Shown piece by piece: positions 1 through 64,000 of a stretch of 64,000 bases of DNA. Below the pieces are notes generated by a model. The model did not search any database and was not told the origin of the DNA. It worked only from the letters and a program-made list of their open reading frames with translations. Numbering within the stretch: position 1 is the stretch's first letter; each line of letters begins with the position of its first letter. This stretch comes from Azotobacter salinestris (GTDB lineage: Bacteria; Pseudomonadota; Gammaproteobacteria; Pseudomonadales; Pseudomonadaceae). The DNA is taken from assembly GCF_009363155.1 (NCBI RefSeq), contig NZ_CP045302.1:4487001-4551000 (forward strand). Direction: 5' to 3'. The position numbers were made by a program, and so were the translations under genes.

Positions 1-598
1 CCATGCGGATGTTGTTTTCCCAGCGGTACAGCGAGTAGGCCAGGAGTTGCGGCCAGACTCCCGGCAGGGTTCCGTAGCAGAACGCCGCGATGCGCCCGCC
101 GCCGGCCAGGCGCACGGCTTCGGCCGGCTCGCCCGGGGTGTTTTCCAGGGCCTCGGCGAACAGCCGGCCGAGCACCCCGGCGGTGTGCAGGGCCAGCGCC
201 AGGGTGCCGGCATTCGGCCCGAGGCCGGCAGCCAGCACCATCAGCGCAGCCCACACCAGCTCCGGAATCGCCCGCAGTGCATTGAGCAGCAGGCGCGCGG
301 CGCTGGTCGCCAGCAGCCCGCAGCGTCCGCTGGCCGGGAGCGCCAGCAGCAGGCCGAGGCCGGCGGCGAGCAGGGTGCCGATGGCCGACATGGCCAGGGT
401 CTCGAGGGCACCCTGACCAATGGCCAGCAGGTGTGCCGGGGAGAAGTCGGGGCGCAGGAAGCCGCCGGCGTAGTCGCCCATCTGCCGCAGGCTGTCCGCG
501 CCGAACAGCGTCCCCAGGTCGATCTCCAGCCAGGCGAAGGAGGCCGCGACGGCCGCCAGCAGGCCCAGCAGCAGGAGGACGTTGCCCGTACGCCTCAT
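1..598 (-). CDS. phnE: PhnE-type ABC transporter permease, second copy (partial, runs off window start)
   Basis: Inner-membrane permease of an oxyanion or phosphonate importer. Reading the minus strand from the ATG at 598 gives 199 codons with no stop before the window edge, so the C-terminus is missing. The N-terminus is a hydrophobic helix. Later stretches (ALRAIPELVWAALMV and AYSLYRWENN) match PhnE-family permeases and parallel the neighbouring permease. Its ATG overlaps the stop of the upstream permease gene (ATGA), so the two are translationally coupled in one operon with the ATPase and binding protein. Two separate PhnE-type permeases suggest a heteromeric channel. The substrate cannot be read from the sequence. 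Confidence 0.85.
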   Translation of the reverse strand, partial: MRRTGNVLLLLGLLAAVAASFAWLEIDLGTLFGADSLRQMGDYAGGFLRPDFSPAHLLAIGQGALETLAMSAIGTLLAAGLGLLLALPASGRCGLLATSAARLLLNALRAIPELVWAALMVLAAGLGPNAGTLALALHTAGVLGRLFAEALENTPGEPAEAVRLAGGGRIAAFCYGTLPGVWPQLLAYSLYRWENNIRM

Positions 599-1425
599 GT
601 CAGCCTCCCGCGCAGCAGGCGACTCAGCTGGTCGGCCAGCAGCACCAGCAGGAGGAAGGTCAGCAGCATGCTGGCCACCTCGCCGCCGGCGAACATGCGC
701 ATCGACAGGTCGATCTGCTGGCCGAGCCCGCCGGCGCCGACGAAGCCCATCACCACCGAGGCGCGGATCGCGCATTCCCAGCGGTAGACGGTGTAGGAGA
801 GCATCTCCGCCGCGGCGTTGGGCAGGATGCCATAGAGGAAGGCGACCAGCCGCGGACTGCCGCTGCCGAGCAGGGCGCGCACCGGGCGCGGGTCGACCGA
901 CTCGAAGATCTCGGCGTAGACCTTGCCGAGCATGCCGGCATAGGTGATGGCGATGGCCAGCACCCCGGCGCTCGGGCCGAGCCCCACGGCGCGCACGAAG
1001 AGCAGCGCCCAGACGATCTCCGGCACGCTGCGCAGGACGATCAGCAGGCCGCGCACCGGCCAGCGCAGCAGGGCACCCCACCAGGCCGGCCGGCCACTGC
1101 GATGCACCGCCGAAAGCGACAGGGCGCGGCTGGCGAGCAGCGCGGCGGGCAGGGCGACGAGCAGCGCCAGGCTCATGCCGGCGGTGGCGATGGCCAGGGT
1201 TTCCAGGGTTGCCCGGCCGAGCAGTTCGAGAAACTCGTGGCCGTGTTCCGGCGGCCAGAAGGCGGCGACGAAAGTACCCATGGTGGCCACGTTGTCGCCG
1301 TGCAGCAGCACGCCCAGGTCCAGCTCGCTGAGCGACAGCCCCGGCCACAACAGGGCCAGCGCGAGCAGACCGAGCAACAGGCGCGGCAGGGCGGCGGGAT
1401 CGCGGGAGGCAGCGCGGGTCAGCAT
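595..1425 (-). CDS. phnE: PhnE-type ABC transporter permease, first copy
   Basis: 276-residue integral membrane permease (BPD_transp_1 superfamily, PhnE subfamily). An N-terminal hydrophobic helix ([14 protein letters not shown]) is followed by the conserved core with [17 protein letters not shown] and a C-terminal [22 protein letters not shown] segment typical of PhnE. The start is set at the ATG at 1425, giving a 7-nt overlap with the end of the ATPase gene; a longer upstream reading has no permease character. It overlaps the next permease by 4 nt. Expected to pair with the second permease and the PhnC-type ATPase to import phosphonate, phosphite or a related oxyanion. Confidence 0.88.
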
Positions 1426-2219
1426 CGGGGTATGTGCAGTACGTGGGGCAGAGCCGGCGGTGCAGCCGGCGGCTGCAGCTGTTCGTTGGCGTAGAGCGCG
1501 TCCAGCTCGGCCCGGCCGAGGGCGGCGGCCGGGCGGTCGAAGACCAGGCGCCCGGCGCGCACGCCGAGGATGCGCGGGAAATGCGCCAGCGCCAGATCCA
1601 CGGCATGCAGGCTGGCGAGCAGGGTGATGCCGCGGCGGGCGGCCTCCTCGCTCAACACGCCGAGGGTGTGTCCGGCGAGCACCGGGTCCATGGCCGAAAC
1701 CGGCTCGTCGGCGAGGATCAGCTCCGGCTCCTGATAGAGCACGCGGGCGATGCCGACCCGCTGCAGCTGGCCGCCGGAAAGCTGGTCGCAGTGCTCGAAC
1801 AGCTTCTCGGCCAGGTCCAGACGCGCCAGGGCTGCAGCGGCGCCGGCGGTATCCAGCGGATGCAGCAGGTTGAGCAGGCTCCTGCCCAGGGACCACTGGC
1901 CGAGCTTGCCGGCCAGCACCGCGGTGACCACCCGCTGGCGCGGAGGCAGGGGCGGCGCCTGATGGATCAGGCCGATGCGCGCGCGCAGCCGTTGCCGGGC
2001 TGCGGCGGACAGGCGCCAGGGATCGGCACCGAGTATCTCGAGACGGCCGGCGGTGGGTTTCTGGGCAGTGGCGAGCAGGCGCAGCAGGCTGGTCTTGCCG
2101 GCACCGGACGGCCCGATGATCGCCACCCGCTCGCCGGGGGCGACTTTCAGCTCGACATCGCTCAGTGCAACCTGGCCGTTGGCGTGGGTCAGCCCCACGC
2201 CGGACAGGTTCAGGGTCAC
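1419..2219 (-). CDS. phnC: PhnC-type ABC transporter ATP-binding protein
   Basis: 266-residue cytoplasmic ATPase that energises the two PhnE-type permeases. Walker A is GPSGAGKTS near residues 36-44, the signature is LSGGQLQRV, and Walker B is ILADEP followed by VSAMDP; an H-loop His lies in ASLHAVDLA. Length and motif spacing fit PhnC. Its ATG overlaps the phnD stop by 4 nt (ATGA), and its 3' end overlaps phnE by 7 nt, so the importer is a tightly coupled four-gene operon (phnD-phnC-phnE-phnE). The extra proline-rich tail ([11 protein letters not shown]) is not conserved in the family as I know it. Confidence 0.9.
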
Positions 2220-3067
2220 TTCAGCAGGCCGGCGGCGCGTGCCGCTTCCTCGATGCCCTGGTAGTTCTCCGGCTTGGTCTCGATGAAGCGGCTGGCCGCC
2301 TGCAGGTCGAGGATCTCCTTGTGCTCCGGCTTGGCCGGGTCGAGGGCGAGGAAGGCCTTCTTGATCTTCGCGGTCAGCTCGGGATCAAGGCTGCCGCGCA
2401 CCGTCCAGTTGTAGTCGTAGTAGGTCGGGGTGGTGGCGAACACCTTGACCTTGTCGGTATCGACCTTGCCGGCAGCGACCAGCTTGTCCCAGACCGAGGC
2501 GTTGAGCACACCGGCGTCGACCTTGCCGGACTGTACCCAGGCGACGGTGGCGTCATGGGCGCCGGAGTAGGCCACGCGGCTGAAGAACGCTTCCGGCTTG
2601 ATGCCGTCCTTGAGCATGAAATAGCGCGGCATCAGGCTGCCGGAAGTGGAGGACACCGAGCCGAAGGCGAAGGTCTTGCCCTTGAGGTCCTGCAGGGACT
2701 TCACGTTGGCGTCGGCGCTGATGAACTTGCTGGTGAACTTCTCGTCCTGCTCGCGCTGCACCAGCGGAATGGCGTTGCCGGTCTTCAGGCGGGTCTGCAC
2801 GAAGGTGAAGCCGCCCAGCCAGGCCAGGTCCACGCGATCGGCGGCCAGCGCCTCGACCACGGCGGCATAGTCGGCCACCGGCACGAACTTCACCGGCATG
2901 CCCAGCTCCTTCTCCAGATAGGCGCCGAGCGGCTTGAACTTGCGCAGCAGCTCGGTGGGCGCCTCATCGGGAATCGCCGAGACGTTGAGCACGTCGGCAG
3001 CCTGGGAAAGAACGCTGGACAGGGACAGGGCAAAGCCGGCGGCGAGCGCCAGGGTACGCTTGAGCAT
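2216..3067 (-). CDS. phnD: PhnD-family periplasmic binding protein (phosphonate/phosphite or putative selenate type)
   Basis: 283-residue periplasmic solute-binding protein. It has a Sec signal peptide ([12 protein letters not shown]...LSQAA, cleavage near residue 23) followed by a PhnD-like bilobal domain. [14 protein letters not shown] is the characteristic Ser/Thr-rich anion-binding segment, and the [17 protein letters not shown] opening and [11 protein letters not shown] segment are seen in the subgroup annotated as putative selenate binding proteins. First gene of the operon, overlapping phnC by 4 nt. Family membership is clear; the choice between phosphonate, phosphite and selenate rests on remembered subgroup resemblance and is uncertain. 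Confidence 0.85.
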
Positions 3068-3216
3068 GGGGTTCTCCGGTTCAATAGCGGAAAAAAGGCG
3101 GGCGGATTATAGAGGAAGCACATGGCTGATTGGCGAGTGCCATGCCACGGCTCTGGAGGATCTCTGGAGGCATGTTGAGCGGTAGGTGACCGCAATGGCT
3201 ATGGCGCCGTCCTTGC

Positions 3217-3313
3217 GGTGGGTAACGCTGCGCGGTTACCCACCCTACGGAATCCGAGTCAGCGTGTACGGTGGATGGCCACCCCGTGGAAAACTCGCGC
3301 AGCGATTTTCCAC
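3217..3313. repeat. Two extragenic palindromes between phnD and dgkA
   Basis: The 298-nt gap upstream of phnD holds two perfect inverted repeats. GGTGGGTAAC (3217-3226) pairs with GTTACCCACC (3235-3244) across an 8-nt loop, and GTGGAAAA (3286-3293) pairs with TTTTCCAC (3306-3313). The first resembles the GGGTAAC...GTTACCC intergenic palindromes common in Pseudomonas-type genomes. No gene is apparent here. They may be REP-like elements or mRNA 3'-end structures. Confidence 0.6.
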
Positions 3314-3365
3314 CAGAAGATATCCAGGCGTCTCGCCGGGCCTTATGGAGCTGCTCTCCGAGCGG

Positions 3366-3752
3366 CTATGACAGCAGGATGGTCGCCCAGACCGCGGCGA
3401 TCAGCACCAGCGCCAGCAACTGGGCCGCACTGCCCATGTCCTTGGCCCGCTTGGAGAGGGGGTGCAGTTCCAGCGAGATGCGGTCGACGGTGGCTTCGAT
3501 GGCCGAGTTGAGCAGCTCGACGATCGGCGCCAGCAGCACCACGGCGATCAGCAGGGCGCGCTCGACCCGGCTCACGTCGAGCAGGCAGGCGACGGGAATC
3601 AGCAGCAGGTTCAGCATCACCAGCTGGCGGAAGGCAGCCTCGCCGACGAAGGCGGCCTTGAGGCCGGCGAGCGAATAGCTGGTGGCGTTGAGAATCCGGC
3701 GGAATCCTCGTTGGCCCTTCAGGGCCCGGCTGTCAAGCAGATTGGATGGCAT
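3366..3752 (-). CDS. dgkA: Diacylglycerol kinase
   Basis: 128-residue inner-membrane lipid kinase that recycles diacylglycerol to phosphatidate. The length matches DgkA (about 120 residues) when translation starts at the ATG at 3752 (MPSNLLDS); the 61 extra upstream codons lack DgkA character. Three hydrophobic segments are visible (LVMLNLLLIPVACLL, ALLIAVVLLAPIVELLNS and a C-terminal LLALVLIAAVWATILL), with the family signature ELLNSAIEATVDR and the N-terminal RILNATSYSLAGL. Only a weak ribosome-binding site precedes the start. Transcribed alone, divergent from the hyi-like gene. Confidence 0.9.
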   Translation of the reverse strand: MPSNLLDSRALKGQRGFRRILNATSYSLAGLKAAFVGEAAFRQLVMLNLLLIPVACLLDVSRVERALLIAVVLLAPIVELLNSAIEATVDRISLELHPLSKRAKDMGSAAQLLALVLIAAVWATILLS

Positions 3753-3876
3753 CAGAAGCGTCTCGGTGGCGAATGAGGGGACCACGGGGCGGTTGTTGGA
3801 TCGTCCGATGGTAAACAGCATAGAGTGAAAAAAACGTAAGCCACCATGATTGGGGCTCGACCAGAGGAGCAGAAGC

Positions 3877-4665
3877 ATGCAGATCGCCGCCAACCTTTCC
3901 CTGCTGTTCAGCGAAAAACCGCTGATCGAGCGCATCGTGGCCGCTGCCGCGGCGGGCTTCGACGGCGTGGAAATCCAGTTTCCCTACGAGATCCCGGCCA
4001 TCCGCCTGAAGGAAGAATTGGAGCGCGCCGGGCTGCCATTGGTACTGATCAACCTGCCGGCCGCCGATCTTCTGCAGGGCGGCCCCGGCCTGGCCGCGGT
4101 GCCGCAGCGCCAGGCGGAGTTCGACGCCGCGCTGGAGCTGGCGCTGAGCTATGCCGCGATGGTCCGGCCGGACTGCGTCAACGTCCTGCCGGGCTGCCTG
4201 GCCGGGGGTGTGGCCCCGGAGCAGGCCCTGGCGACTCTCGAGTCGAATCTGGCCAGGGCCGCCGAGGCCTTCTCGGTGCTGGGAATCACCGTGGTCTGCG
4301 AGGCGATCAACCCGCTGGACATGCCGGGCTTTTTGATCAACACCGCCGACCAACTGGATACCCTGCTGCGTCGCGTGGATCACCCCAATTGCCTGGCCCA
4401 GCTGGATCTCTATCACATGGCCCGCCAGGGACTGGATATCCCGGCCTGCATCGCCCGCCTGGCCGGGCGCATCGGCCATGTGCAGTTCGCCGATTGTCCG
4501 GGGCGGGGCGAGCCGGGCAGTGGCCAGGTGGATTTCACCGCGTCGCTGGCTGCCCTGCGGGAAAGCGGCTATCGAGGCTGGCTCGGTGCCGAGTACCGTC
4601 CGGCCGGTGCAACCCGCGACAGCCTCGCCTGGCTGGCGCGCTGGCGGGCCGGGGATTATCGCTGA
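3877..4665 (+). CDS. hyi: Hydroxypyruvate isomerase-like TIM-barrel protein
   Basis: 262-residue cytosolic xylose-isomerase-like TIM barrel of the hydroxypyruvate isomerase (Hyi)/2-oxo-tetronate isomerase (OtnI) family, interconverting 2-hydroxy-3-oxo acids in glyoxylate or tetronate metabolism. Family motifs include an opening ANLSLLF, GFDGVEIQFPY, a catalytic Glu in VVCEAINPLDMPGF, AQLDLYHMA, and GHVQFADCPGRGEPGSG, with the late Glu in WLGAEYRP. The ATG at 3877 is preceded by AGAGGAG; a start nine codons earlier is possible but has no such site. No gcl, glxR or kinase partner lies nearby, so the pathway is open. Confidence 0.85.
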   Translation: MQIAANLSLLFSEKPLIERIVAAAAAGFDGVEIQFPYEIPAIRLKEELERAGLPLVLINLPAADLLQGGPGLAAVPQRQAEFDAALELALSYAAMVRPDCVNVLPGCLAGGVAPEQALATLESNLARAAEAFSVLGITVVCEAINPLDMPGFLINTADQLDTLLRRVDHPNCLAQLDLYHMARQGLDIPACIARLAGRIGHVQFADCPGRGEPGSGQVDFTASLAALRESGYRGWLGAEYRPAGATRDSLAWLARWRAGDYR

Positions 4666-4738
4666 CGCTTCTCTCCCGCGTGTGGGCTACGGTGTGCACT
4701 GAATCGCCCCGGGATCTCTGGAGGCTCTTTGGTGTGAA

Positions 4739-5636
<898 letters not shown>

Positions 5637-5640
<4 letters not shown>

Positions 5641-5965
5641 GGCTTGAAGCGGCGGTCGAACTCCGCCTGGGCAAAAAAATACGCCGACGCCTTGTGCAAG
5701 ATCTCGTTGGCCTGGCGCAGCTCACGCACCTCACGTTCCGGTGCCTTGATCCGCTCGCGTTCGCTGATGGTCTGGCCTTCGCGCTTTGCCATTGCCGCGC
5801 TCAGCCTGAGCGCACCCAGCGGCGCAGCGTTTCGGCCGTACAACCAATCTTGGCTGCAATTGAGCAGATCGCCGCCCACTCCAAGTCATGTCCGTCTTGA
5901 TGCTCCAGCACCAAACGAACCGCTCGCTCGCGGACTTCCGGGGAATACTTCGTTGCTGTCTTCAT
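5637..5965 (-). pseudogene. IS3-family transposase orfA, frameshifted
   Basis: HTH_Tnp_1/IS3 orfA remnant. Translation from the ATG at 5965 reads MKTATKYSPEVRERAVRLV and continues to [13 protein letters not shown], then meets a TGA. An extra T in GTGCGCTCAGGC and an extra A in GGCAAAGCG each shift the frame. After both shifts the normal sequence resumes as [29 protein letters not shown]-type residues up to the junction with orfB. An extra TTT in a T7 run (AYFFAQ) is in frame. So at least two indels break orfA in addition to the one in orfB. Confidence 0.82.
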
Positions 5966-6145
5966 GGCTCCATCCTCTCAAGAGTTGGAGCCTCCGGGAA
6001 AGCCGGGACGGTTCAGAGGGGCTTGGAAAGAAAACGAGCACGATACAGCCTAACGAAGATACATCACTTTGGTGTACCTAAACGCTGTCACACTCTGGGC
6101 TTCTGGCAGAAAATTCTTTAGAAAATCAACGAATTAGAGATTGGA

Positions 6146-6255
6146 GATGGCCCCACCAGCCACACCCCGGCACACAAGGTCACCGCTACGGCTGCTCCCT
6201 TCCGGGCCTGACCGGGTTCACGGCTGCTCGTTGCGGGGGGACCGGCAGGACCACC
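6146..6255 (-). ncRNA. ffs: 4.5S / SRP RNA
   Basis: RNA component of the signal recognition particle, which binds Ffh and targets membrane proteins cotranslationally. The minus strand contains the diagnostic domain IV hairpin GGTCAGGCCCGGAAGGGAGC followed by AGCC, close to the E. coli sequence with its GGAA tetraloop and asymmetric loop. The 5' end GGTGGTCC pairs with the 3' end GGGGCCATC to close the rod. The roughly 110-nt span is set by that pairing. Proximity to dnaX matches Pseudomonas gene order. Confidence 0.93.
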
Positions 6256-6288
6256 ATAACGAAACCCACCAGCTCGGTGGGTCGGATA

Positions 6289-6316
6289 ATTCTACTGGCT
6301 TACTCGCAATTTACAA
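6289..6316 (-). promoter_or_regulatory. Sigma-70-type promoter for ffs
   Basis: On the minus strand, a -35 TTGTAA (6316-6311) is followed by a 16-nt spacer and a -10 TAGAAT (6294-6289). This predicts a start near 6282, about 27 nt before the mature 4.5S 5' end. The leader contains a CCCACC-GAGCT-GGTGGG hairpin (about 6266-6282), consistent with a precursor trimmed by RNase P, as known for E. coli 4.5S RNA. Confidence 0.55.
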
Positions 6317-6402
6317 CTGTCACGTGCAAAGAAAACGTTTGGAGACAGTCAATTGCTGATATAAGCCTGCGCAAAAGCCTCTGGCTGGCCATCTGGCATC
6401 AG

Positions 6403-6429
6403 TGAACCGCCCCGGGTTTTCCGGAGACA
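6403..6429 (+). repeat. Orphan IS3-type terminal repeat
   Basis: TGAACCGCCCCGGGTTTTCC, continuing GGAGACA, closely resembles both ends of the IS3 element at 4700-6015 but has no transposase beside it. It is probably the footprint of a former or partially deleted copy. Confidence 0.5.
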
Positions 6430-6523
6430 GCAGGGGGCAGCGGTTGGTGAGTTTGGCGGCTGCCAATTTACCTGCTTCCCTGACTGTCAATCCTCGCTTC
6501 CCCAGGACTCTGCGAAGAACCAT

Positions 6524-6546
6524 AAAAAAGCCCTCCGAAGAGGGCT
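6524..6546 (-). terminator. Rho-independent terminator of the small-protein unit
   Basis: On the minus strand GCCCTC-TTCG-GAGGGC is followed by TTTTTT (6529-6524). It is a compact GC stem with a stable TTCG loop and a U-tract. It lies 36 nt past the stop of the 64-codon ORF, so it is the natural end of the transcript starting near 6970. Confidence 0.8.
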
Positions 6547-6581
6547 GGAGCAGATCGAGCAAAGAACAAAGCACGCACCTA

Positions 6582-6776
6582 CTAGAAAACCAGACCCTGC
6601 CCATCGAGTTGAAGTTCATATCGGGAAACAGGGAATTCTGCTAACAAGTTGCCGTTTTCAGGCGGAAAAGGAGGCTGCCGGGGAGGTGGGCTGGCATTGA
6701 TACAGCCAGATGATGTCGGGTCGGTGAAGCTTCCATCCTTTCCGCGAAATATAAAGAGCTGGGTGGCTGCCTTCAT
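6582..6776 (-). CDS. Hypothetical 64-residue protein, second ORF of a sigma-54-type unit
   Basis: Not recognised. Starts at the ATG at 6776, with GCGGAGC about 11 nt upstream. It opens MKAATQLFIFRGKDGSFTDP, then has a Pro-rich middle (PPPRQPPFPPENG) and ends with LDGQGLVF. No membrane segment or signal peptide is visible. It is supported mainly by position: 78 nt after the 28-residue membrane peptide on the same strand and 36 nt before a strong terminator. Composition does not clearly prove coding, and it could be an untranslated or degenerate 3' region. Confidence 0.35.
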   Translation of the reverse strand: MKAATQLFIFRGKDGSFTDPTSSGCINASPPPRQPPFPPENGNLLAEFPVSRYELQLDGQGLVF

Positions 6777-6792
6777 GATCGAAAGCTCCGCT

Positions 6793-6832
6793 CTGGCAGC
6801 GAGTCGGGGTGCAGACCCGGGACAGCTACCAG
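6793..6832 (-). other. Predicted RNA hairpin between the two small ORFs
   Basis: On the minus strand CTGGTAGC (6832-6825) pairs with GCTGCCAG (6800-6793), and an inner CGGGT-CTGC-ACCCCG stem forms with one bulge. There is no U-tract, so it is more likely a processing, stability or sRNA element than a terminator. Confidence 0.4.
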
Positions 6833-6854
6833 GAGCGCATTGGCCGATTCCGAG

Positions 6855-6941
6855 CTAGCGGCCCTTGTATGTGCCCTGCCAGATCACGCCGACAATGGAC
6901 ACCAGAAAAACGATTGACCAGAAAGCCCATTGAATACCCAT
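6855..6941 (-). CDS. 28-residue single-pass membrane peptide
   Basis: A short ORF with an excellent ribosome-binding site: GGAGGTAAATGCC precedes the ATG at 6941. The product begins MGIQWAFW, has one hydrophobic helix (FWSIVFLVSIVGVIW, residues 7-21), and ends in a basic QGTYKGR tail, giving an inner-membrane peptide with the C-terminus probably cytoplasmic. A sigma-54-type promoter lies 40-55 nt upstream and a terminator follows a second ORF. It resembles small accessory subunits in size but matches none I recognise (compare CydX in this window, which begins MWYFSW). Function unknown. Confidence 0.6.
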   Translation of the reverse strand: MGIQWAFWSIVFLVSIVGVIWQGTYKGR

Positions 6942-6979
6942 GGCATTTACCTCCAGAGGCAGCGGCGTTTACCTGTTTG

Positions 6980-6997
6980 AAGCAATAATCCTTCCAA
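6980..6997 (-). promoter_or_regulatory. Sigma-54 (RpoN) -24/-12 promoter
   Basis: The minus strand reads TTGGAAGGATTATTGCTT. The GG and GC elements have the 12-nt spacing required of -24/-12 promoters (consensus TTGGCACG-N4-TTGCW; here TTGGAAGG-ATTA-TTGCT). The predicted start is near 6970, leaving a 29-nt leader that contains the GGAGG of the 28-residue ORF. Confidence 0.65.
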
Positions 6998-7081
6998 CTG
7001 CCTGCCTTCCCGCACCGATCGCTCTATGACGCTACCTGGGCTGCGGCTTTGCACTTGGGGTGAGGTGGCCTCGGGCAGGGG

Positions 7082-7099
7082 TGTTTCATATTTGAAACA
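7082..7099. promoter_or_regulatory. Palindromic activator-type site 1 upstream of the sigma-54 promoter
   Basis: TGTTTCATATTTGAAACA contains perfect 7-nt arms (TGTTTCA/TGAAACA) with a 4-nt centre. It lies about 120 nt upstream of the predicted sigma-54 start, a normal position for an enhancer-binding-protein site. I cannot name the cognate regulator. Confidence 0.55.
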
Positions 7100-7123
7100 G
7101 TCGAGTGTCTCGGTGGACATGGG

Positions 7124-7141
7124 TGCTCCACATATGAGACA
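7124..7141 (-). promoter_or_regulatory. Activator-type site 2 upstream of the sigma-54 promoter
   Basis: The minus strand reads TGTCTCATATGTGGAGCA and matches site 1 at 14 of 18 positions. The centres are 42 nt apart, four helical turns, so both sites would face the same side of the DNA, as expected for cooperative enhancer-binding proteins. The rest of 6998-7402 holds no convincing gene. Confidence 0.5.
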
Positions 7142-7402
7142 TGTGGGTAGACAGATGGCTGCTCGGCACTTGCCGATGCACCTCTTCCGGGCTCGGGCGA
7201 TGCTCGAGATTGCGCCTGATCGCGCCGCGATAAAGCCTCGGGTCGGTTTGCGTCCTTTCACAAGTCCAAGCATTTCAGGCAAGGCCGAGATGCGCCTTGG
7301 GCTTGCCCCGAGTCCTGGCTGGTGTGCCTGCAGGGCGGATGCAATTTGCATTCTGCTCCGCTAGCATTGCCGCTCTCCGCTTGTTCAGCTGCGATGGTAT
7401 CG

Positions 7403-9478
7403 ATGAGTTATCAGGTTCTTGCACGTAAATGGCGTCCCCGCTCGTTCCGAGAAATGGTCGGCCAGACCCATGTGCTCAAGGCACTGATCAATGCCCTCGA
7501 CAGTCAGCGCCTGCACCATGCCTATCTGTTCACCGGCACCCGCGGGGTGGGCAAGACCACGATCGCGCGGATCATCGCCAAGTGCCTGAATTGCGAGACC
7601 GGCATCAGCTCTATCCCCTGCGGACAATGTTCGGTCTGCCGTGAAATCGACGAGGGGCGTTTCGTCGATCTCATCGAGGTCGATGCTGCCAGCCGCACCA
7701 AGGTGGAGGACACCCGCGAGCTGCTCGACAACGTGCAGTACGCGCCAAGCCGTGGACGCTTCAAGGTCTACCTGATCGACGAAGTGCACATGCTTTCCAG
7801 CCACTCGTTCAACGCGCTGCTGAAGACCCTCGAGGAGCCACCGCCTCACGTCAAGTTCCTGCTGGCGACCACCGATCCGCAGAAGCTGCCTGTCACCATC
7901 CTGTCTCGCTGTCTGCAGTTCGCTCTGAAGAGTATGCCGCCAGAGCGGGTGGTCGAGCACCTGACCCACGTGCTTGGCGCGGAAGGCATTCCCTTCGAGT
8001 CGGATGCCCTCTGGTTGCTCGGTCGTGCTGCCGACGGTTCGATGCGCGATGCCATGAGCCTGACCGATCAGGCCATCGCCTTCGGCGAGGGCAGGGTGCT
8101 CGCCGCCGATGTGCGAGCCATGCTCGGAACCCTCGATCACGGTCAGGTCTATGGTGTGCTGCAGGCGCTGCTGGAGGGCGATGCCCGGGCCATGCTCGAA
8201 GCGGTGCGCCAGTTGGCCGAGCAGGGGCCGGACTGGAGCGGTGTGCTGGCGGAGCTGCTCAACGTGCTGCATCGGGTGGCCATTGCCCAGGCGCTGCCGG
8301 AGGCGGTGGACAACGGCCAGGGCGACCGCGAGCGGGTGCTGGCCCTCGCCCAGGCGCTGCCGGCCGAAGATGTGCAATTCTATTACCAGATGGGCCTGAT
8401 CGGCCGTCGCGATCTGCCGCTGGCGCCGGACCCGCGCGGTGGTTTCGAGATGGTGCTGCTGCGCATGCTGGCGTTCCGTCCGGCGGATGTCGGCGGAGCG
8501 CCCGGCAGGCCGCTAAAGGATCAGGGAATCCGCTCGGCCACGGCTGATTCCCCATCCGATCCTGTGGCAGAGACTGACTCTGCACAGTCGCCTGCCGTCT
8601 CCGCGGCTGTATCGGGCGAAAGTTCGGCCATGGCTGCTCCGGCGTTTGCCGAACCGATCGAGCCTGTATCGCCGCCAGAGCCAAGGTTGCCTGCCGGAGC
8701 TCCCGATCTGCCATGGGAGGAGCCTTCGCAGGCTGCCGGCGCTCTCGTCTCGAAGTCGGCTGCGATGCTGGTCGGTGGCATGGCCACTGCGCCTGTGGCG
8801 GAGAAAACGGAGAGGGCTCCCGAAAGTGCCGTATCGGATCAGCCGAGTCCGCCGGCTCGAGCCTCCTTGGCGTGCGAGAGGTCAACGGCTCCTGCCGCCG
8901 ATCGCGCGCCGGAAAGGATGCCTGCGCCGGTCACGGGGGAAGAGCCTCCTCCGGCGGACGATGACTATTATGAAGTGGATGCCGAGGAGGTGGATGTCGA
9001 GGCCTACGCCTACCTCGATGCCTTTCCCGTCGAGGAGCCGCTTCCGGCGAAGCCGGAGCCCGAAGCCGAGCCCGCGGTAGCGCCGGCCACCGGCCTTGCG
9101 GCCGAATGGCTCGAACTTTTCCAGCGCCTGAGACTGGCCGGCATGACAGCCAACATCGCAGCCAACTGTACCCTGGTGAAGGCCGAAGGCGACCATTGGG
9201 TGCTGCATCTGGATCCGGCGCAGGCCGCACTGTTCAACAGTACCCAGCAGCGGCGCCTGAACGAGGCTTTGAACCAGCATCATGGGCGTACGCTCAAGCT
9301 GGACATCGAATTGCGCAAGCCGGAGCAGGAAACTCCAGCCCAGGCGGCGGCACGGCGAAGGGCCGAGCGCCAGCGCCAGGCCGAGGCGTCCATTCAGGAC
9401 GATCCCCTGATCCGGCAGTTGATTCAACAGTTCGCCGCGGTGATCCGCGACGGCACCATCGAACCCCTGAATACCTGA
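7403..9478 (+). CDS. dnaX: DNA polymerase III subunit tau (clamp loader)
   Basis: 691-residue clamp-loader ATPase that loads the beta clamp and couples polymerase to helicase. From the ATG at 7403 ([15 protein letters not shown], the family start) it shows Walker A GTRGVGKT at 45-52, a Zn-binding cysteine set at 61, 64, 73, 76 and 79, Walker B LIDEVHM at about 124-130, and sensor 1 [18 protein letters not shown]. The middle (about 370-560) is a long Pro/Ala/Glu-rich linker, and the C-terminus carries the tau-specific polymerase-binding domain. I see no A-AAA-AAG slippery heptamer, so gamma is not obviously made by the E. coli frameshift. Followed 10 nt later by ybaB. Confidence 0.97.
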
Positions 9479-9488
9479 GGTGATTCCC

Positions 9489-9815
9489 ATGATGAAAGGT
9501 GGCATGGCCGGCCTGATGAAGCAGGCCCAGCTGATGCAGGAAAAGATGCAGAAGATGCAGGAAGAGCTGGCCAACGCCGAGGTGACCGGTCAGTCCGGGG
9601 CCGGCCTGGTGAGCGTGGTGATGACGGGGCGTCACGATGTCCGGCGCGTAACCCTGGACGATAGCCTGATGCAGGAGGACAAGGAGGTTCTCGAGGACCT
9701 GATCGCCGCTGCCGTCAACGATGCGGTACGCAAGATCGAGCAGAACAATCAGGAAAAGATGGCCGGGATGACCGCCGGCATGGGCTTGCCGCCCGGCTTC
9801 AAGATGCCGCTCTAA
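9489..9815 (+). CDS. ybaB: YbaB/EbfC nucleoid-associated protein
   Basis: 108-residue DNA-binding protein that forms dimers on the nucleoid. It opens [14 protein letters not shown] with a long amphipathic helix ([19 protein letters not shown]), followed by the beta-sheet [20 protein letters not shown] and the tail [10 protein letters not shown], all standard for the family. GAGGTGATTCCC provides the ribosome-binding site for the ATG at 9489. It sits in the conserved dnaX-ybaB-recR order, only 10 nt after dnaX, suggesting cotranscription. Confidence 0.96.
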
Positions 9816-9930
9816 GCATTTCCCGGGTTTTTCCCGCGCCGGCCCCTCCCGCTTGCGGGGGAGGGTGCCGACTGGTCGCCGTTCTTGCGTGCGATCTATC
9901 CTGCTGTCCTGCCCTCCGGTCCGTTCGCCC

Positions 9931-10530
9931 ATGAGCTTCAGTCCGCTGATCCGACAACTCATCGACGCCCTGCGCATCCTTCCCGGTGTGGGGCAGAAAA
10001 CCGCCCAGCGCATGGCCCTGCATCTGCTCGAGCGCGATCGCAGTGGCGGCGTGCGTCTGGCCCAGACGCTCACCCAGGCGCTCGAGCGTGTCGGTCACTG
10101 CCGACAGTGCCGTACCCTGAGCGAGGACGAACTCTGCCCGCAATGCGCCGATCCGCATCGCGACGATTCCCTGCTCTGTGTGGTGCAGGGACCGATGGAC
10201 GTGTTCGCCATCGAGCAGACCGGTTATCGGGGCCGCTACTTCGTGCTCAAGGGGCATCTGTCTCCCCTGGATGGTCTCGGTCCGGAAGCCATCGGTATTC
10301 CCGAGCTGTTGATGCGGATCGAGCTGGGAGTCTTCGCAGAGGTGATCATCGCCACCAACCCGACGGTGGAGGGCGAGGCCACGGCCCATTATATCGCCCA
10401 GATGCTGGCGTCCGGAGGTGTCATGGTTTCCCGCATCGCCCATGGCGTGCCGCTGGGCGGCGAGCTGGAACTGGTGGATGGCGGCACTCTGAGTCACGCT
10501 CTGGCCGGACGCAAGCCGATCAGCCTGTGA
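9931..10530 (+). CDS. recR: Recombination mediator protein RecR
   Basis: 199-residue member of the RecFOR pathway that loads RecA at gaps. From the ATG at 9931 ([20 protein letters not shown]) it shows the N-terminal helix-hairpin-helix ([17 protein letters not shown]), a four-Cys zinc finger (C57, C60, C69, C72) and a TOPRIM domain including [18 protein letters not shown] and the terminal [11 protein letters not shown]. Length is typical. Third gene of the dnaX operon; 115 nt separate it from ybaB. Confidence 0.97.
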
Positions 10531-10589
10531 GCCTGGTTGTGCGCCGAGTGATTCGATGGCAGGAGAGGACGGGGGAAGGGGAAAAGCGA

Positions 10590-10609
10590 AAGGCCCCTCG
10601 CGGGGCCTT
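10590..10609. terminator. Bidirectional stem between recR and the cyd operon
   Basis: AAGGCCCC-TCGC-GGGGCCTT forms a perfect 8-bp stem in the 91-nt gap between two convergent operons. Read on the minus strand it is followed by TCGCTTTTCCCC, so it may end the cyd transcript; on the plus strand the T-tract is poor. Confidence 0.55.
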
Positions 10610-10621
10610 CCTGGCAGGGCA

Positions 10622-10930
10622 TCAACCCATCTGCACCTGGTACAGAATCGCGTAACCCAACCCCATCAGCACCCAGCCACCCACGGGGTGGAACAGGATG
10701 CGCCAGACCAGGCCGCGCGGATCGAAGCCGACACCGTGAATGAAGCCGCTGGAGATCCCCAGCATTACCAGCATCAGCATGCTGTGGCTGTACCCGGCCT
10801 CGGGATCGACGATCAGCGATGGATGAATCAGAAATATCAGCGTGATCGGCGTGGCCAGAAGCAGCGACAGGATGCGGAGCGGGCGTCGCTGCAGGAGCTG
10901 CTTTTCACTCGTCACCCGCCGGACCCTCAT
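10622..10930 (-). CDS. ybgE: Cyd operon protein YbgE
   Basis: 102-residue small inner-membrane protein of the YbgE family, encoded with cytochrome bd oxidases; its exact role is unsettled. The sequence has RPLRILSLLLATPITLIFLI as the first hydrophobic segment, a second around HSMLMLVMLGISSG, the family signature FIHGVGFDPRG, and a last helix VGGWVLMGLGYAILYQ. The start at 10930 overlaps the end of cydX by 26 nt, so translation is probably coupled. Last gene of the cydP-A-B-X-ybgE operon. Confidence 0.85.
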   Translation of the reverse strand: MRVRRVTSEKQLLQRRPLRILSLLLATPITLIFLIHPSLIVDPEAGYSHSMLMLVMLGISSGFIHGVGFDPRGLVWRILFHPVGGWVLMGLGYAILYQVQMG

Positions 10931-11021
10931 CCATTTTCATGGTGGTTTCCAGCCACAGGGCGTTGATGACTCCGAAGCCACAGGCCAGCAGGATGCCGAG
11001 AATCCAACTGAAGTACCACAT
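10905..11021 (-). CDS. cydX: Cytochrome bd oxidase small subunit CydX
   Basis: 38-residue single-pass subunit that stabilises the haem d site of CydAB. It begins MWYFSWILGILLACGFGVIN, matching the CydX pattern, with a charged tail ending DEGPAGDE. AGGAGGCAAC precedes the ATG at 11021. It lies 74 nt after cydB and overlaps ybgE by 26 nt. Confidence 0.92.
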   Translation of the reverse strand: MWYFSWILGILLACGFGVINALWLETTMKMDEGPAGDE

Positions 11022-11095
11022 GTTGCCTCCTAGGCCCGCCATGGGGCGGGCGAACTCGATGGGGATGGCGCGGACAGGGTCCGCGCCGGTTTCAA

Positions 11096-12235
11096 TCAGT
11101 ACAGGCCGTGAGGGTTGGCCTCGATGGTCTGGTCGTTCAGCTTGCCCCACATGCGCCAGTAGCACCACAGGGTGTAGCCCAGGATGATCGGCACGAAGAT
11201 GATCGCGGCGATCAGCATGATCCCCAGAGTCTTGTGGCTGGACACGGCATCCCACACGGTCAGGCTGGAGACCGGGTCGATGGCCGACGGCATCACGAAC
11301 GGGAACAGGGCGAAGCCTGCGGTGAGGATGGCGCCGACGATCGCCAGGCTGGTGCCCAGGAAGGCCATGCCATTGCGCTTGGTCTGCGCGCCCATCAGGG
11401 CCAGCGCGCCGCCAACCAGGCCCAGCAGCGGAGCGAACTGGGTGAGGGGGTAGCGTACATAGTTGGCCTGCCAGCCGCTGTTATCCAGGGTGACCTGCTT
11501 GGTCAGCGGATTCAGAGCCGCGTTGGGATCGAAGTTGTCGACCAGATTCATGCCGTCGATGCCCAGCAGCAGCCAGATGCCGCAGATGAAGAAGCCGCCC
11601 AGGAACACCAGCGCGCACAGGCGGGTAGCCTTGCAGGAGCGCTCGTACAGTTCGCCTTCGGTGCGCAGCATCAGCCAGGAACCGCCGTGGGCGCTGAGCA
11701 TGCTCAGGCTCACGATGCCGGCCAGCAGGGCGAAGGGGTGCAGCAGGGAGAAGAAGGAGCCTTCGAAGTGGGAGCGCATCGTCTCGTCGAAGCGGAACGG
11801 CAGGCCCAGGAACAGGTTGCCGAACGCTACCCCGAACAGCAGGGCGGGCAGTGCGCCACCGGCGAACAGAGCCCAGTCCCAGATGTCGCGCCACTTCTTG
11901 TTTTCCAGCTTGCTGCGGTAGTCGAAGCCTACCGGGCGGCAGAACAGACCGAAGAGCACCAGCAGCAGGGCCCAGTACATGCCGGAGAAGGCCGTGGCGT
12001 AGACCAGCGGCCAGGCGGCGAACAGGGCGCCACCGGCGGTGATGAACCACACCTGGTTGCCGTCCCAGTGGGGGGCGATGGTGTTGATCGCGACGCGGCG
12101 CTCGTTGTCGGTCTTGGCGACGAAGGGCATGATCGCCATCGCGCCCATGTCGAAGCCATCGGTCAGGGCGAAGCCGATCAGCAGCACACCGATCAAGCCC
12201 CACCAGATCAATTTCAGTGTTTCGTAATCAAACAT
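11096..12235 (-). CDS. cydB: Cytochrome bd ubiquinol oxidase subunit II
   Basis: 379-residue integral membrane subunit of the bd quinol oxidase. From the ATG at 12235 (MFDYETLKLIWWGLIGVLL) it shows the family motifs GFALTDGFDMGAM, PHWDGNQVWFITAGGALFAAWP and RPVGFDYRSK, and about nine hydrophobic helices. The length is that of E. coli CydB (379). It starts 10 nt after cydA. In Azotobacter vinelandii cytochrome bd is known to protect nitrogenase by fast respiration; that role here is inferred from the genus guess. Confidence 0.96.
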   Translation of the reverse strand: MFDYETLKLIWWGLIGVLLIGFALTDGFDMGAMAIMPFVAKTDNERRVAINTIAPHWDGNQVWFITAGGALFAAWPLVYATAFSGMYWALLLVLFGLFCRPVGFDYRSKLENKKWRDIWDWALFAGGALPALLFGVAFGNLFLGLPFRFDETMRSHFEGSFFSLLHPFALLAGIVSLSMLSAHGGSWLMLRTEGELYERSCKATRLCALVFLGGFFICGIWLLLGIDGMNLVDNFDPNAALNPLTKQVTLDNSGWQANYVRYPLTQFAPLLGLVGGALALMGAQTKRNGMAFLGTSLAIVGAILTAGFALFPFVMPSAIDPVSSLTVWDAVSSHKTLGIMLIAAIIFVPIILGYTLWCYWRMWGKLNDQTIEANPHGLY

Positions 12236-12245
12236 GGCGTTTTCC

Positions 12246-13859
12246 TTAGGCGCTGACTGGTTGTTGGGGTTCCGTCTGGCTCGGGCTGGCATGCTTGTGA
12301 GCCGACTGCTCGAGCTGCTCGAAGTGATAGCGGCCGGTATGCAGGCTGGACGGGCCAAGGCGAGCAAAGCGGATCATCAGATACATCTCGACTACCAGCA
12401 GCAGGGTGTAGAACGCGATCAGAGCCAGCAGCGAGCCCCAGAGATCAGCACTAGTCAGGCTGGAGGCGGAGAGGTGGGTGGGCAGGACGCCACCGATGGT
12501 CCAGGGCTGGCGGCCATGCTCGGCCACAAACCAGCCGGTCTGGGTGGCAATCCACGGCAGCGGCAGGCTGTACAGGGCGAACTTGAGCAGCCAAGGCTTG
12601 GATTCCTCGTTCTTGCGAGCCGAGGCCCAGAAGGCGCAGGCGAACAGAACAAGCATCACAAAGCCGGAGCCGACCATGGCGCGGAAGCTCCAGAACATGC
12701 TGGGCACGTGGGGAATGGTGTCCTTGGCAGCTTGCTTGATCTGCTCTTCGGAGGCATCGACCACGTTCGGGGTGTACTTCTTCAGCAGCAGACCGTAGCC
12801 GAGATCATCCTTGACTTCGTTGAAGGCTGCGATCTTTTCCGGGCTCTTGTCGCCGGCACGGATTTCTTCCAGCAGGCCGTAGGCAATCATGCCGTTGCGG
12901 ATGCGGGCTTCGCTCTCGATGACCAGATCCTTGATACCAGTGACCTGCTCATCCAGCGAGCGAGTGGCGATGATACCCAGGGCGAAGGGAATCCGGACCG
13001 CAAAGTCGGTGCGCTGCTCTTCCTCGTTCGGGAAGCCGAACAGGGTGAAGCTGGCCGGTGCAGGATGGGTTTCCCATTCGGCTTCGATGGCGGCAAGCTT
13101 GGTCTTCTGCACTTCGCCGACTTCGTAGCCGGATTCGTCACCGAGCACGATTACCGAGAGAATGGAGGCCATACCGAAGGCGGAGGCGATGGCGAAGGAA
13201 CGACGTGCAAAGCCCAGATCGCGTTTTTTCAGCAGGTAGTAGCTGGAGATGGCCAGTACGAACACGGCGCCGGTTACATAGCCGGAAGCGACGGTGTGAA
13301 CGAACTTGACCTGGGCGACCGGGTTGAGGAGCAGGGCACCGAAGTCCACCAGTTCCATCCGCATGGTTTCGAAGTTGAACTCCGCGCCAACCGGATGCTG
13401 CATCCAGCCGTTGGCCACCAGAATCCACAGGGCCGACAGGTTGGAGCCGAGTGCCACCAGCCAGGTCACCGCCAGGTGCTGCACTTTCGACAGGCGATCC
13501 CAGCCGAAGAAGAACAGGCCGATGAAGGTGGACTCCAGGAAGAAGGCCATCAGACCCTCGATGGCCAGCGGCGCACCGAAGATGTCACCCACGTAGTGGG
13601 AGTAGTAGGCCCAGTTGGTGCCGAACTGGAATTCCATGGTCAAACCGGTGGTGACGCCGAGAGCGAAGTTGATACCGAACAACTTGCCCCAGAACTTCAC
13701 CATGTCCTTGTAGACCTGCTTGCCGGTCATTACATAGACCGACTCCATGATGGCGAGCAGGAAAGTCATCCCTAGGGTCAATGGTACGAATAGGAAGTGA
13801 TACAGCGCCGTCATGGCGAACTGCAGACGCGATAGGTCTACGACGGATTCCGAGATCAT
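12246..13859 (-). CDS. cydA: Cytochrome bd ubiquinol oxidase subunit I (long Q-loop)
   Basis: 537-residue haem-bearing subunit that oxidises ubiquinol and reduces oxygen without pumping protons. Axial ligand candidates are H21 ([11 protein letters not shown]), the His in [11 protein letters not shown] and the Met in FRAMVGSGF. The long Q-loop is present ([16 protein letters not shown], then [14 protein letters not shown] and [15 protein letters not shown]), as is the signature [12 protein letters not shown]. It is therefore the E. coli-type bd enzyme rather than a CIO-type short-loop oxidase. Start and cydP stop share a base (TGATG). Confidence 0.97.
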
Positions 13860-14071
13860 CAGGGACTCTCCTCGGTCGGGGATTGATCTTGTGCTGCCAC
13901 ACTGCCAAACAGTCGCTCGCTGACTTTCTCGGTACCGTTTTCAGGCACCGTCGGTTCTGTGAACCAAAGTGCCTTGATACCGAGAATTACGCTCAGCTTG
14001 ATCGTCAGGATGACAACGAGCTCCCGAACCAGAGGAATACGCCAAGGCGAAGATTTGGATGGTTGAGACAT
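13859..14071 (-). CDS. cydP: Putative cytochrome oxidase small subunit CydP
   Basis: 70 residues from the ATG at 14071 ([20 protein letters not shown]). One hydrophobic helix ([19 protein letters not shown]) follows an R-E-L motif, and a polar tail ends the protein, as in CydP-family proteins encoded beside bd oxidases. An upstream TTG would add ten residues. Its stop overlaps the cydA start by one base. First gene of the operon, directly downstream of two FNR-type boxes. Confidence 0.75.
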
Positions 14072-14124
14072 GTGGGCAGCTCCAAAAGGCTGGATGGCCA
14101 ACGGTCGACGGGGGAAGGCGACCG

Positions 14125-14138
14125 TTGATCCAGGTCAA
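14125..14138. promoter_or_regulatory. FNR/ANR/CydR box 1
   Basis: TTGATCCAGGTCAA fits TTGAT-N4-ATCAA with one mismatch. Its centre is about 60 nt upstream of the cydP ATG. CydR is known to repress cydAB in A. vinelandii, so this is a probable operator. Confidence 0.8.
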
Positions 14139-14174
14139 ATAAATCAAGATTCACTGTTGGTCGGTAGTGACCAA

Positions 14175-14188
14175 TTGACGCAGGTCAA
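14175..14188. promoter_or_regulatory. FNR/ANR/CydR box 2
   Basis: TTGACGCAGGTCAA is a second, near-consensus FNR-type dyad, centred 50 nt upstream of box 1. The pair supports cooperative control of the cyd operon by the neighbouring cydR product. Confidence 0.75.
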
Positions 14189-14361
14189 TGAAGCCTGCCC
14201 GTTTTTGCTGCTTGGGAGAGGTCTTGCGGAGGGGGAAGGCAGGGCGATCGAGTGTTATAAGTATATGATATTTAACAAAAATGTCTTGTATTGACTTTTT
14301 GGTACTGACGTGCCCCTAAGTCTTTGGTAGGGGGTGTCATAAGGGCGAAATAATGGCCTTC

Positions 14362-14381
14362 GCCTGCGCATATGCGCAGGC
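14362..14381. repeat. Perfect 20-bp palindrome between cydR and the cyd operon
   Basis: GCCTGCGCATATGCGCAGGC is fully self-complementary. It lies in the 14189-14578 gap, which otherwise holds an AT-rich stretch (about 14256-14310) with a possible minus-strand -10 (TATACT) and no convincing gene. With no loop it looks more like a dimeric protein operator than a terminator. Confidence 0.6.
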
Positions 14382-14549
14382 TGCGGTCGCAGCGTGCAGG
14401 AAATGTCCCCAGTACGCGGCGGAGAGCATCTCGGCTGCGAGTTGTCTGCTGGGTCGGAGAGAGGTACGCCTTGGTGGCGAAGACGGTAGCGTTGCGGTGA
14501 GGGAGGGGCCCCAATGCGCTCAAGTCGCTGCTGCAAAGGGGCTGAAGCG

Positions 14550-14570
14550 GGGCGCCTTCTGATGGCGCCC
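14550..14570 (-). terminator. Stem-loop just after cydR
   Basis: GGGCGCC (14550-14556) pairs with GGCGCCC (14564-14570), starting 9 nt past the cydR stop. There is no U-tract, so it would be a weak or Rho-assisted terminator. Confidence 0.4.
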
Positions 14571-14578
14571 GACGCAGG

Positions 14579-15313
14579 TCAGGCTTCCATGTTGCCGCCT
14601 GCCAGGGAGCATAGTTCGACGGGGTTGAGGATGGTCACTTCCTTGCCTTCGGCGGCAATCAGCTCGTTCTGCTGGAAGCGGCTGAACACGCGGGACACGG
14701 TTTCAACGGCCAGGCCCAGATAATTGCCGATCTCGTTGCGCGACATTGCCAAGCGGAAGTGGTTGGCAGAGAAGCCGCGTGCCCGGAAACGCGAGGACAG
14801 GTTGATCAGGAAGGTGGCAATGCGCTCGTCGGCAGTTTTCTTCGACAGCAGCAGCATCATCTGCTGGTCGTCGCGGATTTCACGGCTCATGACCCGCATC
14901 AGCTGTCGCCGCAGCTGGGGCAGCTGCAGGGCGAGCTCGTCCAGCCGCTCGAAGGGGATCTCGCAGACCGAGGTGGTTTCCAGTGCCTGTGCGGAAACCG
15001 GGCAGCTGTCGCTGTCCATGCCGGAAAGACCGACGAGTTCGCTGGGCAGGTGGAAGCCGGTGATCTGCTCCTCGCCATTGTCGCTGACGCTGAAGGTCTT
15101 GAGAGAGCCCGAGCGTACGGCGAACACCGAGCCGAAGGCATCACCTTGGCGAAAGAGGAATTCGCCCTTTTTGATCGGCTTGCCGCGCTTGACGATTTCG
15201 TTCAAGGCGTCGATATCCTCGAAGTTGAGCGAAATCGGTAGGCACAAGGCCGCCAGACTGCACTCCTGACAGCGGATATGATGCACGGGGCGTACCTTGG
15301 ATTTATCCGACAT
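14579..15313 (-). CDS. cydR: FNR/ANR-family oxygen-sensing regulator CydR
   Basis: 244-residue CRP/FNR-family regulator with a [4Fe-4S] sensor. From the ATG at 15313 ([18 protein letters not shown]) the cluster ligands are C15, C18, C24 and C104. The cNMP-like domain contains [20 protein letters not shown], and the C-terminal HTH reads [20 protein letters not shown], with the E--SR recognition residues of FNR. It is very close to Pseudomonas ANR. Placement directly upstream of cydAB is that described for A. vinelandii cydR. Likely targets in the window are cydP-ybgE, hemN and perhaps ccoN. An alternative symbol is anr/fnr. Confidence 0.93.
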
Positions 15314-15421
15314 AAGCAACTTTCTCTTACTTGTGATGCGCTTTGACGGAGGATAATACCCCAGGCTTCAGTCAACTGACAAAAAGTCTTAACCCGGAGA
15401 AACCCTCATCTTCGAGGCACC

Positions 15422-15452
15422 GCGCCGGAAGGTCTGCATGGCTTTCCGGCGC
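15422..15452 (-). terminator. Stem-loop downstream of hemN
   Basis: GCGCCGGAA (15422-15430) pairs with TTCCGGCGC (15444-15452), 9 bp, 9 nt past the hemN stop. No strong U-tract follows on the minus strand. Confidence 0.45.
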
Positions 15453-15460
15453 GCTGCGAG

Positions 15461-16837
15461 TCAGATGATACGGGAGAAGCGCTGGCGATTGTGTTCGACC
15501 AGATAATAGTCGAAAAGCATGCAGATCGAGCGAACGAGCAGGCGTCCGGCAGGCAGGACCTCGATGCCTTGCGGAGTCAGATCGATCAGTCCGTCGCGAG
15601 TCATGCTCTGCAATTGAGGCCAGACATCTGCGAAGTAGTCCCGGAAGACAATGCCGAACTGTTGCTCGATGCTGGTGAATTCCAGCTGGAAGTCGCAGAT
15701 GAGCTTCTGGATGACCGCGCGGCGAATCCGGTCGTCGCCATTGCATTGCAGGCCGCGGGCGGTCGGCAGCTGATCGTTGTCGAGGCGACTCTGGTAGGTG
15801 TCGATGTCGCTCTCGTTCTGGCTGTAGAGATCGCCGATCTGGCTGATGGAGGAAACGCCCAGCCCGATCAGGTCGCAATGACCGTGCGTGGTGTAGCCCT
15901 GGAAGTTGCGTTGCAGCCTGCCATCTTCCTGGGCAATCGACAGCTCGTCGTCGGGGAGGGCGAAGTGATCCATGCCGATGTACTGGTAGCCGGCGGCGGC
16001 GAGTTGCTCGATGCTGTTGTGCAGCATGGTCAGCTTGTCGGCGGGTGCCGGCAGGTCGGCAGCGCTGATTCGCCGCTGCGGCTTGAAGCGCTCCGGCAGG
16101 TGGGCGTAATTGAATACCGACAACCGGTCGGGTTGCAGGGCGATGATCTCTTCGACGGTACGGGCGAAGGTTTCCGGCGTCTGCCTGGGCAGGCCATAGA
16201 TGAGATCGACGTTGATCGAGCGGAACCCCAGGGTCCGGGCGGCCTCGACGATGGCGCTGGTTTCCTCCAGGCTCTGCAGACGGTTCACTGCGCGCTGGAC
16301 GCCGGGGTCGAGATCCTGCACACCGAGACTGATGCGGTTGAAGCCCAGCTCGCGGAGCAGTCCCATGGTCGACCAATCCGCTTCCCGAGGATCGATCTCG
16401 ATGCTGAAGTCGCCTTTCTCGGCAAAATTGAAGCGCTGACGGAGGAGCTCCATCAACTGCTGCAGTTCACCGTGACTGAGGAAGGTCGGTGTGCCGCCGC
16501 CCAGATGCAGTTGCTCGACCTGCTGTTGTGGCGAAAGGTGACGGCTGATGATGTCGATTTCCTTTTCCAGCCGCTCGAGGTAGGGCTGGGCGCGGCCGCG
16601 ATCCTTGGTGATGACCTTGTTGCAGGCGCAGTAATAGCAGACGTGGGCGCAGAACGGGATGTGTATGTAGATCGACAGCGGACGCTTGGCCTGGCGGCTT
16701 TCGCGCAGTGCGTTGAGCAGCTTGAAGGAGCCCACGCCAGGCTGGAACTGCACTGCCGTGGGGTATGAGGTATAGCGCGGACCCGCCTGATCGTAGCGAC
16801 GGATCAGGTTGGTATCCCATTTGATCGGAGCAGGCAT
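15461..16837 (-). CDS. hemN: Oxygen-independent coproporphyrinogen III oxidase
   Basis: 458-residue radical-SAM enzyme that decarboxylates coproporphyrinogen III to protoporphyrinogen IX when oxygen is low. From the ATG at 16837 (MPAPIKWDTNLIRRYDQAGPRYTSYPTA, a family start) it carries the cluster motif CAHVCYYCACN (CxxxCxxC), GGGTPTFL and GVQDLDPGVQRAVNR, plus the C-terminal HemN domain. Length matches E. coli HemN (457). A perfect ANR box lies 64-77 nt upstream of the start. It provides haem under the conditions in which the bd and cbb3 oxidases are used. Confidence 0.96.
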   Translation of the reverse strand: MPAPIKWDTNLIRRYDQAGPRYTSYPTAVQFQPGVGSFKLLNALRESRQAKRPLSIYIHIPFCAHVCYYCACNKVITKDRGRAQPYLERLEKEIDIISRHLSPQQQVEQLHLGGGTPTFLSHGELQQLMELLRQRFNFAEKGDFSIEIDPREADWSTMGLLRELGFNRISLGVQDLDPGVQRAVNRLQSLEETSAIVEAARTLGFRSINVDLIYGLPRQTPETFARTVEEIIALQPDRLSVFNYAHLPERFKPQRRISAADLPAPADKLTMLHNSIEQLAAAGYQYIGMDHFALPDDELSIAQEDGRLQRNFQGYTTHGHCDLIGLGVSSISQIGDLYSQNESDIDTYQSRLDNDQLPTARGLQCNGDDRIRRAVIQKLICDFQLEFTSIEQQFGIVFRDYFADVWPQLQSMTRDGLIDLTPQGIEVLPAGRLLVRSICMLFDYYLVEHNRQRFSRII

Positions 16838-16900
16838 AGGGGGTATTCCGGTATGGGCAGGCTGTGGGGGAAGTCTAAAAGAACGCTCTCGGAAAGCACC

Positions 16901-16914
16901 TTGATTTGTATCAA
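16901..16914. promoter_or_regulatory. Perfect FNR/ANR box upstream of hemN
   Basis: TTGATTTGTATCAA matches TTGAT-N4-ATCAA exactly. It ends at the stop codon of the TauE/SafE-type gene and lies 64-77 nt before the hemN ATG, consistent with activation of hemN by the CydR/ANR protein. Confidence 0.85.
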
Positions 16915-17672
16915 ACGGGCTTGACGGTTGCCGCCGGCGGGCCGACAGGCTGCATTGGCACCGGCATGCGGTCGGTTGCGGCATGCTCCCGGTGTCCCGT
17001 CAGCCATGCCTGGTGAGGACCGGGGAAGGTCCAGAAACCGAACAGGATCACCAACAGACCACCAGCAATACGCACGTGCCGCTGGCGTAGCCAGGCGGTC
17101 AGGCGCTCGGCCGCCAGTCCGGTGGCGAGCAGTACTGGCCAGGTGCCGAGACCGAAGGCGAGCATCAGCAGCGCGCTATCCAGGGCGCTGCCCTGGCTCG
17201 CTGCCCAGAGCAGGGTGCTGTAGACCAGTCCGCAGGGCAGCCAGCCCCAGACTGCACCGAGCAGCAGGGCGCGGGGCAGGCTGTCGACCGGGAGCAGGCG
17301 GGAGGCAACCGGCTGGAGATGCCGCCAGAGTCGCTGGCCGAGAGCTTCGAGACGGGTCAGTCCGCTCCACCAGCCGGCCAGATACAGGCCCATCGCAATC
17401 AGCAGCAGGGCTGCGACGATGCGCAGGACCAGAGCGGCCGGGCTGTTGGCCAAGGCCCAGCCGCCCAGGCCGATCAGCAGGCCGGCGGCGGCATAGCTGA
17501 GGACTCGTCCGAGGTTGTAGGCGAGTAGCAGCCGCAGGCGGTGGCCCCGTTGCTCGGGCGGGATCGCCAGTGTCAGGGCGCCCATCAGGCCGCCGCACAT
17601 GCCCAGGCAATGCCCGCCGCCCAGCAGGCCCAGGATCGCGGCCGAAGCGAGCAGCGGGATCATTTCAGGCAC
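16911..17672 (-). CDS. TauE/SafE (DsbD_2)-type membrane protein of the cco cluster
   Basis: 253-residue polytopic membrane protein. The opening ILGLLGGGHCLGMCGGLMGAL carries a Cys pair (GHC-x3-C) typical of the DsbD_2/TauE-SafE proteins found next to ccoS in Pseudomonas; these are thought to move copper or reducing power during cbb3 assembly. GAVWGWLPCGLVYSTL is the second conserved block with a Cys. About six hydrophobic helices are visible, with a proline-rich tail (MPVPMQPVGPPAATVKPV). The start at 17672 overlaps ccoS by 8 nt; an internal ATG at 17663 would remove the overlap. Confidence 0.82.
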   Translation of the reverse strand: MPEMIPLLASAAILGLLGGGHCLGMCGGLMGALTLAIPPEQRGHRLRLLLAYNLGRVLSYAAAGLLIGLGGWALANSPAALVLRIVAALLLIAMGLYLAGWWSGLTRLEALGQRLWRHLQPVASRLLPVDSLPRALLLGAVWGWLPCGLVYSTLLWAASQGSALDSALLMLAFGLGTWPVLLATGLAAERLTAWLRQRHVRIAGGLLVILFGFWTFPGPHQAWLTGHREHAATDRMPVPMQPVGPPAATVKPV

Positions 17673-17892
17673 GGGGAGGCTCCTTGTCCTGGCCCTGCCC
17701 GGTTGGCTTGTCAGGATGTTCTGCCTCGGCCAGTCCGGCCTTGTGCGAGGGATCTTCGTCGTCGAAAAGGATGTTGTGCGCCGGGCTGTCGAGATCGTCG
17801 TACTGGCCGTTGTCGATAGCCCAGAAAAGCAGCCAGATGGCCAGGGCGACTACTATTACAGCGACCGGAATCATTACATAGAGCGCAGCCAT
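17665..17892 (-). CDS. ccoS: Cbb3 oxidase maturation protein CcoS
   Basis: 75-residue single-pass membrane protein needed for cofactor insertion into cbb3 oxidase. The hydrophobic N-terminus MAALYVMIPVAVIVVALAIW is followed by the family signature FWAIDNGQYDDLDSPAHNIL and LFDDE, then a hydrophilic tail longer than in many homologues. It begins 25 nt after ccoI and overlaps the next gene by 8 nt. Confidence 0.93.
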   Translation of the reverse strand: MAALYVMIPVAVIVVALAIWLLFWAIDNGQYDDLDSPAHNILFDDEDPSHKAGLAEAEHPDKPTGQGQDKEPPRA

Positions 17893-17917
17893 GTCGTGCT
17901 CCTGTTGTGCTGGCGGC

Positions 17918-20320
17918 TCAGGAGCCGCGGGTCAGCCGCAAGGCATTCAGGACCACCAGGAGGGAGCTCAGCGACATTCCAATCGCGGCCCAGAGCGGGG
18001 TGACCCAGCCGAGTGCGGCAAAGGGCAGAATCAGGCCATTGTACAGGCCGGCCCAGGTCAGGTTCTCGATGATGATGCGGCGTGTTCGGCGGGCGAGGGC
18101 GAAGGACTGTACCAGCGTTTCCAGCCGGTTGGACAGCAGGACGGCATCGGCGCTGGTCTTTGCCAAGTCGGTGGCCGAGCCCATGGCCACGCTGATGTCC
18201 GCGCCGGCCAGCACCGGAACGTCGTTCACCCCGTCGCCGAGCATCATGACGCGGTGTCCCTCGGCATGTAGCTGCCTGAGTACGCCGAGCTTCTCGTCCG
18301 GGGTCAGGCCGCCACGGGCATCGTCGATAGCCAACTGCCTGGCGACCTCGGCAACCATCGGCGAGCTATCGCCCGAGAGCAGCAGGGTTCGCCAGCCGCG
18401 TGCGCGACAGGCATCGAGCAGGGCGGAGGCGTCTTCGCGCAGGCGGTCGTCGAGCACCAGCCAGGCCAGTGGTCCCTGTCGGTCGCCCAGCAACAGCCAC
18501 TGGCCCTGTTCGCCGGGAATCGGTGGTGCTGGCTGGTCGTGGAGTGCGGCGACGAAGGTGGGCTGGCCAATGCGTAGCAGTCGGCCCTGGACGACTCCCT
18601 CCAGGCCTTGCCCGGGAGTGACATCGACCCGCTCGGCAGCCTGGGGCGCGCGGCCGAAGGCACGGGCGATCGGATGCTCGGAGCGGTTCTCCAGGGCAGC
18701 GGCCAGTGCCAGGCAGGCATCGCCGTCCACTTCGCGCAGGGGATGCACGGCGCTCAGGACCAGGCGTCCTTCGGTGAGGGTGCCCGTCTTGTCGAAGATC
18801 ACCGTGTCTATGCCGTTCAGGCCCTCCAGCACATGTCCGCGGGTCAGCAGCAGGCCCAGCCTGTGCAGAGTGCCGGTGGCCGCGGTGAGAGCAGTGGGGG
18901 TGGCCAGCGACAAGGCGCAGGGGCAGGTGGCGACGAGCAGGGCGAGTACTACCCAGAAGGCCCGCTCCGCATCGATCTGCCACCAGATCAGACCGACCAC
19001 CATGGCTGCGCCCAGCATGGCGAGCAGAAACCACTGGGCCACCCGATCGGCCAGTTCGGCGAGCCGGGGCTTGTCGGCCTGGGCGCGCTCGAGCAGGCGC
19101 ACGATGGAAGAGAGGCGAGTATCGTCGCCCAAGGCCTGAACCTCGATGGTCAGCGGGCCTTCCACGTTCAACGTTCCTGCAGTAACGGCATCGCCCGGGG
19201 TACGGGGTTGCGGCAGGTATTCGCCGGTCAGCAGCGACTCGTCGACACTGGACTGCCCCGCGATGATGCGGCCATCGGCCGGTAGAAGGTTGCCTGGCGG
19301 CACCAGCACGCGATCGCCCAGGTTGAGCTCCCTGAGCAGGATGCGTTCGCTGTGTCCTTCGTCATCGAGGCGCAGGCAGGAAGGGGGCAGCAGATTGACC
19401 AGTTGGGCCGTAGCCGCAGCAGTGCGTTCGCGGGCACGACGCTCGAGAAAGCGCCCGGCGAGGAGAAACAGGGCAAACATGCCGGCTGCATCGAAATAGA
19501 GTTCACCCTGGCCTGTCAGGGTCGACCAGATGCCGGCTGCATAGGCACCACCGATCGCCAGGCTGACGGAGACGTCCATGGTCAGGTGATGCGTGCGCAG
19601 GTCGCGCCAGGCGCCCTTGAAAAAGTCGATGCTGCTGTAGAAGACGATCGGCGTGGTGAGAATCAGACTGACCCAGCGGAGGATCTTGTCCATCCCTGCC
19701 GAGAGATCGAGGTTGAATTCCGGCCAGGTGGCCATGGTGGCCATCATCACCTGGAACCACAGCAGGCCGGCGACCCCCAGCTGCCTCAGCACGCGACGAT
19801 TCTCCCGGGCCAGATGCTCGGCGGCTCGGTCCGGCTGATAGGGGTGGGCGGCATAGCCGATCTGGCGCAATGTTTCGAGCAGGCGGCTCAGAGGCACCTG
19901 GCTGGCATTCCAGCGCACATGCAGGCGGTGGTTCGACAGATTGAGGCTGGCATCGGCAACGCCGTCCAGAGTGCGCAGGTGCTTTTCGATCAGCCAGCCG
20001 CAGGCAGCACAGCTGACGCCCTCGATCAGCAGGCAGGCAGTGCTCAGCTCGCCCTCGTGCTGGACGAAGGGCTGCTGTACATCGGCGCGATCGTAGAGTG
20101 CCAGTTCCTCGCTCAGTGCCTGGGGCAGGGCCTCGGGATTGGCGGCATTCTCGCTGCGATGCTTGTAGTAGCTTTCCAGGCCGCCGGCGACGATCGCTTC
20201 GGCCACGGCCTGGCAACCCGGGCAGCACATTGCACGGGGCTCGCCCAGTACGCGAGTCTGGAAGTGGCTGCCGGCAGGGACCGGCAGGCCACAGTGGTAG
20301 CAGGGGGTGAGGGTGGCCAT
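17918..20320 (-). CDS. ccoI: Cu-translocating P-type ATPase CcoI
   Basis: 800-residue copper-exporting P1B ATPase dedicated to cbb3 oxidase assembly. The N-terminus has a Cys-rich CYHCGLP and CCPGCQAV segment, then a heavy-metal domain with GVSCAACGW. The membrane motif is CPC (ATCPCALSLATP), the phosphorylation site DKTGTLTEG, the hinge GDGVNDVPVLAGADIS, and the TGE motif sits in LLTGEYLPQP. The extra N-terminal cysteines distinguish CcoI from housekeeping CopA. Encoded between ccoH and ccoS in the usual order. Confidence 0.96.
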   Translation of the reverse strand: MATLTPCYHCGLPVPAGSHFQTRVLGEPRAMCCPGCQAVAEAIVAGGLESYYKHRSENAANPEALPQALSEELALYDRADVQQPFVQHEGELSTACLLIEGVSCAACGWLIEKHLRTLDGVADASLNLSNHRLHVRWNASQVPLSRLLETLRQIGYAAHPYQPDRAAEHLARENRRVLRQLGVAGLLWFQVMMATMATWPEFNLDLSAGMDKILRWVSLILTTPIVFYSSIDFFKGAWRDLRTHHLTMDVSVSLAIGGAYAAGIWSTLTGQGELYFDAAGMFALFLLAGRFLERRARERTAAATAQLVNLLPPSCLRLDDEGHSERILLRELNLGDRVLVPPGNLLPADGRIIAGQSSVDESLLTGEYLPQPRTPGDAVTAGTLNVEGPLTIEVQALGDDTRLSSIVRLLERAQADKPRLAELADRVAQWFLLAMLGAAMVVGLIWWQIDAERAFWVVLALLVATCPCALSLATPTALTAATGTLHRLGLLLTRGHVLEGLNGIDTVIFDKTGTLTEGRLVLSAVHPLREVDGDACLALAAALENRSEHPIARAFGRAPQAAERVDVTPGQGLEGVVQGRLLRIGQPTFVAALHDQPAPPIPGEQGQWLLLGDRQGPLAWLVLDDRLREDASALLDACRARGWRTLLLSGDSSPMVAEVARQLAIDDARGGLTPDEKLGVLRQLHAEGHRVMMLGDGVNDVPVLAGADISVAMGSATDLAKTSADAVLLSNRLETLVQSFALARRTRRIIIENLTWAGLYNGLILPFAALGWVTPLWAAIGMSLSSLLVVLNALRLTRGS

Positions 20321-20392
20321 GGGGAGTGCCGAAATGCGGGATGAATGGTGGGAGCCTGGACAAGTCGACGGCAGAGCCTGCCGTCGACTTCT

Positions 20393-20896
20393 TTAGTCGC
20401 CCAGCTCGAGGGTGACGCCCGATTCGAGGTTCTCCTCCTCGAACAGGCGCCAGTCCTTTCCGCCTTCCTGGCCAAGGATCTCGACGAAGCGGCGTCCCTG
20501 CACCGCATCCTGCATCTGGCCCCTATAAAGGTCATCGGTCTGCGGCTGCAGCACGATGCGGCGGTCTTTTTCCACCTGGGTCGGCGAGATCAGGTTGAGC
20601 ACCAATTGCTGGGGGCGGCTGTTGCCGGTCAGCCTGATCTCGGCGATGCCGTCCTCCTCGTGGAGTACGAGCCGTGCCTGCATGCCCAGGCGACGAGCGA
20701 GGTGCTCCCGTTCCAGCGAAGTGTTGATGCCCTTGCCGGCATCGTAGTAGTTGTCCACTACCAGGCTGTCCGCCTCGCGGATGGAAATCACCAGCAGGCT
20801 GGTGCCCAGCACCACCGAGCAGAGAAGGATCGCGATGACGAACCAGGCCCAGAACTGCTTGTACCAGCGGCTGCTTTCACGGTTTGTCGGGTGCAT
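20393..20896 (-). CDS. ccoH: Cbb3 assembly protein FixH/CcoH
   Basis: 167-residue membrane-anchored protein required for stable cbb3 oxidase. One N-terminal transmembrane helix ([23 protein letters not shown]) follows a short cytoplasmic segment. The periplasmic part contains the family [13 protein letters not shown] motif and a beta-rich domain ([19 protein letters not shown]). It starts 12 nt after ccoG and precedes ccoI by 72 nt. Confidence 0.92.
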
Positions 20897-20908
20897 GCGT
20901 TACCTTGG

Positions 20909-22321
20909 CTAGCGGACGCTGGGGCCGATGAAACGGCTTTCGGCGTCTTGGTGAATGCTCGGGTCGTCAGCGGACTGTATCCTGAAAACGATGTCGTTGG
21001 TGCTCGAAGGCAGCTTGTCCGGATCGAGGGATAGTTCCACCGGTATCGACAGAATTTCCCCGGCGCTGGCCCGCACTTCGCGCTGGCCTTCATAGATGAG
21101 GCCGTCGAGGCCTTCGGCGTCGATCACGAAGGTAAGGTCGCGCTGGGCCTTGTTCATGACCTTCAGGATGTAGACGTTCTCGATGCGGCCATCGTCATTC
21201 TCGCGGTAGAGCACCCGATCCTTCAGCACGTCCAGCTCGACCAGCGAGCGGTTGGATACGGCGTATCCGAACACGCTTGTCATGGCGATCAGCGCGATGG
21301 CATAGCCGACCAGGCGCGGACGCAGCAGGCGGGTCTTCTCGCCGGACAGCGTGTGTTCGGTGGTATAGCTGATCAGGCCCTTCGGATAGTTCATCTTTTC
21401 CATGATCGAATCGCAGGCGTCGATGCAGGCGGCACAGCCGATGCACTCGAACTGCAGGCCATTACGGATGTCGATTCCGGTGGGGCACACCTGGACGCAC
21501 ATGGTGCAGTCGATGCAATCGCCCAGACCCTGGGCCTTGTAGTCGATACCCTTCTTGCGCGGGCCGCGCTTTTCACCACGGTTCGGATCGTAGGAGACGA
21601 TCAGGGTGTCCTTGTCGAACATCACACTCTGAAAGCGTGCATAGGGGCACATGTAGACGCACACCTGTTCCCGGAGGAAGCCGGCGTTGCCATAGGTGGC
21701 CAGGGTGAAGAAGCCAATCCAGAACAGGGCCCAGCCTCCGACATCGAGGGTCAGCAGATCGGGCACCAACTGGCGAATGGGGGTGAAATAGCCGACGAAG
21801 GTGATTGCCGTAAGCAGGGCGACGCCCAGCCAGATGCCATGCTTGGCCATCCTGCGGAGGAGTTTCTGACCGCTCATCGGAGCCTTGTCCAGCTTCATGC
21901 GCTGGTTGCGGTCTCCTTCGGTGACCTTTTCCGCCCACATGTAGACCCAGGTGAAGACGCTCTGCGGGCAGGTATAGCCGCACCAGACGCGTCCGGCGAA
22001 AACGGTGACGAAAAACAGGCCGAAGGCACAGATGATGAGCAGCCAGGACAGGAGCATGAAGTCCTGTGGCCAGAAGGTGGCGCCGAAGATGTAGAACTTG
22101 CGTTCCGGCAGATCCCACCAGACGGCCTGGCGGCCATCCCAGTTCAACCAGACGGTGCCGAAAAAGAGAATGAAGAGAACCAGGCCACCGACGCGCCGCA
22201 GGTTGCGGTACAGGCCGGTGAAGGCGCGGGTGTAGATCTTTTCACGCTGGACATAGAGATCGACGTTGTCGCTGTCTTTGTCCGCTGGAGTAACGTCTTG
22301 GACGGGGATTTGCTCGCTCAT
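20909..22321 (-). CDS. ccoG: Cbb3 assembly ferredoxin-like protein CcoG
   Basis: 470-residue membrane protein (FixG/RdxA family) implicated in copper reduction for cbb3 assembly. N-terminal helices carry GRVWCGYTCPQSVFTW and EQVCVYMCPYARFQ. Two [4Fe-4S] motifs follow (CIDCTMCVQVCP and CIGCAACIDACD), and the C-terminus is a periplasmic FixG Ig-like domain (KVMNKAQRDLTFVIDAEGL). The ATG at 22321 is chosen over a TTG one codon upstream. It lies 129 nt after ccoP. Confidence 0.95.
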   Translation of the reverse strand: MSEQIPVQDVTPADKDSDNVDLYVQREKIYTRAFTGLYRNLRRVGGLVLFILFFGTVWLNWDGRQAVWWDLPERKFYIFGATFWPQDFMLLSWLLIICAFGLFFVTVFAGRVWCGYTCPQSVFTWVYMWAEKVTEGDRNQRMKLDKAPMSGQKLLRRMAKHGIWLGVALLTAITFVGYFTPIRQLVPDLLTLDVGGWALFWIGFFTLATYGNAGFLREQVCVYMCPYARFQSVMFDKDTLIVSYDPNRGEKRGPRKKGIDYKAQGLGDCIDCTMCVQVCPTGIDIRNGLQFECIGCAACIDACDSIMEKMNYPKGLISYTTEHTLSGEKTRLLRPRLVGYAIALIAMTSVFGYAVSNRSLVELDVLKDRVLYRENDDGRIENVYILKVMNKAQRDLTFVIDAEGLDGLIYEGQREVRASAGEILSIPVELSLDPDKLPSSTNDIVFRIQSADDPSIHQDAESRFIGPSVR

Positions 22322-22417
22322 CAATGCTTACCACGGCGTTGGAGGGTGATCCGGCCGATGGGCTACCGGCCGTGATCAGTTTACCTTTTGGTAGATTGTA
22401 GACCTGGCGAGTCGGAT

Positions 22418-22444
22418 GCAGGTGCGACCGCTGGTCGCGCCTGC
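22418..22444 (-). other. Stem-loop between ccoP and ccoG
   Basis: GCAGGTGCGACC-GCT-GGTCGCGCCTGC forms a 12-bp hairpin with one wobble, 7 nt past the ccoP stop. There is no U-tract. It could protect or attenuate the ccoNOQP message before ccoG. Confidence 0.45.
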
Positions 22445-22450
22445 AGGCGA

Positions 22451-23380
22451 TCATTTCTCCGTGGCTTTGTTCGACAGGCTATACACGTAGGCGGCTACCA
22501 GGTGGGCCTTGTCGTTGCCCAGGAAGTCCTTGTGGGCTGGCATGTTGCCATTGCGCCCATGGCGCAGGGTCTGCTGAACCTGGGCGAAGCTGGATCCGTA
22601 GAGCCATACGCGGTCGGTCAGGTTGGGCGCGCCCATGGCCTGAACGCCCTTGCCCTCGGGGCCATGGCAGACCACACAGTTGGCCTGGAAGATCTTCTGG
22701 CCTTCGGCCAGGTTGACTTCGACGCCTTCCGGAGCCTTGAGACTGGCGAGGCTGCGTACATAGGCGGCAGTGTTCTTGATGCCTTCCTCGCCGATCACGT
22801 CCTTCCAGGCCGGCATGGCTGCCTTGCGGCCTTCCATGATGCTGGTCTTGATGGTTTCCGGCTCGCCGCCATACAGCCAGTCGTGGTCCGTCAGGTTGGG
22901 AAAGCCGTAGGCGCCCTTGGCGTCGGAGCCATGGCACACGGAGCAGTTGGAGGCAAAGATGCGGCCGCCCATCTTCAGGGCCTGATCCTGTTTGGCAACT
23001 TCCTCGATCGGCATGGCGGCGTATTTCTGGAACAGCGGGCCGTACTGGTCGTCGGCCTTGGCCATTTCCTTCTGGTACTGGTTGGCGCCGGTCCAGCCTT
23101 CTTCATAGCCAGGCAGCACGCCTTTCCAGTTGCCCAGACCCGGATAGAGGATCAGATAGCCGACCGCGAAGATCACGGTGCCGAGGAACAGCCAGAACCA
23201 CCACTTGGGCAGCGGGTTGTCATATTCCTCGATCCCATCGAAGGAGTGCCCCATGGTCTGGTCGGTGCTGCCCTTGCGTTCGCCCTTGCGGGTCGCGAAA
23301 AGCAGCCAGGTAACGGCGACGATGGTCCCGAGGGTCAGCAGGGTGATGTACGAACTCCAGAATGAAGTCAATGAAGTCAT
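22451..23380 (-). CDS. ccoP: Cbb3 cytochrome c oxidase subunit III (dihaem CcoP)
   Basis: 309-residue membrane-anchored dihaem cytochrome c that feeds electrons to CcoO/CcoN. Two N-terminal hydrophobic helices are followed by two CxxCH haem sites (CSVCH and CVVCH), each in a cytochrome c fold with downstream [10 protein letters not shown] and [10 protein letters not shown] Met-ligand motifs. It overlaps ccoQ by 4 nt. Confidence 0.96.
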
Positions 23381-23562
23381 TCGTTCTTGCTCCTAGAAGC
23401 TTTGTCGTCACGCTTCTCGGATTCGGGCTCGTCGGCGAAGGGCAGGTTGGCGGCTTCGTCAAAGCTCTTTTTGCGTTTGCTGCTGAAGACCCAGATCAGC
23501 ATTCCCACGAAGGCGATCAGCACCAGAGCGGTGCCCAGTCCGCGAAGAGTCCCGATATCCAT
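23377..23562 (-). CDS. ccoQ: Cbb3 oxidase subunit IV CcoQ
   Basis: 61-residue single-pass subunit that stabilises the cbb3 complex. [26 protein letters not shown] is the transmembrane part, followed by the typical [20 protein letters not shown] tail. It starts 6 nt after ccoO and overlaps ccoP by 4 nt, so translation is coupled. Confidence 0.95.
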
Positions 23563-23568
23563 GATGCG

Positions 23569-24176
23569 TTACCGTTTGGTTTTGATGGAGGTGCCGAGAA
23601 CCTGGAGATAGGCCACCAGAGCATCCATTTCGGTCTTGCCCTTGACCGACTCCCGGGCACCGGCGATGTCCTTGTCGGTGTAGGGCACGCCGAGGGTGCG
23701 CATGGCTTCCATCTTGTCGGCCGTCTTCTCGCCGGTCAGCTTGTTCTCGACCAGCCAGGGATAGGCGGGCATCTTTGATTCCGGCACCACGTTGCGCGGG
23801 TTATAAAGGTGCGCGCGGTGCCAGTCGTCGGAGTAGCGGCCGCCTACGCGGGCCAGATCGGGACCGGTGCGCTTGGAGCCCCACAGGAACGGATGGTCCC
23901 AGACGCTCTCGCCGGCAACCGAGTAGTGACCATAACGCTCGGTTTCGGCACGGAACGGGCGAACCATCTGCGAGTGGCAGCTGACGCAGCCCTCCTTGAT
24001 GTAGATGTCGCGTCCCTCCAGTTGCAGGGCGGTATAGGGCTTCATGCCCTCTACCGGCTCGTTGACGACGTCCTGGAAGAACAGCGGAACGATCTGGGTC
24101 AGGCCGCCGATACTGACGGCGGCGACCATGAACAGGCCCAGCAGGCCGATGTTCTTTTCGAGTACTTCGTGCTTCA

Positions 24177-24177
<1 letters not shown>
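23569..24177 (-). CDS. ccoO: Cbb3 cytochrome c oxidase subunit II (monohaem CcoO)
   Basis: 202-residue membrane-anchored monohaem cytochrome c. One N-terminal helix ([18 protein letters not shown]) is followed by [13 protein letters not shown], the haem site, and later KMPAYPWL supplies the Met ligand. Its ATG shares one base with the ccoN stop (TAATG). Confidence 0.96.
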
Positions 24178-25799
<1,622 letters not shown>

Positions 25800-25983
25800 T
25801 CAATGCGCCATTGTCTCAAAATTATTTCGGAAAGTTTAGATAGCGGAAGTCCAATCAAGAGATCGGGCGGTCCGTGGTGCGAGGTCGTATCGCACTTCGA
25901 GGGGGATCTGCCCCTCTGTGGCGGGCTATGTGTCATGCTCAGGCTTCATCAGGAAAAATTGGGCGTTTCAAAGCGGGGAAAGG

Positions 25984-26685
25984 ATGGTGAATGAGCAAGG
26001 TGTCTGTATTGACGTAGATCAATGCCCGCAGGACGCTAATGGGATTGGGCAATGGCTGTGGAACGGTCCGGCGCCGGCCGAATCGCATGCCTGCCTGGTC
26101 CTGGCTCACGGCGCCGGATCTCCGATGGACAGCGAGTTCATGACGGGGATGGCCGAGCGCCTCGCTGCCCGCGGGATTTCCGTGGTGCGCTTCGAGTTTC
26201 CCTACATGGCGGCGCAGCGGCGGGGAACTGGCAGACGCCCTCCCGATCGGCAGGCACGCTTGCTGGACTGTTGGCGCGCGATATATTCCCTGTTGCGCCG
26301 GGAGATATCCAAGCCTTTGGCGATCGGCGGCAAGTCAATGGGCGGACGCATGGCAAGTCTGCTGGCGGACGAGCTTGAGGCCCAGGCGCTTGTCTGTCTG
26401 GGTTATCCCTTTTATCCCGCAGGCAAGGCAGACAGGCCGAGAACGGCTCACCTGGCTACGCTCAGGACACCGACTCTGATTGTGCAGGGGGAGCGTGATG
26501 CCATGGGCAGCCGGGAGAGGGTCAGGGGATATTCCTTGTCTCCGGCAATATGTCTTCAGTGGTTGGCGGCAGCCGATCATGATCTGAAGCCACTCAGGGC
26601 TTCAGGTTTTACCCATGAACACCATCTCGATACTGCTGCAAATATGGTCGCAGACTTCCTGCAATCCTTCGGTCGGCATCGCTGA
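25984..26685 (+). CDS. Alpha/beta hydrolase (KANL3/Tex30 family)
   Basis: 233-residue cytosolic alpha/beta hydrolase of unknown substrate. Motifs are LVLAHGAGSPMDSEFM (oxyanion region), VVRFEFPYMAQRR-like residues, the nucleophile elbow GGKSMGGRMAS, and a late His in AADHDLKPL. Divergent from ccoN, as in Pseudomonas genomes. The only usable start upstream of the conserved domain is the ATG at 25984, which places a consensus FNR box inside codons 9-13; the residues it encodes (IDVDQ) are outside the conserved fold. Confidence 0.82.
   Translation: MVNEQGVCIDVDQCPQDANGIGQWLWNGPAPAESHACLVLAHGAGSPMDSEFMTGMAERLAARGISVVRFEFPYMAAQRRGTGRRPPDRQARLLDCWRAIYSLLRREISKPLAIGGKSMGGRMASLLADELEAQALVCLGYPFYPAGKADRPRTAHLATLRTPTLIVQGERDAMGSRERVRGYSLSPAICLQWLAAADHDLKPLRASGFTHEHHLDTAANMVADFLQSFGRHR
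26009..26022. promoter_or_regulatory. FNR/ANR-type box inside the 5' end of the hydrolase gene
   Basis: TTGACGTAGATCAA fits the FNR consensus with one mismatch. It lies about 393-406 nt upstream of the ccoN ATG and 25 nt inside the divergent hydrolase ORF. It may control ccoN from a distance, or act as a roadblock for the hydrolase. Confidence 0.55.
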
Positions 26686-27484
26686 TATCTTTTTGCTACC
26701 GTTTTATATTGCCGATATCGGTGGCATATTGCTTCGATAAATCCTGCCATTCAGTATGGCTATTTGCCGCGCAAGAAGGTGAATTGGCCTTTATTCTCGA
26801 TGGGGGCTACCGTTTCGCTTGGATAGCTTGTGTCTGATTCGGCTCAATGGAGCAAATGCTGAATTTCGGGAATTGTTTGCTGGCATTTTGGTCATGTCAT
26901 CGCTGATGGCGCTTGGGTTGGTTGGGGGCGAATAACCGTCCTCTGCTTGCCCATTTACATGTCATCTTGCCATATCAGTCATTGCCTGGCGGAAAGGGTA
27001 GAGATGGGGTCGTGATGTGCCAAGTAAGGGGCTGCTGCAAGCAGCCATGAGCCTGGCGGAGAGGCAAGGGACAGGTGGTTGCAGCATGCAGGTCCTTCGA
27101 TAACCGCAAGGCGAAGGGAAACGGACTGCGTTACAGTTATGAATATGTGAATATTTTTAGATATATAAATATTTCTTTTTCAAATAAACAATTGCTCGAA
27201 ATCAGCTTGTGCCCTTGCTCGCGCATTACATTGACCATTGTTTCGGCGCTGAGTTGCACGGGGTTGCCGGCAAGTGCGCAAGACGCATCATCGCTTGGTC
27301 TGTTTGCCGGGGCTGCTGTGGCTTGTGCGAGGGGTTGAGGGGGCGGGACCAGGGCTATGTCTCCAGCGTTCCGGTCCACTCCTTGCGGGGGTATGGAGCG
27401 AAGCTTTTCGTCTGCCAATGGTGGCAGGGCTCACTGCCGTCTGGCTCAGCCAGGCGGCATGCAAAACGATGTTCAGGAGGCGCT
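26686..27484. other. 799-nt gap without a convincing gene
   Basis: Contains a CCGATATCGG palindrome (26713-26722) and a distinct AT-rich island (about 27130-27195: runs such as AATATTTTTAGATATATAAA). The AT-rich island could be a promoter or MvaT/H-NS-type silencing site for the exported-protein gene downstream. Readings through 27075-27338 look signal-peptide-like near the end but lack a continuing domain. Confidence 0.5.
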
Positions 27485-27819
27485 ATGGATTGGCATTCAA
27501 TCCTCAGGAAGAAGAGGGTACGCGCTGTAGTACCCATCACGGGCCTGGCCTGCTGCTGGCTGCTGCTCAATGCAGTGGCCGCGGAAGGCGGGCGCATGGC
27601 CATGAGCGAAAGCCCGGTGAGGCAGTACAAGAGTGCCGGACACGTCAGTGTCGATCTGCTCGGTGCTGGCGCCGACCGGCAATGGGCATCCTATCCGCAA
27701 TGGGAGGGAGCGGCTTCCAGCGGGACCGCGGGGCAGCCGGTACAGACCTACTGTCTGAGTACCTTGGAGTCGACACTGCATCCGATTGCCCGTCTGAAGG
27801 GGAGACCTGTATGGCGCTT

Positions 27820-27823
<4 letters not shown>
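27485..27823 (+). CDS. Small exported protein of unknown function
   Basis: 112 residues; not recognised. CAGGAGGCGCT precedes the ATG at 27485. It starts [20 protein letters not shown] and continues [13 protein letters not shown]: a basic n-region, hydrophobic core and likely signal-peptidase cleavage near residue 34, or a lipobox-like LACC if processed as a lipoprotein. The mature part has one Cys (TYCLSTLE) and no known motif. It converges on acnA, overlapping its stop by 4 nt. An earlier in-frame start (27209) lacks a good ribosome-binding site. Confidence 0.6.
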
Positions 27824-30507
<2,684 letters not shown>

Positions 30508-30686
30508 CGGGGGGTTCTCCGGGAATGTTCGGCGGGGCAGGCTTCTTGATGGACTAGTGTTCCAAGCTAGTCCCGCCGGCCGGGACGTGCCAGTCGAGGG
30601 GATTGCCGGGAAGGCCTACCGCCGTCGAATTGGCTATCATGCGCGGCCCTGAAGGCGATCGGATGTCTCGAGGAAAAATACCGACC

Positions 30687-31748
30687 ATGAACAGCCTGTT
30701 GTTGCATTGCCGTCCCGGTTTCGAAGGCGAGGTCTGCGCCGAGATCGGCGAACATGCCGGGCGCCTGAATGTGGCCGGCTATGCCAGGGCCAGGCCAAAC
30801 AGTGCCTATGCCGAGTTCGTCTGCAGCGAGCCGGGCGGTGCCGAGCGGCTGATGCGCGAGTTGCGCTTCGCCGCGCTGATCTTTCCCCGCCAGTGGGCGC
30901 GTGGTGGTTTCGTCGAGCTGCCCGAGAGCGATCGTATCGGCGTTCTGCTCGAGCATCTGGCCGACTACCCAGTCTGCGGCAGCCTCTGGCTGGAGGTGCT
31001 GGACACCAACGAAGGCAAGGAGTTGTCGACCTTCTGCCGCAAGTTCGAGGTGCCGCTGCGCAAGGCGCTGGGCAAAGCCGGCAGACTGCTGGACGATCCA
31101 CGCGGGCCGCGCCTGCTGCTGACCTTCAGAAGCGGCCGCGAGGTCTTTCTCGGACTGGCCGAGCCGGTCAACTCGTCAGCCTGGCCGATGGGCATCCCGC
31201 GCCTCAAGTTCCCCCGCGAGGCGCCGAGCCGTTCGACCCTCAAGCTGGAAGAGGCCTGGCATCAATTCATTCCGCGCGAGGCATGGGACCTGCGCCTCGC
31301 ACCGGGGATGACCGCCGTGGACCTCGGTGCCGCGCCCGGTGGCTGGACCTGGCAATTGGTCAACCGGCACATGAAGGTGATGGCGGTGGACAACGGGCCT
31401 ATGGCGCAGAGCCTGATGGATTCCGGGCTGGTCGAGCACGTGCGTGCCGATGGCTTCGTCTTCCGGCCGCGCCGGCCGGTCGACTGGATGGTCTGCGACA
31501 TCGTCGAGAAGCCCGCCCGCACGGCCGCCCTGATCGAGACCTGGCTCGGCGAGGGACTCTGCCGCGAGGCGGTGGTCAACCTCAAGCTGCCGATGAAGCA
31601 GCGCTACGCCGAAGTACGCCGCCTGCTCGAGCGCATCGGCGATGGTCTGGCCGCGCGTGGCGTGAAGACGTCCATCGCCTGCCGCCAGCTCTACCACGAC
31701 CGCGAGGAAGTGACCTGCCATCTGCGCCGGCTGCAGGCCCCGGCGTGA
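30687..31748 (+). CDS. rlmM: 23S rRNA 2'-O-ribose C2498 methyltransferase
   Basis: 353-residue SAM-dependent methyltransferase of the RlmM (YgdE) family. It starts at the ATG at 30687 ([20 protein letters not shown]), has an N-terminal THUMP-like region, then the Rossmann methyltransferase with [17 protein letters not shown] as SAM motif [13 protein letters not shown], and [12 protein letters not shown] carrying the K of the K-D-K-E tetrad. Length fits E. coli RlmM (366). Followed 52 nt later by tusA on the same strand. Confidence 0.95.
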
Positions 31749-31800
31749 CCCGGGGCGCTGCTTCGGCGACAATGTCCCTACCGGTTTTCTGGAGTTAGCC

Positions 31801-32058
31801 ATGTCCCAGCCCGATCCCGCCAGCCTGGCCGTCGACGCGATTCTCGATGCCACCGGCCTCAACTGCCCCGAGCCGGTGATGCTGCTGCACAACAAGGTCC
31901 GCGACCTGACAGCCGGCGGTCTGCTCAAGGTGATCGCCACCGATCCCTCGACCCGTCGCGACATCCCCAAGTTCTGCATCTTCCTCGGCCATGAGTTGCT
32001 CGGGCAGCAGGAGGAGGGCGGAACATACCTGTACTGGATCCGCAAGAAGGTGGAATAG
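31801..32058 (+). CDS. tusA: Sulfur carrier protein TusA
   Basis: 85-residue persulfide relay protein used in 2-thiouridine synthesis of tRNA wobble bases. The diagnostic [20 protein letters not shown] carries the active Cys in CPEP, followed by [17 protein letters not shown] and a final LYWIRKK strand. Length matches E. coli TusA (81). It follows rlmM at 52 nt and may be cotranscribed. Confidence 0.95.
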
Positions 32059-32228
32059 GCGGCATGCCGGGCGTGCCAGATCGTCCGCAAAAGTCCGGCA
32101 TCCATTCGCCAGTTCTGTGCATCCGTTGCGGATTCCGCAATGTGCCGGGTCGATGTGCCCGGGGTGTCCGCTATCGTGGCGATGCGTGGTCATGGAACCC
32201 CGCGCTTAACGACACAAGGAGTGCACCC

Positions 32229-32579
32229 ATGCGCAAGAACCCGTTTTCCTCCCTCCTGCTGGCTCTGCTGGCCAGCGCATCCGTCGCTGTCTCGGCAGCC
32301 GAAGCGCCCAAGGCCGAAGCCGCCAAGCCGGCCGTGACCCAGCCTGCGCAGCCCGCCCAGGTTGTCCAGGCGACTGCCGCGGCCAAGGTCGATCTCAACA
32401 CCGCCGATGCGGCAACGCTCGAGCGCGAGTTGCAGGGCATCGGTCCCGCCAAGGCCCAGGCCATCGTCGACTATCGCCAGGCTCATGGCTCGTTCGCCTC
32501 GGTGGACGAGCTGCTGGAGGTCAAGGGAATCGGCGCTGCGACACTGGAAAAGAACCGTGCTCGCTTGAGCGCCAACTGA
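32229..32579 (+). CDS. ComEA-like exported helix-hairpin-helix protein
   Basis: 116-residue secreted DNA-binding-type protein. Signal peptide MRKNPFSSLLLALLASASVAVSA is followed by an Ala/Pro/Lys-rich linker and a ComEA HhH domain: KVDLNTADAATLEREL, GIGPAKAQAIVDYRQAHG, FASVDELLEVKGIGAATLEKNR. It resembles Pseudomonas periplasmic ComEA/YbaV proteins, which bind incoming DNA when a competence system is present; no other competence genes are in the window. A strong terminator follows. Confidence 0.9.
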   Translation: MRKNPFSSLLLALLASASVAVSAAEAPKAEAAKPAVTQPAQPAQVVQATAAAKVDLNTADAATLERELQGIGPAKAQAIVDYRQAHGSFASVDELLEVKGIGAATLEKNRARLSAN

Positions 32580-32596
32580 TTCCAGTGCAGTAGTCG

Positions 32597-32620
32597 GGCC
32601 GGTCTCGTGACCGGCCTTTT
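32597..32620 (+). terminator. Rho-independent terminator after the ComEA-like gene
   Basis: GGCCGGTC-TCGT-GACCGGCC followed by TTTT, 18 nt past the stop codon. Confidence 0.85.
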
Positions 32621-32721
32621 CATGAAGGGGAGCCATCGGTCCGATTCGTCGCAAGCGAGTTGCAGCCGATCCCGAGGGGAGTTGACTTTCCTTTCTCTAT
32701 CAGTAGGATACGCACCGTTGT

Positions 32722-32797
<76 letters not shown>

Positions 32798-32803
32798 GAT
32801 CGC

Positions 32804-32834
32804 AAAAGGCCTGATCGCAAGATCAGGCCTTTTT
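32804..32834. terminator. Bidirectional terminator between tRNA-Asn and the aminotransferase
   Basis: AAAAGGCCTGATC-GCAA-GATCAGGCCTTTT forms a 13-bp stem whose ends supply U-tracts on both strands. It serves the tRNA (plus) and possibly the aminotransferase (minus). Confidence 0.85.
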
Positions 32835-32901
32835 GCTTTTCTGCAGCGTCGCTCCTTCGTCCCGGCGGCTCTCGCATGGAGAGTCCGCCGGGCGGGCAGG
32901 A

Positions 32902-34098
32902 TCAGAGCACCTGGGCGATGGCCTGGGTGACGCTGGCGATGTTGCGCTGGTTCAGGGCGGCGACGCAGATGCGGCCGGTGGCGACGGCATAGATGCCGAA
33001 CTCGTTGCGCAGACGCTCCACCTGCTCGGCGCTGAGGCCGGAGTAGGAGAACATGCCGCGCTGCTGGGCGACGAAGGCGAAGTCGCGCCTGGCGCCCTGG
33101 GCAGCCAGCTGCTCGACCATGGCCTGGCGCATGCTCTGGATGCGTCCGCGCATCTCGGCCAGTTCGCTTTCCCACAGGGCGCGCAGTTCCGGGCTGTTGA
33201 GCACGCCGGACACCACGCTGGCGCCATGGGTCGGCGGGTTCGAGTAGTTGGTGCGGATCACCCGCTTGATCTGCGACAGCACGCGCGCGGCCTCGTCCTT
33301 CGAGGCGGTGACGATGGACAGGGCGCCGACGCGCTCGCCGTAGAGGGAGAAGGACTTGGAGAAGGAGCTGGAGACGAAGAACTGCAGGTCCGATTCGGAG
33401 AACAGGCGTACCGCGGCGGCGTCCTCCTCGATGCCGTCGCCGAAGCCCTGATAGGCGATGTCGAGGAAGGGCACGTGGCCGCGCTCGCGGATCGCTTCCA
33501 GCACCTGCTTCCAGTCGTCGGCGGACAGATCGACGCCGGTCGGGTTGTGGCAGCAGGCGTGCAGCAGCACGATGGAGCCGGCCGGCAGGGCCTTGATGTC
33601 CTCGAGCATGCCGGCGCGGTTCAGGCCGTGGCTGGCGGCGTCGTAGTAACGGTAGCTCTGCACGCGGAAGCCGGCGGACTCGAACAGGGCGCGGTGGTTC
33701 TCCCAGCTCGGGTCGCTGATGGCGACCACGGCGTCCGGCCGCAGGCGCTTGAGGAAGTCGGCGCCGACCTTCAGCGCGCCGGTGCCGCCCAGAGCCTGTG
33801 CGGTGACCACACGGCCATCGGCGAGCAGGGCGGCGTCGTTGCCGAACAGCAGCTTCTGCACGGCCTGGTCGTAGGCGCCGATGCCCTCGATCGGCAGGTA
33901 GCCGCGTGGCGCATGGGCGGCGATGCGAGCCTTCTCGGCTTCCTCGACGGCGCGCAGCAGGGGAATTCGACCCTCTTCGTTGTAGTAGACGCCGACACCG
34001 AGGTTGACCTTGGTCGGACGGGTATCGGCATTGAATGCTTCGGTGAGGCCAAGGATCGGGTCACGCGGTGCCATTTCTACGGCAGAGAACAAGCTCAT
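32902..34098 (-). CDS. Aromatic/aspartate aminotransferase (class I, PLP)
   Basis: 398-residue PLP-dependent aminotransferase of the AspC/TyrB subgroup, cytosolic. FSAVEMAPRDPILGLTEAF and KVNLGVGVYYNEEG open the family; ACCHNPTGVDL, DIAYQGFGDG and the PLP-lysine motif SSSFSKSFSLYGERVG follow, then RTNYSNPPTHGA. It likely transaminates aspartate and/or aromatic amino acids. Divergent from uvrB, as in P. aeruginosa. Choosing between aspC and tyrB needs phylogeny, so no symbol is given. Confidence 0.93.
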   Translation of the reverse strand: MSLFSAVEMAPRDPILGLTEAFNADTRPTKVNLGVGVYYNEEGRIPLLRAVEEAEKARIAAHAPRGYLPIEGIGAYDQAVQKLLFGNDAALLADGRVVTAQALGGTGALKVGADFLKRLRPDAVVAISDPSWENHRALFESAGFRVQSYRYYDAASHGLNRAGMLEDIKALPAGSIVLLHACCHNPTGVDLSADDWKQVLEAIRERGHVPFLDIAYQGFGDGIEEDAAAVRLFSESDLQFFVSSSFSKSFSLYGERVGALSIVTASKDEAARVLSQIKRVIRTNYSNPPTHGASVVSGVLNSPELRALWESELAEMRGRIQSMRQAMVEQLAAQGARRDFAFVAQQRGMFSYSGLSAEQVERLRNEFGIYAVATGRICVAALNQRNIASVTQAIAQVL

Positions 34099-34389
34099 GG
34101 TCGAGGTGCTCGAAGAAGAAGAGGGTGGAGGGCCAGGCTACTACCCCCACGCAGGCGGACGGGCCATCGACCGGAGAGGGGCGACGGTATGCGCAGGGGG
34201 CATGCAGAATCGGGGCGTTAGTATAGCGGCCACGTCCGATGCCTGCGATATGCTGTTTCAGGGTTTTGTGTCAACCATATGTCGAAGGCGGCCCCGCCGG
34301 CCGGTGCTCGAAGGCTCCTGCCGGACGCATGCCGGCTGCCTGCAGTTTCCCGGCGAAGTTGTCCGCCGGCACCATCGAGAGAGGTTCCC

Positions 34390-36399
34390 ATGTCCGAATT
34401 CCAGCTGGTGACCCGTTTCCAGCCCGCCGGCGACCAGCCCGAGGCCATCCGTCGGATGGTCGAGGGGCTGGAGGCCGGGTTGTCGCACCAGACCCTGCTC
34501 GGGGTGACCGGCTCCGGCAAGACCTTCAGCATCGCCAGCGTGATCGCCCGGGTGCAGCGCCCGACCCTGGTGCTGGCGCCCAACAAGACCCTGGCGGCGC
34601 AGCTCTACGGCGAGTTCAAGAGCTTCTTCCCGCACAACGCGGTGGAATACTTCGTCTCCTACTACGACTACTACCAGCCGGAAGCCTATGTGCCGTCCTC
34701 CGACACCTACATCGAGAAGGACGCCTCGATCAACGACCACATCGAACAGATGCGCCTGTCGGCGACCAAGGCGTTGCTGGAGCGGCCGGACGCGATCATC
34801 GTCGCCACCGTCTCGTCGATCTACGGCCTGGGCGATCCGGCCAGCTACCTGAAGATGGTGCTGCACATCGACCGCGGCGACAGACTCGACCAGCGCGCCC
34901 TGCTGCGTCGCCTGGCCGAGCTGCAGTACACCCGCAACGACATGGATTTCGCGCGCGCCACCTTCCGCGTGCGCGGCGACGTGATCGATATCTTCCCGGC
35001 CGAATCCGAGCTGGAAGCGATCCGCATCGAGCTGTTCGACGACGAGGTGGAGAGCCTGGCCGCCTTCGATCCCTTGACCGGCGAGGTGATCCGCAAGCTG
35101 CCGCGCTTCACCTTCTATCCCAAGAGCCACTACGTCACCCCGCGGGAAACGCTGCTGGAGGCGGTGGAGCAGATCAAGGCCGAACTCAAGGACCGCCTGG
35201 AGCATCTGCAGGGGCACGGCAAGCTGGTGGAGGCGCAGCGCCTGGAACAGCGCACCCGCTTCGACCTGGAGATGATCCTCGAGCTGGGCTACTGCAACGG
35301 CATCGAGAACTACTCCCGCTACCTCTCCGGGCGCGCGCCGGGCGAGGCGCCGCCGACCCTCTACGACTACCTGCCGGACAACGCGCTGATGGTGATCGAC
35401 GAATCCCACGTCACCGTCCCGCAGGTCGGCGCCATGTACAAGGGCGACCGCTCGCGCAAGGAAACCCTGGTGGAATACGGCTTCCGCCTGCCCTCGGCGC
35501 TGGACAACCGGCCGATGCGTTTCGACGAGTGGGAGCGCATCAGCCCGCAGACCATCTTCGTCTCGGCGACCCCCGGTCCCTACGAGGCCGAACACGCCGG
35601 ACGGATCATCGAGCAGGTGGTGCGCCCCACCGGCCTGGTCGACCCCCAGCTCGAGGTGCGTCCGGCGACTACCCAGGTCGACGACCTGCTCTCCGAGATC
35701 CGCAAGCGCGTCGCCGCCGAGGAGCGCGTGCTGGTCACCACCCTGACCAAGCGCATGGCCGAGGACCTCACCGACTACCTGGGCGACCACGACGTGCGGG
35801 TGCGCTACCTGCACTCGGACATCGACACCGTGGAGCGCGTGGAGATCATCCGCGACCTGCGCAGCGGCGCCTTCGACGTGCTGGTGGGCATCAACCTGCT
35901 GCGCGAGGGGCTGGACATGCCCGAGGTGTCGCTGGTGGCGATCCTCGACGCGGACAAGGAGGGCTTCCTGCGCAGCGAACGCTCGCTGATCCAGACCATC
36001 GGCCGCGCCGCGCGCAACCTCAACGGCAAGGCGATCCTCTATGCCGACAACATCACCGGCTCGATGCAGCGCGCCATCGACGAGACCGAGCGGCGCCGGG
36101 CCAGGCAGATCGCCTTCAACGAGGCCCACGGCATCGTGCCCAGGGGCGTCAAGAAGGACATTCAGGACATCCTCGAAGGGGCCGTGGTGCCCGGCGCGCG
36201 CAGCCGCAAACGGGTGGCCAGGGCGGCGGAGGAGAGCGGCCAGTATGCCGCCGAGCTGCGTTCGCCGAGCGAGATCAACAAGCGCATCCGCCAGCTCGAG
36301 GAGAAGATGTACGCCCTGGCTCGCGACCTGGAGTTCGAGGCCGCGGCGCAGCTGCGCGACGAGATCCAGGCGCTGCGCGAAAAGCTGCTGCAGGTCTGA
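34390..36399 (+). CDS. uvrB: Excinuclease ABC subunit B
   Basis: 669-residue DNA-damage verification helicase of nucleotide excision repair. From the ATG at 34390 ([20 protein letters not shown]) it has Walker [11 protein letters not shown], the beta-hairpin [20 protein letters not shown], the DEAD-like DESHV, helicase motif [11 protein letters not shown], and a C-terminal UVR domain ([20 protein letters not shown]) that contacts UvrC. Length is standard. Confidence 0.97.
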
Positions 36400-36510
36400 T
36401 GCAGGAAGGCTCCAGCGTTCGGCCGCGTGCCCGGCTGGAGCCCCCGGCTTCGCCCCTGCTAACATTCGCGCCCTTCATCCTTCTGTTCGTCCCTCTGTCC
36501 GGGAGCCTGC

Positions 36511-37992
36511 ATGACCACCGTCCGCACCCGCATCGCGCCGTCGCCCACCGGCGATCCGCACGTCGGCACCGCCTATATCGCCCTGTTCAACCTGTGCTTC
36601 GCCCGTCAGCACGGCGGCCAGTTCATCCTGCGCATCGAGGATACCGACCAGCTGCGCTCGACCCGCGAGTCGGAGCAGCAGATCTACGACGCCCTGCGCT
36701 GGCTAGGCATCGAATGGGACGAGGGCCCGGACGTCGGCGGCCCCCACGGCCCCTACCGGCAGAGCGAGCGCGGCGAGATCTATAAAAAGTACTCGGACGA
36801 GCTGGTCGCCAAGGGCCACGCCTTCCCCTGCTTCTGCAGCGCCGAGCGCCTCGACCAGGTGCGCGCGCAGCAGATGGCCAACAAGGAGACCCCGCGCTAC
36901 GACGGCCACTGCATGCACCTCGCCCCGCAAGAGGCGCAGCGCCGCATCGATGCCGGCGAGTCCCACGTGATCCGCATGAAGGTGCCGAGCGAAGGCGTCT
37001 GCACGGTGCCGGACCTGCTGCGCGGCGATGTGGAGATCCCCTGGGACCGCATGGACATGCAGGTGCTGATGAAGGCCGACGGCCTGCCCACCTATTTCCT
37101 CGCCAACGTGGTCGACGACCACCTGATGGGCATCACCCACGTGCTGCGCGGCGAGGAGTGGCTGCCCTCGGCGCCCAAGCTGATCAAGCTCTACGAGTAC
37201 TTCGGCTGGGAGCAGCCCAAGCTGGTGTACATGCCGCTGTTGCGCAATCCGGACAAGAGCAAGCTGTCCAAGCGCAAGAACCCCACCTCGATCACCTTCT
37301 ACCAGCGCATGGGCTTTCTGCCCGAGGCGATGCTCAACTACCTGGGCCGCATGGGCTGGTCCATGCCCGACGAGCGCGAGAAGTTCACCCTGGCGGAGAT
37401 GATCGAGCACTTCGACATCAATCGCGTGTCCCTCGGCGGGCCGATCTTCGACATGGAGAAGCTTTCCTGGCTGAACGGCCAGTGGCTGCGCGAGCTGCCG
37501 GTCGAGGCCTTCGCTGCCGAAGTGCACAAGTGGGCGTTCAATCCCGAGTACCTGATGCAAATCGCTCCGCACGTGCAGGGTCGGGTGGAGACCTTCAGCC
37601 AGATCGCCCCGCTGGCCGGCTTCTTCTTCGCCGGCGGCGTGCCGCTGGACGCCACGCTGTTCGAGCACAAGAGGCTCTCGCCCGACCAGGTCCGCCAGTT
37701 GCTGCAGCTGATCCTCTGGAAGCTGGAAGCCCTGCGCCAGTGGAACAAGGACAACATCACCGCGATCATCCAGAAGACCAGCGAGCACCTCGGCTACAAG
37801 CTGCGCGACGCAATGCCGCTGATCTTCCCGGCGATCACCGGCCAGGCCAGCTCGGTGTCGGTACTCGACGCCATGGAGATCCTCGGCGCCGACCTGACCC
37901 GCTTCCGCCTGCGCCAGGCCATCGAGCTGCTCGGCGGCGTGTCGAAGAAGGAGAACAAGGAGTGGGAGAAGCTGCTGGCCGAGATGCCCTGA
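36511..37992 (+). CDS. gltX: Glutamyl-tRNA synthetase
   Basis: 493-residue class Ia aminoacyl-tRNA synthetase. The HIGH-type motif lies in [20 protein letters not shown], and the KMSKS-type motif is KLSKRK (in [13 protein letters not shown]). The C-terminal anticodon-binding domain ends [20 protein letters not shown]. Length is typical. It follows uvrB by 111 nt. Confidence 0.97.
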
Positions 37993-38062
37993 TCTTTCCC
38001 GCATGAGCGAGGCGGCGGGCTGAACCGGCCCGGCTTCCCGAGCTACGTGCCCCGAGCTACGC

Positions 38063-38099
38063 GCCCCGGTCTTTCCAGCAGGAGAGGCCGGGGCTTTTT
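38063..38099 (+). terminator. Rho-independent terminator after gltX
   Basis: GCCCCGGTCTTTCC-AGCA-GGAGAGGCCGGGGC, with two imperfect pairs, followed by TTTTT. Confidence 0.8.
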
Positions 38100-38245
38100 G
38101 TTTGTCGCGTCAGCAGGTCACCCAGACAGCCATGGACGTCCACGGCTGTCGGCGAGGGGAACTTATCAAGGTCGTCGGTCAACGAAAAAAGACCTGCGCC
38201 TTTTTCTTTCCCTATCTGATTGCCTTGCTCGGAGGACGCCACGCA

Positions 38246-39400
38246 ATGAATTGGACGGAGCTGAATTGGCAAGAGCTGGACTGGCAGGCAATGCTGAACG
38301 AAAGCCTCTGGACGAGCCTCGCCCTGCTGCTGGCCGTGACCCTGGCCAGCTACTGGCTGCTGCGCGGCATTCTCGGCATCGTCAGCCGCCGGATGCGGGC
38401 GCTGGCGGCGCGCGGGCGGCTCTACGGCTTCATCGCGGAAATGCTCGCGCATACCAGCCGCCTGCTGGTCTTCGCCTTCTCGCTGCTCATCGGCCTGAAG
38501 GTGGTGGAATTGTCGCCGCGCTGGGAGGACATGCTGTCCCACGGCTGGTTCATCGCCCTGGCCTTTCAGCTGGCGCTGTGGCTCGACACCGGCATCCGCC
38601 TGTGGATGGACAGCCTGGCCCACAACGGCCGGGCGCGCAATCCGGTGACCACGGCGATCATCGGCATCCTCTTCCGTATCCTGATCTGGGCGATGATGCT
38701 GCTGTCGATCCTCGCCAACCTCGGGGTGAACATCACCGCCATGGTCGCCAGCCTGGGGATCGGCGGCATCGCCATCGCCCTGGCGGTGCAGACGGTGCTC
38801 GGCGATGTCCTCGCCTCGCTGTCGATCGGCATGGACAAGCCTTTCGAGATCGGCGATTTCGTGGTGTTCGGCGAGGTGGCCGGAACCATCGAGCACATCG
38901 GCGTGAAGACCACCCGCATCCGCAGCCTGAGCGGCGAGCAGATCGTCTGCGCCAATTCCGACATGCTGACCAGGACCCTGCACAACTACAAGCGCATGGA
39001 CACCCGGCGGATCGTGTTCAAGTTCGGCATCGCCTACAACACGCCGGTGGAGAAGGTGCGCGAGGTCGCGGCGCTGGTCCGGCGGATCGTCCAGGGGATC
39101 GAGGGCACCCGTTTCGACCGCGCGCATTTCCTGGCCTTCGATGAAAGCCAGCTGACCTTCGAGGTGGTCTACATCGTGCTCAGCGCGGATTACAACCGCT
39201 ACATGGATATCCAGCAGGAGATCAACCTGGGCCTGCTGCAGGGCCTGCGCGAGATGCAGGTGCAGTTCGCCTTTCCCACGCGCAGTGTCGAGTTCATCGG
39301 AGGCGTCCTGCCGCAGGTCAGCGTGGGCGGCCTGCCCTCGGGCAAGCTTGCCGCCAACAACGGCATCGTCCTGAGCGACGGCAGAGGGCAGCAGCAGTGA
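38246..39400 (+). CDS. MscS-family mechanosensitive channel
   Basis: 384-residue inner-membrane channel that opens on hypoosmotic shock. From the ATG at 38246 (MNWTELNWQELDWQAMLNES, GGAGGACG upstream) there are about four to five hydrophobic helices. The pore helix NITAMVASLGIGGIAIALAVQ is followed by the family TVLGDVLASLSIGMDKPFEIGDFVV and GTIEHIGVKTTRIRSLSGEQI, then the cytoplasmic vestibule. It lacks the long periplasmic domain of MscK. Alone between gltX and a convergent gene. Confidence 0.92.
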   Translation: MNWTELNWQELDWQAMLNESLWTSLALLLAVTLASYWLLRGILGIVSRRMRALAARGRLYGFIAEMLAHTSRLLVFAFSLLIGLKVVELSPRWEDMLSHGWFIALAFQLALWLDTGIRLWMDSLAHNGRARNPVTTAIIGILFRILIWAMMLLSILANLGVNITAMVASLGIGGIAIALAVQTVLGDVLASLSIGMDKPFEIGDFVVFGEVAGTIEHIGVKTTRIRSLSGEQIVCANSDMLTRTLHNYKRMDTRRIVFKFGIAYNTPVEKVREVAALVRRIVQGIEGTRFDRAHFLAFDESQLTFEVVYIVLSADYNRYMDIQQEINLGLLQGLREMQVQFAFPTRSVEFIGGVLPQVSVGGLPSGKLAANNGIVLSDGRGQQQ

Positions 39401-39423
39401 GACCTTGAAAGGAGCCAGCCCGC

Positions 39424-39440
39424 GGCGCCCCGAGGGCGCC
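39424..39440. terminator. Stem-loop between mscS-like gene and convergent oxaloacetate decarboxylase
   Basis: GGCGCCC-CGA-GGGCGCC, a perfect 7-bp stem in a 62-nt convergent gap; no clear T-tract on either side. Confidence 0.45.
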
Positions 39441-39462
39441 ACGGGACAGGCCCGGGGGAGGG

Positions 39463-40329
39463 TTATTCCTGGACGTTCATGAACTCGCGCGCCCAGATGC
39501 GATATTCATCCAGGGTCGAGTACTTGGTGCAGAGTTCCTTGGCGCTCAGGTCGGACGGGCCGACGCCGCGCTGTTCGCGCAGGCAGTCGTAGGTCGCCTT
39601 GATCGCGGCGAAGTAGGCGGCATGCCCGTTCACCACGATGCGCACGCCGTTCTCGGCCAGGCGGGCCATGTCGCGCAGCTTCGGATTGCCGTAGGTGATC
39701 AGCATCAACGGCGTATCCGGCAGGTGCCGGGTGATGGCCTCCAGATGCTCGAAGTCCTTGATGCCGATCATGCAGATGCCGTCCGCGCCGGCGGCCTGGT
39801 AGGCCTTGGCCCGCTCGATGGTCTCCTCGATGCTGAGCTGCTCGGCGTTGGTACGGGCGATGATGCTCAGCTGCGGATCGATGCGTGCCTCCAGGGCGGC
39901 GCGGATCTTGCCCACGGCCTCGTCCAGGGGGATCAGGTCGGTGGTCTTGTGCCCGTACTTGGGCGGCAGCAGGGTGTCTTCCAGGGTCAGCGCGGCGACG
40001 CCGGCGCGCTCCAGTTCGGCCACGGTACGCATGGCGTTGATCGCGTTGCCGTAGCCATGGTCGGCATCGGCGATGATCGGCAGGCTGGCCACGCGGCCGA
40101 TGCGGGTGGCCTGCTCGACGAACTCGCTGAGGGTGATCAGCGCATAGTCCGGGGCGGCGAGCACCTGCAGGGCGGCGACCGAGCCGCCGAGAATGCCGAC
40201 CTCGAAATTCAGGTCGCCGGCGATCCGCGCCGACATCGGATCGAATACCGAGGCGGCGTCGTAGCAGGTCCTGGATTCCAGCAACGCCCGGAATTGGCGT
40301 CTCAAATCGTGCTGAGAAGCAAGGGTCAT
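39463..40329 (-). CDS. Oxaloacetate decarboxylase-like enzyme (PEP mutase/isocitrate lyase superfamily)
   Basis: 288-residue cytosolic TIM-barrel enzyme, very similar to P. aeruginosa PA4872, a characterised oxaloacetate decarboxylase. Shared blocks include [24 protein letters not shown], the metal-binding [21 protein letters not shown] and [20 protein letters not shown]. The His near residue 236 corresponds to the distinguishing His of PA4872, and the Cys of isocitrate lyase (KKCGH) is absent. Converts oxaloacetate to pyruvate plus CO2; the physiological role is unclear. Transcribed alone. Confidence 0.88.
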
Positions 40330-40686
40330 AGAAAAACTCCTGAAAGGCGGTATGGGGTAGTCGTTATTTTTTTTGAATGGCTCCGGTCTGCCCCGGGCAA
40401 ACAGCCGGGGTGCCTGGCCTTTTTGGTTTTAATGTCGCAGCGGCTGCGCAAGGGGCCATGCGGACTACTGTTTCGATGGCCAGGGGCTCGCCGTGCCGCT
40501 AGGTGCCGGCGGGCCTGATTGTTGTTCTGCTGCCAGGCGGATTTGCTCCGTGCAGGCAGACCCGTTCCGGTCCCTTCATGAAGGGCGGGGGGCTTGACTA
40601 AAGTACAGCTTGTTTCGCTTGAAGACGAGCCTTTTTGGCCGCTCTGGTGGCTTTTGGCCTGCCCCGTTCCAGCGTGCGGGATCCTC
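40330..40686. other. 357-nt gap without a convincing gene
   Basis: Upstream region of the oxaloacetate decarboxylase gene. It contains a CCCCGG-GCAAACAG-CCGGGG hairpin (near 40398-40417) and two T-rich tracts; nothing coding stands out. Confidence 0.4.
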
Positions 40687-42702
40687 TCACTCCACCTTGC
40701 TGCGGCGCAGCCGAGCGCTTTCGGCGATGCCGCTCTCGGCCTGCTCGGACGCCTGCTGCAGTTCCGCCGAGCGGACGAAGCGGGTCGGCGCCGAACCGTC
40801 GGCATTGTGCTGGAGGATGCCGCGAGGGCGGCCCTGGGCGTCGAGCAGCAGCTGGCCAATGCCGGCGCCGTTCCACAGGCGCTCGCCGCGCCGGCCGCGA
40901 TGGGGAATGCGCGGCACCACCTCCATCCGGCGCCGCTTGGTCAGCCAGTTGAGCGGCGACCAGGGCGCGTATAGCCAGCGGTTGAGGCGGTCGAAGCACT
41001 TCAGCAGGCCAGGGGGGAACTCGTTCTTGATGCCGCTGCTGGTGATCTGCCAGATGCGCGGTCCTCCGGCGCGGTAGCGGATCTGCACGTCGTAGGCGAA
41101 GGAGTAATGCACGTCGCCCGACAGGATCACGTAGTTGGCCGGGGTGCGCGAGTGGCGGAAGATGTTGAGGATCACCTGCGCCGCGCCGCGGTGTGCCATC
41201 CAGTTCTCCGCATCGACCAGCAGCGGGTGCCCGGCCAGGGTGAACAGGCGCTGGACGGCCTCTATCAGCTTGACGCCGAAGACCGGCGCCGGCGAGACGA
41301 TCACCGCGGCCTGCTCGTCGAGCAACTCCTGCTGCAGCTCGCAGAGGGCCTCCCAGTCCATCAGCCCCGAAGGCCGGCTCAGGTGGATTTCGCTGCGCCA
41401 GCGGCGGGTGCGGGTGTCCAGCACGATCAGGGTGGGCGTGGTCGACAACTGGTAGTGCCAGTTCTGGAACTTCAGCAGCTCGTCGATCAGCCCGTCCTGG
41501 GCTTCGCAGTCAAGGCATCCGTCGGGGTCCGCGGTCAGCGTCTCGATCTGGTGCAGGAGTTCATGGAAGACATCCGGGTTGTTGCCCCAGCCCTGGCACA
41601 GGGCATAGGCGATCAGCGCGTTGCCGATGATGCGCCGGGAGAAGGGATGGCCGTAGGCGGTTTCCTCCCAGCGCGCGGACAGGTTCCAGTCGTCGGTGAC
41701 GTCGTGGTCGTCGAAGATCATCAGGCACGGCAGATGGGCCAGGGCGCGGGCGGCCTGCGGCAGCTGGGCGCGGAAGGCGTCGAGGGCTTCCTGTTCGCCG
41801 GCGTAGCGCTCGGCGAGGGCGGCATCCAGTTCCGGCGGTTCGGGGCGGATCAGCGTCCAGGGCACCGGCGACCAGACCAGCAGGTACATCGCCAGCACCT
41901 CGGCGAGGGTGACCAGGTGGTTGTGGGCGTTGGCGGTGGTGAAGACCGGCTTTTCCACACCGCCGAAGAAGCGCTCGCGCAGAGCCTCGGTGGACTTGAA
42001 GGCGGGCAGCAGTTCTTCGCGCCGGTAATAGGTCAGCGGATGGACATAGAGCTCGTCGCTATCGGCGACCAGGGCGCCCTCGAGCTGCTCGCCGTAGAGC
42101 CCGAGCCGGCGGATCAGCGCATGGATGGCCACCAGCATGGGGCCGGCGACATCGTCCGCGTAGACCTGGTCGCCGCTCAGCATCAGCAGCGCCGGGCGTG
42201 CTTGCGGCCGCTCGCGCAGGCCGGCGAGCAGGCTGTCGACCTTGGCCAGGCCGTCCTCGCAGGGGAAGTGTGGCTTGCGGCAGGAACCGTGCAGCAGGTT
42301 GTCGAGACGCGACTTGAGCACGAAGTCCGGCCGCTTCGCCCCCTCGTGCAGCAGGTGCGGCGCCCAGTCGGCGATGCCGCTCTGCCGGCCGTCCTCCTCC
42401 AGCAGCAGGTCGTATTCGATCGGGATGTCCATGGGCAGCGGCCTGTCCAGCGGCACGTCGATCAGGTGCAGCCAGGCGTGGGTGCCGACGCGCAGGTGGT
42501 TGCAGTGCGCCGCGTCGAGTGCGATGAGGCGCTGCTGCGGACCCTGCGGTCCGCTCCAGGCCAGTTGCAGCGACAGCTGCAGCGGCCACGAGCCGACCAG
42601 CCAGAGGATCAGGCGCTCTGGGCTCAGCCGGCGCAGCAGCGGGCCGGCGATGACCGGAGGCAGGGGGGAGGTGTCGGGCGGGAGCGGGAGGTCTGTCGGC
42701 AT
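40687..42702 (-). CDS. PhoD-like alkaline phosphatase family protein
   Basis: 671-residue predicted metallophosphatase of the PhoD_2-like group. Metal-binding motifs are MLSGDQVYADDVAG, CLMIFDDHDVTDDWN and NYVILSGDVHYSFAYD. Other blocks (LIVLDTRTRRWRSE, WQITSSGIKNEFPP) recur in Pseudomonas homologues. No signal peptide or Tat motif is visible, so it may act in the cytoplasm, unlike classical PhoD. The start is taken as MPTDLPLPPD at 42702; a start 20 codons earlier (42762) is also open, and neither has a strong ribosome-binding site. Confidence 0.85.
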   Translation of the reverse strand: MPTDLPLPPDTSPLPPVIAGPLLRRLSPERLILWLVGSWPLQLSLQLAWSGPQGPQQRLIALDAAHCNHLRVGTHAWLHLIDVPLDRPLPMDIPIEYDLLLEEDGRQSGIADWAPHLLHEGAKRPDFVLKSRLDNLLHGSCRKPHFPCEDGLAKVDSLLAGLRERPQARPALLMLSGDQVYADDVAGPMLVAIHALIRRLGLYGEQLEGALVADSDELYVHPLTYYRREELLPAFKSTEALRERFFGGVEKPVFTTANAHNHLVTLAEVLAMYLLVWSPVPWTLIRPEPPELDAALAERYAGEQEALDAFRAQLPQAARALAHLPCLMIFDDHDVTDDWNLSARWEETAYGHPFSRRIIGNALIAYALCQGWGNNPDVFHELLHQIETLTADPDGCLDCEAQDGLIDELLKFQNWHYQLSTTPTLIVLDTRTRRWRSEIHLSRPSGLMDWEALCELQQELLDEQAAVIVSPAPVFGVKLIEAVQRLFTLAGHPLLVDAENWMAHRGAAQVILNIFRHSRTPANYVILSGDVHYSFAYDVQIRYRAGGPRIWQITSSGIKNEFPPGLLKCFDRLNRWLYAPWSPLNWLTKRRRMEVVPRIPHRGRRGERLWNGAGIGQLLLDAQGRPRGILQHNADGSAPTRFVRSAELQQASEQAESGIAESARLRRSKVE

Positions 42703-42879
42703 GTCTGGCGTGTCGATCCGTGCAGCATGGGGCACTCCCTCGCTCCCGTGCGTGCGGTTCATGGTCGGTGCCGCGCCCGGACGCAGGCTGCGGAGCCGGG
42801 CATTATGGCACCCGTGGGCCCTTTGACGTCAGACCCTCGCTGGGGCCTAATGCGCTCCCGCCGCCGGAGTCTTTTCGCC

Positions 42880-43785
42880 ATGTCCCCTGCTTCTGCCGCC
42901 AGCCTTCGCCCAAGCGTCCTGCACCTGCCGCGCGGCGACTGGCGTACCGTGCTGGACTGCCTGTGCGCGCACTTTCCGGCGATCGGCCGGGAGGTCTGGC
43001 TGGAGCGCATGGGCCGCGGTCGGGTGCTGGACGGCGAGGGGAACGTCCTGGGTCCCGAGCATCCCTACCGCGAGGCGCTGCGCGTCCACTACTTCCGCGA
43101 GGTGGCGGCGGAAACGCCGATCCCCTTCGCCGAGGCAGTGCTGCACGTGGACGATCATCTGGTGGTGGCGGACAAGCCGCACTTCCTGCCGGTCGCCCCG
43201 GTCGGCGAGTACGTCGAGCAGACCCTGCTGGCGCGTCTGGTGCGCCGCCTCGGCAACCCCGATCTGGTGCCGCTGCACCGCATCGACCGGCTCACCGCCG
43301 GACTGGTGCTGTTCTCCTGCAACCCGGAAAGCCGCGGGCGCTATCAGGCGCTGTTCCGCGAGCGGCGGATCCACAAGGTCTACGCGGCCATCGCGCCGGC
43401 GCTGCCCGGGCTGAGCTTCCCGCTGCTGCGCCGGACCCGGCTGGTCAAGGGCGAGCCGTTCTTCCTGATGCGCGAGGCCGAGGGCGAGCCGAACAGCGAA
43501 ACCCGCGTCGAGCTCGGCGAGCGTGCGGGGGACTTGTGGCGCTACGTGCTGTATCCGGTCACCGGCAAGACCCACCAGCTGCGCGTGCACATGGCCGCGC
43601 TGGGCGCGGGGATCTGCAACGATCCGCTCTATCCGCGCCTGCTCGAGCGCTCCCGGCGGGAGATCGACGACTATCGCCGGCCGTTGCAGCTGCTGGCGCA
43701 GAGCCTGAGCTTCGTCGATCCCCTGTGCGGGCGGGAGCGGCGCTTCGACAGCCGTCTCGCGCTGAGTTTCGATGCCTGCCGCTGA
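42880..43785 (+). CDS. RluA-family pseudouridine synthase
   Basis: 301-residue RNA pseudouridine synthase. The catalytic motif HRIDRLTAGLVLFS carries the Asp; PVTGKTHQLRVHMAALG and NDPLYP are the other family blocks. It lacks an N-terminal S4 domain. It resembles the Pseudomonas RluA-like group and the target base (tRNA or rRNA) is not predictable. The start is the ATG at 42880 (MSPASAASLRPSV); an in-frame ATG at 42850 would add ten Arg-rich residues. Confidence 0.9.
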   Translation: MSPASAASLRPSVLHLPRGDWRTVLDCLCAHFPAIGREVWLERMGRGRVLDGEGNVLGPEHPYREALRVHYFREVAAETPIPFAEAVLHVDDHLVVADKPHFLPVAPVGEYVEQTLLARLVRRLGNPDLVPLHRIDRLTAGLVLFSCNPESRGRYQALFRERRIHKVYAAIAPALPGLSFPLLRRTRLVKGEPFFLMREAEGEPNSETRVELGERAGDLWRYVLYPVTGKTHQLRVHMAALGAGICNDPLYPRLLERSRREIDDYRRPLQLLAQSLSFVDPLCGRERRFDSRLALSFDACR

Positions 43786-43824
43786 GGCCCGCCGGGAGGC
43801 GGGCGGGGCTGGAATGCGGAGCGC

Positions 43825-44358
43825 TCAGTCGGCCTTGATCTGGATGGTCTTCTCGGCGCTGAGCGCTTCGGCCTTCTTCGGCAGGCTCAGGGTCAGCACG
43901 CCCTTGTTGAAGTGCGCCTCGATGCGGTCGGCGTCGACTTCCGCGGGCAGAGCGAAGCTGCGCTGGAAGGAGCCGTAGTAGCGCTCGGCGACGTAGGCGT
44001 CCTTCTTCCTGTCCTCGTGCTCTTCCTTCTTCTCGCCGCGGATGGTCAGGCAGCCGCTGGACAGCTTGATCTCGATGTCCTTCTCGTCCAGGCCGGGCAG
44101 CTCGGCGGAGATCTCGTAGGCCGCGCCCTTGTCGTTGATGTCCACCGCCGGCATGCCCTGGCTGAACAGCTCCCGTGCCCACTGTGGCTCGCTGTCGAAC
44201 AGGCTGCGGCTGAAGGGGCTGCGCAGGGCCTTGCGACCGAAGTCGGAGAACAGGTGGTCGACCTGCCGGCGCAGGCGGTCGAGCGGATGCCAGTGTTCCA
44301 GGGAATGCCTGCTGTCCTGCGTGCCGCCCGTGGGCCCTTGCTTGTCGCTGTTGATCAT
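43825..44358 (-). CDS. Small heat-shock protein (Hsp20/IbpA family)
   Basis: 177-residue ATP-independent holdase chaperone. The ATG at 44358 follows GGGAGGGATTGGAA. After a variable N-terminus (WHPLDRLRRQVDHLF) comes the alpha-crystallin domain (VDINDKGAAYEISAELPGLDEKDIEI, with LTIRGEKKEE, ERYYGSFQRSFALP and FNKGVLTLSLPKK), ending in an extension with IQIKAD rather than a canonical I-x-I/V tail. It belongs to the HSP20 class longer than IbpA. A monocistronic unit. Confidence 0.93.
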   Translation of the reverse strand: MINSDKQGPTGGTQDSRHSLEHWHPLDRLRRQVDHLFSDFGRKALRSPFSRSLFDSEPQWARELFSQGMPAVDINDKGAAYEISAELPGLDEKDIEIKLSSGCLTIRGEKKEEHEDRKKDAYVAERYYGSFQRSFALPAEVDADRIEAHFNKGVLTLSLPKKAEALSAEKTIQIKAD

Positions 44359-44473
44359 TTCCAATCCCTCCCGATGGCGATTGTCCGAAGCGGACAGGCC
44401 AAAGCTTAGGCCAGTCTCCATGACCCGCTTCCGGGGGGTGCCGGGAAGCTCCTGTCCCGGCGCGGCTGCGTCA

Positions 44474-45409
44474 TCACAGGTGCGGCTTCATGATGCCGAT
44501 CAGCAGGCTGATGGTGAAGAAGGACATCAGCGTGGTGAACAGCAGGGCAGCAGCGCAGCGGCCCTCGATGCCGAAGCGCTGGCCGAAGATCGGGTAGATG
44601 CTCAGCATGGGCGAGCTGGCGAACATCACCCCGGCCACCATCAGCGCCGGGTCCACGCCCGGCAGCAGCGAGAAGAGCAGGAACACCGCCAGCGGGTGCA
44701 GGATCAGCTTGCCCGCGGCGATCATCGGCAGCCCGGCGAACAGGCCTTTCAGCTTCAGGCCGTAGAGCGAGCCGCCGATCACGAACAGCGCCACCGGCGC
44801 CGAGGCCGCGGCGAGCATCTCCACCACCTTGCCCGGAATCGCCGGCAGGCGCGCCTCCAGGAGGGACAACAGCAGGCCGCTCAGCATGGCGAGGATCAGC
44901 GGCGTCCGGGCCAGGCGCTTGGCCGTCTCGCGCAGCACCTTGGCGGTGGAACCCTGCTGCCGGCCGGCCTCGGCGAGGATCAGGCTGAGCGGAATGATCA
45001 GCAGGTTCTCCACCAGCATGTTCAGCGCCAGGCCGATGGCCGCCGCCGGGCCGAGCAGCATGGCGACGATGGGGTAGCCGACGAAGCCGCTGTTGGAGAC
45101 AGCCATGCCCAGGGCGGTGATGGCGCCGGTGGTCAGGGGCTCGCGGCGCAGCCTGAGAGCAAGCAGCAGGCCGAGCAGGTAGACCGCCAGGGAGCCCAGG
45201 GTGTAGGCCAGCATGTATTGCCAGTTCATCACCTCCTGGAAGGCGTTGTTCGACAACGCCTTGAGCACCAGCGCCGGCAGGGCGAAGGTGATGACGAAGC
45301 TGCCGAGACCACGGATCTGTTCGCGGCTGATCACATCGAAGCGGACGGCGAAGAAGCCGAGCCCGATCAGGATGAAGATGGGCGTGGTGATGGAGAGGAT
45401 CTGCAGCAC
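44474..45409 (-). CDS. AEC-family transporter
   Basis: 311-residue ten-helix membrane carrier of the auxin efflux carrier family (MdcF-like), usually moving malonate or other dicarboxylates or organic acids. MLQILSITTPIFILIGLGFFAVR opens the fold; two five-helix halves are visible, with the conserved MAVSNSGFVGYPI crossover and MFASSPMLSIYPIFG. Divergent from the tautomerase gene with a TGTTCG-N5-CGAACA site between them. Substrate unknown. Confidence 0.88.
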   Translation of the reverse strand: MLQILSITTPIFILIGLGFFAVRFDVISREQIRGLGSFVITFALPALVLKALSNNAFQEVMNWQYMLAYTLGSLAVYLLGLLLALRLRREPLTTGAITALGMAVSNSGFVGYPIVAMLLGPAAAIGLALNMLVENLLIIPLSLILAEAGRQQGSTAKVLRETAKRLARTPLILAMLSGLLLSLLEARLPAIPGKVVEMLAAASAPVALFVIGGSLYGLKLKGLFAGLPMIAAGKLILHPLAVFLLFSLLPGVDPALMVAGVMFASSPMLSIYPIFGQRFGIEGRCAAALLFTTLMSFFTISLLIGIMKPHL

Positions 45410-45509
45410 GGCTGACTACCTTGGTGGGATGGCGAGGAGGGAAGGGGCAGGGGTGCTTGCAGATTGTACTGACCGGTTCAAGCCGGTGCGTCAAAGGAAC
45501 CCCCCGTAG

Positions 45510-45526
45510 TGTTCGTTTAGCGAACA
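45510..45526. promoter_or_regulatory. IclR-type operator candidate
   Basis: TGTTCGTTTAGCGAACA has perfect 6-nt arms (TGTTCG/CGAACA) and resembles PcaR/PobR/IclR-family sites. It sits 101 nt upstream of the AEC carrier and 192 nt before the tautomerase, in a 308-nt gap with no gene. Confidence 0.55.
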
Positions 45527-45717
45527 CATATGGCGGCGCGCCATGAGCTCCTCAGAAATTATTTAGTTGACAGACATCGTATCTCATTGGAGGCTGCTCG
45601 CAACCGGCAGGCAATGCCGGCTCTAGCGAGCGGGAAAGGCGTCTCGCTTGATTTATAACCCAGGCTGCCTTGCCGCGCCGCATGGCGAAGTGGCAGCTCT
45701 TCTGGAGTAGTCATCCT

Positions 45718-45909
45718 ATGCCCATCGTCCATGTACACCTCATCGAAGGCCCCAGCCGCGAGCAGAAGGAATCCATGATCCGCGAAGTCAGTCAGGCCAT
45801 CTCCCGCTCGCTGGACTCTCCCATGGAGCGGATCCGGGTGATCATCCACGAGATCCCCAAGACCGACTTCGGCATCGCCGGCGAGCCGGCCAGCAAGCTC
45901 AGGCCCTGA
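45718..45909 (+). CDS. 4-oxalocrotonate tautomerase family protein
   Basis: 63-residue tautomerase. MPIVHVHLIEGPSREQKESM places the catalytic Pro at mature position 1, and EIPKTDFGIAGEPASKL is the normal C-terminus with a P-x-x-x-F/W-G motif. 4-OT enzymes isomerise 2-hydroxymuconate in aromatic meta-cleavage, but the family is promiscuous. No meta-pathway genes lie nearby. Start at the ATG at 45718. Confidence 0.9.
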   Translation: MPIVHVHLIEGPSREQKESMIREVSQAISRSLDSPMERIRVIIHEIPKTDFGIAGEPASKLRP

Positions 45910-46034
45910 GGGGAACCCGCAGCGTGCAGGCGGGCCGGGGAGGCGGGCCTGTCTCCCCCGGCATCGCGGCGCACCGGCTGTGCAGGGCCATGGTTTCAGG
46001 TTCCCGGAAAGGCTTCCTGGCCAGAGGAGGTCCC

Positions 46035-46240
46035 ATGAAAGCGATGACCTGCGACCGCTACCATAGCGGCCGGCAGCCGTCTGGAGATCCCCGTGGCCTG
46101 GGTGTTTCCCCTGGAGCAGGCGGGGCCGCCACGCTACGAGGTAGGAGCCATGCGGATCTGCGCGAGGCCAAAGCCTTCATCGAGACGGCGTTCGGGCGCT
46201 ACGAGTCCAATTACGAGGAAGTGATCCGCAGGCCCGTTCC
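46035..46240 (+). pseudogene. Possible frameshifted small gene
   Basis: AGAGGAGGTCCC precedes an ATG at 46035 (MKAMTCDRYHS). G/C-biased codons run in this frame at first, switch to another frame over about 46063-46148 (SRLEIPVAWVFPLEQ), and return to the first (ADLREAKAFIETAFGRYESN). No stop closes the first frame before the antisense patatin gene. A CCCGTCCG...CGGACGGG hairpin follows at about 46248-46273. Not recognised; two compensating indels in a decayed gene of about 75 codons would explain the pattern. Confidence 0.3.
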
Positions 46241-46277
46241 CGTCCGCGCCTCGGGCGGACGGGGTCGCCGTCCGCGC

Positions 46278-47408
46278 TCAGGAGATATCCGCGCCCTGGA
46301 GTTCCCTGGACTCGCCGCCGCTGAAGGTCCGCACGACGAACTCTCCCGGGGCGGCACGCCGGCTGCCCAGCTCCTGCAGGGCCCGCGCCATGTCCGCACG
46401 GCCGCTTTCCCAGCGCTCGGTCAGCACCGGCCGGGAGAAGTCGAACGCCCGAAGTTCGGTATCGTGGGGCACGCTGGTGTGGCTGAGCAGCAGCAGTGTG
46501 GTGCCACCGCCAAGCTTTTCTCCCTCCGCCAGGGCCGGCGCCAGGGCGGGGTCCGTGCGCACTTCCGCCGGAAGCCTGTCGCCGAGCAGGCGCAGCTGGC
46601 GGCGCAGCTCATGGACCTGTCTCAGGTTCTTCAGCGCCTTCCACGTCTGGGACGAGAGCAACAGTTCGAGCTGCCGGTCGACCGCCTGTCCGACGGTGTG
46701 CACCCCATCGTTCTGCCGGCGCAGCAGATCCAGCGCGATGCACAACCGGTCCTCCGCGACATGCTCCTCCAGCGTGGCCTCCAGGGGCAGGTTCGAGGAC
46801 ATGGCGCCGTCGACCAGCAGGCGGCCAGCGATCTCGACGGGCGGAAAGAAGGGCAGGAAGCCGCAGCTCGCCAGCAGGTGGTCGACCTCGATCGGCCCCT
46901 CGGTGGTGTCGAAGCGCACCTCCTCGCCGCTGTGGGCGTCCACGGTGACGACGATCATCCGGGTCTCGCCGCTGTTCAGCCGGCCGAAGTCGACGGCCTT
47001 TTTCAGCTGCTCGCGCAAGGGGCTGAGGTCGTAGAGGCTTTTGTCGGTGGGCATGCCCGGCAGCATCGACAGGGCGCCCGGAAAGCGTGGATGGTAGATG
47101 CCCGCGCTGCCGAGGAGGGCGCATTGCATGATGCGCGCCCGGCCGCTGTCCAGCGCCGTCGACCAGTAGGCCGGCCCCAGGACCCAGGCGGCCATGTCCT
47201 GCGAAACCATCGCCCAGAAGCGACGCAGGCTGTCCACGCGCTTTTCCGGCGGATTGCCGGCGATGAGCGCGGCATTGATCGCGCCGGTGGAAACGGCGAC
47301 GAATTGCCCCGGATACAGGCCGCGTTGATGCAGCGTCTCGTAGGCGCCGGCCTCGTAGGCGCCGAGTGCGTTGCCTCCGGCCAGGATGAGCGTGATCCGA
47401 TCGGTCAT
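46278..47408 (-). CDS. Patatin-like phospholipase, altered nucleophile motif
   Basis: 376-residue patatin-family lipid acyl hydrolase. The oxyanion-hole region reads LILAGGNALGAYEAGAYE, where GGGARG is usual. The nucleophile Ser40 is in AVSTG instead of GxSxG, the first Gly being Ala. The Asp of the Ser-Asp dyad is D200 in VDGAMSSNLPLE. Length and order are otherwise typical. The SDR gene lies 70 nt upstream on the same strand. It may be active with altered geometry; the substrate is unknown. Confidence 0.87.
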   Translation of the reverse strand: MTDRITLILAGGNALGAYEAGAYETLHQRGLYPGQFVAVSTGAINAALIAGNPPEKRVDSLRRFWAMVSQDMAAWVLGPAYWSTALDSGRARIMQCALLGSAGIYHPRFPGALSMLPGMPTDKSLYDLSPLREQLKKAVDFGRLNSGETRMIVVTVDAHSGEEVRFDTTEGPIEVDHLLASCGFLPFFPPVEIAGRLLVDGAMSSNLPLEATLEEHVAEDRLCIALDLLRRQNDGVHTVGQAVDRQLELLLSSQTWKALKNLRQVHELRRQLRLLGDRLPAEVRTDPALAPALAEGEKLGGGTTLLLLSHTSVPHDTELRAFDFSRPVLTERWESGRADMARALQELGSRRAAPGEFVVRTFSGGESRELQGADIS

Positions 47409-47478
47409 GGTGAGCTCCTTGGGGCGATCCCCCGGCTCAGGCCGGGGTGACGGAATGGAGGGTCGGTATCGGGCGTGT

Positions 47479-48462
47479 CTAGCTTCCGTGGCCGGCCCTG
47501 CGGCGCCAGAGCAGGATGCCGAGCGGCAGGCCGATCAGGGCCAGGGCCAGCAGCGAGGGCACGCCGCCGTTGTTCGGCCCCTTGCGCCAGCCGCCACGCA
47601 CGGTATGCCCGTCGTACATCGGTTCGAACAGGGTGCCGCTGCTCTCCTTGCCCGGTTCGCCGGCGAGAAAGCCACGCGGGGAGAGCTGGGCGCCGAGCCG
47701 CGTCATCAGTTGGGGCGCGAGGCGTTGCAGCAGGGCGGCCGCGCGTCCGGCCCCGCCGACGACGACCTCGGCACGCGGCTGCCGGACCAGGTCCACGACC
47801 GTGCGGGCGACCTTCTCCGGCGTGTAGACCGGCGGCGCGGCGCGCACCCGGTGATGGCTGAAGTTGGCCGCATGCTCGAAGAAGGGCGTATCGATGACCG
47901 CGGGCAGGACGGTACAGACGTGGATGCCCCGCTGGTCCCACACTTCCTGGCGCAGTGCCTCGGAAAAGCCGCGCACGGCGAACTTGCTGGTGGCGTAGGC
48001 GGTGGAGTCCGGCTGGGCGAGGACCCCGGCGATGGAGGCGTTGTTGATCAGGATGCCGTGGCCCTGGGCGCGGAACTGGCGTATCGCCGCCCTGGCGCCG
48101 TACATGTAGCCGAAGACGTTGGTCTCGATCACCCGGCGCCAGATTTCGGAGGGGATGTCCTCCAGCCGGCCGAACACGCCCACGCCGGCGTTGTTGAACC
48201 ACACGTCGATCCGGCCGAAGCGGACGATGGCCTGGCGTGCCAGCTTTTCGACGTCCTCCTCGCACGTCACGTCGGTGCCCAGGGCGAAGGCGCTGCCGCC
48301 CAGCTCCCGGCACTTGCGCGCTACCTCCTCGAGCATCTCCGTGCGCCGGGCGGCGAGCAGGAGCCTGGCGCCGCGCTCGGCAAAGGCATAGGCGGAGGCG
48401 CGGCCGATGCCGCTCGACGCTCCGGTGATGACGACGACTGTCCCGCTGGAGATCGGATTCAT
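47479..48462 (-). CDS. Short-chain dehydrogenase/reductase with C-terminal membrane anchor
   Basis: 327-residue classical SDR. Cofactor motif TGASSGIGRASA, NNAG (WFNNAGVGVFG), catalytic Ser in NNASIAGVLAQ, and YATSK for Tyr and Lys. Unlike the usual 250-residue enzymes it has a roughly 80-residue extension ending in a hydrophobic helix (LLALALIGLPLGILLW) and RRRAGHGS, so it is probably bound to the inner membrane. Upstream of the patatin gene and perhaps cotranscribed; a lipid or alcohol substrate is plausible but inferred. Confidence 0.88.
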   Translation of the reverse strand: MNPISSGTVVVITGASSGIGRASAYAFAERGARLLLAARRTEMLEEVARKCRELGGSAFALGTDVTCEEDVEKLARQAIVRFGRIDVWFNNAGVGVFGRLEDIPSEIWRRVIETNVFGYMYGARAAIRQFRAQGHGILINNASIAGVLAQPDSTAYATSKFAVRGFSEALRQEVWDQRGIHVCTVLPAVIDTPFFEHAANFSHHRVRAAPPVYTPEKVARTVVDLVRQPRAEVVVGGAGRAAALLQRLAPQLMTRLGAQLSPRGFLAGEPGKESSGTLFEPMYDGHTVRGGWRKGPNNGGVPSLLALALIGLPLGILLWRRRAGHGS

Positions 48463-48581
48463 GGCGTTCCCTCGGCTTGAGCGCTTGGGCGGTTACGGCC
48501 TGCTTGCTGAGAGAGAGCGATTCCGCGAGAAGTTCAAAGGCGTGCGCGATTGGCTGACGGCCTGTCGGCCGCAGAGGGGCC

Positions 48582-49349
48582 TCAGAGAATCGGCTTGAGC
48601 AGGGCCTGGGCTTCGTACAGGGCGGGCAGGTAACGCTCGCGCATCTCCTCCGGGCTCATCCGCGAGGCATGGGTGGTCAGCGTCAGGCTGGCCTTCAGCT
48701 GCCCCTCGCGGTCGCGCAGCGGCACGCCCAGCACGCGCATGCCCACTTCGTATTCCTGGTCCACCAGTGCATGACCGAGTTCGCCGATCCGGGCGATCTC
48801 GGCCCTGATCGCCTCCGCCGAGGTCCGGGTGTAGGGCGTCAGGGCGCGCAGCTCGACCCGCGCGAAGTAGGCGTCCAGCGCCGTGGCGTCCAGCGCGGCC
48901 AGCCACAGCCGGCCGCTCGCCGTGCAGTACATCGGCACCCGCGAGCCGGGGCGGATCGACAGCGAGGCGACGTGGCTGTAGCGGCTGCGCACGATGTGCA
49001 CGATGTCGTCGCCGTCGCGCACCCCCACCGAGACATGCTCCTGGGTATTGCGCGCCACCTGCTCGACGATCGGCCGCAGCATGCGCGGCAGCTGCGCCGA
49101 ATCCACGTAGGCCTGGCCGATGCGCAGGGCCTTGGCGGTCAGCCAATAGTGGCGCCCGTCGGTCTCGGCGAAGCCGTCGTGGACCAGGGTCAGCAGAAAG
49201 CGCCGCACCGCGCTCGGCGTCAGTCCGGAAAGGCTGGCCGCCTGCGGCACGCTGAGGCGCGGATGGCGCTCGGAGAACAGCTGCATCAGGGCCAGGCCCT
49301 TCTGCAGGCCGACGATCAGGTCGCGGGAGTGGATGACGGGCTGTTTCAT
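48582..49349 (-). CDS. IclR-family transcriptional regulator
   Basis: 255-residue IclR/PcaR-type regulator. N-terminal winged HTH (LSVPQAASLSGLTPSAVRRFLLTLVHDGFAE) is followed by an effector domain with ASLSIRPGSRVPMYCTASGRLWLAAL and VDQEYEVGMRVLGVPLRD. It resembles the PcaR/PcaU/PobR subgroup, which sense aromatic or hydroaromatic acids. Divergent from the AroE-like operon across 146 nt with a TGCGATTATCGCA site, so it probably controls that operon and itself. Confidence 0.92.
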   Translation of the reverse strand: MKQPVIHSRDLIVGLQKGLALMQLFSERHPRLSVPQAASLSGLTPSAVRRFLLTLVHDGFAETDGRHYWLTAKALRIGQAYVDSAQLPRMLRPIVEQVARNTQEHVSVGVRDGDDIVHIVRSRYSHVASLSIRPGSRVPMYCTASGRLWLAALDATALDAYFARVELRALTPYTRTSAEAIRAEIARIGELGHALVDQEYEVGMRVLGVPLRDREGQLKASLTLTTHASRMSPEEMRERYLPALYEAQALLKPIL

Positions 49350-49377
49350 GGAGGCGGAAGGTATTTTGCCGATTCGG

Positions 49378-49390
49378 TGCGATTATCGCA
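49378..49390. promoter_or_regulatory. IclR-family operator between regulator and AroE-like operon
   Basis: TGCGATTATCGCA is palindromic apart from its central base and resembles the core of PcaR/PobR-type boxes (GTTCGATAATCGCAC-like). It lies 28 nt upstream of the iclR start and 105 nt upstream of the AroE-like gene. Confidence 0.65.
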
Positions 49391-49495
49391 GTGTAAGCGC
49401 GATTAACAAATAAAACGGCGAACAGGAACCTTGTTCCGGAAATTGCGGATGGCACAGGATGGCTCCCACAACAAATCCAAGAACTGGAGGCCCGC

Positions 49496-50305
49496 ATGAT
49501 TCGTGGTTCCACCGCCCTGGTCGGCATCGTCGGTTCGCCGATCGCCCAGGTCAAATCCCCGGAAAACTTCAACGCCTGGTTCGCCGGGCACGGACAGGAC
49601 CTGGCGATGCTGCCCATCGACCTGCAGGAGCAATCCCTGGACGCCTTCCTTGCCACCCTGCGCGGCTGGAAGAACCTGCGCGGCTGCGTGGTCACCGTGC
49701 CCTACAAGCAACTGCTCGCCACCCGCCTGGACGCCGTCAGCGAGCGCTCGGCGGCGCTGCGCTCGGTCAACGTGATCCGCCGCGAGGCGGACGGCCGCCT
49801 GGTCGGCGACATCGTCGACGGCGAGGGCTTTCTCGACGCGGCGCGTCGGCACCGCTTCGAGCCCCGCGGCAAGCGCGCCTTGGTGGTCGGCTCCGGCGGG
49901 GTCGGCAGTGCCATCGCCTATTCCCTGTGCCAGGGCGGGGTGAGCCGACTGGCCATCGCCGACCTCAGCGCCGAGCGCGTCGAGAGCCTCTGCGCGCTGC
50001 TGCGCCAGGCCTTCCCGGACATCGCCATCGGCGGCGGCTACGCTTCGCTCACCGACTTCGACCTGGTGGTCAACGCCTCCCCGGTGGGCATGGGCGACAG
50101 CGGCGAGCTGCCGCTGCCGGAAAGCCTGCTGGAAAGCCTGCCGAAGCAATGCCTGGTCGCCGATGTGGTGACCTCGCCGGAGATCACCCCGCTGCTCGCG
50201 CTTGCCCGGCGCATGGGCTGCGCAGTGCAGACCGGCCCGGAAATGGCCCGCGCCCAGCTCGGCAACCTCGGCCATTTCATGGGCGTCACGCCCCTGGATA
50301 TCTGA
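49496..50305 (+). CDS. AroE-like (shikimate dehydrogenase family) oxidoreductase
   Basis: 269-residue NAD(P)-dependent dehydrogenase of the shikimate dehydrogenase-like group. Catalytic K71 is in TVPYKQ and D108 in GDIVDGEGF, where biosynthetic AroE has GDNTDGxGF. The S-x-S substrate motif is changed to VKSPENFN, losing the first Ser. The nucleotide loop is VVGSGGVGSAIAY and the C-terminus GNLGHFMG. These changes argue against ordinary shikimate synthesis and for a related cyclic substrate. First gene of an operon, 2 nt before the flavoprotein gene. Confidence 0.88.
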   Translation: MIRGSTALVGIVGSPIAQVKSPENFNAWFAGHGQDLAMLPIDLQEQSLDAFLATLRGWKNLRGCVVTVPYKQLLATRLDAVSERSAALRSVNVIRREADGRLVGDIVDGEGFLDAARRHRFEPRGKRALVVGSGGVGSAIAYSLCQGGVSRLAIADLSAERVESLCALLRQAFPDIAIGGGYASLTDFDLVVNASPVGMGDSGELPLPESLLESLPKQCLVADVVTSPEITPLLALARRMGCAVQTGPEMARAQLGNLGHFMGVTPLDI

Positions 50306-50307
50306 CG

Positions 50308-52098
50308 ATGAACACAGCTATGCACCTGTCCAGTACAGGCCCGACGGACACCTGCGCGCAGACCTACGACGTCATAGTGCTCGGCAGCGGCGCCGCGGGT
50401 TTCGCCGCGGCGGTCAGCGCCGCCTGCCAGGGCCTCAGGGTTCTGCTGGTGGAGAAGGCCGCCACCTTCGGCGGCACCTCGGCGATCTCCGGCGGTGCCG
50501 TGTGGATCCACGACAGCGACCAGGCGCGGGCGGCCGGCATCCATGTCCCGGCCGAGCAGACGCGCACCTATCTGAAGGCGGTCATCGGCAAGGGCTACAG
50601 GCCCGAGCTGGTCGACGCCTTCCTCGCGCGCGGCCGCGAGGCGCTGGGCTTTCTCGAGCGCCACAGCGAGCTGAAGTACAGCCTGCGGGCGCTCTCCCCG
50701 GACTACTACCCGGACCTGCCCGGCGGCACCGAAACCGGCCGTGCGCTGGAAATCGCCGAGTACGACGGGCGCCGCCTCGGCGCGCGCTTCCAGGACCTGC
50801 GCAGGCCGCCGGACGGCATGCTGCTGTTCGGCGGGATGATGGTCAACCGCGTCGACATCCAGCATTTCCTCGGCATCAAGCGTTCGCCCAAATCGTTCTG
50901 GCACTGCCTCAAGCTGCTGGCGCGCTACGGCGTCGGCCGCCTGAGCCAGCCGCGCGGCACGCGCCTCACGGTCGGCAATGCCTTGATCGCGCGCCTGGCC
51001 AGCACCGCCTTTGCCAAGGGGGTGGCGCTCTGGCTGAATGCGCGCACGGAATCCCTGATCGTCGAGGACGGCAGGGTCGAGGGCGTGCTGATCGACTACG
51101 CCGGGCAACGCCGGCGCGTGCTGGCCCGCGGCGGGGTGGTGCTGGCCTGCGGCGGCTTCGCCGCCGGTCCGCAGGCCGCCGCCTACCGGCCGGAGACCGA
51201 TGCCGAGCACTGGAGCATGTCGCCGGAGACCAACGTCGGCGATGGCCTGAGCCTGGCCGCCGCGGTGAATGCCGCCACCGGCGAGGATCTGGCGGCCAGC
51301 TTCTTCTGGGCACCGGTGTCGGTGCTGCGCAAGCCGGACGGCAGCCTGGAGCGCTTCCCGCATCTGGTCACCGACCGGGCCAAGCCGGGGGTGATCGCCG
51401 TCAACCGCGCCGGGCGGCGCTTCGTCAACGAGTCCGACTCCTATCACCGCTTCGTCGAGGCCATGTTCGCCGACGGCGGCGCCAACGCGCCCTGCTGGCT
51501 GATCTGCGATGCCGAGGCGATGAACCGGTACGGCATGGGCCTGGCCCGGCCCAAACCGGTCGACAACGCGGCGCTGGTCGAGGCCGGCTACCTGCACCGC
51601 GCGGACGGCATCGCCGGGCTGGCGCGCAGCATCGGCGTGGACGCCGCCGGCCTGCAGCGGACCCTGGAGCGCTACAACGCCGACGCCCGGCACAACCTCG
51701 ACCGGGAATTCGGCAAGGGCGGCAACGCCTACAACCGCTACATGGGCGACCCGCTGCACCAGCCCAATCCCTGCATCGCGCCGTTGGACAGGGCGCCGTA
51801 CTACGCGATCCGCGTCGACACCGGCGACCTCGGTTCGGGGCGCGGCCTGCTGACCGACGCCCGGGCCAATGTGCTGGATCGCGCCGGCCAGCCGATCGCC
51901 GGGCTCTACGCCGCCGGCAACGAGATGAATTCGATCATGGACGGCACCTATCCGGGCCCCGGCATCACCCTGGGCCCGGGCCTGACCTTCGGCTACATCG
52001 CCGCCTGCGATATCGCCGAGCGCCTGAGCGGCAACACTTCGCACGCAACCCAACCTGGAGAAGCCCATGTACTACGAACTGCGCACCTACACCATTAA
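50308..52098 (+). CDS. FAD_binding_2 flavoprotein (3-ketosteroid dehydrogenase/fumarate reductase-like), copy 1
   Basis: 596-residue flavin-dependent dehydrogenase. The FAD-binding motif VIVLGSGAAGFAAAVSAACQ begins near residue 22, followed by EKAATFGGTSAISGGAVWI. GRRFVNESDSYHRF and GPGITLGPGLTFGYIA at the C-terminus are typical of 3-ketosteroid Delta1-dehydrogenase-like enzymes, which introduce double bonds next to ring carbonyls. It follows the AroE-like gene by 2 nt and overlaps the NIPSNAP gene by 32 nt, so the three are translationally linked. Confidence 0.9.
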   Translation: MNTAMHLSSTGPTDTCAQTYDVIVLGSGAAGFAAAVSAACQGLRVLLVEKAATFGGTSAISGGAVWIHDSDQARAAGIHVPAEQTRTYLKAVIGKGYRPELVDAFLARGREALGFLERHSELKYSLRALSPDYYPDLPGGTETGRALEIAEYDGRRLGARFQDLRRPPDGMLLFGGMMVNRVDIQHFLGIKRSPKSFWHCLKLLARYGVGRLSQPRGTRLTVGNALIARLASTAFAKGVALWLNARTESLIVEDGRVEGVLIDYAGQRRRVLARGGVVLACGGFAAGPQAAAYRPETDAEHWSMSPETNVGDGLSLAAAVNAATGEDLAASFFWAPVSVLRKPDGSLERFPHLVTDRAKPGVIAVNRAGRRFVNESDSYHRFVEAMFADGGANAPCWLICDAEAMNRYGMGLARPKPVDNAALVEAGYLHRADGIAGLARSIGVDAAGLQRTLERYNADARHNLDREFGKGGNAYNRYMGDPLHQPNPCIAPLDRAPYYAIRVDTGDLGSGRGLLTDARANVLDRAGQPIAGLYAAGNEMNSIMDGTYPGPGITLGPGLTFGYIAACDIAERLSGNTSHATQPGEAHVLRTAHLHH

Positions 52099-52387
52099 AC
52101 CGACCAAGCTGGCCGACTGGCTGGCCCTCTACAAGAGCGATGCGTTGCCGCTGCAGACGGAGGTCCTCGGCAAGCTGGTCGGCTTCTTCGTCACCGAGTT
52201 CGGCGGCGCCAACCAGGTGGTGCACATCTGGGCCTACGAGAGCCTGGACGACCGTCAGGCGCGCCGCGGCAGGATGGCCGCCGACCCGCGCTGGCTGGAG
52301 TTCAGCCGCAAGAACAAGGAGCTGGACGCGGTGATGAACCTCGAGTCGCGGCTGATGCGCCCGACCGACTTCTCGCCGTTGCAGTGA
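52067..52387 (+). CDS. NIPSNAP-family protein
   Basis: 106-residue ferredoxin-like (dimeric alpha-beta barrel) protein. MYYELRTYTIKPTKLADWLALY and GFFVTEFGGANQVVHIWAYESLDDRQARR are the family signatures. NIPSNAP proteins occur in catabolic clusters but lack an assigned activity. It overlaps the upstream flavoprotein gene by 32 nt and is followed 111 nt later by a second flavoprotein gene. Confidence 0.92.
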   Translation: MYYELRTYTIKPTKLADWLALYKSDALPLQTEVLGKLVGFFVTEFGGANQVVHIWAYESLDDRQARRGRMAADPRWLEFSRKNKELDAVMNLESRLMRPTDFSPLQ

Positions 52388-52498
52388 CGACCCGGCCCCG
52401 CCAGCGGGGCCGAACACCCGGCGAAGATGCCGATGTCCGCCGCATGCGGGCAGGGGATCGGCTTGCCCCCCGATCACGACAACAAGAAGGAGATCGCC

Positions 52499-54244
52499 AT
52501 GCACAGTGTCGACAGCCAGCCCTTGCCCGAGTACTGCGACGTGCTGGTCCTGGGTTCGGGCGCCGCCGGCCTCGCCGCGGCGGTGACCGCTGCCGAACAC
52601 GGCCTCGAGGTGGTGGTGGCGGAGAAGGAGCCGTTTCTCGGCGGCACCAGCGCCTGGTCGGGCGGCTGGCTGTGGATTCCGCGTAATCCCCTGGCCATTG
52701 CCGAGGGCATGGTCGAGGACACCGAGCAGCCGAAGACCTACCTGCGCAGCGAATTGCACACAGACTGCCTGGACGAGCGGATGGAGGCCTTTCTGGATCA
52801 GGGGCCGCGGATGGTCGAGTTCTTCCAGCAGCGTACCGCCGTGCAGTTCTTCTCCGGCAGCCGGATGCCGGACTTCCACGACTCGCCCGGTTCCGTCCGC
52901 GGCGGCCGCTCGCTCTGCGCCCAGCCGTTCGACGGCCGCCAGCTCGGCCCCTGGCTCGACAGGCTGCGCCCGCCGCTGGACCTGATCAGCCTGGCCGGCA
53001 TGGGCATCGCCGGCGGCGCCGACCTGGCGCACTTCTTCAACGCCCGCCGCTCGCCGCGCTCGGCGCTGTATGCCGGCAAGCGCCTGCTGCGGCATTTCCG
53101 CGACCTGCTTGCGCATGGCCGCGGCCTGCATCTGGTCAATGGCAACGCGCTGGTGGCGCGGTTGCTGAAGAGCGCTCTGGAGCGCCGGGTGCGCCTGTTC
53201 ACCGAGGCGCCGGCGCGCGGCCTGCTGCGCGACGGCGAGGCGGTGGTCGGCGCGCGGATCGAGCGGGGTGGGGCGCTGGTCGAGGTTCGCGCCCGCCGCG
53301 GCGTGGTGCTGGCCTGCGGCGGCTTCTCCCACGACCAGCGGCGTATCGCCCAGCTGTTCGCCCATGCGCCGCACGGCACCGAGCATCTCTCGGCGGCGCC
53401 CAAGGGCAACACCGGCGATGGCCTGCGCCTGGGCGAGAGCGTCGGCGGGCGGGTCGCCACCGATCTGGCCAGCCCTGCGGCCTGGGCGCCGGTGTCGCGG
53501 GTGCCGCGCGCCGACGGCGGCTTCAGCGGCTTCCCGCACCTGCTCGAGCGCGCCAAGCCCGGCTTCATCGCCGTGCGCCGCGATGGCCGGCGCTTCGTCA
53601 ACGAGGCCGACTCCTATCACGATTTCATGAACGCCCTGTTCGCCGCCACGCCGGAAGGCGAGGTGGCGCAGGCCTGGCTGATCGGCGATCACCGGGCGCA
53701 GCGCCGCTACGGCCTCGGCTGGTCGCGGCCGTTTCCGTTCCCGACCCGGCCCTGGGTGCGCAAGGGCTATCTGCACCAGGCCGACAGCCTGAGCGGGCTG
53801 GCCCGCCAGTGCGGCATCGACGCCCGCCAGCTGGAGGCCACGGTGGCGGCCTTCAACGCCGCCGCGGCGCAGGGCGTCGACCCCGAATTCGGGCGCGGCG
53901 CCTCGGCCTACAACAAGGCCCAGGGCGAGGTGCTGCACGGCCCGAACCCGGCGCTTGGCGCGCTCGTCCAGGCCCCGTTCTATGCGGTGAGGCTGGTGCC
54001 CGGCAGCCTCGGCACCTTCGCCGGACTGCGCACCGACGCCGGCGCCCGGGTGCTCGGGGAGGACGGTGCGCCGATTCCCGGCCTGTACGCGGTGGGCAAC
54101 GACATGGCCAGCGTGATGAACGGCCACTACCCGAGCGGCGGAATCACCCTGGGGCCGGGCATGACCTTCGGCTACATCGCCGGCCGGGCCCTGGCCGGGC
54201 AGTCGGTGCTGGCACCGGCAAGGGCGCATCCGGCCAGCGCCTGA
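52499..54244 (+). CDS. FAD_binding_2 flavoprotein (3-ketosteroid dehydrogenase-like), copy 2
   Basis: 581-residue flavoprotein related to copy 1. From the ATG at 52499, preceded by AAGAAGGAGATCGCC, it shows VLVLGSGAAGLAAAVTAAEHG, EKEPFLGGTSAWSGGWLWIP, GRRFVNEADSYHDFM and SGGITLGPGMTFGYIAG. It diverges strongly from copy 1 outside the FAD motifs, so the pair probably dehydrogenates successive intermediates or different isomers. Last gene of the IclR-linked cluster. Confidence 0.9.
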   Translation: MHSVDSQPLPEYCDVLVLGSGAAGLAAAVTAAEHGLEVVVAEKEPFLGGTSAWSGGWLWIPRNPLAIAEGMVEDTEQPKTYLRSELHTDCLDERMEAFLDQGPRMVEFFQQRTAVQFFSGSRMPDFHDSPGSVRGGRSLCAQPFDGRQLGPWLDRLRPPLDLISLAGMGIAGGADLAHFFNARRSPRSALYAGKRLLRHFRDLLAHGRGLHLVNGNALVARLLKSALERRVRLFTEAPARGLLRDGEAVVGARIERGGALVEVRARRGVVLACGGFSHDQRRIAQLFAHAPHGTEHLSAAPKGNTGDGLRLGESVGGRVATDLASPAAWAPVSRVPRADGGFSGFPHLLERAKPGFIAVRRDGRRFVNEADSYHDFMNALFAATPEGEVAQAWLIGDHRAQRRYGLGWSRPFPFPTRPWVRKGYLHQADSLSGLARQCGIDARQLEATVAAFNAAAAQGVDPEFGRGASAYNKAQGEVLHGPNPALGALVQAPFYAVRLVPGSLGTFAGLRTDAGARVLGEDGAPIPGLYAVGNDMASVMNGHYPSGGITLGPGMTFGYIAGRALAGQSVLAPARAHPASA

Positions 54245-55119
54245 GCGGTGCGGGCATGGATAAAAACAATCTGGGTACCGGCGGGAAATCATTTTGTTGG
54301 GCAGAACGGATGTCTCATCCTCCCGAATCCGGATCATGCGGGGCGGATAAGCGCTGCGCAGTTTCGTATGCATCGAAATATCGGGATACCGTTTCACAAG
54401 AATAACTGCTGATTCTTTTTATAATGAAGGGGGCCGAGTGAAAATTGATTGCTGATTTAAAGTGGACAGTTTAATCATGCATTGTCATTGATATTGTCGA
54501 CACTTCGAGCGAGCAATCTGAACCGAGGCGCTCATGTCGCTTGAGTCCGGGCGGCAGACCATTGCATCGAGTCGCTTCCGAACTTGAAGCGGGGATTCCG
54601 ATCCTCGACAGGTACTGGCGAGGCCGGCTCGCTGTGGCCGCCTTGTCAGGCCATGCGGTTGTCGCAGAAGCTCGCCGGGCCCCTCGCCACACGCCATGGG
54701 CCGGGCTCTTGGGGCGCGCCGAGACGTTGCCTGTCGAGCAGCCGCCTTTCCGTTCGCCGGCCTGAAACGGATCCGTTTGCTGCATCAACTTTGTAATGGG
54801 CATGGCGGCAAGTTACCGGAGCGCTCGAGGGCGGTGGAGTTTGCGATCGCCGGTAAATAACCAGGCCATCAATGCCGGATCTGGCGACTGGTTGTAGTGG
54901 TCCGGGTGGCGCCCGTCATTCCGATTCGCTGCTGACCAGTTGTCGCCCGAGTCCGCTGGGGTTGCAACTTTGCGATGTTCGTCAATATCCGATCTATGCC
55001 TGGTGTCTCTTGGGTGACATTGTCGAGACGCTGGCAGATTGTTTGTCGGGAACGTTATGGGTTGGGATTTCCAGTAGTCGAGTAACTTCCTGGATTGATC
55101 GAATAGGGAGTGCGAAAGC
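54245..55119. other. 875-nt gap without a convincing gene
   Basis: Begins with an AT-richer stretch containing TATAAT (near 54418-54423) and AAAGTGGACAGTTTAATC (about 54459-54476), then GC-rich sequence with open but unrecognisable readings on both strands (for example minus 54803-54471). It may be decayed mobile DNA. It forms the long upstream region of the first RTX gene. Confidence 0.45.
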
Positions 55120-56349
55120 ATGACTGACTATTACGGTACCGATGGCGACGACACCATCAATGCCGGTGACGACGACGACCGCCTCTATGGTCGCGCCGGG
55201 AACGACCGCCTCTACGGCGGCTCCGGCCACGACTGGCTCTGGGGTGAGGACGGCCATGACAGGCTCTATGGCGGTGACGATAGCGACCGGCTCGACGGCG
55301 GTTCCGGCAACGACCGGCTTGATGGCGGCCAGGGTGACGACCTGCTCTACGGTAGCTACGGCAGCGACCGCCTCTACGGTCGGGCCGGCCACGACTGGCT
55401 CTATGGCGAGGACGGCAACGACCGGCTCTATGGCGGCGAAGGCGACGACCGGCTGGAGGGCGGCGAGGGTGACGATCTGCTGCAGGGCGAGGACGGAAAC
55501 GACTGGTTTGACGGCGGCAGAGGCAATGACCGGCTCTACGGCGGCGCCGGCAACGACGTCCTCAACGATGGTGGAAACGGCGACGACCTGATCTACGGCG
55601 ATACCGGCGACGACCTGCTCTACGGTGGCTACGACAACGACCGGCTCTATGGCGGGGACGACAACGATTCGCTCTACGGCGAGGACGGCGACGACCGGCT
55701 CGATGGCGGCGAAGGCAACGACCGGCTGGAAAGCGGGGATGGCAACGACCGGCTCTACGGCGGCAACGGCCACGACTGGTTCGACGGCGGCAGAGGCAAC
55801 GACCGGCTCTACGGCGGCGCCGGCAACGACTTCCTCAACGATGGCGGCAACGGCGACGACCTGATCTACGGCGGTACCGGCAACGACCAACTCTACGGCG
55901 GCTACGACAACGACCGGCTCTACGGCGAGGACGACAACGACTGGCTCTACGGCGAGGACGGCAACGACCGGCTCGAGGGCGGCGACGGCGACGACCGGCT
56001 CTATGGCGGCAATGACGTCGACTGGCTCGAAGGCGGGGATGGCAACGATCGCTTCGTCTATAGCGCCCTCACCGATACGGGCCTGGACAGCGGCAGTTGG
56101 GACGTCATCAACGCCTTCACCCGGGGTGCCGACAAGATCGACCTGTCGGCGCTGGATGCCGATACCGCCACGTCCGGCGACGATGCCTTCACCGTCTTCC
56201 TCGACAGCCAGGAGGATTTCTCCGGGGCTGGCCAGCTGAAATTCGACGGCGGGGTGCTCTACGGCAACGTGAATGGGGATGACTCGGCCGATTTCGCCAT
56301 TGCCGTTACCGGCGTCGGCAGTCTTTCTCTGGCGGATGTGATCGCCTGA
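55120..56349 (+). CDS. RTX calcium-binding repeat protein 1 (no catalytic domain)
   Basis: 409 residues, nearly all RTX nonapeptides (GGxGNDRLY-type) from residue 8 to about 304, then a roughly 100-residue C-terminal domain (FVYSALTDTGLDSGSWDVI, KIDLSALDAD, QLKFDGGVLYGNVNGD) of the serralysin/M10_C type-I-secretion type. No N-terminal signal peptide, protease, lipase or epimerase domain. Ca2+ binding would fold the repeats into parallel beta-rolls after export by a type I (ABC) system; no such exporter is in the window. It resembles the R-modules of Azotobacter AlgE epimerases without the A-module. ATG at 55120 after GGGAG. Confidence 0.9.
   Translation: MTDYYGTDGDDTINAGDDDDRLYGRAGNDRLYGGSGHDWLWGEDGHDRLYGGDDSDRLDGGSGNDRLDGGQGDDLLYGSYGSDRLYGRAGHDWLYGEDGNDRLYGGEGDDRLEGGEGDDLLQGEDGNDWFDGGRGNDRLYGGAGNDVLNDGGNGDDLIYGDTGDDLLYGGYDNDRLYGGDDNDSLYGEDGDDRLDGGEGNDRLESGDGNDRLYGGNGHDWFDGGRGNDRLYGGAGNDFLNDGGNGDDLIYGGTGNDQLYGGYDNDRLYGEDDNDWLYGEDGNDRLEGGDGDDRLYGGNDVDWLEGGDGNDRFVYSALTDTGLDSGSWDVINAFTRGADKIDLSALDADTATSGDDAFTVFLDSQEDFSGAGQLKFDGGVLYGNVNGDDSADFAIAVTGVGSLSLADVIA
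55501..56019 (+). repeat. Tandem 91-codon / 82-codon duplication inside RTX protein 1
   Basis: Residues 128-218 (55501-55773) and 219-300 (55774-56019) are near-identical supramodules, each starting DWFDGGRGNDRLYGGAGND and containing VLNDGGNGDDLIYG or FLNDGGNGDDLIYG. The second copy lacks one nonapeptide. The DNA itself is highly conserved, pointing to a recent duplication. Confidence 0.85.
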
Positions 56350-56396
56350 GCCAGAAGGGCAACCTTCTTGGTTTCGCGGCCGCTTTTTACTGCTGG

Positions 56397-56433
56397 GCCG
56401 GCACTGCCAGGCTTGACGCTTGTCGGTGCCGGC
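56397..56433. other. Stem-loop between the RTX genes
   Basis: GCCGGCAC (56397-56404) pairs with GTGCCGGC (56426-56433), 8 bp, 48 nt past the stop of RTX gene 1. There is no U-tract. Confidence 0.45.
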
Positions 56434-56484
56434 AGCGGATGACCGGCAAAACACCTCCTGGTTTAGCGAGTAGGGAGAGTGGAC

Positions 56485-57681
56485 ATGACCCATAACCTGA
56501 TCGTCGGCACCGACGGCGACGACGTCCTCGAGGGGACCGGCGCCGGCGATACCATCGATGCCCTCAAGGGCGACGACATCCTCGACGGCCGCGCCGGCAA
56601 CGACACGCTCAGAGGCGGCAGCGGCAACGACCGCCTCGATGGCGGCCGGGGCAGCGATCTGCTCTATGGCGGCGAGGGCGACGACTGGCTGCAGGGCCGC
56701 AGCGGCAACGACCGCCTCTACGGCGGCAAGGGCAACGACCAGCTCGACGGCGGCGACGGAGAGGATACGCTGGAGGGCCACACCGGCAATGACAGCCTCT
56801 ACGGCGGCAGGGGCAGCGACCGGCTCTTCGGCAACGCCGGGGACGACCGGCTCGATGGCGGCCCCGGAGCCGACACCCTGAGCGGGGGAACCGGCAGCGA
56901 CACTTATGTGGTCGACGATCCCGGCGATGTGATCGTCGAAACCGATACCTACGGCGATCTCGAGACCGTCTTCTCCAGCGTCAGCCATACCCTGGGCGAC
57001 TTCCAGGAGTGGCTCGTCCTGACCGGCAGCGCGGACATCGACGGCACCGGCAACGATCTGGGCAACGAGCTGACCGGCAACCACGGCAACAACGTGCTGG
57101 ATGCCGGCAAGGGCAACGACGTCCTCAACGGCAGTCTCGGCGACGACATCCTCCACGGCGGCGATGGCGACGACTGGCTGTACGGGGACGACTGGCTGAT
57201 CAGCGACGAGGGCAACGACCGGCTTTATGCCGGTGCCGGTGACGACAGCCTCAACGGCGGCACCGGCAACGACTGGCTCGAGGGTGGCGACGGCAACGAC
57301 TGGTTCAACGCCGGCACCGGCGACGACGTCCTGGTGGGCGGTGCCGGCAAGGACCGGCTGAACGATCCCTCCGGCCGGGACCTTTTCGTCTTCAACGCCC
57401 TCACCGATACGGGCCTGGACAGCGAAACCTGGGACGTGATCTCCGGTTTTGCCCGCGGAGAGGACAAGATCGACCTCTCCGCGCTGGATGCGGACATGGG
57501 CACGCCGGAAAACGACGCCTTCATCGGCTTCATCGACAGCCAGGAGGATTTCACCGAAGCCGGACAGCTGAAATTCGACGGCGGAGTGCTCTACGGCAAC
57601 GTGAATGGAGATGGCTCGGCCGATTTCGCCATCGAACTCCTCGGGATCGACAGCCTGTCGCTCGACGATGTGATCGCCTGA
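56485..57681 (+). CDS. RTX calcium-binding repeat protein 2 (paralogue)
   Basis: 398 residues with two RTX blocks (about 8-138 and 197-295) separated by a non-repeat beta-type linker (SDTYVVDDPGDVIVETDTYG, with TVFSSVSHTLGDFQEWLVLTG), as in larger hemolysin-type proteins. The last 100 residues closely match RTX protein 1 (NALTDTGLDSETWDVISGFARG, DKIDLSALDADMG, GQLKFDGGVLYGNVNGDGS). No signal peptide or catalytic domain. Start at the ATG at 56485 after GGGAGAG; a GTG two codons earlier is also possible. Probably exported by the same type I system. Confidence 0.9.
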   Translation: MTHNLIVGTDGDDVLEGTGAGDTIDALKGDDILDGRAGNDTLRGGSGNDRLDGGRGSDLLYGGEGDDWLQGRSGNDRLYGGKGNDQLDGGDGEDTLEGHTGNDSLYGGRGSDRLFGNAGDDRLDGGPGADTLSGGTGSDTYVVDDPGDVIVETDTYGDLETVFSSVSHTLGDFQEWLVLTGSADIDGTGNDLGNELTGNHGNNVLDAGKGNDVLNGSLGDDILHGGDGDDWLYGDDWLISDEGNDRLYAGAGDDSLNGGTGNDWLEGGDGNDWFNAGTGDDVLVGGAGKDRLNDPSGRDLFVFNALTDTGLDSETWDVISGFARGEDKIDLSALDADMGTPENDAFIGFIDSQEDFTEAGQLKFDGGVLYGNVNGDGSADFAIELLGIDSLSLDDVIA

Positions 57682-57799
57682 CCCGGAAGGGTTGCGCCAC
57701 GCCTGGTGCAGGCTCGCCAGGCCTGGTCGGGCGGCTCCGGAGCCTCGGGCTCCGATACGACGGCTTGTCCGCAAGCCCGGCAACCTCAAGGGAGGACGG

Positions 57800-58027
57800 A
57801 TGAACATGACTCACGACGAACCGCGCATTCGCGAGCGGGCCTATCGGATCTGGGAGTCGGAAGGCTGCCCGGAAGGGCAGGAGATGAAGCACTGGTGCGA
57901 GGCGTGCGAGCAGATAGAGGCCGAGGACGCTGCCGCACGGACTTCGGAAGAAACCCGGGAGACCGCTTCGGGCGGTATCGAAAGCGGCGTCGCGCCGCCC
58001 ATGCCCGACCGGCAGGGTGAGCCCTGA
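57800..58027 (+). CDS. DUF2934 protein
   Basis: 75 residues. RIRERAYRIWESEGCPEGQE and MKHWCEACEQIEAE form the DUF2934 signature, followed by a disordered acidic and polar tail. Function unknown; the family is common in rhizosphere Proteobacteria. GGGAGGACGG precedes the ATG at 57800. It follows RTX gene 2 by 118 nt and converges on the AraC gene. Confidence 0.88.
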   Translation: MNMTHDEPRIRERAYRIWESEGCPEGQEMKHWCEACEQIEAEDAAARTSEETRETASGGIESGVAPPMPDRQGEP

Positions 58028-58047
58028 GCCGGACCGGTCGCGACGGA

Positions 58048-58989
58048 TCAGCCGGTTGCCGTTCCCACCGACCCCGCGCGGCCGGCCGGCAGGCCGGGAA
58101 GTTGCCCGAGCCGTCGGCGGTATTCGCTGGGCGTCTCATGCATTTCATGGCGGAAGTGGCGGTTGAAGTTCGACAGGTTGCCGTAGCCGACCTGAAAGCA
58201 GATGTCCGCGATCGACTGCCGGCTTTGCAGCAGCAGGCGGCAGGCCCGCTGGATGCGCAGCTTGCGGATCAGGTCGACGAAGGTGTGCCCGGTCGTGCGC
58301 TTGAAGAAGCGCGAGAAGGCCGGCTCGCTCATCTGCAGGCGCTGGGCAATGACCGACAGGCGGATCTCGCCGGCCAGATCGGCCAGGATGTAGTCGAACA
58401 CCTGATTGATTCGCCTGGTCGTCAGGCTGTCCAGCAGGGGCGAGTAATGAGGGCTGGCCAGCGCGCGGCTCTCGTCGGCGCCGGCCCGGGCCAGGGTGTC
58501 CAGGAGCGACAGAAACAGCACCAGGCGCCCGAGGCCGTCCGTCTGCCCGATGGCCTCGAGCAACCGGGCGGCACTACGGGCCGTCTCGCCCGTGAACTCG
58601 ACGCCCTGCCGGGCCCGCTCGAACAGGGGCTGCAGATCGCCCAGTTCTGGCAGGCTTTCGCGCAGCCTCAGCAGACTTTCCCCGTCGAACTGCAGGACCA
58701 CATCGCGTCCCCGGATGCATTGCCCCGGCGCCAGATCGCTGATCCAGTCGTGGGGCAGCCCGGGGCCCATCAGCGCCACGTGGCCGGGGCCGAAGTGGCC
58801 GATATGATCCCCGGCGAGCAGCTTGCCGGTGCCTCGACGGATCAGGTGAATCTCGAACTCGGGGTGATGATTCCAGCGTGCCAATGGGAAGGGATAATCG
58901 TGCTCGTACCAGCGGAAGCTGTGCTGCGGCTCGTTGAGGATCACCTCGAGATCCGAGGGCCTTCCACCGAATTCGCTCATCATCATCAC
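58048..58989 (-). CDS. AraC-family regulator of the polyol operon
   Basis: 313-residue AraC/XylS regulator. An N-terminal cupin (HHPEFEIHLIRRGTGKLLAGDH) is the sugar-sensing domain. The C-terminal double HTH reads IRLSVIAQRLQMSEPAFSRFFKRTTGHTFV and SIADICFQVGYGNLSNFNRHF. Four in-frame ATGs open the gene. It is the third gene of a minus-strand operon after the permease and dehydrogenase (44-nt gap), so it is probably self-regulated and activates the operon on a polyol. Confidence 0.92.
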   Translation of the reverse strand: MMMMSEFGGRPSDLEVILNEPQHSFRWYEHDYPFPLARWNHHPEFEIHLIRRGTGKLLAGDHIGHFGPGHVALMGPGLPHDWISDLAPGQCIRGRDVVLQFDGESLLRLRESLPELGDLQPLFERARQGVEFTGETARSAARLLEAIGQTDGLGRLVLFLSLLDTLARAGADESRALASPHYSPLLDSLTTRRINQVFDYILADLAGEIRLSVIAQRLQMSEPAFSRFFKRTTGHTFVDLIRKLRIQRACRLLLQSRQSIADICFQVGYGNLSNFNRHFRHEMHETPSEYRRRLGQLPGLPAGRAGSVGTATG

Positions 58990-59033
58990 CCGGCGACTTC
59001 CTCTGGCTGCTCCTCGGAGAGTAGCCGCCGCGA

Positions 59034-60074
59034 TCAGCCGTCGGCAAAGGTGATTTGCACCTTCACATCGCCAGGCTGGGCACTGGCGGCCCGCTCGAAG
59101 GCCTCGACGCCCCGTTCGAAGGGGTAGGTCGCCGAGATCAGCGGCTTCAGGTCGACCTTGCCGCTGGCGATCAGGTTCACGGCCCGCTCGTAGACATTGG
59201 CGTAGCGGAACACGGTCTCGATGCGGATCTCCTTGGCCTGGGCCGCCACCACGTCGAAAGGCACCGGCTCGACCGGCATGCCCACTAGCACCAGCGCGCC
59301 GCCGGGGCTGACGGTCGCCAGCGCATCGCTATAGGCGCGGGCACTGCCGCTGGCCTCGAACACCACGTCCGCACCCCAGCCGCCGGTGGCCTCGGCCACC
59401 TTGTCCTTCAGGGAGTGCGCCTTCACGTTGACGGCGGTGATGCCTTCGTAGCGCCCGGCGATGGCCAGTTTTTCCTCCATCAGGTCGGACACCAGCACCT
59501 GGCTCGCGCCGCCGGCCAGGGCGGCCAGGGCGGTCATCATGCCGATGGTGCCGGCGCCGATGACCACGGCGACATCGCCGGGCTTGATGCGCGCCTTGAC
59601 GGCTGCCTGCATGCCGATCGCGAAGGGTTCCACCAGCGCGCCTTCGGCAAAGCTGACGTGATCGGGCAGCTTGTAGGCGAAGGCCGCCGGATGGACGACT
59701 TCCGGGGTCAGGCAGCCATGCACCGGCGGGGTGGCCCAGAACACCACCGCCGGATCGACGTTGTAGAGCCCCAGGCGCGAGGCTTTGGACGTGGGATCGG
59801 GAATGCCGGGCTCCATGCAGACGCGATCGCCCTTGGTCAGGTGCGTCACATTGCTGCCGACTTCGACGACCGTGCCGGCCGCCTCGTGCCCCAGCACCAT
59901 CGGCTGATCGACAATGAACGGGCCGATCCGGCCATGGGTGTAGTAATGCACGTCGCTGCCGCACACGCCCACGGTATGGATGCGGATGCGCACATCGTCC
60001 GGACCCAGGGTCAGGGGCAGATCGATGTCGCGGATCTTCAGGTCGTGTTGCTTTTCCAGGACCAGAGCTTTCAT
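59034..60074 (-). CDS. Zn-dependent polyol dehydrogenase (xylitol/sorbitol type)
   Basis: 346-residue MDR alcohol dehydrogenase. Zinc ligands sit in [17 protein letters not shown] and [13 protein letters not shown] with [10 protein letters not shown], the sorbitol/xylitol dehydrogenase pattern; the nucleotide fold is [14 protein letters not shown]. The structural zinc Cys cluster is missing, as in sorbitol dehydrogenases (the region reads [16 protein letters not shown]). NAD+-linked oxidation of a polyol such as xylitol, sorbitol or arabinitol to the ketose is expected. It lies 13 nt downstream of the permease gene. Confidence 0.9.
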
Positions 60075-60087
60075 GGATGGCCTCTCC

Positions 60088-61395
60088 TTAGATGGCTTTG
60101 CTGGTGTTCGATGGATGCGAAATGGGAAGGCCGGGCTTGGCCTGGTGTTCGAGTCCGGGCTGCTCGACGTGGATGAAGTAAGTCAGCACCATCCCGACCA
60201 GGTAGAGCAGGGCGTAGATCCAGACCACGCCCTCCACGCCCACCGCGGAAATGGTCAGGGTGGCGATGGCCGGGCCCATGAAGTTGGAAAGGCCGGCGGC
60301 CAGGTTGTGGGCCGAGATGGCCGCGCCCTTGTGCTCCGGGGCCATGGCCGGAAAGATCGCGCCCATCGGCACGAAGGCGGACACGCCGATGCCCAGGAAG
60401 ACCGCGGCCAGGATGGCGGCCGGGAAGCTGGCGCCGTAGGTGAGCGGCACGTAGTAGAAGGCCAGGGTGGCGAGCGCGCATCCGGCGCAACCGAACCAGC
60501 GCATCTGGAACACCCAGCCGATCCGGTCGCCGATCAGGCCCCACATCACGTTGGTGAAGATGGTGACGATGAACAGGGCGCCCCAGACGCGCAGCCATTG
60601 CTCCATGCTGAAGCCCACCTCGGGCGAGGTGAAGAACAGCGGCATGACCACGGGGAAGCCGAACAGCGTCAGGTTGCAGATGATCCGCACGAGGGCGGCG
60701 ACGAGGATGCTGCGGTGCTGGAAAAGGATGGTGACGCCACGGCCCAGCTCACGAAAACGCCCGGCCAGATCCCGGTGGGCGCCGTTATCGTCCGCCTGCC
60801 GATCCTTTACCAGGAACACGACCATGGCGCCCGCTATCGCCACCCAGGCGACGGCCATCCATAGTGTGCCCATGAAGCCGATATGGGGGATGCTGAAACT
60901 GGGCAGGTAAGTGCCGAGAAAACCGATGCCGATCGAATACATCGTCCAGTACCAACCCATGGCCGAAGCCAGACGGGCGCGTGGCGCCACTTGGGCGACC
61001 CAGACGACGAAGGCATAAATGAACAGGGGATAGGCCAGCCCCCGAATGCCGTAGAACAACAGCATCAAGGCGTAGTTCTTTTCTTCCAGGCCGAAGAGCA
61101 GGAAAAGAACATGGAAGACGATCCAGGCGATTACGCCGATGCGCATGATCCGTCTCGGCCCGAATACGTCGGCCAATACTCCCGAACTCCAGCTGGACAG
61201 GGCTGCCAGCAATCCATAAACGGTGAAGAGAAGGGATGCCTGTGTGGCCGAGAAGCCGAGATCGACGACGTAGCGCGACAGAAAGGCCAGTTCGATGCCG
61301 TCTCCCGTCATGAACAAGGCAATGGCGATATAGCCCCATATGAGCGACAAGGGCATGCCGAGCAGCAGCCCTCGCGACTCTTCGCGATGAGTCAT
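60088..61395 (-). CDS. MFS polyol permease
   Basis: 435-residue twelve-helix MFS transporter of the polyol permease group (RbtT/DalT-like), importing ribitol, arabitol, xylitol or similar. [30 protein letters not shown] is the family opening, and the cytoplasmic loop [16 protein letters not shown] is the MFS A-motif variant. First gene of the permease-dehydrogenase-AraC operon. No kinase or ketose-handling gene is visible nearby, so the pathway is incomplete within the window. Confidence 0.9.
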
Positions 61396-61785
61396 GGTGT
61401 TTTCCTTTGTTGTAGTTGTAGGTGAATATGGCCGTCAGTTGACGGTCGGCGGATTAAAACTAACGAGGAGATGGCTTGACTGGCTAGCGCGCTTCTTTCC
61501 GGGGGGTGATACTTTTTTGCGGCGCCGTCCGAATGCGAAAGTCGGTAATGACAGAATGATGTAAAAGATCGAACGCTTATCTCTGCAGAAACTTCATGGT
61601 CCGCAGAGTGATGATCAAGAAAAATTGATCTGAACTTCCATGCCGTTATTCAAGATCTTTTTATTGCATCGATAACTTTCGAAACCGATCGTCGGCCGAC
61701 CGCGAAAGTTGTACGCCCCCGTTGTTTGCAACGCGCCGATGGGCGTGGCCGGTCAGTCGGTTCCCGGCGGTGGGGCAGGCTCCGG
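61396..61785. promoter_or_regulatory. Upstream region of the polyol operon with two inverted repeats
   Basis: A 390-nt gap without a gene. Inverted repeats CTCTGC-N16-GCAGAG (61581-61608) and GATCAA-GAAAAA-TTGATC (61613-61630) lie about 190-235 nt upstream of the permease start. They are candidates for AraC-regulator binding or for the 3' end of the convergent-facing AraC gene. Confidence 0.4.
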
Positions 61786-62673
61786 CTAGAGGCGCTCCTG
61801 CCGCACCTGGCTGCGGAATTCGCTGGGCGTCAGGCGGGTGTGCCGGCGGAAGAAGCGGCTGAAATAGCCCTCGTCGGAAAAGCCCAGGTCGTGGGCGATC
61901 TCCTTGATGCTGCGGCTGGAATAGGCCAGCTCGCGCTTGGCCTCGAGCAGCAGGCGGGCGTTGATCGCCGCCAGTGGGCTCATGCCCAGCTGTTCCTGGC
62001 AGAGCCGGCCGAGAGTCGCCAGGGGCATGCCGAGCAGGTCGGCGTAGTCGCTGACCGGACGATGGCTGCGAAAATGGATCTCCACCTGTTCGCGGAACTG
62101 GCGGATCTGCTGGCTGCGTCGGCCGCGCGGCTGCCCCGGCTCGGCCGCGGCCGACTCGCCCAGACGAGCGATGTGCACGACCAGCGCCAGCAGCAGGGCG
62201 GTGCTGCAGGCCGCATGCTCGCGGCCGCGGGCCAGGTATTCCTCCTCGAGGGCGGCGAACAGCGGCAGCAGCGGGTCTTCCGCGGCCGTCCAGCGCGGCA
62301 GGTCGATCAGCTGGCGGCTGCGCAGCAGCGGCAGCAGGCCGGGGGAGAGGACTTCGGCGACCGACTCCAGCGGCTGCTGCAGGGCGGTGATCACCTTGCC
62401 CTCCACCGGCCCCTGCCAGTCGAAGCCGTGCACGCTCTGCGCCGGGATATGGATGATGCAGGGCGCGCGGGCGGCCAGGCGGACGCTGTCGCAGAGCACC
62501 TGGCCGCCACCCTGCTGCAGGTAGAGGATCTGCAGCTGGCTGTCGTGTCGATGCGGCTCGATCGACCAGTCGTGGGCGCCGGAGCGGTTGGAAATGGTCT
62601 CCACGTGGAGAGACTCGTGCCAGACCGGCTGGGCGGCCTCGCCATAGAGGGCGTAGCTGGGAATCTTGTTCAT
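61786..62673 (-). CDS. AraC-family regulator, PobR/PobC-like
   Basis: 295-residue AraC/XylS regulator. N-terminal cupin (HRHDSQLQILYLQQGGGQVLCD, then IIHIPAQSVHGFDW) and C-terminal HTH (SIKEIAHDLGFSDEGYFSRFFRRHTRLTPSEFR) resemble the AraC-type regulators that activate pobA (4-hydroxybenzoate hydroxylase). The expected divergent target is not present because an IS630 element lies immediately upstream; it may continue beyond the window. ATG at 62673; the insertion starts 32 nt upstream of it. Confidence 0.88.
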   Translation of the reverse strand: MNKIPSYALYGEAAQPVWHESLHVETISNRSGAHDWSIEPHRHDSQLQILYLQQGGGQVLCDSVRLAARAPCIIHIPAQSVHGFDWQGPVEGKVITALQQPLESVAEVLSPGLLPLLRSRQLIDLPRWTAAEDPLLPLFAALEEEYLARGREHAACSTALLLALVVHIARLGESAAAEPGQPRGRRSQQIRQFREQVEIHFRSHRPVSDYADLLGMPLATLGRLCQEQLGMSPLAAINARLLLEAKRELAYSSRSIKEIAHDLGFSDEGYFSRFFRRHTRLTPSEFRSQVRQERL

Positions 62674-62705
62674 TGTTGTTCCGGGCTCCTTGCCTCCTTT
62701 GATTA

Positions 62706-63805
62706 TTAAGGTGGCCCTTAAATAGACGTCTAGTTAGACTTCAGGCATGGAAAAGATCGACGCCCGCAAACTGACCGCAGAGAGTCGCAAGCTGCTTCGC
62801 CAGATAGTGATTCGCCTGCGCCAGCAGTCCAACATGAAAGTCGAGGAGTTGGCCTCGGTCACCGGTGTGCATCCGACCACCATCAAGACTTGGCTGACCC
62901 GTGCCAACCGCGAGGGCGCGCAAGCCCTGGAGGAAAAGCGTCGGGGGCGCCCGGCGGGCGCCTGCCGCAAGCTGACGCCGGCCGACGAGCAGTGGCTGCG
63001 CGAGCAAATCGTCGAGCAACCCCCGCAGCAGCTGCAGTTGCCGTTTGCCCTGTGGACGCGCCCGGCCATCAAGGCGCTGGCCAGGGAACGCCTCGGGATC
63101 GAGCTGCAGGACCGGTTGATCGGCAAGTATCTCAAGCGCTGGGGGTTTACGCCTCAGCGTCCCGTGAAGCGGGCGCAGGAGCAGCGGCCGGAGGACATCG
63201 AGCGCTGGCTGAAGCAGACCTACCCCCAGGTCAAGGCGCGCGCCGCTGCCGAAGGAGCGGTGATTCACTGGGGGGACGAAACCGCAGTCAAGGAGGATGC
63301 GAACTGGATACGCGGCTACGCCCCCAGGGGCCAGACGCCAGTGCTGGCGACGCCCACTCGCTGGCACAAGCTGTCGATGATCTCCGCAATTTCGCCCCGT
63401 GGCGAGGTGGCCTTCCAGATCGTCGAAGGCAGTATCAACGCGCTGCGTTTCATCGACTTCCTGAGCCGCCTCGTTGAAGGGACACCGCAGAAGATCTTCC
63501 TGGTGGTCGATAACCTGCGCGTCCACCATGCCAAGGTGGTCAGCGAGTGGCTCAGTGACAAGCAGGACAGGATCGAACTGGTGTTCCTACCACCCTATGC
63601 GCCCGAGTCCAATCCCGACGAGTACCTGAATCGGGATTTCAAGACGGCGCTGCGCAGCGGCCCGGTCAGCCATGACAAGGCCAGCCTGCTGGACAAGGCG
63701 ATGGCTTTCATGAACACACTCGGCAGCTTGCCCGACAAGGTCATGGCCTATTTCCAGCATCCTGCAGCACGCTATGCCATGGCGTGAATTTAAGGGCCTG
63801 ATTAA
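62706..63805 (+). mobile_element. IS630-family insertion sequence, intact
   Basis: 1100 bp. Terminal inverted repeats are TTAAGGTGGCCCTTAAATAG (left) and TTAATCAGGCCCTTAAATTC (right end read inward). It is flanked by TA on both sides (62704-62705 and 63806-63807), the target duplication of the IS630/Tc1 group. One uninterrupted transposase gene lies inside. It sits between a PobR-like regulator and what was probably its divergent promoter region. Confidence 0.9.
62747..63787 (+). CDS. IS630-family transposase
   Basis: 346-residue DDE transposase. N-terminal HTH (MKVEELASVTGVHPTTIKTW, with a winged-helix RRGRPAG linker), then the DDE_3 catalytic domain: the first Asp in VIHWGDETAV, the second in FLVVDNLRVHHAK, and the third acidic residue in PPYAPESNPDEYLN. 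The frame is intact and both ends of the element are present, so it is potentially active. Confidence 0.94.
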   Translation: MEKIDARKLTAESRKLLRQIVIRLRQQSNMKVEELASVTGVHPTTIKTWLTRANREGAQALEEKRRGRPAGACRKLTPADEQWLREQIVEQPPQQLQLPFALWTRPAIKALARERLGIELQDRLIGKYLKRWGFTPQRPVKRAQEQRPEDIERWLKQTYPQVKARAAAEGAVIHWGDETAVKEDANWIRGYAPRGQTPVLATPTRWHKLSMISAISPRGEVAFQIVEGSINALRFIDFLSRLVEGTPQKIFLVVDNLRVHHAKVVSEWLSDKQDRIELVFLPPYAPESNPDEYLNRDFKTALRSGPVSHDKASLLDKAMAFMNTLGSLPDKVMAYFQHPAARYAMA

Positions 63806-63807
63806 TA

Positions 63808-64000
63808 GCCCGAGGCGGCCGGGCCGGTCAATGCGACTCTTCCCGGAGGCGCTTTTTTGTTCGAAATGTCGGGGCGGTTGTCGATTTCGTCCATTCTGGA
63901 ACGCCGTCACGTCCTCCTAACATCCGCCTCACGTGCAGGGCCGGAAGGCCCGACGCGCCAACAACAATAAAACGCGGCGCCACGGCGCGCCGCCCTGCGT
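63808..64000. other. Non-coding end of the window
   Basis: 193 nt right of the IS element, with no recognisable gene start. It includes an AACAACAATAAAA stretch (about 63960-63972) of the sort often found before a leader, and is probably the original upstream DNA of the PobR-like gene and its divergent neighbour. Confidence 0.4.

Follow-up and report, generated by a model that had tools for sequence, protein, structure and literature searches.

Why would a bacterium spend an enhancer-dependent promoter on a membrane peptide of 28 residues? This question is raised by a short module on the minus strand of the 5.3-Mb Azotobacter salinestris genome, which we analyzed within a 64-kb stretch of DNA, hereafter the window (G000:C2:4487001-4551000), and compared with the genomes of A. 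chroococcum DSM 2286 (G001), A. beijerinckii DSM 378 (G002), and A. vinelandii CA (G003). The module has a sigma-54 -24/-12 promoter (TGGAAGGATTATTGCT, 6981..6996, minus strand) with a predicted transcription start near 6971. Words of equal quality (2 mismatches with the GG/GC intact) occur twice in the window when both strands are counted, and a terminator scan of 6000-7500 gave 2 sites against 1.3 (SD 1.2) in shuffled sequences. Because the promoter and terminator signals are weak taken alone, we tested their conservation. All four orthologues have TGGAAGGNTNNTTGCTT, with GG at -24, GC at -12, and 10-bp spacing between them; the element begins 54 to 64 nt upstream of the ATG in each species and places the predicted transcription start 29 to 39 nt upstream of it. 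We count the promoter as real because it is conserved in all four species. The clear conserved blocks of the four-way alignment are two dyads, the -24/-12 box, the Shine-Dalgarno sequence, and the ORF. An exact -24/-12 GG/GC promoter before a 28-residue ORF with a strong ribosome-binding site, as an earlier sequence-only reading of this DNA had proposed, is thereby confirmed.

The 28-codon ORF (MGIQWAFWSIVFLVSIVGVIWQGTYKGR, 6855..6941, minus strand) is predicted from hydropathy to encode a single-span membrane peptide, and its reality as a gene is supported by orthologues and codon constraint. It is preceded by the Shine-Dalgarno sequence GGAGG (6950..6954, minus strand), 8 nt before the ATG at 6941, and this sequence reads CTCTGGAGG or CTCCGGAGG in all four Azotobacter species. 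When 57 genomes were searched with the peptide, all 4 Azotobacter genomes matched, with E values from 4e-10 to 3e-14 and 78-100% identity across 27-28 residues; the other 53 gave 7 weak matches (E 0.6 or more) and 46 gave none. Over their whole length the orthologous peptides are 75-79% identical. Across the 27 codons compared, each species pair differs at 11-22 nt with only 5-10 residue changes, and the six pairwise alignments hold zero stops and zero indels. Pairwise dN/dS values were 0.18, 0.26, 0.22, 0.49, 0.16, and 0.09 (range 0.09-0.49). In 5000 random substitution trials per species pair, a stop-free result with no more residue changes than observed came up 2, 590, 64, 841, 1, and 4 times, indicating codon-level constraint in four of the six pairs (1-64 of 5000 trials), with the other two (590 and 841) not significant alone. 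These comparisons suggest that the ORF is mostly under purifying selection. A search among relatives, the check proposed with the original reading, thus found the ORF, its Shine-Dalgarno sequence, the promoter, and the upstream palindromes kept in all four Azotobacter species.

The region downstream of the peptide fared differently. A 64-codon ORF (6582..6776, minus strand) that had been counted as part of the unit was rejected as a gene. A. vinelandii lacks the start codon, the first 37 codons, and the stop; the remaining 27 codons coincide in frame with a section of a longer open frame in that species, but the aligned sequences differ 19/13/18 times by codon position, with indels of 1, 2, and 4 nt and hence no coding signal. 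The 64-codon ORF has no counterpart in A. chroococcum or A. beijerinckii. A terminator-like hairpin with a T run (AGCCCTC-TTCG-GAGGGCT, 6524..6546, minus strand) marks the probable 3' end in A. salinestris; the hairpin and T run proposed as a clean terminator are thus present, but the signal is not above shuffles alone and is found in A. vinelandii only, within an 86-nt stretch that is common to that species at 86% identity. Nothing 3' of the peptide stop matched in A. chroococcum or A. beijerinckii. The hairpin placed after the peptide ORF was not conserved or gave no signal, and the fold of the 447-nt transcript is ordinary (z -1.21; 10 of 100 shuffles as good). The claim that nothing expected of a regulated transcript is missing was overstated, and the suggestion of a dual-function RNA is not supported, as no sequence beyond the peptide stop is conserved across the four species.

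The gene ffs lies at 6151-6247 of the window (minus strand, Rfam), and on the opposite side of the module are genes identified by inspection as dnaX, recR, cydBA, and a CRP/FNR-type regulator gene. ffs is also present in the stretches around the module in A. chroococcum and A. vinelandii. The A. beijerinckii module adjoins a gap-like gene, with its flanks replaced and the module itself intact, and ffs was not found in the 19-kb stretch around it. Because the module sits elsewhere in A. beijerinckii, the promoter and peptide form a heritable unit. We additionally observed that the orientation of ffs, which encodes 4.5S RNA, with respect to dnaX and the peptide is reversed in A. salinestris (window 6151-6247, minus) compared with A. 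vinelandii and A. chroococcum (L039 9453-9549 and L040 9694-9790, both plus). An ALIL pseudoknot lies at 5566-5682, in an element just past ffs that is presumably of the IS3 type.

Upstream of the promoter are two 18-bp dyads on the minus strand. The distal one, UAS1 (TGTCTCATATGTGGAGCA, 7124..7141), was picked by eye from the alignment and is imperfect in all four species. The proximal one, UAS2 (TGTTTCAAATATGAAACA, 7082..7099), is a perfect TGTTTCA-N4-TGAAACA in A. salinestris and A. chroococcum, with 1 mismatch in A. vinelandii and 2 in A. beijerinckii, and the exact dyad occurs once in each of the first two genomes. The start-to-start distance between UAS1 and UAS2 is 42, 42, 43, and 43 bp, and the distance from the center of UAS2 to the -24 G is 95, 97, 75, and 95 bp (G000, G001, G002, and G003). 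Judged by these spacings the sites appear to be in helical phase: the difference of 20 bp corresponds to roughly two turns, which fits DNA looping. If up to 2 mismatches are allowed, the dyad is found at 4, 4, 6, and 4 sites (G000-G003) compared with 2, 2, 5, and 2 for the reversed control; a looser search gave 5, 2, 3, and 2 sites against 1, 1, 2, and 3, and a still looser pattern was near control level in G002. Because looser dyads approach the control level within Azotobacter, no wider regulon is shown.

We also considered whether the known sigma-54 activators of nitrogen fixation could act here. The patterns TGT-N10-ACA, GT(T/A)C-N6-GTAC, and TAC-N6-GTA, in the forms given for NifA and AnfA in PMC7294313 and for VnfA in PMC9542535, a paper that describes Cappable-seq of A. 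vinelandii, do not occur in the 330 bp upstream in any of the four species, and membership of the NifA, VnfA, or alpha-proteobacterial AnfA regulon was rejected on this ground. The loose A. vinelandii form of the AnfA site, C-N-GG-N3-GGTA, occurs once upstream, in A. chroococcum only and not in the window. NtrC-like and CbrB-like sites were likewise rejected; we found only isolated GTAC words, all in A. chroococcum.

The dyad itself provided the first lead to the kind of activator, because it matches a site in front of fapA. The exact dyad is present in 48 of 298 Pseudomonadaceae genomes, two of them Azotobacter, at 54 sites (2 in Azotobacter), compared with 2 of 298 genomes for the reversed dyad. 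We examined 28 loci among the 52 non-Azotobacter sites. At 11 of the 28, a sigma-54-like word scoring at least 13 of 16 follows 71-72 bp downstream of the dyad. At 10 of these 11 the next product is a similar secreted, fapA-like protein of about 150 residues, all 10 from one genus, presumably Pseudomonas, and at one the next gene is ammonium-transporter-like. The two of these proteins that we scanned both pass the NCBIfam FapA cut-offs, while a Pfam scan of the fapA-like proteins gave no match. The other 17 loci have no sigma-54 word at 71-72 bp, among them one (L102) with a FapA-like gene and the word at 129 bp. At the Pseudomonadaceae locus L127, the dyad is 72 bp upstream of a sigma-54-like word and an ammonium-transporter-like gene comes next, divergent from a long ORF that resembles a c-di-GMP enzyme (both by eye).

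According to PMC9207406, the P. fluorescens fapA-E operon has an RpoN promoter and requires BrfA, and brfA, 1,326 bp in length, lies reversed downstream of fapF; BrfA is described as a c-di-GMP-sensing enhancer-binding protein in PMC13101488. We infer that BrfA binds the TGTTTCA-N4-TGAAACA dyad, and the site found before fapA is also present upstream of the Azotobacter peptide. The enhancer-binding protein at the position downstream of fapF in two of the genomes with the dyad before fapA (441 residues, 1,326 bp) was taken as BrfA. No BrfA orthologue was found in the four Azotobacter genomes, where the best match had 47% identity compared with 49% for a different enhancer-binding protein in a fap-bearing genome, and BrfA itself was rejected as the Azotobacter activator. 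The activator would instead recognize the same kind of site as that of fapA, yet not be a BrfA orthologue. Of 27 Pfam hits for enhancer-binding proteins in A. salinestris, 25 were compared with BrfA, and the most BrfA-like recognition helices were those of L149, L152, and L096, in a ranking that is incomplete because several ORFs are cut or out of frame C-terminally. These three candidates are weak leads. L096 adjoins an exaC-like gene, whose promoter carries TGTCAC/TGTTTC half-sites in a direct array in 4 of 5 loci aligned. L149 adjoins an acetoin-type operon with no such dyad within 17 kb. More generally, exaC-like aldehyde dehydrogenase promoters of Azotobacter (L025, L033, L026, and L099) have 11-bp-spaced TGTCAC/TGTTTC half-sites before a sigma-54-like promoter, with two copies in the A. 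salinestris genome.

The peptide belongs to a small family. Each Azotobacter genome encodes 1-3 further peptides of 26 residues, giving 2-4 family peptides per genome. All 11 chromosomal members have M1, F7, W8, and G18, and 10 of the 11 have W21. A profile of the 11 members recovers them and, in the four genomes, has no other match below E 0.01; relaxing the threshold to E 1 adds two weak matches in A. beijerinckii, of which the one we read, L053, is a phage-holin gene. This gene (G002:C133, Pfam Phage_holin_3_5) carries ADMPFWMLVLVSMAG and has FWMLVLV in common with the 26-residue peptide L015 of the same genome. It is conceivable that the peptides derive from a holin helix, the profile E of 0.675 being at chance level. 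Beyond Azotobacter, the profile gave 2 weak matches among 294 further genomes of the family at a threshold of E 0.01 and 2 among 368 further genomes of the class at a threshold of E 0.001, in a search from which peptides so short and so diverged could escape. Two of these four matches are embedded in frames of 327 and 130 codons; a third is a 28-codon frame that lies opposite a longer open frame and has no Met before its FW, and the fourth is a 39-codon frame with no Met. Likewise, neither L005, L006, L009, and L011, from the 7 weak outside matches to the peptide, nor L044, L045, L092, and L093 are small ORFs of the pattern. A pattern scan gave 12 matches in genome contigs, of which 3 were confirmed, all in Azotobacter, and 50 in viral contigs, of which none was confirmed.

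One 25-residue member is carried in identical form by the A. chroococcum plasmid pAcX50e and by a plasmid of A. chroococcum strain HR1 (L156 513-587 and L157 3001-3075). It is 50% identical over 24 residues, and among 72,556 plasmids searched no match other than these two copies reached E 1 or less. Neither copy is listed in the gene table of PLSDB, itself incomplete. The pAcX50e copy lies some 0.5 kb upstream of an annotated transporter gene, and the HR1 copy lies between IS200/IS605 and IS4 transposase genes. In the 250 bp searched for each of the 7 chromosomal paralogues, sigma-54 words scored 12 of 16 at best, and none of the paralogues had the dyad, so enhancer control is not a family trait. 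Four paralogues (L012, L013, L015, and L017) share TGAATCGATT, which we take to resemble a LacI-type operator, 61-90 bp before the ATG. The plasmid copies have no sigma-54 word, dyad, or TGAATCGATT upstream. The claim that no known family explains the unit holds for the peptide, as neither it nor the family gave a match above cut-off in Pfam, NCBIfam, PHROGs, or the PDB; the weak matches were DUF6219 for 3 of 11 members (best E 0.12), another Pfam model for one member (E 0.023), and a best PHROG at E 0.071. The titles and opening lines of abstracts that we searched make no mention of this peptide. As far as these searches reach, this appears to be a family of 25-28-residue single-helix peptides found only on Azotobacter chromosomes and plasmids.

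We weighed four other explanations, all of which we rank below an accessory or regulatory peptide. TisB, IbsC, and ShoB are type I toxins, and the size and hydrophobicity of the peptide, its multi-copy paralogues, and the plasmid copy among IS elements would suit a toxin of this kind that is silent until released under stress. This is the least improbable of the four, yet we consider it unlikely: the leader is short and the Shine-Dalgarno sequence strong, with the predicted start so near the ATG; a consensus scan of 6000-7500 found no sigma-70-type promoter on the plus strand; the transcript folds no better than shuffles; and the conserved Trp/Gly pattern speaks for a specific partner. The presence of cydBA and the CRP/FNR-type regulator gene about 4-8 kb away raised the alternative of a CydX-like accessory subunit of a respiratory oxidase, acting in respiratory protection. 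A single-span peptide does lie near cydBA in A. salinestris, A. chroococcum, and A. vinelandii. However, the CydX signature is MWYFxWILG, in a gene after cydB, and a different reading frame with this signature (MWYFSWILG...) already occupies that place; the peptide as CydX was rejected for this reason. As the A. beijerinckii peptide is located elsewhere and no Pfam or NCBIfam model matches the peptide, we regard a role as oxidase subunit as improbable.

A regulatory RNA as the main product, with the ORF incidental, would account for the stretch shared with A. vinelandii, terminator included, and for the two species pairs without significant codon constraint. Set against this are the constraint in the other four pairs, the ordinary fold, and the lack of anything common with A. 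chroococcum or A. beijerinckii 3' of the stop, and we give this explanation slightly less credence still. That a chance ORF simply stands beside a chance sigma-54 match might be argued from the second promoter word of equal quality in the window, but every element is conserved with near-fixed spacing in all four species; four-way conservation and codon constraint already contradict this explanation, to which we attach hardly any probability.

We consider it probable that the product is an accessory or regulatory membrane peptide under enhancer-dependent control. The promoter, paired sites, Shine-Dalgarno sequence, and peptide are all conserved in four species of one genus, which supports the proposal of an enhancer-dependent promoter for a 28-residue membrane peptide that stands on its own. 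In the mechanism we envisage, a sigma-54 enhancer-binding protein would switch on a dedicated small membrane peptide: activator dimers would bind the two 18-bp dyads, which are four helical turns apart, and reach RNA polymerase-sigma-54 at the -24/-12 element through a DNA loop; the resulting transcript would have a short leader, and the peptide would be translated strongly. By its binding sites, we infer that the activator has BrfA-like DNA specificity. The peptide would cross the inner membrane once and may serve as an accessory subunit or modulator by packing against a helix in some larger membrane protein, a proposal drawn from the conserved Trp/small-residue pattern (F7 W8, S/A15, G18, and mostly W21) of 12 short sequences. 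Because each genome has 2-4 peptides under different upstream regions, different signals may install different family members on a common or related target. A more specific scenario, which we offer tentatively as less probable than not, is that Azotobacter has its own peptide family under several regulatory elements, one member of which took over a sigma-54 enhancer of the amyloid/biofilm type, and that a lifestyle signal thereby installs the peptide on a membrane enzyme or transporter; by analogy with BrfA, this signal is possibly c-di-GMP. The conserved elements suggest that the peptide is made purposely under a specific signal in nitrogen-fixing Azotobacter. Genes so small are easily missed, as with both plasmid copies. 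In a model nitrogen fixer, the retention of a sigma-54 enhancer for a peptide of 28 residues offers a compact, testable example of small-protein function under signal control.

Among known products, the closest are small single-span bacterial membrane peptides such as CydX, KdpF, AcrZ, and MgtS, whose size and single hydrophobic helix are alike. By our searches the peptide does not appear to belong to their families: it has no family or PDB match, is restricted to the genus so far, and would be controlled by a paired sigma-54 enhancer. The NifA, VnfA, and AnfA promoters of Azotobacter resemble it in combining a sigma-54 promoter with upstream dyads, and differ in their motifs, which are absent here. 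The closest known control region is that of the BrfA-controlled fapABCDE operon of Pseudomonas, where a sigma-54 promoter likewise follows the dyad, at 71-72 bp (10 loci) compared with 75-97 bp here. The two differ in the -24 box, which is CGGCAC in the 10 fapA-type loci and TGGAAGG here, and in the target, which is an amyloid operon there and a 28-residue peptide in Azotobacter.
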